The position numbers and the translations under genes were made by a program. Below the pieces are notes generated by a model, which saw only the letters and a list, made by a program, of their open reading frames with translations, was not told where the DNA came from and did not search any database. From Candidatus Mailhella excrementigallinarum (lineage in GTDB: Bacteria; Desulfobacterota; Desulfovibrionia; Desulfovibrionales; Desulfovibrionaceae): DNA of 38,972 nucleotides. This document shows, piece by piece, positions 1 through 38,972 of the stretch. Position 1 is the stretch's first letter. Every line of letters begins with the position of its first letter. The DNA is taken from NCBI GenBank assembly GCA_944324075.1, contig CALUUZ010000027.1, positions 1 to 38,972 on the forward strand. The letters are read 5' to 3'.

Positions 1-354
1 GCGTATACGCCGTGTTTTTTCCCTTTCGGGAATTCCTCGTTGCATGCCCTCTTCTTAGCAAACTGCGTGCCAAAATATGTCTGTTTTTATAATATATTGA
101 AATAAATATATAAATAAGGATAAGTCCTTAAGCATATTTCTGTTGACGGCACAAGACTGTTTCGTTTGGTAACATACGCAAAAGGTCAGCGAGTAAATTT
201 TACACAGGAGCAGCATGCTTCGGATGGGGAGGCATGCGGAGCGGCGCTCCCGGATTTCAGGTCGGACAGGGCATGGAAGTGCAGGTTTCCTTCTTGCGGG
301 ATCTGAAAGCGAGAATACGGTTTGCTCCTCATGATTCAGATTTTGGGTGCTGTT

Positions 355-535
355 GTGCAGAAGCGCAGGGCAGGGCGGAGACTTATCCCCGCTCTCCTTA
401 TCCGCAGGCGCTGCGCGCTGACGATCATGGTATCGCCGCAATTGACTTGCGGCGTCAGCCTCCGGTGGAGGCGTGAAATCTGCGAGCCGGAACACAGGAG
501 CTTGCCGGCAGACAGTTTCCGACGCGAAACGCTCT
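355..535 (-). repeat. Repeat family A, copy 1
   Basis: Read on the minus strand, the element begins AGAGCGTTTCGC at 535 and continues through GAAACTGTCTGCCGG and the conserved core TTTCACGCCTCC. It then has the small palindrome CGCCGCAATTGACTTGCGGC and a stretch alignable to the right half of the copies at 15947-16157 and 32816-32964. The far end near 355 is degenerate, so that boundary is approximate. Confidence 0.6.
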
Positions 536-789
536 AAAACTGTGGAGTGCCGCTCAACGGAGATGCTGTTCCCCTCTCTGCATATCCTGTCCTTATGCTC
601 CGCCCGGGGAAAGAGAGGAGGACTCTTTGCGGACTGCGGAACTGTGAACGGGATGAGTCAGCGGTGTTTGAGCGTTCAATCTTTTTACAAAAATGTCACA
701 TCTGCTGATGAAGCGGCGTTCCTGTTTCTGAATTTTTATTGTACTTTCAGCGCGTTTCAGATTTAATTTACATTTTGCTCCATTCATTT

Positions 790-817
790 TTGACAATATG
801 CGAGAACTCGTTATAAC
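790..817 (+). promoter_or_regulatory. Sigma-70 type promoter of the DUF3798 gene
   Basis: A perfect -35 box TTGACA (790-795) is followed by 16 bases and a -10 box TATAAC (812-817). Transcription would begin near 824, giving a leader of about 60 bases before the GTG start at 884. Confidence 0.7.
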
Positions 818-883
818 AGAAGCGTCGTGGCCCGGACGGGCCGTTCACGAGTCGTTTTTTTCCTTACAAGGAGGGAAAGAAAG

Positions 884-2098
884 GTGAAACGTTTTCTTGC
901 AGCCATGTGTCTGGGCGCGATGGCCTTTGCCACCCAGGCTTCCGCCGCGGAGCCTGCCAAAATTCATATCGGCATCTGCACCGGCACGGTTTCCCAGTCT
1001 GAGGACGACCTGCGCGGGGCCGAAGCCCTGATCAAGAAGTACGGCGATGTCGCCAACGGCGGGATGATCAAGCATATCACCTATCCCGACAACTTCATGA
1101 CCGAAATGGAAACCACCATTTCCCAGATCGTGTCCTTTGCCGATGATCCCGACATGAAGGCCGTCATCGTGAACCAGGGCATCCCCGGCACCACGGCCGC
1201 CTTCCAGCGTATCCGCGAGAAACGCCCGGACATCATGCTCTTCTGCGGCGAAGCCCATGAGGACCCGAACGTCATCGAAAGCGCGGCGGATCTCGCCATC
1301 AATGCCGACAACATCCAGCGCGGCTATCTGATCATCGCCGCCGCCAAGAAGCTCGGCGTGACCGACTTCGTGCATATTTCCTTCCCCCGCCACATGAGCT
1401 ACGAGCTGCTTTCCCGCCGCCGCAACATCATGGAAGCTGCCTGCAAGGACCTCGGCATCAACTTCCATTTCATGAGCGCACCCGACCCCACTTCCGACGT
1501 CGGTGTGGCCGGTGCCCAGCAGTATATTCTGGAACAGGTTCCCCAGTGGCTTGACAGACTCGGTCCCAAGACCGCATTCTTCTGCACCAATGACGCCCAT
1601 ACCGAGCCTCTGCTCAAGCGTCTTACCGAAGACAAGGGCGGCTACTTCATTGAAGCTGACCTGCCTTCTCCCCTCATGGGGTATCCCGGCGCCCTGGGCA
1701 TTGATCTTGCCGACGTGTCCGGCGATTTCCCGGCCATCCTGAAGCGGGTGGAAGATACCGTCGTTTCCAAGGGGGCGGCCGGACGTATGGGCACCTGGAC
1801 CTATTCCTACGGCTTTACCAACTCCCTCGGTCTGGGAGAACTGGCCATCAAGTATGCCAAGGAAGGCGTGACCGGCGGACGCAGCTTCAGAAGGGCCTTC
1901 AAGCTGGAAGATCTTTTCAACGCCTATAATGCCGCTACCCCCGGCTCAACCTGGAGCGGCGGCTACTATGTGGACATCGCCACGGGCAAGGAAAAGAAGA
2001 ACCATGTGCTGGTCTTTGAAGACCTGTATATCTTCGGCAAGGGCTACATGCACATGACCGAAGTTGAAGTTCCCGAAAAGTACAAGAAAATCAAGTAA
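884..2098 (+). CDS. DUF3798 family periplasmic substrate-binding-like protein
   Basis: This is an exported protein of 404 residues. I recognise the DUF3798 family, which resembles the BMP/sugar-type periplasmic binding proteins and is uncharacterised. The GTG start at 884 is chosen because AAGGAGG (868-874) lies 9 bases upstream. Translation from it gives a classic signal peptide (MKRFLAAMCLGAMAFATQASA, cleavage near residue 22). An ATG at 827 would add 19 residues that spoil the signal and lies almost on the predicted transcription start. The mature part begins with a beta strand (KIHIGICTGT) as in type 1 binding proteins. An intrinsic terminator follows, and the transporter operon begins about 230 bases later on the same strand. 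The protein is therefore likely the ligand-binding component, made in excess from its own promoter. The ligand is unknown. Confidence 0.85.
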   Translation: MKRFLAAMCLGAMAFATQASAAEPAKIHIGICTGTVSQSEDDLRGAEALIKKYGDVANGGMIKHITYPDNFMTEMETTISQIVSFADDPDMKAVIVNQGIPGTTAAFQRIREKRPDIMLFCGEAHEDPNVIESAADLAINADNIQRGYLIIAAAKKLGVTDFVHISFPRHMSYELLSRRRNIMEAACKDLGINFHFMSAPDPTSDVGVAGAQQYILEQVPQWLDRLGPKTAFFCTNDAHTEPLLKRLTEDKGGYFIEADLPSPLMGYPGALGIDLADVSGDFPAILKRVEDTVVSKGAAGRMGTWTYSYGFTNSLGLGELAIKYAKEGVTGGRSFRRAFKLEDLFNAYNAATPGSTWSGGYYVDIATGKEKKNHVLVFEDLYIFGKGYMHMTEVEVPEKYKKIK

Positions 2099-2109
2099 AT
2101 AGTCTTTCA

Positions 2110-2142
2110 GGCGGGAAGGCCGGAGCCTTCCCGCCTTTTTTT
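2110..2142 (+). terminator. Intrinsic terminator after the DUF3798 gene
   Basis: An 11-bp perfect stem (GGCGGGAAGGC / GCCTTCCCGCC) with a CGGA loop is followed by seven T residues. It starts 11 bases after the stop codon and separates the binding-protein transcript from the transporter operon. Confidence 0.9.
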
Positions 2143-2332
2143 ACGGGCGCTCTCTGCCGGGGCGGCCGGAAGTGCTTTTGCCGTTTGCCGCTTTTTATGC
2201 TAGGCTGAACGCCTGCCCCGTGCCGGACCGGACGGGGAAGGCGCTGAACAGGTCTCCGCAGTATGGAATATGTTGTTATGTGATGAAAGGCGCGCGGAGA
2301 CATATCAACTTGTCCAATACAAAAGGGTTCCC

Positions 2333-3970
2333 ATGGGCGCAGAAGAACCGTTGCTCCGCGTGGAAGGAGTCGGCAAGGCTTATTTTTCCAACCGGGTGCT
2401 GAAAAACGTCAATTTTACCCTCGGCAAAGGGCGCATTCTTGGCCTGGTGGGTGAAAACGGAGCGGGCAAATCCACCCTGATGAACATTCTTTTCGGCATG
2501 CGCGTCATTCAGGAGACGGGCGGCTATGAAGGAAAGATTCTGATTGACGGCTCCGAGGTCAGTTTCCGCAGTCCGATGGACGCCCTGAAGGCGGGCATCG
2601 GCATGGTGCATCAGGAATTTTCCCTGATTCCCGGTTTTTCCGTTGCGGAAAACATCGTTCTCAACCGCGAGACGCTGGTGTACAATCCTCTGGTGGAAGC
2701 CTTCGGCGACCGGCTGACCACGCTGGATCGCGCGGCCATGACCCGCCGCGCCGACGAGGCCATCTCAAAGCTGAATATCGAGCTTGACAGCTCCACTCTC
2801 ATTTCCGAGCTGCCCGTCGGCTACAAGCAGTTTACGGAAATTGCCCGGGAAATAGACAAGAAAGGAACCCGGCTTCTGGTGCTGGACGAACCTACTGCCG
2901 TGCTTACCGAAAGCGAGGCGGAAATTCTGCTTGATTCCATGCGCCGTCTGGCCCGGCACGGCATTTCCATCATTTTCATTTCGCATCGTCTTCAGGAAGT
3001 GATGAGCGTATGCGATGACATCGTCATCCTGCGGGACGGCGAGGTCGTGCTTCAGACAACTCCGGCGGAAACCAGCGTGAGACAGATTGCCGGAGCCATG
3101 GTGGGGCGCAGGATCGACAGAGGGGAAAGTGAAGGGCGTGAAGAGCGCGCGCCCGGCAAGCCCGTCATGGAGATTGAAAATCTGTGGGTGGATATGCCCG
3201 GCGAAACCGTGCGCAATGTCAGCCTGACCGTTTACGAGGGCGAGATCCTCGGCATCGGCGGCATGGCCGGTCAGGGCAAGCTGGGCATCGCCAACGGAAT
3301 CATGGGGCTGCATCCCGCCGGAGGCAGCGTGAGTTTCGAGGGCAGGGCCATTGAACTGAACAATCCGGAATCTCCCCTTGCCGCCGGAATTTCCGCCGTT
3401 TCCGAGGACCGGCGCGGCGTGGGCCTGCTGCTGGAGGAATCCATTGCCTGGAATATCATTTTTACCTCGCTCCAGATGCAGGGCCGTTTTCTCCGCCAGT
3501 TCGGCCCGGTGAAAATCCGTGATGAAGAGGGCATTGCCGAGTGCGCCCGCAAGTATATCCGCGATCTTGAAATCAAGTGCACGAGCGAAAGGCAGCATGT
3601 GCAGGAGCTTTCCGGCGGCAATCAGCAGAAGGTCTGTCTGGCCAAGGCATTTGAAACCCGTCCCAAGCTGCTGTTCGTGGCCGAGCCCACGCGCGGCATC
3701 GACGTGGGCGCGAAGAGAGTGGTGCTGGATACGCTCAAACGCTACAACCGCGAACACGGCATGACCATTGTGGTTATTTCCTCCGAACTGGAGGAACTGC
3801 GCTCGGTCTGTGACCGTATCGCCATCATCGACAAGGGCGCCGTGGCGGGCATTCTGCCCGCGGCCACTCCGTCCGAAGCCTTCGGTTATCTGCTTATGGG
3901 GGCCGGAGCGGCGGAGGCCGAAAAGGCCGCGGCGGATAACTCCAACGGCATGGAGGCGGCAAACGCATGA
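2333..3970 (+). CDS. ABC transporter ATPase, tandem nucleotide-binding domains (CUT2/nucleoside type)
   Basis: The 545-residue protein has two ATPase domains in tandem, as in RbsA/MglA and NupA-like proteins, and would energise import through the two permeases that follow. Domain 1 has Walker A GENGAGKST (residues 40-48) and Walker B LLVLDEPT near 185. Its signature is unusual, LPVGYKQFTE in place of LSxGQxQ. Domain 2 has a degenerate Walker A (GMAGQGKLG near 310), a normal signature LSGGNQQK near 426, and AEPTRGID near 450, where Ala replaces the usual Walker B Asp. To my knowledge the nucleoside/BMP-linked ATPases share that last feature. The ATG at 2333 is chosen over the upstream 2270 start because AAGGG lies 5 bases before it and the conserved domain begins there. 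The stop overlaps the next start by 4 bases. Confidence 0.9.
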   Translation: MGAEEPLLRVEGVGKAYFSNRVLKNVNFTLGKGRILGLVGENGAGKSTLMNILFGMRVIQETGGYEGKILIDGSEVSFRSPMDALKAGIGMVHQEFSLIPGFSVAENIVLNRETLVYNPLVEAFGDRLTTLDRAAMTRRADEAISKLNIELDSSTLISELPVGYKQFTEIAREIDKKGTRLLVLDEPTAVLTESEAEILLDSMRRLARHGISIIFISHRLQEVMSVCDDIVILRDGEVVLQTTPAETSVRQIAGAMVGRRIDRGESEGREERAPGKPVMEIENLWVDMPGETVRNVSLTVYEGEILGIGGMAGQGKLGIANGIMGLHPAGGSVSFEGRAIELNNPESPLAAGISAVSEDRRGVGLLLEESIAWNIIFTSLQMQGRFLRQFGPVKIRDEEGIAECARKYIRDLEIKCTSERQHVQELSGGNQQKVCLAKAFETRPKLLFVAEPTRGIDVGAKRVVLDTLKRYNREHGMTIVVISSELEELRSVCDRIAIIDKGAVAGILPAATPSEAFGYLLMGAGAAEAEKAAADNSNGMEAANA

Positions 3971-5010
3971 ACCGCGTCAGAAAATTCATCGAGGAAGCCG
4001 GCTGGCCCCGCATTCTTATTGCGGTCTTTCTGGTCGCGCTGTTTATTACCGCGCCCTTTGTGGGCGTGCCCGTGGATGCGGCGCTCAGCGACACGCTGGT
4101 GCGTTTCGGCATGAACGGCGTGCTGGTGCTGGCCATGGTTCCCATGGTGCAGTCTGGCTGCGGACTCAACTTCGGTCTGCCTCTCGGCATCATCGCCGGG
4201 CTGCTCGGCGCGGTCACCAGCGTGGAACTGGAGGCGAAGGGAATTCCCGGCGTACTTGCGGCCATGCTCATCGCCACGCCCATCGCCGTGCTGCTGGGCT
4301 GGTGTTACGGGCTGCTGCTGAACAAGGTCAAGGGTGAGGAAATGATGATTGCCACCTATGTGGGATTCTCTTCCGTGGCCTTCATGTGCATCATGTGGCT
4401 GGTGCTGCCCTATTCCAGTTCCAACATGGTATGGGGATACGCGGGCAAGGGGCTGCGCACCACGGTTTCCGTGGAGGAATTCTGGCAGAAGGCGATCAGT
4501 GATATCGGGGCGTTCAATATCGGGGATGCCTTCTACTTCCCGACCGGGATGTTTCTGTTCCTTCTGCTGCTGTGCGGCCTGATGTGGATATTCATGCGCA
4601 CGCGCACCGGCACGGCCATGACGACAGTGGGGTCCAACCCCGAGTACGCCAAGGCCAGCGGCGTGAACATAAACCGCATGCGTACGCTTTCGGTCATCCT
4701 TTCCACCTGGCTGGGCGCGTTGGGCATTATCGTGTATGAACAGAGCTTCGGCTTCATTCAGCTTTACATGGGACCGTTCATGATGGCCTTTCCGGCCGTG
4801 GCCGCGCTGCTCATCGGCGGCGCGTCGGTCAAGAAGGCTTCCATCGTCAACGTGGTTGTGGGCACCTTTCTGTTCCAGGGCATTCTGACGATGACTCCTT
4901 CCGTCATCAACAGCATGCTCCAGACCGACATGTCCGAAGTTATCCGCATCATCGTGTCCAATGGCATGATTCTCTACGCTCTGACCCGCGTGACGAAGGT
5001 GAGATCATGA
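3967..5010 (+). CDS. ABC transporter inner-membrane permease 1 (BPD_transp_2 family)
   Basis: A 347-residue polytopic membrane protein of the LivH/RbsC/NupP permease class. About eight to nine hydrophobic segments are visible. A cytoplasmic loop contains the class motif SNPEYAKASGVNINRMR near residues 222-238, which would contact the ATPase. The start overlaps the ATPase stop by 4 bases (ATGA), and GGAGG lies about 10 bases upstream. Two different permeases rather than one, together with a BMP-like binding protein, match nucleoside-type importers better than ribose importers. The substrate cannot be read from the sequence. Confidence 0.88.
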   Translation: MNRVRKFIEEAGWPRILIAVFLVALFITAPFVGVPVDAALSDTLVRFGMNGVLVLAMVPMVQSGCGLNFGLPLGIIAGLLGAVTSVELEAKGIPGVLAAMLIATPIAVLLGWCYGLLLNKVKGEEMMIATYVGFSSVAFMCIMWLVLPYSSSNMVWGYAGKGLRTTVSVEEFWQKAISDIGAFNIGDAFYFPTGMFLFLLLLCGLMWIFMRTRTGTAMTTVGSNPEYAKASGVNINRMRTLSVILSTWLGALGIIVYEQSFGFIQLYMGPFMMAFPAVAALLIGGASVKKASIVNVVVGTFLFQGILTMTPSVINSMLQTDMSEVIRIIVSNGMILYALTRVTKVRS

Positions 5011-6119
5011 AAAGAATGACCGGCGGCGAAGCCGTCAGACTCTTCTGCGTCCGGAATGCCGTGCCCATCGTCTTCCTGTTGGTAAGCGCCATCGGCATCT
5101 ATTATTCCCAGTTTACCGCCGAGTATCTGATTCAGGAAATGCTGACCAGACTTGCGCGCAACGCCTTTCTCGTTCTTTCCCTGCTCATCCCGATCATGGC
5201 GGGCATGGGCCTGAATTTCGGCATGGTCCTCGGGGCCATGGCAGGGCAGATCGGTCTGATTTTCATCAGCGACTGGAATGTCTCCGGTCTGTACGGCATG
5301 ACCCTGGCCGCGCTTATTGCCACGCCTCTGGCCATTCTGTTCGGCTGGATGTGCGGAGCAGTGCTGAACAAGGCGCGGGGCCGGGAAATGGTCACTTCCT
5401 ATATTCTCGGCTTTTTCATGAACGGCGTGTATCAGCTGGCGGTGCTGTACGGCTTCGGCAGCGTGGTGCCCATTCTCAATCCCGAACTGGTGCTTTCGCG
5501 CGGGTACGGCATCCGCAACGTGACCAATCTGGACGGCATCCGCAACACTCTGGACAATGCCATCCCGCTGGACATCATGGGCATCCATATTCCTCTGGCC
5601 ACCTTCCTGGTCATCGGCGTGTTCTGTCTGTTCATCGTGTGGTTCCGCCGCACCAAACTCGGTCAGGACATGCGGGCCACCGGGCAGGATCTGGGCGTGG
5701 CGCATGCGGCGGGCATTCCCGTCATGCGTACCCGCATCATTTCCATTGTCATTTCCACCGTGCTCGCGGCCTACGGACAGATCATCTTTCTCCAGAACGT
5801 CGGTACGCTCAACACCTACAACAGCCATGAACAGGCGGGCGTGTTCGCCATTGCCTCCCTGCTGGTGGGCGGGGCCACAGTGGCCCGGGCATCCATTCTC
5901 AACGTGTTCACGGGCGTTCTGCTTTTCCATCTGATGTTCGTGGTTTCTCCCATGGCGGGCAAGTATCTGGTGGGTGACGCGCAGATCGGCGAGTATTTCC
6001 GCGTGTTCGTCTGCTATGCAATCATTTCTCTCGCGCTGGTGCTGCATGCCTGGCGCCGGCATGCCGACAAGGTGCGCGCCCGCGCCGCCCTGCGCGGTGA
6101 ATCGGGAGGTGCCGCATGA
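5007..6119 (+). CDS. ABC transporter inner-membrane permease 2 (BPD_transp_2 family)
   Basis: A 370-residue polytopic membrane protein related to the preceding permease and presumably its heterodimer partner. Shared features are the GLNFGMVLGAMAGQIG segment, matching GLNFGLPLGIIAGLLG in permease 1, and the loop TGQDLGVAHAAGIPVMRTR, matching the coupling loop of permease 1. The start overlaps the previous stop by 4 bases and is preceded by AAGGTGAG. The C-terminus is Arg/Ala-rich and cytoplasmic in character. The stop overlaps the next start by 4 bases, so all four transporter genes look translationally coupled. Confidence 0.88.
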   Translation: MKRMTGGEAVRLFCVRNAVPIVFLLVSAIGIYYSQFTAEYLIQEMLTRLARNAFLVLSLLIPIMAGMGLNFGMVLGAMAGQIGLIFISDWNVSGLYGMTLAALIATPLAILFGWMCGAVLNKARGREMVTSYILGFFMNGVYQLAVLYGFGSVVPILNPELVLSRGYGIRNVTNLDGIRNTLDNAIPLDIMGIHIPLATFLVIGVFCLFIVWFRRTKLGQDMRATGQDLGVAHAAGIPVMRTRIISIVISTVLAAYGQIIFLQNVGTLNTYNSHEQAGVFAIASLLVGGATVARASILNVFTGVLLFHLMFVVSPMAGKYLVGDAQIGEYFRVFVCYAIISLALVLHAWRRHADKVRARAALRGESGGAA

Positions 6120-6520
6120 GCCAGCTTCCCACTCCGGTCAGCCGCAGGCGCATCATCCTCAAGCATGTGCTGGTCAATGTCGTTCTGGTGGTTCTGCTCG
6201 TGCTCCTGGGGGCGTGGTGCTACTCGGAGGGCAAGACGTACAAGATTACCCTGGGCAATTCCGCCTTCACCGGCAGGGACGGGCTTGAATATCCCGCTCT
6301 GGAAGCTGTGGAGGTGTTCATAGACAGGGAGGAGCCGGTCTTTCTTCTGGAGGATGACAGCGCCTCCGGCAAGGCCATGGGCAAGAAGCATACCATGGAG
6401 ATCAGGCTGCTGGATGAGAATGACAAGCCCATCGAGAGCCGCAGGATTCAGTTCACTATCGCCGAACTGGGCGAAGAGCTGGAAATAAACGTCGCGGAGT
6501 TCTGGCTGCGCGCGAAATAG
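6116..6520 (+). CDS. Small membrane-anchored protein of unknown function, last gene of the ABC operon
   Basis: The 134-residue protein has a short basic N-terminus, one transmembrane helix at about residues 15-36 (HVLVNVVLVVLLVLLGAWCY), and a roughly 95-residue, strand-rich, acidic domain predicted to be periplasmic. GGGAGG precedes the start, which overlaps the upstream stop by 4 bases. It has no cysteine suited to lipidation and no motif I recognise. Such a small extra gene is not part of standard CUT2 or nucleoside ABC importers. Its coupling to the permeases suggests an accessory or assembly subunit specific to DUF3798 systems, which is inference. Confidence 0.75.
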   Translation: MSQLPTPVSRRRIILKHVLVNVVLVVLLVLLGAWCYSEGKTYKITLGNSAFTGRDGLEYPALEAVEVFIDREEPVFLLEDDSASGKAMGKKHTMEIRLLDENDKPIESRRIQFTIAELGEELEINVAEFWLRAK

Positions 6521-6560
6521 CGCAAGAACGGCGCTCCGTGAACGGAGCGCCGTTCTTGCG
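6521..6560. terminator. Long perfect hairpin directly after the ABC operon
   Basis: Two 19-base arms (6521-6539 and 6542-6560) are perfectly complementary around a GA centre. The hairpin starts on the base after the stop codon. No T-tract follows on either side, so it may act as an mRNA 3'-end stabiliser or a factor-dependent stop rather than a classical intrinsic terminator. Confidence 0.6.
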
Positions 6561-6883
6561 ATCTTGCGGACATTTTCAAATGCTCCGTTGAAGCGGGGAG
6601 CCGAGATTGCCCCGGACCTCTGGAGGAGCGGGCATCAGCGGGCTTTGATGCCGACCGAATGGCGGCCCCGCAGGGCCGTGCCCCATGCCCGTTGCCGGGC
6701 AGAGCGAGGCGTACGGGCATCGAGAGCGGCAAAGCCGCGCGAGGCGAAGCGTTGCCAGCCGTTGCCCGGGGGGGCTTTCACCCGCGGCAGCGAATGCCGC
6801 CGCTGAAACCGGGGCAGGTGAACGACCTCCGATTGCTGTATCAGCCAGGAGCGTCAGCACAACCTTTTCAGGAAGGGCATGCG
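6561..6883. other. Intergenic region between the ABC operon and the ArsR gene
   Basis: A GC-rich stretch with no credible gene. Positions 6569-6615 resemble the right end of a reverse-orientation family A repeat (GGACATTTTC, AAATGCTCC, AGCGGGGAGCCGAGA), compared with the copy at 31208. The rest is too diverged to assign. Confidence 0.4.
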
Positions 6884-7246
6884 TTACTTCAGCGGACATT
6901 CCAGCTGGAAATAGTCGTCGATCAGGCGATGCAGCAGGCGGGCTTTTTCATTGTCCGCCAGGGTATAATGTATTTCCTTCCCCTCCCGGCGGGAACGGAG
7001 CAGACCGTGCAGTCTGAGGGTTTTCAGATGATGGGACACCGCCGCCGGGCTCATGCCCACGGCGGCGGCGATGTCGCACACGCATTCCTCGCAGTGACAG
7101 AGCAGCCACAGAATACGCAGGCGCGATCCGTCCCCTATCTGCTGAAAGGTGGCAGCCGCATCCGCAAAGGCATCCGGAGAGGGCATGCGCTCCAGAACTC
7201 CCTGCGTGGGCTGCCCGTGATCGTGCGGGATGAGGGTGGTGCTCAT
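6884..7246 (-). CDS. ArsR/SmtB family metal-responsive transcriptional regulator
   Basis: A 120-residue winged-helix repressor. The recognition helix reads SPAAVSHHLKTLR (residues 66-78). The helix before it contains C50, C52, C55 and C57 (CHCEECVCD), the position of the alpha-3 metal site in CadC/ArsR-type sensors. A His pair (HDH, residues 8-10) near the N-terminus and Cys117 near the C-terminus could add ligands. AGGAA lies a few bases upstream of the ATG. The gene is 24 bases downstream of the NrnA-like gene on the same strand and is probably the last gene of the argJ operon. No metal transporter lies beside it, so its target cannot be named. Confidence 0.85.
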   Translation of the reverse strand: MSTTLIPHDHGQPTQGVLERMPSPDAFADAAATFQQIGDGSRLRILWLLCHCEECVCDIAAAVGMSPAAVSHHLKTLRLHGLLRSRREGKEIHYTLADNEKARLLHRLIDDYFQLECPLK

Positions 7247-7270
7247 ATCGTTTTTTCCTGCACGGCGGAT

Positions 7271-8263
7271 TCAGTTCCAGACATGGCGGATATAGGGCTG
7301 AATGACGGCAAGTGTCTTTTCCGGCGGCAGATCCACAGTTGCGCCGGCAGCGTTCCTGTGTCCGCCTCCGCCGAACTGCGCGGCAACCTTGCGCACATCG
7401 TCCGCGCCGCTGGAACGCAGACTGACCCTGGTCATGATCCGGCCGTCCTTTTCCACTTCGCGCAACAAAAGAGCCACGCGCACGCCCTTTATCCTGCGCA
7501 GTTGCTCCACAAAGCCTTCAGCGTCTTCCCTGAGCGCGCCGTACTCATCCGGCAGAGAGCGGCTGATCAGCGCCACGCCGAGCCTGCCGCCGTCGAGGAT
7601 ACGGACGTCGCTCATCAGGCGTCCCCACAGACGCAGTTTGCCTTCCGACCAGTTGTTGTCCAGCTTGGCGCGGATGCCGGCGATGTCCAGTCCGCCTTCC
7701 AGCAGGCGGGCCGCCATGCGCAGGGTGGAAGGCCGGGTATTGCCGTAGGCGAAGGAACCGGTGTCGGACACCAGCGCCACATACACGGCCTCTGCCAGAG
7801 CGCCTTCCAGCGGCAGTTCCAGCGCTTCGGCGAGATGTCCGATCATTTCACCCGTGGCGGGCATGGCGGGGTCAACCCAGTTCGCGGCGCTGCCGTATTC
7901 CGGGTTGCCCGGGTGATGGTCGATATTCACCACCGGAACTTCGCGCAGTAGCCCTTGGATGCCTTCGCCCAGACGCGCGGCGTCGCCGCTGTCCAGCGCG
8001 ACGACCAGCCCCGGCTTGCCGGGCAGGGCCGAGATGTCCCGCAGCACGGGGCTGGGAAGACGCAGCCAGCCCAGATAGTCTGGAAAGCCGGTTTCGTTGT
8101 ACAGCAGCACCTCCTTGCCCAGCGTGCGGAGCGTCCAGCCCAGCGCCGCGCTGGCGCCGGCGGCATCGCCGTCGGGGTTGGCGTGGGCCGCGATCAGAAC
8201 GCGGTCGTGGCTCTTCAGCGCCGCAAGCAGAGTTTCCGGCACAGTGACGGTTGAATCTCGCAT
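7271..8263 (-). CDS. nrnA: DHH/DHHA1 phosphoesterase, NrnA-like (oligoribonuclease / pAp phosphatase)
   Basis: A 330-residue DHH-family phosphoesterase. NrnA-type enzymes degrade 2-5 nt RNA fragments and dephosphorylate 3'-phosphoadenosine 5'-phosphate. The N-terminal motif AHANPDGD places H27, D31 and D33 as metal ligands. The DHH motif is VNIDHHPGN near residue 108. The C-terminal DHHA1 substrate motif GGGGHRNAAG is near residue 305. The ATG at 8263 is chosen because GAGGAG lies 5 bases upstream; an upstream in-frame start would run into the DUF503 gene. The function as pAp phosphatase or nanoRNase is inferred from the family. Confidence 0.88.
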   Translation of the reverse strand: MRDSTVTVPETLLAALKSHDRVLIAAHANPDGDAAGASAALGWTLRTLGKEVLLYNETGFPDYLGWLRLPSPVLRDISALPGKPGLVVALDSGDAARLGEGIQGLLREVPVVNIDHHPGNPEYGSAANWVDPAMPATGEMIGHLAEALELPLEGALAEAVYVALVSDTGSFAYGNTRPSTLRMAARLLEGGLDIAGIRAKLDNNWSEGKLRLWGRLMSDVRILDGGRLGVALISRSLPDEYGALREDAEGFVEQLRRIKGVRVALLLREVEKDGRIMTRVSLRSSGADDVRKVAAQFGGGGHRNAAGATVDLPPEKTLAVIQPYIRHVWN

Positions 8264-8304
8264 ACAAGCTCCTCGCGCGGGAAATTCCCGCGGCATGTTC
8301 ATGT

Positions 8305-8601
8305 TCAGTCCGCCTCCATCATTTCCAGATCGCTCCACGTCATTTCCTCTGTGCAGACCGCCTCCATCATGGCCAGACATTTGTCCATGCGGGACTGGAG
8401 ATGCCGTTCGCTGTTGCTGATGGAAACAACCTTGAGGCGCAGGCGGACAAGGGAATCTTCCGTGCCCGCTTCGGCTATGGCCACGTTGAAGGTATTGCGC
8501 ACCTTCTGCTTGAGACTGTTGGCCACACGCCGTTTCCCCTTGAGGGAATCGTTGCCGTATAGGGCGTATTCCACCGTCAGCACGCCGATGATCATGGGCA
8601 C
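8305..8601 (-). CDS. DUF503 family protein (YlxP-like)
   Basis: A 98-residue cytoplasmic protein matching DUF503/YlxP, a small alpha-beta protein usually encoded between infB and rbfA. The recognisable start is MIIGVLTVEYAL, followed by the basic segment SLKGKRRVANSLKQKVRN. Two starts are possible, GTG at 8601 and ATG at 8595. GGAGG lies 6 bases from the GTG and 12 from the ATG, so GTG is preferred. The gene starts 15 bases after the argJ stop, and NrnA follows 41 bases later. A role in ribosome maturation is suggested only by its usual neighbours. Confidence 0.85.
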   Translation of the reverse strand: MPMIIGVLTVEYALYGNDSLKGKRRVANSLKQKVRNTFNVAIAEAGTEDSLVRLRLKVVSISNSERHLQSRMDKCLAMMEAVCTEEMTWSDLEMMEAD

Positions 8602-8616
8602 GGGGAGCCTCCGGAA

Positions 8617-9804
8617 TCAGGAACGATAGTCCGCGTTCAGGGATACATAGGCATGGGAAAGGTCGGAGGCAAGCAGGCGGGCCGCGCCCGGGCCGTCGCC
8701 AAGGCTGATGTCCAGCGTCACGTCCGTGCCGTCCAGCGGTTCCCGCAGCAGCGCGTCAAAGTCTTCCGTGGTGGGGCGGCCATCGTGGAAGAGCGTCACT
8801 CCGCACAGGGTCACGCGCAGCCTGTCCGGATCGAAGGTTGCTCCCGAGCGCCCGGCGGCGGCCACAATGCGGCCCCAGTTCGGATCCCTGCCGAACATGG
8901 CGGTTTTCACCAGTTGGGAATGCCCCACGGTTCGGGCTACCCGTTCGGCGTCGGCGTCACTGGCCGCGCCGGTCACGCTGATGTGCATGACCTTGGTTGC
9001 CCCTTCGCCGTCCTTGACCAGCATGTAGGCCAGATCCCCGAGAATGTCGGTCAGCGCCTCTTCCAGCAGGGGCAGTTCCCCTTCCGTTACCCTGATGCCG
9101 GACGCACCGTTGGCCAGCCCGAACAGGGAATCATTGGTGGAGGTGTCACCGTCTACGGAAACGCGGTTGAAGGTGGCATCGGCCGCGCGGCGGAACATGC
9201 TGCGCCAGGCGGCGGCATCCACATCGGCATCGCACAGAACCAGGGAAATCATGGTTGCCATATTGGGGCAGATCATGCCCGCCCCCTTGGCCACTCCGGC
9301 CAGACGCACCGTGCCGCCGTCCAGGGCAAGCTCGGCTTCCGCCAGCTTGGGGAAGGCGTCCGTGGTCATGATAGCCCGGGCGAAGCGTTCCAGATCCGCA
9401 TGTCCGAGCGATGCCGCGAGATCCGGCATGGCCGCGCGCCACTTGTCCATATCCATCAACGCGCCGATGACTCCGGTGGAGGCGGGCAAAAGGGAACCGG
9501 CGTCCACTCCGGCGGCCTTTGCCGCCATATCCAGCGTTTCGCGGCAGTGGGCAAGACCTTCCTCTCCGGTACAGGCATTGGCCTGGCCGGAATTAATCAG
9601 AATCCCGCGTATCCCTTCGGGCGCGCGGGCGAGATTCTCCTGCGCGACCAGCACGGGCGCGGCCCGGAACAGGTTGGTGGTGAACACGCCGGCGGCCGCG
9701 GCAGGCCGTTCGCTGATCACCAGTGCCAGATCGTCACGGGTTTTGCCCTTGCCGCGAAAATCCGCCGCAGCGGCGGCCAGTCTGAACCCCTGGGGAAGCG
9801 CCAT
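8617..9804 (-). CDS. argJ: Bifunctional ornithine acetyltransferase / N-acetylglutamate synthase ArgJ
   Basis: A 395-residue enzyme of arginine biosynthesis that transfers the acetyl group of N-acetylornithine to glutamate; in many species it also uses acetyl-CoA. The precursor self-cleaves before the threonine of the KGAGMICPNMATMI motif, here Ala183-Thr184, which becomes the nucleophile. The oxyanion-hole motif STGVIG is at residues 109-114, and the other family motif INSGQANACTG is at 70-80. The length is normal. It appears to be the first gene of an argJ-DUF503-nrnA-arsR operon and is divergent from lepB. Confidence 0.95.
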   Translation of the reverse strand: MALPQGFRLAAAAADFRGKGKTRDDLALVISERPAAAAGVFTTNLFRAAPVLVAQENLARAPEGIRGILINSGQANACTGEEGLAHCRETLDMAAKAAGVDAGSLLPASTGVIGALMDMDKWRAAMPDLAASLGHADLERFARAIMTTDAFPKLAEAELALDGGTVRLAGVAKGAGMICPNMATMISLVLCDADVDAAAWRSMFRRAADATFNRVSVDGDTSTNDSLFGLANGASGIRVTEGELPLLEEALTDILGDLAYMLVKDGEGATKVMHISVTGAASDADAERVARTVGHSQLVKTAMFGRDPNWGRIVAAAGRSGATFDPDRLRVTLCGVTLFHDGRPTTEDFDALLREPLDGTDVTLDISLGDGPGAARLLASDLSHAYVSLNADYRS

Positions 9805-10113
9805 AATTCACCTCGAAAAAAAAGCTGCGTCAGAGCAGAAAGCGAGATCTCCCGGTGGGGAGCGGACTGCTCCGCGCTCGTCTCTTTTCCTGCCACACTT
9901 GTCCGTCCTGCGCAAGAAAGGCCACGATTCGCCCCGGGCGGACAGGAGAAGAGGACATGCCTGCCGCATAACGTCCGTGCAGGACGCGCAGGGCATCGGA
10001 ATACGGGCATTTCCGGCCGCATTGCGCGAGGGGAAACAACCTGATATATTAACCGCTTCACTTTCACACTCTTACACGCAGCGGGGTCGTCCGGGCCTCC
10101 TCCGCATATTGTC
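9805..10113. other. Divergent intergenic region between argJ and lepB
   Basis: About 300 bases without a gene, containing the promoters of argJ (-) and lepB (+). The lepB promoter is listed separately. I see no repeat or clear operator. Confidence 0.5.
10022..10050 (+). promoter_or_regulatory. Probable sigma-70 promoter of lepB
   Basis: TTGCGC (10022-10027), a 17-base spacer and TATATT (10045-10050) lie about 65 bases upstream of the lepB start. Spacing is optimal and the match is moderate. Confidence 0.5.
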
Positions 10114-10722
10114 ATGAAAAGCAAATCCGAAGATTCCAGGTCGTCCATAGTCGACTTCATCGAGGCGCTGGCCGTCGCGCTGATACTCGCGCTCGCCATC
10201 AGGGCCTTTCTGTTTCAGGCATTTACCATTCCCTCCGGCTCCATGCTGAACACCATCCAGATTGGTGACTATCTGCTGGTGAACAAGTTCCTTTACGGGG
10301 TGAAGATTCCGTTCACGGACAAATACCTGTTCCGGGGCAGGGACCCGCAGCGCGGAGATATTATAGTCTTCAAGTTCCCCGGCGATGAAAGCGTGGACTA
10401 CATCAAGCGTATCGTGGGCGTGCCCGGCGACGTGATTGAAGTGAAGAACAAGCAGTTGTACCGCAACGGCGAACCCGTGCAGGAGAGCTACATCCGTCAT
10501 ACGCACCCGGATTTCATCGGGCGCCTGGACAATATCGGGCCGGTCACCGTGCCGGAGGATGAATATTTCGTGATGGGCGACAACCGCGACAATTCCGAAG
10601 ATTCCCGCGCCTGGGGCACCGTGAGGCGGGAAAAGATCCACGGCAAGGCCTGGCGCATCTACTGGTCGTGGGAGAAGGGCAGCGGCCCGCGCTGGAGCAG
10701 GCTCGGGCATCTGGTGGAGTAA
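10114..10722 (+). CDS. lepB: Signal peptidase I
   Basis: A 202-residue type I signal peptidase that removes signal peptides from exported proteins at the outer face of the inner membrane. A single N-terminal transmembrane helix (residues 14-36) is followed by box B PSGSM with the catalytic Ser43. The Lys general base is K98 in YIKRIVGVPGD, and the conserved MGDNRDNSEDSR box lies near 152-163. It is a compact version without the large second membrane segment of the E. coli enzyme. No clear Shine-Dalgarno sequence precedes the ATG, so the start rests on homology. Confidence 0.95.
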   Translation: MKSKSEDSRSSIVDFIEALAVALILALAIRAFLFQAFTIPSGSMLNTIQIGDYLLVNKFLYGVKIPFTDKYLFRGRDPQRGDIIVFKFPGDESVDYIKRIVGVPGDVIEVKNKQLYRNGEPVQESYIRHTHPDFIGRLDNIGPVTVPEDEYFVMGDNRDNSEDSRAWGTVRREKIHGKAWRIYWSWEKGSGPRWSRLGHLVE

Positions 10723-10754
10723 ATCAGAGTTCCGCGGCGCAGAGCGGCAGGCCC

Positions 10755-10771
10755 GGAAAACCGTGTTTTCC
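10755..10771 (+). terminator. Weak hairpin downstream of lepB
   Basis: GGAAAAC-CGT-GTTTTCC forms a 7-bp perfect stem about 30 bases after the lepB stop. There is no T-run, so it is only a candidate. The rest of the 10723-11015 gap shows nothing I can assign. Confidence 0.35.
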
Positions 10772-11015
10772 TGACCTGTTGCATGGAAGAGAAGTCAGAA
10801 AACATTGCAGCATGGAGTGCTGCGCATCGAATTCCGGGCCTCCCTTTTTCCTTCCGCTCTCCCGGCGGGGACAAGGGAGGCCGCGTTATCTGAGGCGCGG
10901 GGCATTGCGTATCGTTCTATTGAACACAACAACATGGGATGGTTCACGCCCAGCCCTCCTGCGTCCCCCTTGTCAATCCCCTTCGGAACACCCCTTTTAT
11001 GTTTCGATGCCCAAT

Positions 11016-12695
11016 CTATTGCGAGCCGGCAATCCCGCTTTCTCCGTCAAACAGCCTCTTTTCAAGCTCGCGTGAAAAATGATCCAGCCCCGCGCCAGTG
11101 AGAGCCGAAACCGGCAGAGCGTCCGGAAAGGCAGCCAGCAGCGCGGCGCGGGTATCCGCGTCCGCAGCGTCCCACTTGTTGAGTATCAGCAGACGGGGAA
11201 TGCCGGAAAGATCAAGGTCGGCCAGAATGCTTTCCACAGATTCCATCTGACGGTCAAACTCAGGGTGGGAGGCGTCCGCCACATGCAGCAGCAGAGAGGC
11301 GGATTCCAGTTCCTCCAGCGTGGCGCGAAAGGCTTCCACAAGTTCTTTCGGCAGATTGCGGATGAATCCCACGGTATCGGCCAGCACCAGCTCGCGCTCC
11401 CTTGGAAAGCGCAGACGGCGGGTGGTAGGGTCCAGCGTGGCGAAGAGCCTGTTTTCCGAAAGAACGTCCGAGCGGGTCAGCGCGTTGAGCAGGGTGGATT
11501 TGCCCGCGTTGGTATAACCCACCAGCGCGGCTGCGGGCAGACCCTGGCGTTCGCGGCGGGCGCGGGTGTTGGCCCGCTGACGGCGCAGATTGTCCAGTTC
11601 CTTGCGGATGCGGGTCATGCGCTCCCGGATGCGGCGGCGGTCTGTTTCCAGTTTTGTTTCACCGGGACCGCGTCCGCCTATGCCGCCCATGAGACGGTCC
11701 ATGGCCCGGCTTTTGCCCGCGTTGCGCCCGGCCAGACGCGGCAGGGTGTACTTGAGCTGGGCCAGTTCCACCTGGAGCTTGCCCGCCCGCGTGGTGGCGT
11801 GCTGGGCGAAAATGTCGAGGATGATCTGGGTGCGGTCCAGTACCTTGCGTTCGGTGAGTTCCGTAAGGTTGTGCAGTTGGGCGGGGGCCAGCTCGCCGTC
11901 AAACACCACCAGGGATGCCTGACCGCGCAGGGCGAGCACTTCCAGCTCGGCCAGCTTGGTCTGGCCGAGTATCTGGCGCGGGTTGACTCCGGCCACGCGC
12001 TGGATCAGCCGCCCTGTCACTTCCACTCCGGCGGTGCGGGCCAGTTCGGCCAGCTCGTCGAGAAAGGCTTCCTGCACCGGACGCGGCGCGGACGAAACGG
12101 ATACCAGCACTGCGCGGGTGCCGCCGGACGCCGTGCTTGCGCCGTCGCGCAGACGGCTCCATTCTTCTTCCAGAGCTTCGGCTTCGGCGGCGAAGTCGGT
12201 TTCCACCCGATCCCACGGCACAAGGGGAGCCACGCGGCAGGCGTCTTCCGAGGAACCCGCCTCCGCTCCGTCTTCCAGACCGGCAGGCAGCAGATGGGCA
12301 CTCTGGAAACGCTGGGGCGCGCCGAACTCATCCACGGTCAGCACACCGATGCCGTCCAGCCGCAGAAAGAGGAGATCCATGAGGTCTTCATGGGAAAGCC
12401 CGTCCGGCGTGAGGTGGGTGTGCAGCAGGCGCAGGCCGCGCAGACGGCCTGCCCCGGTGCGGGCGCGGGGAAGTTCGGGGATGAGGATGGATGAGGCATC
12501 ACCCACGATGATGAGTTCAACCCGGCCCTGCCGGTCGATAATCAGACCAATCTGCCGGGAAAGCAGACGGGAAAGCGCGGCCAGCTCGCGGGCCTGCTCC
12601 GCGCTGTATCCGCCTGCGGGAGAATAGCGGCGCTGGCCCAGACGGGTCAGCGCCTTCATTTCACTCGGTTTGAGGCCGGATGTGCGGCCTTCCAC
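11016..12695 (-). CDS. hflX: Ribosome-associated GTPase HflX
   Basis: At 559 residues it is longer than E. coli HflX (about 430) because of an N-terminal extension of roughly 190 residues, which I associate with deltaproteobacterial homologues. The HflX domain follows (RVAGVNPRQILGQTKLAEL), with a helical linker containing GGIGGRGPGETKLETDRR. The GTPase domain has G1 GYTNAGKST near residue 390, G3 DTVGF and G4 NKWD. HflX binds the 50S subunit and can split stalled or stress-inactivated ribosomes. The GTG at 12695 has no good ribosome-binding site, and family-like residues (AIAAK) continue upstream of it, so the true start may be a few codons earlier. It lies 22 bases downstream of the IMP cyclohydrolase gene, likely in one operon. 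Confidence 0.93.
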   Translation of the reverse strand: MEGRTSGLKPSEMKALTRLGQRRYSPAGGYSAEQARELAALSRLLSRQIGLIIDRQGRVELIIVGDASSILIPELPRARTGAGRLRGLRLLHTHLTPDGLSHEDLMDLLFLRLDGIGVLTVDEFGAPQRFQSAHLLPAGLEDGAEAGSSEDACRVAPLVPWDRVETDFAAEAEALEEEWSRLRDGASTASGGTRAVLVSVSSAPRPVQEAFLDELAELARTAGVEVTGRLIQRVAGVNPRQILGQTKLAELEVLALRGQASLVVFDGELAPAQLHNLTELTERKVLDRTQIILDIFAQHATTRAGKLQVELAQLKYTLPRLAGRNAGKSRAMDRLMGGIGGRGPGETKLETDRRRIRERMTRIRKELDNLRRQRANTRARRERQGLPAAALVGYTNAGKSTLLNALTRSDVLSENRLFATLDPTTRRLRFPRERELVLADTVGFIRNLPKELVEAFRATLEELESASLLLHVADASHPEFDRQMESVESILADLDLSGIPRLLILNKWDAADADTRAALLAAFPDALPVSALTGAGLDHFSRELEKRLFDGESGIAGSQ

Positions 12696-12717
12696 TTTGG
12701 CGGCGATGGCGGAACCC

Positions 12718-13302
12718 CTATGCGCTGAGGTAGCTGGAGATCATGGCGTCGTAGCGCGAGGTGGCCGCAAAGGTCAGGGCCGCCATGCGTTTGCGGAAGG
12801 CGAGATCCACGCCGCCTGTTTCAATCCGGGCACGGGCCTCGTCATAGTACCTGGGGTCGGACACCACGAGGATGCTGTGGAAGTTCTTGGCCGAGGCGCG
12901 CAGCAGGCAGGGGCCGCCGATATCGATTTCCTCCACCATGTCGCGGAGCGGGAGTTTTTTTTCCAGTGCGGAGGCGAAGTCGTAAAGATTCACGCACACC
13001 AGATCAAAAGGTGTGATGTCGTGTTCCTTCAGTGTGGCGAGGTGTTCGGGCTTGTCCTTGTCGGCCAGGATGCCGCCGTGAATTTTGGGGTGCAGCGTCT
13101 TGACGCGGCCGCCCAGAATCTCCGGGAAGCCGGTGACGTCGCTCACCGCCGTGACGGGCAGCCCCTGTTCCTTCAGGAATTTCATGGTTCCGCCGGTAGA
13201 TACCAGTTCCACCCCCCTGTCGTGCAGGAAGCGGGCGAATTCCGCCAGGCCGTCCTTGTGGGTCACGCTCAGGAGCGCGCGCCGGATGGGCAGACGATCC
13301 AT
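12718..13302 (-). CDS. purH: IMP cyclohydrolase (N-terminal half of PurH only)
   Basis: A 194-residue protein matching only the MGS-like IMP cyclohydrolase domain of PurH, which closes FAICAR to IMP in the last step of purine synthesis. Visible family motifs are the opening RRALLSVTHKDGLAEFARFL, VELVSTGGT, GFPEILGGRVKTLHPKIHGGIL and the VNLYDF segment. The AICAR transformylase half (about 320 residues) is absent and the gene ends cleanly with TAG, so this is a split architecture, not a truncation. The formyltransferase must be encoded elsewhere. GGGGA lies about 7 bases before the ATG. Confidence 0.92.
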   Translation of the reverse strand: MDRLPIRRALLSVTHKDGLAEFARFLHDRGVELVSTGGTMKFLKEQGLPVTAVSDVTGFPEILGGRVKTLHPKIHGGILADKDKPEHLATLKEHDITPFDLVCVNLYDFASALEKKLPLRDMVEEIDIGGPCLLRASAKNFHSILVVSDPRYYDEARARIETGGVDLAFRKRMAALTFAATSRYDAMISSYLSA

Positions 13303-13505
13303 TCTCTTTCCCCTTTTTCAGCTTGTTTTGCCGCATTCCTGCCAAATTCCGGTGGAAGCGCGGCCGTTTCCCCATTGTGCCAGAGGCGGGGCAGGCTTGC
13401 AACGTGATTGTCAGGCGTGCGTTTCTCTGCGCCTTGCGGAGAAAGGAGAAACGCCGCGGCGGGAGAGGACAGGCTCTGCTTCAGGGTTGTGTTGAAAATA
13501 TCCTT

Positions 13506-13638
13506 GGAGCGTTTTGCCATTGGAAATATCTGCCAGTCAGGCCCCTGCGTTCCGGCCCGCAGGGTTCACGCCTCCATCGGAGCAGCTTCAGTCTCGCCCT
13601 GATCGACTTCGTGGAGCATTTCATAAGCGAAAAGCTCT
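13506..13638 (+). repeat. Repeat family A, copy 2 (short form)
   Basis: Begins GGAGCGTTTTGCCATTGGAA, continues ATATCTGCCAGTCAGG and CGCAGGGTTCACGCCTCC, and ends with the hairpin GAGCATTTC-ATAAGC-GAAAAGCTC at about 13618-13637. It lacks the central palindrome and the 50-80 bases after it that are present in the long form at 15947-16157. Confidence 0.75.
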
Positions 13639-13786
13639 CGCGCCTGAGGCACCGGCCACCGGCCCACGCGTTGCGGAAGACACCGGTTTGATGTTTCAAT
13701 CCACAGTCGCCCCATCCGCTGACTGCCTCCGCAGCCGACGGAGAGGGGGCGTGCGGAGTACCCCTCCCTGAAAGGAGGGGGTACGG

Positions 13787-13869
13787 AAAAGGATTTCATC
13801 GGCTTCGCCGTCTTGTCAACTTCCCCCTGAAGGGGGAGGTTTCAAACCACAAAGGAATTTTTGATGAAC
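13787..13869 (+). repeat. Repeat family B, copy 1
   Basis: Contains in order TTTCATCGGCTTCGCCGTC, TTGTCA, the hairpin TTCCCCCTGAAGGGGGA, TTTCAAACCACAAAGGAATT and TTGATGAAC. The same blocks occur in inverted orientation at 15558-15643 and partly at 28097-28153. Confidence 0.7.
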
Positions 13870-13920
13870 CAGATCGAACAGTTCGCCGGCAAGGCCGGAT
13901 GTCGGCGCGGCGGCCGTGTC

Positions 13921-13961
13921 GTCCCGCACCCCGCAGCATGACATGATGCGGAGTGCGGGAC
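13921..13961. terminator. Long hairpin downstream of the TGA-interrupted gene
   Basis: Arms of 15 bases (13921-13935 and 13947-13961, one mismatch) are extended inside by CATG-A-CATG. It lies 60 bases beyond the TAA stop of the minus-strand gene. There is no T-tract, so its role as transcript end is uncertain. Confidence 0.5.
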
Positions 13962-14020
13962 AATTTCGGATTCCTCATTGCAAAGGCTTCCGGCGGCGGG
14001 AATACCCGCCTGCGGCATTG

Positions 14021-15490
14021 TTATTTTTTCATGATCAGCCCTGCCGCGGCCTGCTCGTTTTCCATACGTCTGACAATATCGCGGGTGGCGAAGCTGCCCA
14101 CCGTGCCGCAGGAAATATTGGCCAGCAGGTCAATATGGCCGCCGGTGGAAAGCCTGGCAAGGTTGACGCTCTTGTTGCCGTCCGCATCTTCAAAATGCCA
14201 GGCGTTGATCCGGGTTCCGTCAAAGTCGTCGATCACGATCTTGAAATAGCCGTTGGGACCAACAAACACGTTGTTGGCGCTGTCCAGAACCACTTCTTCC
14301 TTGTTGGTGAGAAGGATTTCGTTCAGCTCTCCGCAGGAGGCTCAGGTGTCCGGGCGGGCCAGGAAGCGTGGATCCGAAGGCCATTCCTGCGGGTTTCCGA
14401 TTTCATAGATGTCGGTGTATATGTCGAGGAAAACCCTGCCGTTCTGTACCACCCCGCCGGGCCTGAGCATGGCCAGCTGTACGCTGATTTTTCCGTCCGG
14501 AGAGTTGAGCTGCCACTTCGCGCGGTCATGGGCGCTGCTGGGCAGATAATCCAGAACGGAGGAGTCGTCCAGTCCCCTGAAGGTTTTTTCCGTGACGCTG
14601 CCGTTTTCTTCCGTCAGACGAAGGCTCACGGCCGAAGGAGAAACAGCCAGCACGTCAACTCTGGCCCCGCCTGCTGCTGCGCTGTCTCCTGGAGCGTATG
14701 CGCCGGAAATGCGGGGCGCGGAACTCAGCCAGATGCGGGTGAGGCTGGGAGTGCCGAATTCCTTGATGCTGATCTCGTCCATGCCCGCCTTCTCGGCAAT
14801 GAGATAGGACTGCCCGCTGGGATAGGTGGAGCTGGTGAAGTAGGTATTATGCTGGAGCGGACTGGTCTTGTCCGCGGGAAGAGGGTATCTGCCTTCGGGC
14901 AGGCCCAGGCCGTCATTGTATTTGCCGGAGGAAAAATCTTTCAGCGTGGGACTGATGGCCACGGTAAAATTGGTGCCGTAATAGTTGCCCGACGCTTTCA
15001 TGATGCGCACGGTGGCCGAGTTTGCCGCGTTGCCGTAAGGGTGTCCCTTGCTCGCCGTAAACTGGAGCAGACGCGACCCGTCCTCATGCAGCTTGAGAGA
15101 CTCGCCCAGTTTCAGCTTGCGGTTTTTGACGATAATGTACTCGTACTCTTCGTTGACTACGGGCTGACGCTTGCCGAGCATGACGACATCCAGCCCTGTC
15201 ATGGTGCCGATGCTGCCCAGACGTGAGGAATAGTACAGTCCTTCCGGCGGGATGATGATTTTGCCCTTGTCAATATGGCTTTTGCGGATCACCACTCCTT
15301 CATTGATGGTGCGTTTGCCGATGTAGAGATCCAGATCATAGGATTTAAAGCCAGGCACCCTGGCGATGATCGCCGCGGAACGCGCCGGGGCCTCGCACAG
15401 AGCGGATTCCGCGCCCTGCGCGCCTGCTGGCGAAAGGGCTGTCAGAACCAGCCCTCCCGCCAGCAGGCCGAGAATATGACTTTTTTTCAT
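14021..15490 (-). CDS. Exported protein of unknown family with one in-frame TGA; candidate selenoprotein with UxxC motif
   Basis: The gene starts at ATG 15490 with GGAGGT 6 bases upstream and encodes a signal peptide (MKKSHILGLLAGGLVLTALS, cleavage near 24-27). Codon 383 is TGA (14344-14342), and the same frame stays open for another 106 codons to TAA at 14021, giving 489 residues if TGA is read as Sec. The residues around it read PDT-U-ASC-GEL, a UxxC arrangement like a redox CxxC. Only three other Cys occur (C32, C386, C461). The part after the TGA is protein-like (VFVGPNGYFKIVIDDFDG, ISCGTVGSFATRDIVRRM). SelB is encoded in this window. Alternatives are a recent nonsense mutation, or re-initiation at GTG 14293, which has AAGGA 4 bases upstream. 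I do not recognise the family, and the biochemical role is unknown. Confidence 0.6.
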
Positions 15491-15557
15491 GGAGAAACCT
15501 CCGGTTATGGGGTGAACCGGGTAAACCCGGAAAGAAACAGTATGTATGCCGTGCGGC

Positions 15558-15643
15558 TCATCAGAAATTTCTTTATGGTTTGAAATCCCTCTTCAGGGGA
15601 AAGGGACTCCTGACAGGATGGCGAAGCCGATGAATCTTTTCAT
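15558..15643 (-). repeat. Repeat family B, copy 2
   Basis: On the minus strand it reads ATTCATCGGCTTCGCCATC, CTGTCA, CCCCTGAAGAGGG, TTTCAAACCATAAAGAAATT and TCTGATGA, matching copy 1 over about 80 bases. It lies 68 bases upstream of the candidate selenoprotein gene in the same orientation. Confidence 0.7.
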
Positions 15644-15881
15644 AACGTCTCACCAGAGGAGAAGAAGTCCATGTATAAAAGTGTCGCATTCCATTTTTCT
15701 CGTCAACTATATCTTTATGCTTTTCAACATGGATGAATGGCTTCAGGATCATATGGTCAAGACACACTGCTCCGGCCACCGCGTTGATGCGGGCTCCGGT
15801 ACGGACACGGCACATGCCGCTGCAGGGACAAGCCCTTGTCTGCCGCGCTGTTGTCAGCCGCAGACGCTGAAGAGGCCCTTG

Positions 15882-15920
15882 AAAAAAACATCCCCGGAAC
15901 CGTCGCGGTTCCGGGGATGT
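15882..15920 (-). terminator. Intrinsic terminator of the RND efflux operon
   Basis: A perfect 15-bp stem (15888-15902 with 15906-15920) and a 3-base loop. Read on the minus strand it is followed by seven T residues. It is the first strong terminator after the outer-membrane-factor stop codon at 16156, from which it is separated only by a family A repeat. Confidence 0.9.
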
Positions 15921-15946
15921 ATGCATGCCGGGAAAGAGAACGTCTC

Positions 15947-16157
15947 AGAGCGTTTTGCTTTTGAACATATCTGCGGGCCGGGACTCTGTTCCCGGCCCGC
16001 AGGTTTCACGCCTCCATCGGAGCAGCCGCAATTCGCTTGCGGCTGCTCCGGTGTCGCGGCGCCCCTGGCCGTCAGCGCATGGCGCTTCACGGATAAGAAG
16101 CGGAGATGAGTCTCGCCCCGCTTGACTCCATAGAGCACTTCATGAGCGAAATCCTCT
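15947..16157 (+). repeat. Repeat family A, copy 3 (long form, best preserved)
   Basis: At 211 bases it begins AGAGCGTTTTGCTTTTGAAC and ends, inverted, as AGAGGATTTCGCTCATGAA. Inside are a palindrome around GCGGGCCGGGA / TTCCCGGCCCGC, the core GGTTTCACGCCTCC, a second palindrome GGAGCAGCCGCAATTCGC / GCTTGCGGCTGCTCC, and a block ending GTCTCGCCCCGCTTGACTCC. The right edge touches the TAG stop codon of the outer-membrane-factor gene, and the left edge lies 26 bases from the operon's terminator. Confidence 0.8.
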
Positions 16158-17667
16158 ATGCTCCGGGAGAAACCTTCGCGGCCGGAGCCGCAGGCCGGCT
16201 GTCGTCTTCCCATCCGCCGCCAAGGGCCATGCACACGTTGATGATGGAGGTAAGATGGGCCGCGCGGGTGCTGGCAAGCTGGATTTCCGCCTCGAACAGG
16301 GAGCGTTCGGCGTCCAGCACGTCCAGATACGAGGCATAGCCGTTGTCATAGCGCAGGCGGGCCAGATCCGTTGCCTTGCGCAGACTGTTCACCGAGTCGT
16401 TCAGCGCTCTCACCACATACACGGTACGATCCTGGATGGTCAGCGCGTCGCGCACTTCCTGAAATGCCTGCTGGACAGCCAGCACATAGCTTGCGGCGGC
16501 TTCGCGCTGAGCTGCTTCGCTGGCCTTCACATTGCTGGAAATACGCCCGAAGGTCAGGATCGGCAGATTGATGCCTCCGCCGATGTTCCAGATATTTGTG
16601 GCGCTCTCGAACAGGTGGTCAAGCTCGCTGCTCTGCGTGCCGAGCTGGCCGGTCAGGGAGATGGACGGGAACCATTCCGCCCTGGCCGCGCCGATTTTGA
16701 AGTTTGCCGCCTTGAGCTGGGCTTCCGCCGCGATGAGATCAGGGCGGCGTTCCAGCAGGTCGGAAGGCATGCCCACGGGCAGTTGCGGCGCGCTGGGCAT
16801 GGCGTCCAGTTCGAGTCCCCGCTCCGGCGAGGTCTCGAAAATATCGCGCGGGGATCGGCCGGTCAGCACCATGAGGGCGCTTTCCGCCGTGGCTACCTGA
16901 TACTGCGCCGTGTACAGGCTGGCCCGCACGCTGTCCACTTCCGTCTTGGCCCGCAGGAAGTCCAGTTCGCTGATCAGCCCTTCATCGAAACGGGCGCGGT
17001 AGATCTTCAGAGCCTCCTCGCGGGAGGCCAGCGTCCGTTTGGCAATGGCGAGCTGGGCATCATAGCTGCGCAGGCTGATATAGGCCGAAGCGGTCTGCCC
17101 GGCCAGGCTGAGCACCACGCCGCGCTGTCCGGCTTCCGAGGCCAGCAGTTGTTCGCGCGCGGCGGCGGTGGAGTTGCGCACCCTGCCCCACAGATCCATT
17201 TCCCACACGGCCTGGAGGCCGAGGGAGAAGGAGTTGTTGACGCGATCGGGCGCAATGGAGGGATTTTTGAGGATCTCGCTGATGGCTGTACCCGCCGCGA
17301 TGTCGCCTTCCGTCACTCTGGCGCGTCCGGCACTGCCGGAACCGGAAAGGGTGGGAAAGTAATCGGCTCTGGCCAGCCCCAGATAGGCCCTGGCCTGATC
17401 CACGCGGGCGACGGCCGCCGCAAGATTCTGGTTATGCAGCAGCGCTTCTTCCACCAGCTTGTCCAGCACGGGATCATTGAAGCGTTTCCACCACTGGACT
17501 TCAAGACTCCTTGTCGCCATGGGCAGACTGTAGGGAGCCTTGCTCCATGTTTCGGGGATGTCCATCGCCGGGCGGTTGTAGTCCGGGGCGAAGGAACAGC
17601 CGGACAATGCCATGCCCGAGATCAGGCAGAGCGCCGCGCCCGTGCGCCGGAATGCAGTACCAGTCAT
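16156..17667 (-). CDS. RND efflux outer-membrane factor lipoprotein (NodT/OprM family)
   Basis: A 503-residue TolC-like outer-membrane channel that completes the tripartite pump with the two genes upstream. The lipoprotein signal ends in LSGC, with the lipid-carrying cysteine near residue 24. Two homologous OEP repeats follow, with the family signatures WWKRFNDPVLDKLVEEAL and LARADYFPTLSGSGS in the first half and RPDLIAAEAQLKAANFKIG and RAEWFPSISLTGQLG in the second. The ATG at 17667 is chosen because GGGGAG lies 7 bases upstream; an ATG at 17682 would overlap the pump gene by 14 bases. The stop is TAG, and a repeat begins at once after it. Confidence 0.93.
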   Translation of the reverse strand: MTGTAFRRTGAALCLISGMALSGCSFAPDYNRPAMDIPETWSKAPYSLPMATRSLEVQWWKRFNDPVLDKLVEEALLHNQNLAAAVARVDQARAYLGLARADYFPTLSGSGSAGRARVTEGDIAAGTAISEILKNPSIAPDRVNNSFSLGLQAVWEMDLWGRVRNSTAAAREQLLASEAGQRGVVLSLAGQTASAYISLRSYDAQLAIAKRTLASREEALKIYRARFDEGLISELDFLRAKTEVDSVRASLYTAQYQVATAESALMVLTGRSPRDIFETSPERGLELDAMPSAPQLPVGMPSDLLERRPDLIAAEAQLKAANFKIGAARAEWFPSISLTGQLGTQSSELDHLFESATNIWNIGGGINLPILTFGRISSNVKASEAAQREAAASYVLAVQQAFQEVRDALTIQDRTVYVVRALNDSVNSLRKATDLARLRYDNGYASYLDVLDAERSLFEAEIQLASTRAAHLTSIINVCMALGGGWEDDSRPAAPAAKVSPGA

Positions 17668-17668
17668 G

Positions 17669-20600
17669 TCAGTTCTCCCCATCAGCCGGCCTGGCCGCCG
17701 GAGTTTTGCGTCCTCCCGCCTTCTCGGCGGCGGACATGATGATTTTGTAGAAAAAGGGAACGATAAGCGGAGCGAGTGTGGAGGCCGCCAGCATGCCGAA
17801 CACCACGCTGATGCCGATGGCCCGGCGGCTGGATGCGCCGGCTCCGGTGCTGACGGCCAGCGGCACGCAGCCCAGAATGAAGGCCAGCGAGGTCATGATG
17901 ATGGGCCGGAAGCGCAGCTTGGCGGACTGCACGGCCGACTCGATGACGCTCATGCCCTGCCTGTGCAGATCCGCCGCGAATTCCACAATCAGAATGGCGT
18001 TCTTGCAGGCCAGACCGAGCAGGGTGAAGAAGGCCACCTGCGTATACACGTCGTTGTTCTGTCCGGTCAGCCAGTTGCCGACAATGGCTCCGAACACCGC
18101 GAAGGGCACGGCGGTGAGCACGGCCAGAGGCAGGGTCCAGCGCTCATACTGGGCGGCAAGAATGAGGAAGACCATGAGCAGGGCCAGACCAAGCACCGAG
18201 AAGTCCGTGCCGCCGGTCACCACTTCCTGGTAGCTGGAGCCGGACCACGCCAGAGAATAGCCCTGCGGCAGCACCTGGGCGCAGACCTCCTGCATGGCCT
18301 GGAGAGCCTGCCCGGAACTGTAGCCGGAAGCGGGATTGCCGGTCACCTTGGCTGCCAGCAGGCCGTTGAAGTGGGTAACGAGCTGCGGGCCGCTGTCATT
18401 GTGAATGGTGACCAGCGAAACCAGGGGAATATTGTTGCCGTCGCGGCTCTGCACATAGATGCTGCCCATTTCGTCCGGCAGGGAACGGTAGGGCGCGTCC
18501 GCCTGCATATACACGCGGAAGGTGCGGCCGTTCATGTTGAAGTCGTTGATGTAGGACGCGCCGAGCGTGGCGGCCATGGTGTTGAACACATCGGCCACGT
18601 TGACGTTGAGCATGCGGGCCTTTTCCCGGTCAAGGTCGACATAGAGACGCGGGGAGTTCACGCTGTAGGTGCTGCTCACGCCGGAAAGCTCGGGACGTTT
18701 GGCCGCCTCGGCGGTAACGGCGCGGACGATGTCGGAAAGCTCCTTGGGGTTGTCCTCATTGGACATGATCATGGCTTCAAAGCCGCCGGTATTGCTCAGG
18801 CCCATGATGGGAGGCGGGTTGAAGGGCAGGATCAGGCCCTTGGTTTCGGCCATGCCGATGCCGTATATCCTGCCGATGGTATCCTGCACGCTGATGCCCA
18901 TTTTTTCGCGTTCCGCCCAGTCCTTGAGGGTGACGAACATGACGCCGGAGTTGGTGTTCAGCGCACCGTTCATCAGGTCGAAACCGGCTACGGAGAGCAG
19001 GCTCTCCACTTCGGGCAGTTCCTGAATCTTCGCCGCCACACTGTCCATGACCTCAATGGTCTGGGGCAGGGCCGTGCCGTCGGGCATCATGCCCATGACC
19101 AGAATGGAGCCCTGGTCTTCCTCGGGCACCAGCGCGGTGGGGACGCGGCCGAAGATGTCCCATGTGGCCGCGCACACGGCGGCAACCACAAGGAGGGTAA
19201 TGACGCTGCGCCTGATGAAGAAGCGCACGCCGTCCGTAAAGCGGTCGGTGAGATGTTCAAATGCCGTGTTGAACCAGCGGAAGAACCGGTTCGGCTGCTT
19301 GTGCGACTTCTTGATCAGCATGACGCACAACGTGGGAGTGAGGGTCAGCGCCACGATGCCCGACAGGGTGACGGAAATGGCGATGGTAATGGCGAACTGC
19401 CGGTACATCACGCCCGCCAGACCGCCCATGAAGCCCACAGGGATGAACACGGCGCACAGCACCAGCACAATGGCGATGACCGCGCCGGTCACTTCGTGCA
19501 TGGCCTTGGCTGTGGCCTGGCGCGGCGTGAGGTCCTCGGTTTCCAGTATGCGGGCCATGTTCTCCATGACCACGATGGCGTCGTCGACCACGATGCCGAT
19601 GGCCAGCACCAGGGCGAAAAGCGTCAGGGTGTTGATGGAAAAGCCCAGCGCGTAGATGCCCGCAAAGGTGCCCACCAGGGAAATGGGCACGGCAATGCAG
19701 GGAATGAGCGTGGCCTCCCATTTCTGAAGGAAGAGATACACCACCACGAACACCAGGAACATGGCTTCCACCAGAGTATGGATGACCTCTTCGATGGAGA
19801 TTTTCACGAAGGTCGTGGTATTGTAGGGAATGGAGTATTCAATCCCGGTGGGAAACGCCTTGGACACCTCCTCGAAGTAGGCTTCCACCCGCTGCGCCGT
19901 ATCCAGCGCGTTGGCGCCGGTGCCGAGGTACACCGCGATGGGCACGGCAAGTTTGCCGTCGGTGCGGCCCTGGGCGGAATAATCCTTTGCGCCGAGTTCC
20001 ACACGGGCCACGTCCTTGAGGCGCAGCACGCCGCCGTCGGGCGTGGTGCGCAGGATGATATTGCCGAATTCCTCCGGCGTGGTCAGGCGGCCGAGACCGC
20101 TGACCTGCCATGTCATCTGGATTTCGTCCGAGCTGGGCATGGCCCCTACGGAGCCGAAGGAGTACTGGTTGTTCTGATCTTTAACGGCCTGGCCGATTTC
20201 CGCCGTGGTCAGACCGAGCTGAGCCATGCGCTGGGGGTTGAGCCAGACGCGGATGGCATAGTCCTTGGAACCCATGATTTCCGCGTTGCCCACCCCGGGG
20301 ATGCGCTTGAGGCCGTCCATGATATAGAACAGCGCGTAGTTGCTGAGATAGGTATCGTCATAGACGCCTCCGTCGGAGGACAGCGAGGCCACCAGCAGGA
20401 AGGAGGAAGACTGCTTTTTCACCGTCACGCCGTACTGGCGCACGATGTCGGGCAGACCGGCCTGAGCGGCCTGCACGCGGTTGTTCACGTTGACGGTGGC
20501 CATGTCGGGGTCCGTGCCGATTTCAAAGTACACGTTCATCGACATGGTTCCGCTGGTGGAGCACACCGTGTTCATGTAAATCATGCCGTCCACGCCGTTC

Positions 20601-20851
20601 ATCTGCGCCTCAATGGGCTGGGCGACGCTCTGGGCGATGGTTTCGGGCGTCGCGCCGGGATACTGCGCGGCTACCTGCACGGAGGGCGGAGTAAGTTCGG
20701 GATACTGGGAGATGGGCAGCTTGCCGATGGCCAGAACGCCGAGCAAAATCATGAAAATGGAGATGACCGCGGAGAACACGGGCCGTTTCAGAAAGAATCC
20801 TTCCTGAATGGGGGCCTGATCCAGCGGGGATTTATTTGAGGTCTGGGACAT
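17669..20851 (-). CDS. RND efflux inner-membrane pump (HAE1/AcrB family)
   Basis: A 1060-residue proton-driven multidrug exporter of the hydrophobe/amphiphile class with 12 transmembrane helices and two large periplasmic loops. The N-terminus contains FFLKRPVFSAVISIFMILLG and the family motif KLPISQYPELTPP. The proton-relay aspartates are in GIVVDDAIVVMEN (about D423/D424, corresponding to AcrB D407/D408). GFMGGLAGVMYRQFAITI and the C-terminal RFRPIIMTSLAFILGCVPL segment are also typical. The start is 3 bases after the adaptor stop, and the stop is 1 base before the next start. The substrates are not predictable. Confidence 0.96.
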   Translation of the reverse strand: MSQTSNKSPLDQAPIQEGFFLKRPVFSAVISIFMILLGVLAIGKLPISQYPELTPPSVQVAAQYPGATPETIAQSVAQPIEAQMNGVDGMIYMNTVCSTSGTMSMNVYFEIGTDPDMATVNVNNRVQAAQAGLPDIVRQYGVTVKKQSSSFLLVASLSSDGGVYDDTYLSNYALFYIMDGLKRIPGVGNAEIMGSKDYAIRVWLNPQRMAQLGLTTAEIGQAVKDQNNQYSFGSVGAMPSSDEIQMTWQVSGLGRLTTPEEFGNIILRTTPDGGVLRLKDVARVELGAKDYSAQGRTDGKLAVPIAVYLGTGANALDTAQRVEAYFEEVSKAFPTGIEYSIPYNTTTFVKISIEEVIHTLVEAMFLVFVVVYLFLQKWEATLIPCIAVPISLVGTFAGIYALGFSINTLTLFALVLAIGIVVDDAIVVMENMARILETEDLTPRQATAKAMHEVTGAVIAIVLVLCAVFIPVGFMGGLAGVMYRQFAITIAISVTLSGIVALTLTPTLCVMLIKKSHKQPNRFFRWFNTAFEHLTDRFTDGVRFFIRRSVITLLVVAAVCAATWDIFGRVPTALVPEEDQGSILVMGMMPDGTALPQTIEVMDSVAAKIQELPEVESLLSVAGFDLMNGALNTNSGVMFVTLKDWAEREKMGISVQDTIGRIYGIGMAETKGLILPFNPPPIMGLSNTGGFEAMIMSNEDNPKELSDIVRAVTAEAAKRPELSGVSSTYSVNSPRLYVDLDREKARMLNVNVADVFNTMAATLGASYINDFNMNGRTFRVYMQADAPYRSLPDEMGSIYVQSRDGNNIPLVSLVTIHNDSGPQLVTHFNGLLAAKVTGNPASGYSSGQALQAMQEVCAQVLPQGYSLAWSGSSYQEVVTGGTDFSVLGLALLMVFLILAAQYERWTLPLAVLTAVPFAVFGAIVGNWLTGQNNDVYTQVAFFTLLGLACKNAILIVEFAADLHRQGMSVIESAVQSAKLRFRPIIMTSLAFILGCVPLAVSTGAGASSRRAIGISVVFGMLAASTLAPLIVPFFYKIIMSAAEKAGGRKTPAARPADGEN

Positions 20852-20854
20852 GTG

Positions 20855-22132
20855 CTATTCCGCCTGGGTCTTGCCGCTGCCGGCGTTTTCGTCTTCGGGG
20901 AGAGCGGTGAGGGTGGTTTCGCCCGCGCCTCCTTCCGGCGGGGTGATCGAATCGGGAGTGGGGAGAGCCGTTTCCCGCGAGGGACGCGGCACAGGCCTGC
21001 CCTGCACGGGAGAGCCGGGACGCACCTTGTTGGTGCCTTCCACCACAACCACGGAGCCGGGTTCAAGCCCTTCATCCACAATGAATTCATTGCCGAAGAT
21101 TTCGCCCAGCTTCACGGGCGTCAGCGTGGCTGTGCCGTCCTTGCCCACGGTGTAGACCATGGTGCCCTGCGCCGTATTCATCACCGCCGTCTGGGGAATC
21201 ATGATCACATCCACCAGCATGGTGCCGCCGATGGTGACGGAAGCATACTGGCCGGGCAGCAGGGAACTTTCCGGGTTGGGGAACTGCGCGCGGGCGCGGA
21301 CTACGGAAGTCTGCGGCTCCACCTGCGTATCCACAAAGGTGACAAAGCCGGGATACGGGTACGTTCCTCCCTCCAGCATGGTCAGACGGGCGGGCGTGCC
21401 CTCCGTGGAAAGTTTCGCCTTGCCCTGGGCCGTCAGGCGCTTCATGCGCATCATGTCCGCGCTGGGAATGGCGAAGGTGACGTACATGGGGTCGGTCTGG
21501 TTGATGGTGGTGAGCAGGCTCCCCTGGGAATCCAGCGTGATCAGATCGCCCTCGTCACGCGCGGCCAGACTGGTATAGCCGGAAATGGGAGCCACCACAT
21601 TGGTGTAGTCCAGTTGAATCTGCGCTTCGTTCACCCGCGCCTGCGCCGAAGCCACCTGCGCCCTGGCGCTGTCAAAGGCGGCCTTGGCGGTATCGCGGTC
21701 TTTCTGGCTGACGGCGTTGCGGGAATAGAGCGGCTGGATACGGTTCCATTCGCGCTGGGCGTTGGCATATTCGGTCTGGGCCACGGTCAGCTGGGCCTTG
21801 GCCTGATCCAGCGCGGCCTGGGCCGAGGCCGGGTCGATTTCAAACAGTGTCTGCCCCTGATAGACGTAATCGCCTTCCTTGAAGAAGCGGCGTTTCAGAA
21901 TGCCGGAGATCTGGGCGCGCACCTCGACCGACAGATAGCCGAGCGTCTGCCCCATATAGGTGGACTGAAGCGGCACGTTTTCTTTGCGGAGTTCCATGGT
22001 GCCGACCAGGGGAGGCGGCGTCTGGGACGCGGCCTGCTTGTCCTTGTCGTCAAAGCAGGCCGTGAGGCTGAGCGCCATGGTTACGAGCAGGGCGGCGGAA
22101 AGGCCGCGGGAAACAGTGGCATGAGAGCGCAT
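20855..22132 (-). CDS. RND efflux periplasmic adaptor lipoprotein (AcrA/MexA family)
   Basis: A 425-residue membrane fusion protein linking pump and outer-membrane channel. The start at 22132 has AAGGAG 6 bases upstream, and the signal ends in a lipobox LTAC near residue 26. In order are the barrel-sandwich half GYLSVEVRAQISGILKRRFF, a coiled-coil hairpin (DQAKAQLTVAQTEYANAQRE to ARVNEAQIQLDYTN), and VVAPISGYTSLAARDEGDL. The beta-barrel segment comes last. The tail after residue 370 is Pro/Thr/Glu-rich and probably disordered. It is the first gene of the pump operon. Confidence 0.95.
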   Translation of the reverse strand: MRSHATVSRGLSAALLVTMALSLTACFDDKDKQAASQTPPPLVGTMELRKENVPLQSTYMGQTLGYLSVEVRAQISGILKRRFFKEGDYVYQGQTLFEIDPASAQAALDQAKAQLTVAQTEYANAQREWNRIQPLYSRNAVSQKDRDTAKAAFDSARAQVASAQARVNEAQIQLDYTNVVAPISGYTSLAARDEGDLITLDSQGSLLTTINQTDPMYVTFAIPSADMMRMKRLTAQGKAKLSTEGTPARLTMLEGGTYPYPGFVTFVDTQVEPQTSVVRARAQFPNPESSLLPGQYASVTIGGTMLVDVIMIPQTAVMNTAQGTMVYTVGKDGTATLTPVKLGEIFGNEFIVDEGLEPGSVVVVEGTNKVRPGSPVQGRPVPRPSRETALPTPDSITPPEGGAGETTLTALPEDENAGSGKTQAE

Positions 22133-22311
22133 GAACGACTCCTTGATCTGAAGGGGGCAAAGCCCGTAACGGCGCGTGAACGGGGTATTCCGGACGGCCG
22201 GGTGTGTATGGACAGGCTCGCGTGTTGCGGCCATAATGAATGCCTGAACATGATGTTTCCCTTAGCATGAGCGGCATGAGCCGTCCATGAGAGGGGGATG
22301 CGGAGGCGGAA

Positions 22312-22485
22312 ATGAATCCTTTTGTTGTGCGCGGCATTCTCATCGGCGGATCACTCGGCGTTTTCGCCGCGCTGGCCGGCGTGGTGGACAATATGCCCAG
22401 GGCCTTCGGACTGGGCATGCTCGGCGGTTTTTTCGCCGGCCTTACCCTGGCCAGAATGCGCAGAGGCAAGGCGCCGCTTGAGTGA
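22312..22485 (+). CDS. Small two-helix membrane protein, 57 residues
   Basis: This short gene starts at ATG 22312 with GGAGG 5 bases upstream and ends at TGA 22485. The product begins MNPFVVRGILIGGSLGVFAA and has two hydrophobic segments (about residues 4-23 and 32-49) separated by VVDNMPRAFG, with a basic tail RMRRGKAPLE. Gly-rich, small-residue helices suggest tight packing. It is divergent from the efflux operon and antisense to the last 135 bases of the TetR frame. I do not recognise a family. The good start site and membrane-protein composition favour a real gene over chance. Confidence 0.6.
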   Translation: MNPFVVRGILIGGSLGVFAALAGVVDNMPRAFGLGMLGGFFAGLTLARMRRGKAPLE

Positions 22486-23190
22486 GCCGGCGCGCCGCCC
22501 TGTGCGGGGCGGCCGGAAAGACCTCGCGCCGTCATGCCTTTTGGAAAGAAAACCCCGCAGCAGAAGATCGAACATGCGCATCCCGTGTTCCACTTCCTGC
22601 CTGAGGCCGTCTTCGCTGTCGGGATATTTCTGCTCGACCTGATCGGCGATTTCCCGGATACGGTGGATGTTGAAGGGAAAGGGGGTGTCCATCCTCAGGG
22701 TGGGCAGGAACACGCCGGGCATGACGGCCATGAATATTTCGGCGGGAGAAACATCCCTGCGCAGATCTCCCCTGCGCCATGCGTCCTCCATCAGCCCATA
22801 CATGATGCGGGTATGGCTGTTGCGTTCCTGCAGAATTTCCGAAACAACCGGTTCGTCCGCGTAGGCATCGCAGATGAGATTGCGCAGGGTCAGCCTGCCC
22901 TCTATGGTGTGGCGCAGGCAGACGCGCACTCCCCGGCGCAGGCGGTCCAGCGGTGCATCGGTTCCGCGCGCGCTTTCTTCCACCTCGCGGGAGAAGTTCT
23001 TGTAGCCCCGCACCAGCAGGGTGCGGACAAAGTTGTCCTTGCTTTCAAAGTAGTAGTTCAGCATCCGGGGGCTTACCCCGGCTCTGGCGCAGACAGCGCG
23101 CACGGAAAGCCCCCGTACTCCCTTGAGACGGAGTTCCTCCTCCCCGGCTTCAAGCAGGGCGAGATCAAGCTGCTGTGAAGGTCTGGCCAT
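22351..23190 (-). CDS. TetR family transcriptional regulator
   Basis: A repressor-type regulator encoded just upstream of, and on the same strand as, the RND efflux operon, its probable target. The N-terminal helix-turn-helix reads VRGLSVRAVCARAGVSPRMLNYYFESKDNF (residues 24-53 of the MARPSQQ start), which is characteristic of TetR. The start at 23190 is chosen by domain alignment; no clear Shine-Dalgarno is present. The frame gives 280 residues, while the family usually has 190-220. The last 60 residues (after GFLSKRH) are low-complexity and basic and lie opposite the small membrane-protein gene, so the natural end may once have been near 22530. The ligand is unknown. Confidence 0.85.
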   Translation of the reverse strand: MARPSQQLDLALLEAGEEELRLKGVRGLSVRAVCARAGVSPRMLNYYFESKDNFVRTLLVRGYKNFSREVEESARGTDAPLDRLRRGVRVCLRHTIEGRLTLRNLICDAYADEPVVSEILQERNSHTRIMYGLMEDAWRRGDLRRDVSPAEIFMAVMPGVFLPTLRMDTPFPFNIHRIREIADQVEQKYPDSEDGLRQEVEHGMRMFDLLLRGFLSKRHDGARSFRPPRTGRRAGSLKRRLASAHSGQGKAGEKTAEHAQSEGPGHIVHHAGQRGENAE

Positions 23191-23212
23191 ATGAAACGTT
23201 TGTATAAAAATG

Positions 23213-23240
23213 TTGCAAACCGTTACATTATAATTTGCAA
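23213..23240. promoter_or_regulatory. Candidate TetR operator
   Basis: TTGCAAA (23213-23219) and TTTGCAA (23234-23240) form a perfect 7-bp inverted repeat with a 14-base spacer. It lies 23 bases upstream of the tetR start, downstream of the predicted promoter, which is the typical place for autorepression. A smaller palindrome AAACGTTT lies at 23194-23201. I do not see the TTGCAAA motif in front of the efflux operon. Confidence 0.45.
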
Positions 23241-23269
23241 AAATCATTGAACCTCAAGAGTCAGAGGTT

Positions 23270-23296
23270 TTTATACTTGCGTATCAAAACTGTCAA
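23270..23296 (-). promoter_or_regulatory. Possible sigma-70 promoter of tetR
   Basis: On the minus strand, TTGACA (23296-23291) is followed by 15 bases and TATAAA (23275-23270). The spacer is short, so this is a moderate candidate. Confidence 0.4.
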
Positions 23297-23334
23297 GCGA
23301 CTGTGAAGCTCTTGTGACCGGGCACAGATCGGCT

Positions 23335-23455
23335 GCGGAGCATCCGCGGTGTCGCCGCAATTCACCTGCGGCGTATGGTTCCCTCTTCATGCGTGGAGCC
23401 TGCGATCCGGAACGGCGTGTCCTGGCCATGTGATCTTGAGGCCAGTCTGCTCTGA
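23335..23455 (-). repeat. Repeat family A, degenerate copy 4
   Basis: In the divergent tetR-waaA region. On the minus strand it begins near CAGAGCAGACTGG (about 23455) and has GGACACGCCGTTCCGGATCGC, shortened here to its outline, then CACGCATGAAGAGGG. The central palindrome follows as CGCCGCAGGTGAATTGCGGC. The ends are eroded and the boundaries approximate. Confidence 0.45.
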
Positions 23456-23572
23456 AAGGGACGATTTGAACCGGGGGCGCCTGCTTGCGGGAGAAGGGGG
23501 GAGCGCGTAGAAAAAGAGGAGCTGGGTATGTTTCCGCGCATGGAGCGGAAAGGCCATATGCAAGGAGAATTC

Positions 23573-24991
23573 ATGAGACAGGGCTTTTTCCTGAAGGCGT
23601 ACGGAGTGCTGTGGCGTCTGCTGATGCCTTTTCTGCGGCGGAACAGGCGCCTGGCTGAGGGGTGGGAGGAGCGGCTCGTTCCTGCAGACTGGCTGGCGCA
23701 TGTGCCCTGGGCGATGCGGGAGAGGCGGGGCTGCGATCTCTGGCTTCAGGCCGCGTCGGGGGGAGAAGCCCGCCTTGCGCTTGCCGTGCTGGAAGCCCTG
23801 CCCGAACGCCCGACGAAACGTGATGCGCGGCCCGGTTCGGAAGACGGAGCATGGCGCGTGCTTATGACAACATGGACAAGACAGGGGCGGGATATGCTGG
23901 AACGCGGCGCGTCGCGGATCTGCGCGCTGCGCGGGGATATGCTCTGCGCCGTGCGCTTCGCCCCTCTGGATGAGCCGGATACGGCGCTGCGCGCGCTGGA
24001 ACTGGCGGAACCCCGTGTTCTGGCGCTGCTGGAAACGGAACTCTGGCCCGGCCTGATGTCAGCCTGCCGGGAAAAAGATGTTCCTCTGGCGGTGCTCAAC
24101 GGGCGGATGACCAGCACCAGCCACGAATGTTACCGTATGCTGCGCGGCGTGCTTCGCGGCATGTCTCCCCGCCGGGTTCTGGCCATGAGCGGAGAGGATC
24201 GATCCCGTTTCGCGGGTATTTTTGAGGGCGCGGGGAGTCCTCCCTGCCGTCCGGAGCTCATGCCCAACATCAAGTTTGATCTGGCCGCGGTTTCTCTGGC
24301 CGAAGAGCATGCGGCCACGTTCATGCCGGAAATGGCCTGCGGCGGAGAGGTGCGTCTTCTGTTCGGCGGCGCTCCCCTGGCGCTGTTCGCTTCCATCCGC
24401 GAACAGGAGGAAAACCGGCTCTGTCCCCGGATTCTGGAGCTTCGCAGCAGGAATCCTTCCTGCGTCATCGTGCTTGCCCCCCGGCACATGCACCGTGTGG
24501 AGCCGTGGAAGGCACGTTTTTATGATCTGGGACTGCCCTGCGTTCCGGCATCGGCACTGAATACGGACGCGCCGTGCGAATCCCTCCCGCCGGGAACACT
24601 GGTGCTGTGGGATCGCTTCGGGGATCTCCCGCGCCTGTATGCGGCGGCGGACGCCGTATATGTGGGAGGAGGCTTCGGGCAGGGGGGACAGAATTTTCTG
24701 GAGGCCCTGACGGGGGGAGTCGTGCCCTGTGTGGGACCGGGGCTGGGAAATTTCCGCTGGGCGCTGGGGAACGACTGCCCGCCCGGTCTGGTTGAGGCGG
24801 GGCTCCTGCGGATTTGCCGCCGCGCCGCCGACGTGCGCGAATACATGCTGGAGGAGACGCGCGTGCGTCGGACGGAGACGGAAAGAGAAGCGGTGCGGGC
24901 GAGGTTCCGGAGCTGGCTGGAAATGAGAACAGGGGGAACGCGGCTGGCGGCATGCGCGCTGACGGAGATGCTGGAAGCAGCGGACGGGTGA
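23573..24991 (+). CDS. waaA: 3-deoxy-D-manno-octulosonic acid (Kdo) transferase
   Basis: A 472-residue membrane-associated glycosyltransferase that adds Kdo to lipid A on the cytoplasmic face of the inner membrane. A hydrophobic N-terminal anchor (residues 6-20) precedes the GT30 domain. Visible motifs are LLETELWPGL, with the Glu typical of the family, VLNGRMTSTSHECYRML, the linker PNIKFD, VLAPRHMHRVEPW, and the C-terminal nucleotide-binding part YVGGGFGQGGQNFLEALTGGV. The ATG at 23573 has AAGGAG 5 bases upstream. The region around residue 90 is longer and less conserved than usual. The neighbours are not lipopolysaccharide genes. Confidence 0.92.
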   Translation: MRQGFFLKAYGVLWRLLMPFLRRNRRLAEGWEERLVPADWLAHVPWAMRERRGCDLWLQAASGGEARLALAVLEALPERPTKRDARPGSEDGAWRVLMTTWTRQGRDMLERGASRICALRGDMLCAVRFAPLDEPDTALRALELAEPRVLALLETELWPGLMSACREKDVPLAVLNGRMTSTSHECYRMLRGVLRGMSPRRVLAMSGEDRSRFAGIFEGAGSPPCRPELMPNIKFDLAAVSLAEEHAATFMPEMACGGEVRLLFGGAPLALFASIREQEENRLCPRILELRSRNPSCVIVLAPRHMHRVEPWKARFYDLGLPCVPASALNTDAPCESLPPGTLVLWDRFGDLPRLYAAADAVYVGGGFGQGGQNFLEALTGGVVPCVGPGLGNFRWALGNDCPPGLVEAGLLRICRRAADVREYMLEETRVRRTETEREAVRARFRSWLEMRTGGTRLAACALTEMLEAADG

Positions 24992-25018
24992 AGTTCGCCG
25001 GGGGAACCTCCCCGTCCC

Positions 25019-25120
25019 GGAGCGTTTTGCATTTGAAACTGTCTGCCAGCCAGTCCTGTGTCCGGTTCGCAGGTTTCGCGCCTTCACCGGAGTCTCGTCC
25101 TGCCCGACTCTGCAGAGCAT
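25019..25120 (+). repeat. Repeat family A, copy 5 (short form)
   Basis: Begins GGAGCGTTTTGCATTTGAAA, continues CTGTCTGCCAGCC and CGCAGGTTTCGCGCC, and ends GTCTCGTCCTGCCCGACTC with AGAGCATTTC. It fills the whole gap between the convergent waaA and macrodomain genes and reaches the stop codon of the latter at 25122-25124. Confidence 0.75.
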
Positions 25121-25121
25121 T

Positions 25122-25661
25122 TCAGTGTGAGGCTGCTTCCGGCGCTTCCGGATTCAGCGTCGGCCAGCCGAGAAGCATCTGGGCCAGCCTGAAGATGCCG
25201 GGCCTGTACAGTACAAGGGTTACGTCCAGCGGTTCTGCCGCGGTGAAGGACGTGATGGCTCTGCCTGCTATTTCAATGGCCCTGGAGCGGGGAATATGGT
25301 AGTCGCCGGAAAAGATCAGCGGGAAGGCCACTTTTTTGCAGTCATAGGCCACAGCGGAGTGCAGCGCGTTCCGGTAGCACTGCTCAAGCAGAACCTCCTC
25401 GCGCCGTGAGCCTCCGTACCATTCGCTGCCCGCCACATGGATAATGTAGGCGGCGGGGAGGTGGAATCCGGGCGTGACAACCGCGTGTCCGATGGGACAG
25501 CGCCCCAGCTCTTCACATGCCTGCCGCAGCGCATCCGCTCCAGCCGCGCGGAAAACGGCGTCGCAGATGCCGGGCTGACGGGTGAGTTCACTGTTTGCCG
25601 CATTGACTATGGCATCCGCCGCGATTTGGGTGATATCCCCCATCCAGAGAAAAGTCGCCAT
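25122..25661 (-). CDS. Macrodomain protein (ADP-ribose / O-acetyl-ADP-ribose hydrolase family)
   Basis: A single macrodomain of 179 residues. The opening GDITQIAADAIVNAANSEL is diagnostic, with N20 and N23, followed by GICDAVFRAAG with D34, the positions that bind and hydrolyse ADP-ribose derivatives. The usual glycine-rich loop (GGGG) reads RQPG here. The second loop motif FPLIFSGDYHIPRSRA corresponds to the family's FPxISTGxYGxP. GGAGG lies 5-6 bases before the ATG at 25661, 13 bases after the antiporter stop, so the two genes are one transcript. The activity on O-acetyl-ADP-ribose or ADP-ribosylated protein is inferred. Confidence 0.9.
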   Translation of the reverse strand: MATFLWMGDITQIAADAIVNAANSELTRQPGICDAVFRAAGADALRQACEELGRCPIGHAVVTPGFHLPAAYIIHVAGSEWYGGSRREEVLLEQCYRNALHSAVAYDCKKVAFPLIFSGDYHIPRSRAIEIAGRAITSFTAAEPLDVTLVLYRPGIFRLAQMLLGWPTLNPEAPEAASH

Positions 25662-25674
25662 ATGTACCTCCCGT

Positions 25675-27045
25675 TTACATCGCCAGTCCGCAGACGAGAT
25701 AGCCCGCGGCGGCAATGGCCGTGGCCAGCAGCGCATAGGGAAGCTGGGAAAGTGCGTGTTCCATGTTTTCCATCTTGCAGCAACTGGAAGTCAAGACCGT
25801 GGCGTCGGAATAGAAGCAGGCGTGACTGCCCAGTGTCGCGCCGGAAACGATGGCTCCCATGACAAGCAGCATGTTGGCATCAATACTGGCGGCAAGGGGA
25901 ATAAGGATGGGGACGACCATGGCGGGGATGCCCCAGACGCTGCCTGTGCTGAAATTGAGTACGGCCACGATGAGGAAGGTGGCCACGGGAAAGATGGTGC
26001 CGTTCATATAGGGGCATACGGCGTTGATGACGTAGTTCGCAATGCCGATGTCCTGCATGCTCCGCTGCATGACGAAGGCGAAGTAGATGACCGCGATGGT
26101 GGGAACCATGTTGCAGAAGCCGTGCATGGCGAGATCGCAGAAACGGGAGAAACCTATCTTGCCGCGCGGCACGTACAGGAGAAAGCAGGTGATGTTGGCC
26201 GCCACGATGGCAAGAAAAAGATCGCCCGTGATGACGGCCAGAGCGATGAGCATGCCGATGGGAATGGCGAAATCAAGCAGGTTGGCGCTGCGGGACAGAT
26301 CCGGAGCGTCGTTCTCATCCTCCAGATTCAGCTTTTCGCTGGCCGGGGAATATGTCATGCCGGTACCGGCGACGCGGGCATAGGCTGCTTTCATCAGGCC
26401 CATCCGGGGTACGATGCCGAAGATGAACAGCGGAATCAGAAAGACCGCCGCAATGGCGTAAAACGCATACGGAATGACGTGATAGAAGGTCTGAAGTCCC
26501 GATCCGTAGCCCAGAGCTTCCACGGCGGGCTGAGAGAAGAACAGTCCGGCGAAGAACACGGCCCAGGTGGAGAAGGGCAGAATGGCGCAGACGGGGGCGC
26601 CGGTGGAGTCGATGATATAGGAGAGCGTTTCACGCGGCTGGCCGAACTTGTCGGTCAGTTTCCGCATGCAGGAGCTCAGCGTCATGATATTCAGGTAATC
26701 ATCCACAAAGATGAGAATGCCCAGAATCCAGGTGGAAAGCAGCGTCGTGCGCGGGCCGCGGCAGATTTTTTCCAGATGGCGGGAGAAACCGGCCGTGCCG
26801 CGTGAGGCGCCGATCAGGGTAATCAGGCTGCCGAACAGGGCGCAGACCATGAATATCCACTGGTTGTCCCGGCTTGTGGCCACGGAGAAGAATGCCTCAA
26901 TCCATGCATGGAGAAAGCCGAAACCGTCAGTGATGATATAGGTCGAAAGCGTGCCGACCATCAGAGCTTCAAGGGTGCGCCTGGTTGTCAGTGCGATGAG
27001 AATGACAATGAGAATGGGAACCAGTGTAAGGACGCCGTAGTCCAT
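25675..27045 (-). CDS. NhaC-family Na+/H+ antiporter-like transporter
   Basis: A 456-residue polytopic membrane protein with about 11-12 hydrophobic segments, resembling the NhaC/YuiF antiporter family. Typical segments are ILGILIFVDDYLNIMTLSS, with the acidic DDYLN membrane motif, STGAPVCAILPFSTWAVFF, NFSTGSVWGIPAMVVPILIP and SGATLGSHACFYSDATVLTS. GAGG precedes the ATG by about 9 bases. Members exchange Na+ for H+ or organic acids, and the exact substrate is not decided by the sequence. It is the first gene of a pair with the macrodomain gene. Confidence 0.85.
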   Translation of the reverse strand: MDYGVLTLVPILIVILIALTTRRTLEALMVGTLSTYIITDGFGFLHAWIEAFFSVATSRDNQWIFMVCALFGSLITLIGASRGTAGFSRHLEKICRGPRTTLLSTWILGILIFVDDYLNIMTLSSCMRKLTDKFGQPRETLSYIIDSTGAPVCAILPFSTWAVFFAGLFFSQPAVEALGYGSGLQTFYHVIPYAFYAIAAVFLIPLFIFGIVPRMGLMKAAYARVAGTGMTYSPASEKLNLEDENDAPDLSRSANLLDFAIPIGMLIALAVITGDLFLAIVAANITCFLLYVPRGKIGFSRFCDLAMHGFCNMVPTIAVIYFAFVMQRSMQDIGIANYVINAVCPYMNGTIFPVATFLIVAVLNFSTGSVWGIPAMVVPILIPLAASIDANMLLVMGAIVSGATLGSHACFYSDATVLTSSCCKMENMEHALSQLPYALLATAIAAAGYLVCGLAM

Positions 27046-27173
27046 GATATGTTACCTCGATGTTGCGTTCTGCAGGAGCGGCATTGCATTTTGAAAGGAC
27101 AGCATGTCTGCCGCCGTCGTCTGCGGTATCCGCCGGGTTCGGAGAACGCGCTGTCCCTGCTTTTTCTGCTTCT

Positions 27174-27196
27174 TTCAATATATTGATACTATTGAA
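27174..27196. promoter_or_regulatory. Inverted repeat upstream of the antiporter operon
   Basis: TTCAATA and TATTGAA form a 7-bp inverted repeat with a 9-base spacer in an AT-rich patch about 130 bases upstream of the antiporter start. It could be an operator or part of a promoter. Confidence 0.3.
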
Positions 27197-27289
27197 GAAA
27201 ACAGATTCTTATCCTGTGCTTTGCGACATGGGGAAATGGCGCGTGCCGTCCGGACGCGTACCGTTCAGCAAAAGTCGTGCCGGAAGGGA

Positions 27290-27450
27290 GGGGTTCCGTT
27301 TTGAAGCTTCCGGAGTTGAGCGGAACGAGACCCTGGCTCGACGTCGTCTGCCCGGTGCCGCCGCAATTTGCCTGCGGCGTCAAGCGTCGTTTTCAGGCGT
27401 GAAATCCGCGAAGAAGAAAAGAGCATGGAGCCTTGGCCATGCAGCATCCT
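27290..27450 (-). repeat. Repeat family A, degenerate copy 6
   Basis: The plus strand shows GGAGTTGAGCGGAACGAGAC, GCCGCAATTTGCCTGCGGCG and CAGGCGTGAAATCCGCG in the same order and spacing as the copy at 31208-31379. The 27400-27450 end is badly eroded. Confidence 0.55.
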
Positions 27451-27539
27451 GAGGAACCGCCGAGTTACGATGCGGATGCATCGGAGCCATGCCCGGGGAG
27501 GTAAAATCGCGGCAGGCGGGAAGTTGCGCCGGAAAGGCC

Positions 27540-28094
27540 TTATTTCAGACGCATCTGATCCGGCGCGAGTCCCATTCTCCGCAGGTGCAGGTAGATTTTT
27601 GCGCAGGCCAGAGCGTCGGAGTCCGCCTTGTGGTGATCGAGCGCAATGCCGAGATGGGCGCATACGTCGTTCAGGCGATTGCGGCGCAGGCGGAACCCCC
27701 TGCGCGATCCGGATACCGTGCACAGAAAAGGGATATCCGGCGTTGCTATATCCGCCGCGCGGCAGCAGCCCCGCAGCACCCGGCGGTCGAAGCTGGCGTT
27801 ATGGGCGACAAGATAGTCCGCACCGCTCATGAATGCGGAAAAATCCGGCCAGAGATCCGCAAAGCAGGGGCTGTCCCTGAGCATGCTCCAGGTAAGACCG
27901 TGGATTTCCGTAAAGCAGACACGGGGGCGCGGCGGGCGGATGAGCGTATACAGCGTATCCGTGATCCTGCCGCCCTCAATGCGCGCCATGCCGAGGGCGC
28001 AGGCGCTGTCCGGATATGTGTCCGAAGTTTCAAAATCCAGAGCCACAGCCGTTTCCGGCAGGGCAGGGATGAAGATATTCTCCGTGGGCGGCAT
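27540..28094 (-). CDS. DEDDh 3'-5' exonuclease (DnaQ/ExoX-like)
   Basis: A 184-residue single-domain exonuclease of the DnaQ superfamily. ExoI carries D20 and E22 (ALDFETSD), ExoII is LVAHNASFDRRVL with its Asp, and ExoIII is LDHHKADSDALACA, giving the His-Asp pair of the DEDDh subgroup. FTEIHGLTWSML matches the family's ITGIT loop. It has no polymerase or GIY-YIG domain, so it is a free-standing nuclease such as ExoX rather than the replicative proofreading subunit, though the latter is possible. The Shine-Dalgarno is weak. Family B copy 3 lies immediately upstream. Confidence 0.88.
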   Translation of the reverse strand: MPPTENIFIPALPETAVALDFETSDTYPDSACALGMARIEGGRITDTLYTLIRPPRPRVCFTEIHGLTWSMLRDSPCFADLWPDFSAFMSGADYLVAHNASFDRRVLRGCCRAADIATPDIPFLCTVSGSRRGFRLRRNRLNDVCAHLGIALDHHKADSDALACAKIYLHLRRMGLAPDQMRLK

Positions 28095-28096
28095 TA

Positions 28097-28153
28097 AGGA
28101 CTCTTTTTCCCCTGAAGAGGAAGGTTCAAACCCATAAGGGAATTCCTGATGAA
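28097..28153 (+). repeat. Repeat family B, copy 3 (partial)
   Basis: Contains GGACTCTTTTTCCCCTGAAG, AGGTTCAAACCCATAAGG and GAATTCCTGATGAAC, matching the right two-thirds of copies 1 and 2. It fills most of the gap between selB and the exonuclease gene. Confidence 0.65.
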
Positions 28154-28168
28154 CACCTGCCCGGCACT

Positions 28169-30112
28169 TCAGGAAACCCGGCCCCGGAGCTGGCGCCTGT
28201 CGCCCACGCGCATGGTAAAGCGTTCCCGGTCAAAATATTCCAGCAGGGGAATAAGGTACTTGCGGGTCAGCCCTCCCGTCACCTCCTTGAAATCGCCGGG
28301 GGTCAGGTCATCATGGCTCTCAAACCAGGCACGGGTACGTTTTTTCAGATCCTCGACAGCGGCGGCATCATACCACAGACCTTCGGAAACCTTGACCAGC
28401 GCGCCTTCCTGCTGGAGCAGCCGCAGGACGGGCGCTGCCTCCTTGAGGGTGACGCCCAGCTCCTCAAGCACATCCTTGAGATTGGGCGGCGTCATGGGCG
28501 CGGCCCGGTGAGCTTCCACCAGTTTCTCCCGCAGCGCGCTCTGATCGGAAGCCAGAGAAACCCGGTGATCCGCCAGTCGCAGCAGTTCGCCTTCCGCCAC
28601 CAGCGCTCCCGAGCGGATCAGTTTTTCCAGCATGAAGTGCGCCAGCCTGGGCGGAACCTGAGCGGGAATGAGCACGCCCTTGGCCATGCCCGGCTTGAGC
28701 GGTTCGCGCTTGTGGAATTCCGCCGCGCGGGCCAGCACCGCGTCGGAAAGCTTTTGCAGAGCCGGGGCCGCAATCCATGCACGCCCTTCTCTGTCGTAAC
28801 AGGCAATGCGCCCTTTGCCGGACAGCGTCTGCACCAGTTTTTCCAGACGCCGGGCTTCCAGGTTGGTCAGCACGGAAAGCGCGGCCTGCGTTGCGCCGTG
28901 CGGCCCGGCCAGTTCCAACTGGGTGACGAGGCGATCTTCCTCTCCTGTCTGATCGACGGCATCCGGCATGGTCAGCAGTTTTTCCCGCATGTGCGGCGTC
29001 ATATCACGGCGGCGCGGGGCGCTGTCCAGAGGGATGAGCACGGAGCCGCCCGCCACGGTGCGCAGAGGGGAAAAGGCGCGGATGACACAGCGGTCGCCGA
29101 ATACGCCCGCCATGCGTGTTTCCTCCCCGTTTTCCGGGGAGAAACGCACTTCCGCCAGCGCGGTTTCACCGGGAGCGAGCTTGTCGCGATCATAGAAGTA
29201 GAGGCGCGCGGGCACTTCTTTCGCGCCGTGGTGGAAATGGATTTCCGCCCTGTGGCGCAGAGCGCGGGGCGAGGAGGAAAGGCATCTGAGGGAAAGCACC
29301 CAGCGCGAAGAGGGAAAAAGCGTGCCGGGCCGGGCGATGACGTCCCCGCGATGGATATCTTCCACATCAAGACCGGCAAGATTGATGGACGTGCGGTGTC
29401 CGGGCGTGGCTTCCTCCACGTCCGTGCCGTGGGTCTGGATGCTGCGGATGCGCGAAAGCCTGCGGGAAGGCAGAAGCTCGACATCGTCGCCGGGTTTCGC
29501 CTTTCCGGAAATGAGCGTGCCCGTTACCACCGTGCCGTGGCCCCTGAGGGTGAAGACGCGATCCACAGGCAGGCGGAACAGATCCTGGCGGCGTCTGGGG
29601 GCAAGTTCCCTGCTCTGCGCACGGATGGCCTGACGCAGGGCTTCCAGCCCCTCTCCGGTCACGGAGGAAACGGGAAAGATGGACGAACCTTCCAGGAAGG
29701 TTCCCTCCAGAAAAGAGGCCACGTCCTCTTTTGCCAGTTCCAGCAGATCGGGGTCGACCATGTCGATCTTGGTCAGCGCCACCATGCCGTGGCGGATGCC
29801 GAGCAGAGAGCATATTTCCAGATGTTCACGGGTCTGGGGCATGACGCCCTCGTCCGCAGCGATGACCAGCAGCACAAAATCGATGCCCGCCGCTCCGGCC
29901 ACCATGTTGCGCACAAAGCGTTCATGGCCCGGCACATCCACCACGCCCATGCGCTCGCCGTCGGGCAGGGTGAAGTAGGCGAAGCCCAGTTCAATGGTAA
30001 TGCCCCGGCGCTTTTCCTCTTCCAGGCGATCGCAGTCGATGCCGGTGAGCGCGCGCACAAGGCTGGTCTTGCCGTGGTCGATATGTCCGGCGGTGCCCAT
30101 GATGACGGCCAT
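28169..30112 (-). CDS. selB: Selenocysteine-specific translation elongation factor SelB
   Basis: A 647-residue protein that carries Sec-tRNA(Sec) to ribosomes paused at UGA next to a SECIS hairpin. The GTPase domain has G1 GHIDHGKT (9-16), [14 protein letters not shown]3 DVPGHE and G4 TKIDM. EF-Tu-like domains II and III follow ([17 protein letters not shown]). The C-terminal 250 residues form the winged-helix repeats that bind SECIS RNA, ending [19 protein letters not shown], a typical SelB terminal motif. AAGGAG lies 6 bases before the ATG. No selA, selD or tRNA(Sec) lies next to it in this window. Its presence implies that the genome encodes selenoproteins. Confidence 0.96.
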
Positions 30113-30426
30113 GCGTTTCTCCTTGCTGATGTTCCGTCATAGCCCACAAGCGGGCTTCTGCCAAGCGATCGGACGTGGCCGGAACTTCAGGGAGGCTCTC
30201 CGCGCTGCCGGCTCGAAAACCGGAAGCGGTTTCTCCCGGAAGAGCGTCAGGAAAGACATCCTGCCGCGGAAAGCGGCTGATGCCGCCGGGCATCCCGTGT
30301 GGAATGCGCGGCCGGCGTCACCCCATGCCGCATTTTCACAATGTCTGGAGCATATCACTTTGAAAACGACCGCGGTATCGGGGAAAGCGGAGAGAACCTC
30401 CGCCCTTTTCACCACTGCGGGGCCGG
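30113..30426. other. Intergenic region between selB and lolA
   Basis: 314 bases without a gene. GGAGCATATCACTTTGAAAA at 30346-30365 resembles a lone end of repeat family A. Otherwise nothing is assignable. Confidence 0.4.
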
Positions 30427-31167
30427 TTACTTCAGGAGAACGCTGCCCGGCGCGCTGCCGTCGTTTCTGTGATCCTCGACTTCCGTGCCCTTCGGGGGCG
30501 TGAAGGTGAAATCCCGGGCAGAAAGCCTTTCATCGGGCCGGAAATCCGTGAAGGTGATGCGGTTGGTGTTGCCGTAGAAATCCATGACCTGCGCGCGGCG
30601 GATGAAGCCGCTCCTTGCGTCGATCCAGAGCTGAACCTCCACCATCTGCGGGGAGGGGTCCCTGGGATAAAGCAGCAGGTGTACGGCATCAAGCGTTCCC
30701 GCGGCGCGCTCTTTCGCCGCGTCTTCCCCGGCGGGAGTCTCGTTCATGAATTCCACGTCAAAATCGCGATCCAGCGGACTCTGTCCGGTCAGTACGGCGA
30801 TGAGGGAACGGGAATCCTTCACCATGTCGAGGCTGTACCGGTAGGCAAGCTCCTCGTCTGGCAGCCAGTTCCAGATATCCCTTTCTCCCACAAGCAGCAG
30901 TTCCGCATGCGGGGGAACGCTTTCCCAGCGTACAAGCAGAGGTTTTCTGAACAGCAGGGTTCCTGTACGGGTTTCGGTGGTACCGCTTTCCTGATGGGTG
31001 AGTTCCTGCGTGAACTCGGCGCGGAAGTCGTTCAGCGCCTTGTATGCGGCCTGTGTTTTGGCCGTGACTTCACTGACGGAAGGCGCGGCAGAAGCCGGAA
31101 GAGGGAAGAGGGCGAGGCAGGCAAGCGCAACGCAGAAGCCGGAACGAAAAAGATGGGAAACGGACAT
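30427..31167 (-). CDS. lolA: Outer-membrane lipoprotein carrier protein LolA
   Basis: A 246-residue periplasmic chaperone that ferries lipoproteins from the LolCDE complex to the outer membrane. The ATG at 31167 begins a clear signal peptide ([20 protein letters not shown], cleavage after ASA near 28). The mature part follows the LolA pattern: [33 protein letters not shown], the aromatic [12 protein letters not shown], then [20 protein letters not shown] and [22 protein letters not shown] longer upstream frame through the repeat at 31208-31379 is not part of the gene. lolB is not nearby. Confidence 0.9.
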
Positions 31168-31207
31168 GAAGTCTCCGGGCGAGCAGGTCGCTGTGACGCC
31201 CGTATAC

Positions 31208-31379
31208 GGGAGCATTTTCGGTTTGAAAATGCTCCCGGAGTCGAGCGGAGCGAGACTCCGCCGCGACGCCGGAGCAGCGGCAATGCGCTTGCGGCGTACA
31301 GCTCCGGCTTCAGGCGTGAAACCCGCGGGCCAGAACATGGGGTCCTGGCCCGCAGATATTTTCAATGGCAAAATGCTCT
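31208..31379 (-). repeat. Repeat family A, copy 7 (long form)
   Basis: On the minus strand it begins AGAGCATTTTGCCATTGAAA (31379) and has the palindrome GCGGGCCAGGAC / GTTCTGGCCCGC, then GGGTTTCACGCC. After GGAGTCTCGCTCCGCTCGAC it ends in a perfect 12-bp hairpin GGGAGCATTTTC / GAAAATGCTCCC at 31208-31236. It lies between lolA and eno. Confidence 0.8.
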
Positions 31380-31399
31380 GAAAGGTTTTGCAGGCTGGA

Positions 31400-31440
31400 G
31401 GGGGAGGAAGAAACTTTTGAAAAAATATCCTTCCTCCCCC
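31400..31440 (-). terminator. Stem-loop downstream of eno
   Basis: GGGGGAGGAAG (31400-31410) and CTTCCTCCCCC (31430-31440) are perfectly complementary over 11 bp with a 19-base AT-rich loop. It starts 8 bases beyond the eno stop. There is no following T-run, so it may end transcription imperfectly or protect the 3' end. Confidence 0.6.
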
Positions 31441-31447
31441 GCATGAT

Positions 31448-33025
<1,578 letters not shown>

Positions 33026-33808
33026 TTAACTCCGGCTTTGTTTCCACGCAAGGCGCAAACCTTCGAGGATGAGATCCGGCCGTACATGGTCAAGGCATGC
33101 GCTGACTGCGGCAATGGCCTGAGCGAACCCGCCCGTGCCTATGACGAGGCAGGGGCCGGGAAGTTGCATTCTGAGCCGGGCGCACAGTCCTTCCGTCATG
33201 GCGGCGAAACCGAAGACAAAGCCGTGCCGCATGCTGGTGGAGGTATTGCTGCCGATGAGCGGAGCGTCCGCGTCGACTTCAAGGGAAATGCGGGGAAGCT
33301 TGGCCGTGCCCGTGGCAAGTGCCCCGTGCGAGGAGAGTACGCCGGGGCAGATCAGACCGCCAAGGTAGGCGTCGCCCGTCACGCAGTCAAAGGTGGTGGC
33401 AGTGCCGAAATCCACGGAAATCAGCGACGCCGGCTCCGGAAAGAGACGGCGCGCGGCAAAGGCCGCCAGCAGGCGGTCCGCGCCGACCTGGCCGGGGTGG
33501 TCGTAACGGTTTTCCAGTCCCGGAGCGAAATCTTCGGGAAAGTTCAGCACGGGGCAGGCGAGATAACGCCCGACCGCGTCACGGAGTACGGGGGTAAGGT
33601 CGGGCACGACGGAACATACGGCGCAGACCGCGAAATCTCCCCTGCCAAGCCCGGCCCCGCCGAGCAGCCCGGCCAGGGCGAGTCCCAGACTGTCGGCTGT
33701 GTGCGGCATGCGTGTGGGCAGAGACCATGTCTCTCCCAGTCCGGAGGTGTCGGCCAGGCCGAGCTTGATGCAGGTATTGCCGATGTCGGCAAGAAGGATA
33801 CGTTGCAT
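33026..33808 (-). CDS. coaX: Type III pantothenate kinase
   Basis: A 260-residue enzyme of the ASKHA fold that phosphorylates pantothenate, the first step of coenzyme A synthesis. The phosphate-binding motif is LLADIGNTCIKLG with D8, followed by the substrate motif YDHPGQVGADRLLAA, the catalytic-region DFGTATTFDCV, and YLGGLICPGV. The adenosine-binding VIGTGGFAQAIA is near the C-terminus. The length is normal. The start at 33808 has only a weak GGA sequence upstream. It is the last gene of a minus-strand run that begins with the sigma-54 activator. Confidence 0.95.
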   Translation of the reverse strand: MQRILLADIGNTCIKLGLADTSGLGETWSLPTRMPHTADSLGLALAGLLGGAGLGRGDFAVCAVCSVVPDLTPVLRDAVGRYLACPVLNFPEDFAPGLENRYDHPGQVGADRLLAAFAARRLFPEPASLISVDFGTATTFDCVTGDAYLGGLICPGVLSSHGALATGTAKLPRISLEVDADAPLIGSNTSTSMRHGFVFGFAAMTEGLCARLRMQLPGPCLVIGTGGFAQAIAAVSACLDHVRPDLILEGLRLAWKQSRS

Positions 33809-33844
33809 GGCGTTTTCCGGAAAATGGCTGATGGTGCGCTCCGT

Positions 33845-34423
33845 TCAGCGTGGCCTGCCCACGGACTGCGTGGCCTGCGCCTTCCATCCTTCAGGCAGAA
33901 AGGGGAACATGCCCTGATCGCGGGTGGTGGATGCCTTGACCACATTGGCCAGCCCGGCCGAGGCGCAGAAAAGCCCGACGTTCTGGTAAACGGAACCGAC
34001 ATGCATGCCTCCGCAGGGATCACCTTCCGGCACGGCGAAGATCAGCACCACGGGCGCGTCATCCAGCGGTTTGCCCGGCGGGATGTCGGATACGCGGACA
34101 AGGGCATGGTCATGCGCGTCGTAGAGCCATATGCCGTCAGCCTTGCCGACATACAGTTTCAGGGCCTGCCTGTTCAGCGCGCTGGGCGCGGTGCGTCTGC
34201 CGTCGCGGCGGTTTTCGCCCCATGCGGCCCAGAGCAGCCCGCCGAGAGTGACTTCATCCGGAGCTTCCGTGCTGAAGTTCCGGATGGATCGGCGTTCCGC
34301 CAGAGCCTGCATCAGCGGCATGCCGCCGATTCTGTCCGGCTCGGGCAGGCGGACCGTTTCGCCCGCGGCAAGCGCCGTGCCGGAAAGGAGAAGCGCAAGA
34401 AGAAGGGCGGGAAGGATACGCAT
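33845..34423 (-). CDS. Exported nitroreductase-family (SagB-like) protein
   Basis: A 192-residue protein with the nitroreductase fold signature: QALAERRSIRNFSTEAPDEVTLGGLLWAAWG near residues 36-66 binds FMN phosphate, and GSVYQNVGLFCASAGLANVV is the typical central helix. A signal peptide (MRILPALLLALLLSGTALAA) precedes it, so the protein is probably periplasmic, which is unusual because most members are cytosolic. AAGGAG lies 5 bases before the ATG at 34423. The start is 13 bases after the stop of the upstream membrane-protein gene. The substrate is unknown, and FMN would need to be acquired or exported. Confidence 0.82.
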   Translation of the reverse strand: MRILPALLLALLLSGTALAAGETVRLPEPDRIGGMPLMQALAERRSIRNFSTEAPDEVTLGGLLWAAWGENRRDGRRTAPSALNRQALKLYVGKADGIWLYDAHDHALVRVSDIPPGKPLDDAPVVLIFAVPEGDPCGGMHVGSVYQNVGLFCASAGLANVVKASTTRDQGMFPFLPEGWKAQATQSVGRPR

Positions 34424-34436
34424 GGAGGCTCCTTGC

Positions 34437-35153
34437 TTACTCCCGGTTCGCGCCGGAAGCATCGGCTTCCGGGAGTGCCCGGGGCTGTTTTGCGGCTTTT
34501 GCGCCGTCTTTTTCCATATCTTCGATCATACCCGTTTCCGTGCCGGCGTTCTGCGGGCCGCTTTCCTCTGCGCTGCCGGCGGGGGAGTCATCCCTCGCGA
34601 ACATGGCGCTGACGGAGGGCATGGCTTCCAGGCGGGCCTTTTCCCTTTCAAACATGACTTCCAGAGCATCGGCGTCAAACACGAGGCGGCCGCTCCTGAC
34701 CAGCCAGGCGCGCGTCATGGGCAGGTACATGTTGTGCAGAAAAAGCGGTTCCAGCAGACAGTCAAGGCCGCATGAAAAATCCTCCCGCATGGGGCCGCGC
34801 GCGGAATAGGCGTTCAGGCGGTAGAGCTGGATGAAGGCGCAGAGATCCTTGACTGAGGCAAGACCGAAATCCGCCATCACCCGCCGTGCGGAGACGGCGC
34901 GGGTCAGACGGCGGGGAAGCAGCCGGGCGGCAAGGCGGTTGCCGTAACGTCCCGCCAGCAGGCGGGAGAGCAGCAGGCCCGCGCTGGTGAAGCTGAACAG
35001 CAGGCCGAGCATGCGCCAGCGCCCGAAACTGGCGAGAAAGCCCCAGCGCAGAGCTTCCACGGCCAGCAGCAGCGTCAGCAGCGTGCCCGCCGCGTACATG
35101 GCCATGACGAAAAGGCGGGCCAGTTTTTCGTGAGTGAAATATCCATCGCGCAT
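34437..35153 (-). CDS. Membrane protein of unknown function
   Basis: A 238-residue protein that I do not recognise. Two transmembrane helices occupy about residues 16-38 and 46-66. A basic juxtamembrane region (RLAARLLPRRLTRAVSARR) follows, then a cytoplasmic domain with SVKDLCAFIQLYRLNAYSAR and SCGLDCLLEPLFLHNMYLP, and a low-complexity acidic tail rich in Ala, Ser and Glu. The ATG at 35153 has AAGGGGA upstream; a start 7 codons earlier lacks this. It lies between the sigma-54 activator and the nitroreductase gene, 13 bases from the latter. Confidence 0.75.
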   Translation of the reverse strand: MRDGYFTHEKLARLFVMAMYAAGTLLTLLLAVEALRWGFLASFGRWRMLGLLFSFTSAGLLLSRLLAGRYGNRLAARLLPRRLTRAVSARRVMADFGLASVKDLCAFIQLYRLNAYSARGPMREDFSCGLDCLLEPLFLHNMYLPMTRAWLVRSGRLVFDADALEVMFEREKARLEAMPSVSAMFARDDSPAGSAEESGPQNAGTETGMIEDMEKDGAKAAKQPRALPEADASGANRE

Positions 35154-35237
35154 GGAGTTCCCCTTCGACGTCATAATCCCGTGTTTCGGGCGGGATGTCC
35201 AGCGGGGGATTTCAGGGCGGCGCCGGACATTCCGGAA

Positions 35238-36806
35238 TTATTCCACCGCGTCAGGCTTGGCGTAGCGGCGGTAATCCATGCCGTATTTCTTCATTTTGTA
35301 GTACAGCATGCGGTATGTGACGCGCAGTTTGCGTGCGGCTTCATGAATGTTGCCGTTAGTCCCTTTCAGGGCGGCGTCGATGAGGTGTTTCTCCAGGCGG
35401 CTGACTCTTTCGGTCAGGGAAGTTTCGGGAGAAGCCTCAGGAGGGCTGTCCCCCGGTCGTGCGGCGGAGCGGATGTCGGCAGGCAGATCCCGGATACGGA
35501 TGATGCCGTCTTCGCAGAGCAGAAAGGCGCGTTCCATCACATTCTGGAGTTCACGCACGTTGCCCGGCCAGGACCATGCCTGGAGGGCTTCCTGCACCGG
35601 CGGGGAAAGTGTGGGCGGCTGTTCCGGGCCGCAGGGGGAACTCCCGTATTCGGACTGGAAGCGGCGGAGAAAGTGTCCGGCCAGCAGGGGGATGTCTTCC
35701 TTGCGTCGGCGCAGCGGGGGCATGCTGATGGGGAAAACATTGATGCGGTAATACAGGTCTTCCCGGAACAGACCATCCCGTACCAGCTTTTCCAGAGGAC
35801 GGTTGGTCGCGCAGATCAGGCGCACATCCACGGAAACGGACCTCTCGCTGCCCAGAACCTGGATGCGGCGTTCCTGAATGGCCCGAAGCACCTTGGCCTG
35901 AGCGGGAAGGGAAAGATCGCCGATTTCGTCAAGAAAAAGCGTGCCGCCGTCAGCCTGTTCAAACATTCCCCGGTGATCCCGCACGGCGTTGGTGAATGCT
36001 CCCCTGCGCCAGCCGAAGAGTTCCCCCTCCAGAAGTTCGGAGGGCAGGGCCGCGCAGTTCAGCGTCACAAAAGGGCGGGAGCGTCGGGGGCTGGTCTTGT
36101 GGATGGCTTCCGCCATGAGTTCCTTGCCGGAACCGGATTCCCCCAGAACAAGCACGGTGGCACGGCTGGGTGCGGCCTGGAACGCCTGTCGCAGGGCGGC
36201 CCGCATGGCCGGAGCCTGTCCGACCACAAAGCTGTCCATGCCGGATGGCAGGGATGCCTCATGACTGTCTTCCCATGAGGCGGAATCCATTTCCTCCTGC
36301 AACCATGCCACATGGCTGCCGATCATCAGGGCCACGGATTCAAGAAATTCCCGCAGATTCTCCAGTCCGGCCCTGCCGCCGTCGCATCCGGATGGCGTGT
36401 CCGCGCTCAGGGTACCCAGCGTTCTGCCTCCCGCCGGAATCGGAACGCAGATAAAACCCAGCGAGGCCAGCTCTTTTTCCGAGCGGGAGAAAAGAAGGTT
36501 GCGGAAGTCGGGATGCTCCTTCATGAGCGGGACAATGATGGACTGCCCGCGCGCGAAAACCTGCCCCGTCACGCCCCGGCCCGGCATGTAGGCGACATGG
36601 GAGCATGGTTGTCCAGGGCACAGGGAAAGACGCAGGTTACGGCTTTCCGGATCCTGAATGACGATATGTGCCCGCAGCAGACCCAGACGAGTTTCCAGCG
36701 TTTTCAGAATATCCGTCAGAGTCGTACGCAGAGATGACTTGTCGGCAAGAGATACGGTGATGTCATGCAGGGCATTCAGAAAGGGAGCGGCAGGGCATGC
36801 GGGCAT
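35238..36806 (-). CDS. NifA-like sigma-54-dependent transcriptional activator
   Basis: A 522-residue enhancer-binding protein. Residues 15-170 form a GAF sensor domain (GRGVTGQVFARGQSIIVP). The AAA+ domain has Walker A GESGSGKE near 220, Walker B GGTLFLDEIGDL near 285, and the sigma-54 contact loop as GAFTNA at about 269-274, where Asn replaces the fifth-position Gly of GAFTGA. The preceding residues GWRR replace the common GHEK. The C-terminus has a Fis-type helix-turn-helix (NIHEAARKLRVTYRMLYYKM). The start has no clear Shine-Dalgarno. The nearby amtB-glnK operon has a sigma-54 promoter, which suggests control of nitrogen assimilation; this link is inferred. Confidence 0.9.
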   Translation of the reverse strand: MPACPAAPFLNALHDITVSLADKSSLRTTLTDILKTLETRLGLLRAHIVIQDPESRNLRLSLCPGQPCSHVAYMPGRGVTGQVFARGQSIIVPLMKEHPDFRNLLFSRSEKELASLGFICVPIPAGGRTLGTLSADTPSGCDGGRAGLENLREFLESVALMIGSHVAWLQEEMDSASWEDSHEASLPSGMDSFVVGQAPAMRAALRQAFQAAPSRATVLVLGESGSGKELMAEAIHKTSPRRSRPFVTLNCAALPSELLEGELFGWRRGAFTNAVRDHRGMFEQADGGTLFLDEIGDLSLPAQAKVLRAIQERRIQVLGSERSVSVDVRLICATNRPLEKLVRDGLFREDLYYRINVFPISMPPLRRRKEDIPLLAGHFLRRFQSEYGSSPCGPEQPPTLSPPVQEALQAWSWPGNVRELQNVMERAFLLCEDGIIRIRDLPADIRSAARPGDSPPEASPETSLTERVSRLEKHLIDAALKGTNGNIHEAARKLRVTYRMLYYKMKKYGMDYRRYAKPDAVE

Positions 36807-36837
36807 GGCGGCGTCCGGCAGACGTTTGTTTCAAAAA

Positions 36838-36864
36838 TGTAAGGTGAGGCTATGTATTCTTACA
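36838..36864. promoter_or_regulatory. Inverted repeat in front of the sigma-54 activator gene
   Basis: TGTAAG and CTTACA flank 15 bases, 32 bases upstream of the start. Further upstream (36870-36905) is an AT-rich stretch with TTGACA on the minus strand (36901-36896), a likely promoter. The inverted repeat could be an operator or leader hairpin. Confidence 0.35.
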
Positions 36865-36955
36865 ACTTGGTGAAAATATTATAATATAACGTTTTTGTCA
36901 AAATAAGGTATTTGCGGCGTTCCGGCGCGGAGACGGACAGTGTCCCGTTCAGGGA

Positions 36956-36984
36956 CTCCGGTGACGGCGGGGCCGTCACCGGAG
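36956..36984 (-). terminator. Strong hairpin downstream of glnK
   Basis: A perfect 13-bp stem (36956-36968 with 36972-36984) and a 3-base loop, 39 bases after the glnK stop. A second small stem GTCCC-GTTCA-GGGAC follows at about 36943. Neither has a T-run. Confidence 0.6.
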
Positions 36985-37023
36985 GAGCCGCATGCTCCCC
37001 TATTCCGCTGATGAGAAGTGGAA

Positions 37024-37350
37024 TCAGAGAGATTCTCCGGTACGCACGCGGAAGCCTTTCAGCCCTTCCACCATGTAGATGACGCCGTCACCTTCCTTTC
37101 CTGTACGCGCACCTTCGGCAATGGCCCGCATGGCGTTTTCCGCCTTGTCGTCGTCGACGCACAGCTCAAGGCGCAGTTTCTTGAGCAGGGTGACTTCGGT
37201 GATGACGCCGCGGTACATTTCCGTATAGCCCTTCTGGCGCCCCGCGCCGAGGATGTTGGTGACGGAAAGGGAGTACAGTTCATGGGCGAAAAGTTCCTTC
37301 TTCACCTGGGACAGACGTTCGGGCCGGATGTAGGCGATGATGATTTTCAT
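37024..37350 (-). CDS. glnK: PII nitrogen regulatory protein, GlnK type, lacking Tyr51
   Basis: A 108-residue trimeric signal protein that senses ATP/ADP and 2-oxoglutarate and gates the ammonium channel AmtB. The T-loop region aligns without gaps to E. coli GlnK through GAGRQKGYTEMYRG (35-48), but residue 51, the uridylylated Tyr, is Thr, and 49-51 reads VIT where E. coli has AEY. The C-terminal ATP-binding segment ARTGKEGDGVIYMVEG is intact. The start at 37350 has AAGGA about 10 bases upstream, 13 bases after the amtB stop. Loss of Tyr51 implies control without GlnD-type uridylylation. Confidence 0.92.
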   Translation of the reverse strand: MKIIIAYIRPERLSQVKKELFAHELYSLSVTNILGAGRQKGYTEMYRGVITEVTLLKKLRLELCVDDDKAENAMRAIAEGARTGKEGDGVIYMVEGLKGFRVRTGESL

Positions 37351-37363
37351 GGCTGTTTCATCC

Positions 37364-38707
37364 TTATTCATTGATGAAGATCTGGAAGCCGCTGTAAGCG
37401 TCCGCGCCGTGTTCGGGAATGTCCAGTCCCTTGAGTTCCTCTTCGGGGCTGACGCGGAGAGGCATGAACAGACTGAGCGTCTTGAAGAGAATGAAGCCGC
37501 AGCCGAAGGCCCATGCGAATACGGCAAGCGCGCCGACCATCTGGACGAAGAGCTGGTCCGTCCCGCCGCCGTACAGCAGGCCGGTGCAGGAGCCGTAGTC
37601 TGGAGAGGCGAAGATGCCCACCATGACGGTGCCGAAGAAACCGCAGACCCCATGTACGGAGGATGCGCCCACCGGGTCGTCGATCTTCAGCTTCTGGTCG
37701 ATGAACAGCACGGAGAATACCACGAGTACGCCGCACAGCAGGCCGATGATGATGGACGCTCCCGGCGAGACTTCGGCGCAGCCGGCGGTAATGCCCACCA
37801 GCCCGGCCAGAACGCCGTTGAAGGTCATGGAAGGTTCCGGCTTGCCGAATTTCGCCCACATGGTCAGCATGGCCGCAAGGCCGCCCGCGCAGGCGGAAAG
37901 ACAGGTGTTCGCGGCGATGAATCCTATGCTTCCGTCCGGCGCGGTGGTGGAGCCGCAGTTGAAGCCGAACCATGCGAACCACAGGATGAACACTCCGAGA
38001 CCGGCCATGGGAATGTTGTGGCCGGGAATGGCCCGGGCGATGCCGTCGGCGCTGTACTTGCCGATACGGGGACCGATGACGACGGCTCCGGCCAGAGCGA
38101 TCCAGCCGCCCACGGAATGCACCACGGTGGAACCGGCGAAATCAATGAAACCGAGATCTTCCAGCCAGCCTCCGCCTCCGCCGAACAGGCCGCTCCATGC
38201 CCAGTGCCCGCTGACGGGATAGATGAAGGCTGAAATGACGGCGCTGCCGAGCAGATAGACGCTGAAACGGGTACGTTCGGCCATGGCTCCGGAAACAATG
38301 GTGGCCGAGGTCGCGGCGAACATGGCCTGGAAGAACCAGAATGTCCACAGCCATGCGCCGCCGCCCGTGCCGCCGGAACCGGACATGCCGAACATCGAGG
38401 TGCCCAGCATCCCGCCTGCGTCGGCTCCGAACATCAGGCCGAAGCCGACAAGGAAGTAGATGATGCTTCCCATAAGAAAATCGGCGTAGTTTTTCATCAT
38501 GATGTTGGCTGCGTTCTTGGCCCGGGTCAGGCCGCACTCCACCAGTGCGAAGCCGGGCTGCATGAACATGACCAGCATCCCGCCGATCAGGGTCCACAGA
38601 ATGTTGGCGTTTTCCTGCGAAAGCCCGTCTCCGGCCGCGGCCGGAGACGGCATGAGCAGCAGGCAGCACGACAGAGCCGCCGGAAGGATTCTGATGCGTG
38701 TCGACAT
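37364..38707 (-). CDS. amtB: Ammonium transporter AmtB
   Basis: A 447-residue Amt/Rh channel-type transporter for ammonium in the inner membrane. A cleavable signal peptide (MSTRIRILPAALSCCLLLMP, cleavage near AAA-GD) precedes 11 transmembrane helices. Family signatures are MQPGFALVECGLTRAKNAAN, FWFFQAMFAATSATIVSGAMAER, FAGSTVVHSVGGWIAL with the first pore His, WFAWFGFNCGS, and VHGVCGFFGTVMVG with the second pore His. AAGGAG lies about 10 bases upstream of the ATG. The order amtB-glnK is reversed from the common glnK-amtB order. Transcription probably starts at the sigma-54 promoter at 38767-38782. Confidence 0.96.
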   Translation of the reverse strand: MSTRIRILPAALSCCLLLMPSPAAAGDGLSQENANILWTLIGGMLVMFMQPGFALVECGLTRAKNAANIMMKNYADFLMGSIIYFLVGFGLMFGADAGGMLGTSMFGMSGSGGTGGGAWLWTFWFFQAMFAATSATIVSGAMAERTRFSVYLLGSAVISAFIYPVSGHWAWSGLFGGGGGWLEDLGFIDFAGSTVVHSVGGWIALAGAVVIGPRIGKYSADGIARAIPGHNIPMAGLGVFILWFAWFGFNCGSTTAPDGSIGFIAANTCLSACAGGLAAMLTMWAKFGKPEPSMTFNGVLAGLVGITAGCAEVSPGASIIIGLLCGVLVVFSVLFIDQKLKIDDPVGASSVHGVCGFFGTVMVGIFASPDYGSCTGLLYGGGTDQLFVQMVGALAVFAWAFGCGFILFKTLSLFMPLRVSPEEELKGLDIPEHGADAYSGFQIFINE

Positions 38708-38766
38708 GTCCGTTCATCTCCTTGTTTGCGCGGAGGGGTCTCCGCCTTCCTGGTTGAAACGGACAA

Positions 38767-38782
38767 AGCATGGAACGTGCCA
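38767..38782 (-). promoter_or_regulatory. Sigma-54 (-24/-12) promoter of amtB-glnK
   Basis: The minus strand reads TGGCACGTTCCATGCT. It matches the consensus TGGCACGNNNNTTGCW at all but one position, with exact GG-GC spacing. It lies 60 bases upstream of the amtB start. Confidence 0.82.
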
Positions 38783-38846
38783 AACGCGGCATCAGTGTAA
38801 CATATTGGTATTATAGAATAAAACAAGAACTGTGGGCAACCGGCGC

Positions 38847-38881
38847 GGTACCGGATGGTACTGGCGAGAGATGTGTGGTAC
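38847..38881. promoter_or_regulatory. Phased GGTAC repeats, candidate enhancer site
   Basis: GGTAC occurs at 38847, 38857 and 38877, spaced by 10 and 20 bases (one and two helical turns). They lie 65-115 bases upstream of the sigma-54 promoter, the normal distance for an enhancer-binding activator. There is no NifA-type TGT-N10-ACA site here. Confidence 0.4.
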
Positions 38882-38972
38882 AATTCTGTAATTTTGGCTC
38901 TGTTGTAGAACCGTGTTGACGGCGTTGTGCGTGGCGTGCGGCCTTGCTCCGGCTTGAGCGGCAACATTCGTT

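Follow-up and report, generated by a model that had tools for sequence, protein, structure and literature searches.

The stretch of DNA analyzed in this study (the window) covers 38,972 nucleotides of contig CALUUZ010000027.1 of Candidatus Mailhella excrementigallinarum. On its minus strand, positions 14021–15490 hold a gene that runs from ATG to TAA and, with a predicted selenocysteine (Sec) at residue 383, encodes a protein of 489 residues, as supported by the translation and by homologues over nearly the full length. A ribosome binding site, GGAGG (15498–15502, minus strand), lies seven bases from the ATG, and residues 1 to about 24 (15419–15490, minus strand) were recognized by eye as a signal peptide, with residues 1–5 and 7–25 of the predicted structure at pLDDT below 50. 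The frame contains a single TGA at codon 383 (14342–14344, minus strand), followed by 106 codons without a further stop. The TGA stands in the context RPDT-U-ASC and begins a U-A-S-C motif (14333–14344, minus strand) of the redox type, UxxC and CxxU motifs being typical of redox selenoproteins; the cysteines of the protein are three in all, C32, the motif's own C386 and C461. The original prediction had described one TGA in a 489-codon frame with 106 open codons behind it, and an N-terminal signal peptide, and both agree with the translation and with the inspection by eye; its coordinates were correct, and the strand, which it left unstated, is the minus. It had also placed the product in the periplasm or the outer membrane, of which export was retained (by eye) and the narrower placement was not.

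Two further gene sets of the window were noted in passing. A PurH-like frame at 12718–13302 (minus strand) matches the MGS domain and, of the 311 AICARFT positions, just the first 58; it is a predicted IMP cyclohydrolase that lacks the transformylase. Upstream of the selenoprotein gene, at a distance of 665 bases, an efflux set of the RND type occupies 16156–23247 (minus strand) and includes a TetR regulator, an outer-membrane factor and a membrane-fusion protein; the assignment of the RND pump itself comes from reading only. No tRNA was found in the window, nor any known RNA family at its gathering score.

The open frame beyond the TGA was compared with what the window yields by chance. At a GC content of 61%, the window holds eight TGA-split frames with at least 380 open codons before and at least 106 after the TGA, the selenoprotein gene counted, and 20 of its 91 stop-ended frames of more than 150 codons continue for at least 106 open codons beyond the stop. 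Because such chance frames are common at this GC content, the open frame past the TGA is by itself no evidence, and homologues have to decide. To that extent these counts favor the main rival considered earlier, namely a recent nonsense mutation or a sequencing error at the TGA, in a gene that would be a pseudogene or make a 382-residue protein.

A scan of one genome per species, 84,980 species in all, gave 31 homologous loci. In the column of codon 383, 19 of them have TGA and nine have Cys, while three do not reach the site; hence all 28 loci covering it have TGA or Cys, and none has another residue. The Cys forms read CAEC in two Mailhella and CGHC in tandem-domain proteins. The alignment of homologues at this codon had been set beforehand as a test, and it came out as TGA or Cys, never Trp or Arg; recoding of the UGA as Trp or Arg was thus absent in every homologue covering the site. 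Further, of 59 genomes searched (that of the window among them), 15 gave matches, many of these with exactly one in-frame TGA, and the alignment of these matches places the TGA in one shared column with the motif UASC or UATC. Records with the Sec form are named Mailhella, Candidatus Bilophila faecipullorum, uncultured Desulfovibrio, Desulfovibrionaceae bacterium and Desulfocarbo indianensis, and further Sec forms occur in two bins labelled Bacillota and Pseudomonadota, labels that may be wrong. At the level of the order, the family was found in 36 of 348 genomes, with 21 one-TGA matches in 18 of the 348. Among 395 genomes drawn evenly from the phylum, 10 had the family, the own genome included, and these added three USTC forms (genomes G537, G619 and G399) in another taxonomic family; a fourth USTC match, in G514, is by its coordinates the genome of locus L049 again and counts as no addition. 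A divergent homologue on the reverse strand of locus L129 (1330–1950, genome G428) has TGA at the same site with the motif U-P-Q-C, and possibly represents a separate Sec branch.

The part of the protein behind the TGA is better conserved than the part before it. In all 23 comparisons, identity to the window protein was higher over residues 384–469 than over residues 30–382 (for example, 0.66 vs. 0.58, and 0.60 vs. 0.34), and dN was lower than dS after the TGA in 10 of 11 pairs, those with a computable dS; the upstream parts in the dN/dS comparison take in a few codons before the start. Only at positions 383 and 386 is a Cys column conserved in all 24 alignment rows, each row having Cys or Sec at both. 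These results indicate that the coding sequence downstream of the TGA is conserved and, as judged from substitution patterns, under purifying selection. A nonsense mutation or sequencing error fails to explain the same TGA in many genomes, in one column of 19 of the 31 loci and in the additional genomes, together with a conserved and selected downstream part, and is therefore considered extremely improbable; on the same two grounds, the original choice of Sec over a recent nonsense mutation was borne out.

In a tree of 33 rows with a midpoint root, the distribution of Sec vs. Cys takes two changes. The window protein falls into a five-row, all-Sec clade with support 100/100. The pair of CAEC forms branches from within Sec forms, and this nesting suggests a return from Sec to Cys, as far as can be read from the tree.

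The machinery for Sec decoding was then considered. The window itself encodes, in trans, the Sec-specific elongation factor SelB (28169–30112, minus strand), whose match to TIGR00475 scores 347.1 bits against a cut-off of 242.25, in agreement with the original prediction that SelB lies in this stretch. The own genome also has SelA (580 bits), a SelD that carries its own in-frame TGA, and a tRNA-Sec (85 bits), so that all four of SelA, SelB, SelD and tRNA-Sec are present. The tRNA-Sec model also passes its cut-off in five of 14 control genomes and at a second place in the own genome (48 bits), and for this reason the 85-bit match is the one meant. Among 28 genomes tested, a set that leaves out the TGA-form genomes G011, G173, G202, G399, G428, G537 and G619, SelB exceeded its cut-off in 27, including all 17 Sec-form genomes.

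To evaluate RNA structure behind the UGA, the folding energy of each gene from +12 to +66, with the first TGA base as reference, was set against the energies obtained after synonymous resampling of its own codons; 52 sequences were reduced to 40 (20 distinct Sec genes and 20 Cys genes) by dropping repeats and cut-off rows. The mean z was about −2.34 to −2.36 in the 20 Sec genes and about −0.89 to −0.91 in the 20 Cys genes, with z below −1 in 20/20 Sec genes vs. 11/20 Cys genes. The Mann–Whitney p for Sec vs. Cys was 3.3e-5, a guide only, as the sequences are related and kinship is uncorrected. In a sliding control, the structure peak of the Sec genes fell at +12 to +66, and a second peak lay just upstream of the UGA (offset −60, mean z −2.15, 16/20 Sec genes); outside the two peaks, at offsets of −114 and before and of +30 and after, the mean z of the Sec windows was −0.74 to 0.62. 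The upstream stretch corresponds to window positions 14351–14404 and the homologous stretches, 60 to 7 bases before the TGA, and no consensus structure was found there in the Sec genes. Downstream, where Sec sequences only were folded, 20 of 20 form a hairpin, with the loop beginning 31 to 36 bases past the UGA; in the window gene a SECIS-like hairpin region spans 14276–14332 (minus strand), with its loop 36 nt after the TGA and −15.9 kcal/mol. RNA structure after the UGA thus exceeds codon expectation at the family level, and weakly so in the window gene alone (z −1.4, with 9% of synonymous resamplings equally stable). A single consensus SECIS was also sought and given up: RNAalifold returned almost no energy over the 20 Sec sequences, and the stem register differs between subfamilies.

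These results bear on another reading, in which the conserved UGA is a programmed stop with some readthrough by another residue, such as Trp or Cys, yielding short and long forms. Sec insertion in bacteria can be inefficient, and a short form may for that reason coexist with the long one. The strict bSECIS model of PMC13188914, with G in the first two loop bases, a spacing of 16–37 and at most −7.5 kcal/mol, also leaves room for this reading, as the window gene fell short of it at −0.5 kcal/mol by a script scoring MFE hairpins only; by the same scoring, −7.5 was reached by 5/20 Sec genes and 2/20 Cys genes. According to the same source, however, a subset of selenoprotein genes fails the bSECIS model, so the failure of the window gene does not exclude a selenoprotein. 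Against a programmed stop, the homologues have TGA or Cys at the site and never Trp or Arg, SelB is present in every Sec-form genome tested, and RNA structure after the UGA in Sec genes exceeds that after the Cys codon in Cys genes. A programmed stop is accordingly judged very unlikely, marginally less so than the nonsense or error reading. We conclude with high confidence, on the comparison of genes and genomes, that UGA 383 is decoded as Sec by SelA, SelB, SelD and tRNA-Sec, and that the product is a predicted 489-residue exported selenoprotein of an undescribed family. If so, gene finders that take every TGA as a stop would trim such genes to about 382 codons and lose their conserved end.

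The family was next compared with known ones. The window protein has no NCBIfam match at E up to 1, no Pfam model matches above its cut-off in 24 family members, and a sequence search of the PDB returned one match only, at E 0.65; this fits the original remark that the family was not one its author recognized, in that neither Pfam nor NCBIfam has a model matching above cut-off and the PDB sequences contain no counterpart. No description of the family was found among the titles and abstract openings of the literature searched, in which PMC12013277 has a section on new selenoproteins. The selenoprotein families in Table 1 of PMC13188914 gave no match through Pfam or NCBIfam, some of the models listed there (cd, PTHR) belonging to neither library. 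The predicted structure of the window protein is mainly beta, with a pLDDT of 85.5, and neither an alpha/beta fold nor a family model of the thioredoxin type was found, given the mainly beta model and the lack of a Pfam or NCBIfam match. Foldseek with the whole 489-residue model only gave a best E of 1.4e-3 at a TM of about 0.1, which is too weak and was not used, and a search of a viral library with the model gave nothing usable. Pfam matches to NosL, Ig-like and S-layer families were all below cut-off, in one of the 24 members each; for S_layer_N this was the member at L050 (8.6e-5, 22.4 bits against a cut-off of 27), and a direct search found 0/8 genomes above the cut-off.

The genes around the family recur. 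A molybdopterin (Mo) oxidoreductase and/or a small secreted helix-hairpin-helix (HhH, ComEA-like) protein is found in the same locus in 22 of 32 places, that is, the 31 loci and the window, some of the loci being short-flanked and L065 having no upstream flank. The ten places lacking both neighbors are the window, L045–L049, L055–L057 and L065; the window copy and the four other members of its clade have neither. Three gene orders were seen: HhH, selenoprotein, Mo, FeS and cytochrome b561; Mo, FeS, b561, HhH and selenoprotein; and, for the tandem Cys forms, Mo, FeS, NrfD, HhH, tandem protein and YeiH-type transporter, with arylsulfotransferases nearby. A twin-arginine-like start and the domains PF04879, PF00384 and PF01568 characterize the Mo subunit, and 16 of 17 rows, all but L050, have Cys at what is, by alignment, the presumed metal-ligand place.

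The secreted HhH proteins, which lie beside the family or the Mo operon (L051:5445–5777, L058:4200–4517, L060:4136–4474 and others), end in Cys-X-Cys. This ending forms the last residues in 13/13 aligned rows, occurs also in the HhH proteins of L059, L063, L073, L112, L114 and L115, and is present in 21/21 of the HhH tails listed for a set of 30 loci. Four HhH matches by arylsulfotransferase genes (L113, two in L165 and one in L168) do not have it. Among the matches listed for the 348 genomes of the order, an HhH match to the profile end occurs in 37, the selenoprotein family in 36 and both in 34 (Fisher p 2.9e-41, with kinship uncorrected, HhH counted among the matches listed and the tails read in part). 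The links among selenoprotein, HhH protein and Mo enzyme are not strict, as two genomes indicate: G014 (96% complete) has a Sec copy and no close Mo orthologue, and in G115 (locus L166) a CxC-tail HhH protein adjoins the Mo-FeS-b561 operon with no family member detected. From the latter arrangement, the CxC-tail protein may belong to the Mo complex first. Two other small neighbors were seen: at L050, which has no HhH protein, an unrelated 124-residue lipoprotein that ends in ESCDC lies between selenoprotein and Mo operon (7658–8029), and at L049 a secreted 102-residue protein (5462–5767) ends in a single Cys.

The genome to which the window belongs carries the parts at separate places. Contig C27 has the Sec gene and contig C2 a tandem Cys form together with YeiH; a CxC-tail protein stands alone at C4:147993–148271, and a Mo-FeS-b561 operon, with a Mo subunit 60% identical, lies on C25 from 32366. 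Two N-terminal pieces of further family copies stand at contig ends, on C4 and C5; as these pieces (L109:3–506 and L110:5629–6039) stop at the same residues, they are probably copies split by assembly.

A working scheme can be proposed from these arrangements. On a mainly beta, exported scaffold, Sec383 and Cys386 would cycle between a selenylsulfide and a selenol-thiol pair, and the CxC tail on the small HhH carrier would, through exchange, reduce or form the selenylsulfide, so that the selenoprotein would exchange electrons or sulfur with the HhH protein. In many relatives, the pair would be coupled to the Mo oxidoreductase with its Tat-type start and to FeS and membrane subunits, and the Mo complex would connect selenoprotein and carrier with either the quinone pool or a sulfur substrate. 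The window copy would be a stand-alone paralogue of the operon-linked form, the other parts being encoded elsewhere in its own genome. A thiol or sulfur relay of UxxC protein, HhH CxC carrier and Mo complex is put forward tentatively, at somewhat less than even probability. With the same reserve, the parts may together make up an unrecognised exported redox or sulfur-handling system, consisting of a Sec/Cys beta-sandwich, possibly of S-layer-like fold, a CxC HhH carrier and a Tat-type Mo complex, to which the tandem-domain version adds a YeiH-type transporter and arylsulfotransferases, and occurring in genomes labelled as several phyla. Another role for the UxxC pair would be the binding of a metal or another ligand, or a structural one in a surface-layer-like protein; this reading concerns the function and leaves Sec itself untouched. 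Where Sec replaces Cys, the residue is usually catalytic or redox-active, and the recurring neighborhood with an oxidoreductase and a CxC-tail protein likewise speaks against a ligand or structural role, which is regarded as unlikely.

What is added is one more predicted selenoprotein family whose predicted fold is not that of thioredoxin; its members occur in gut bacteria related to sulfate reducers as well as in other bacteria, and it provides a way into a gene neighborhood that recurs around a Mo enzyme. As a candidate relay, these three parts (Sec/Cys pair, CxC tail, Mo enzyme) are open to direct test. If the relay is true, the selenoprotein would be a redox hub between carrier and enzyme, with a fold unlike that of thioredoxin-type UxxC proteins.

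Among known systems, the Methanosarcina S-layer domain DUF1608 (PF07752; PDB 3u2h and 3u2g) differs from the Mailhella family in having no sequence match to it above cut-off: PF07752 was above its cut-off in 0/7 genomes, with the control Methanosarcina acetivorans found, and at E up to 1 none of the 24 members matches it. DUF1608 is not known as a selenoprotein or redox protein. The neighboring Mo enzyme resembles the complex iron-sulfur molybdoenzymes of the PhsA/PsrA and formate dehydrogenase kind in its PF04879, PF00384 and PF01568 domains and twin-arginine-like start, and its operon shares with them an FeS subunit and a cytochrome b561 or NrfD partner; unlike them, none of the four Mo proteins scanned reached an NCBIfam equivalog or substrate-specific cut-off. 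Flexible C-terminal cysteines hand over electrons or sulfur in the CxC shuttle of yeast Erv2 and in the carrier arms of SoxY and DsrC. The tail described here is alike in its flexible C-terminal cysteines, whereas the putative carrier is a secreted helix-hairpin-helix protein. Finally, the bacterial UxxC selenoproteins in Table 1 of PMC13188914 comprise thioredoxin, DsbG-like, DsbA-like, Prx-like and other proteins, and the Mailhella family shares with them a Sec three residues before a Cys, Cys homologues and the Sec machinery. In contrast to those listed there, it is mainly beta by prediction, without a family model and exported as judged by eye, and many of its relatives adjoin a Mo oxidoreductase operon.
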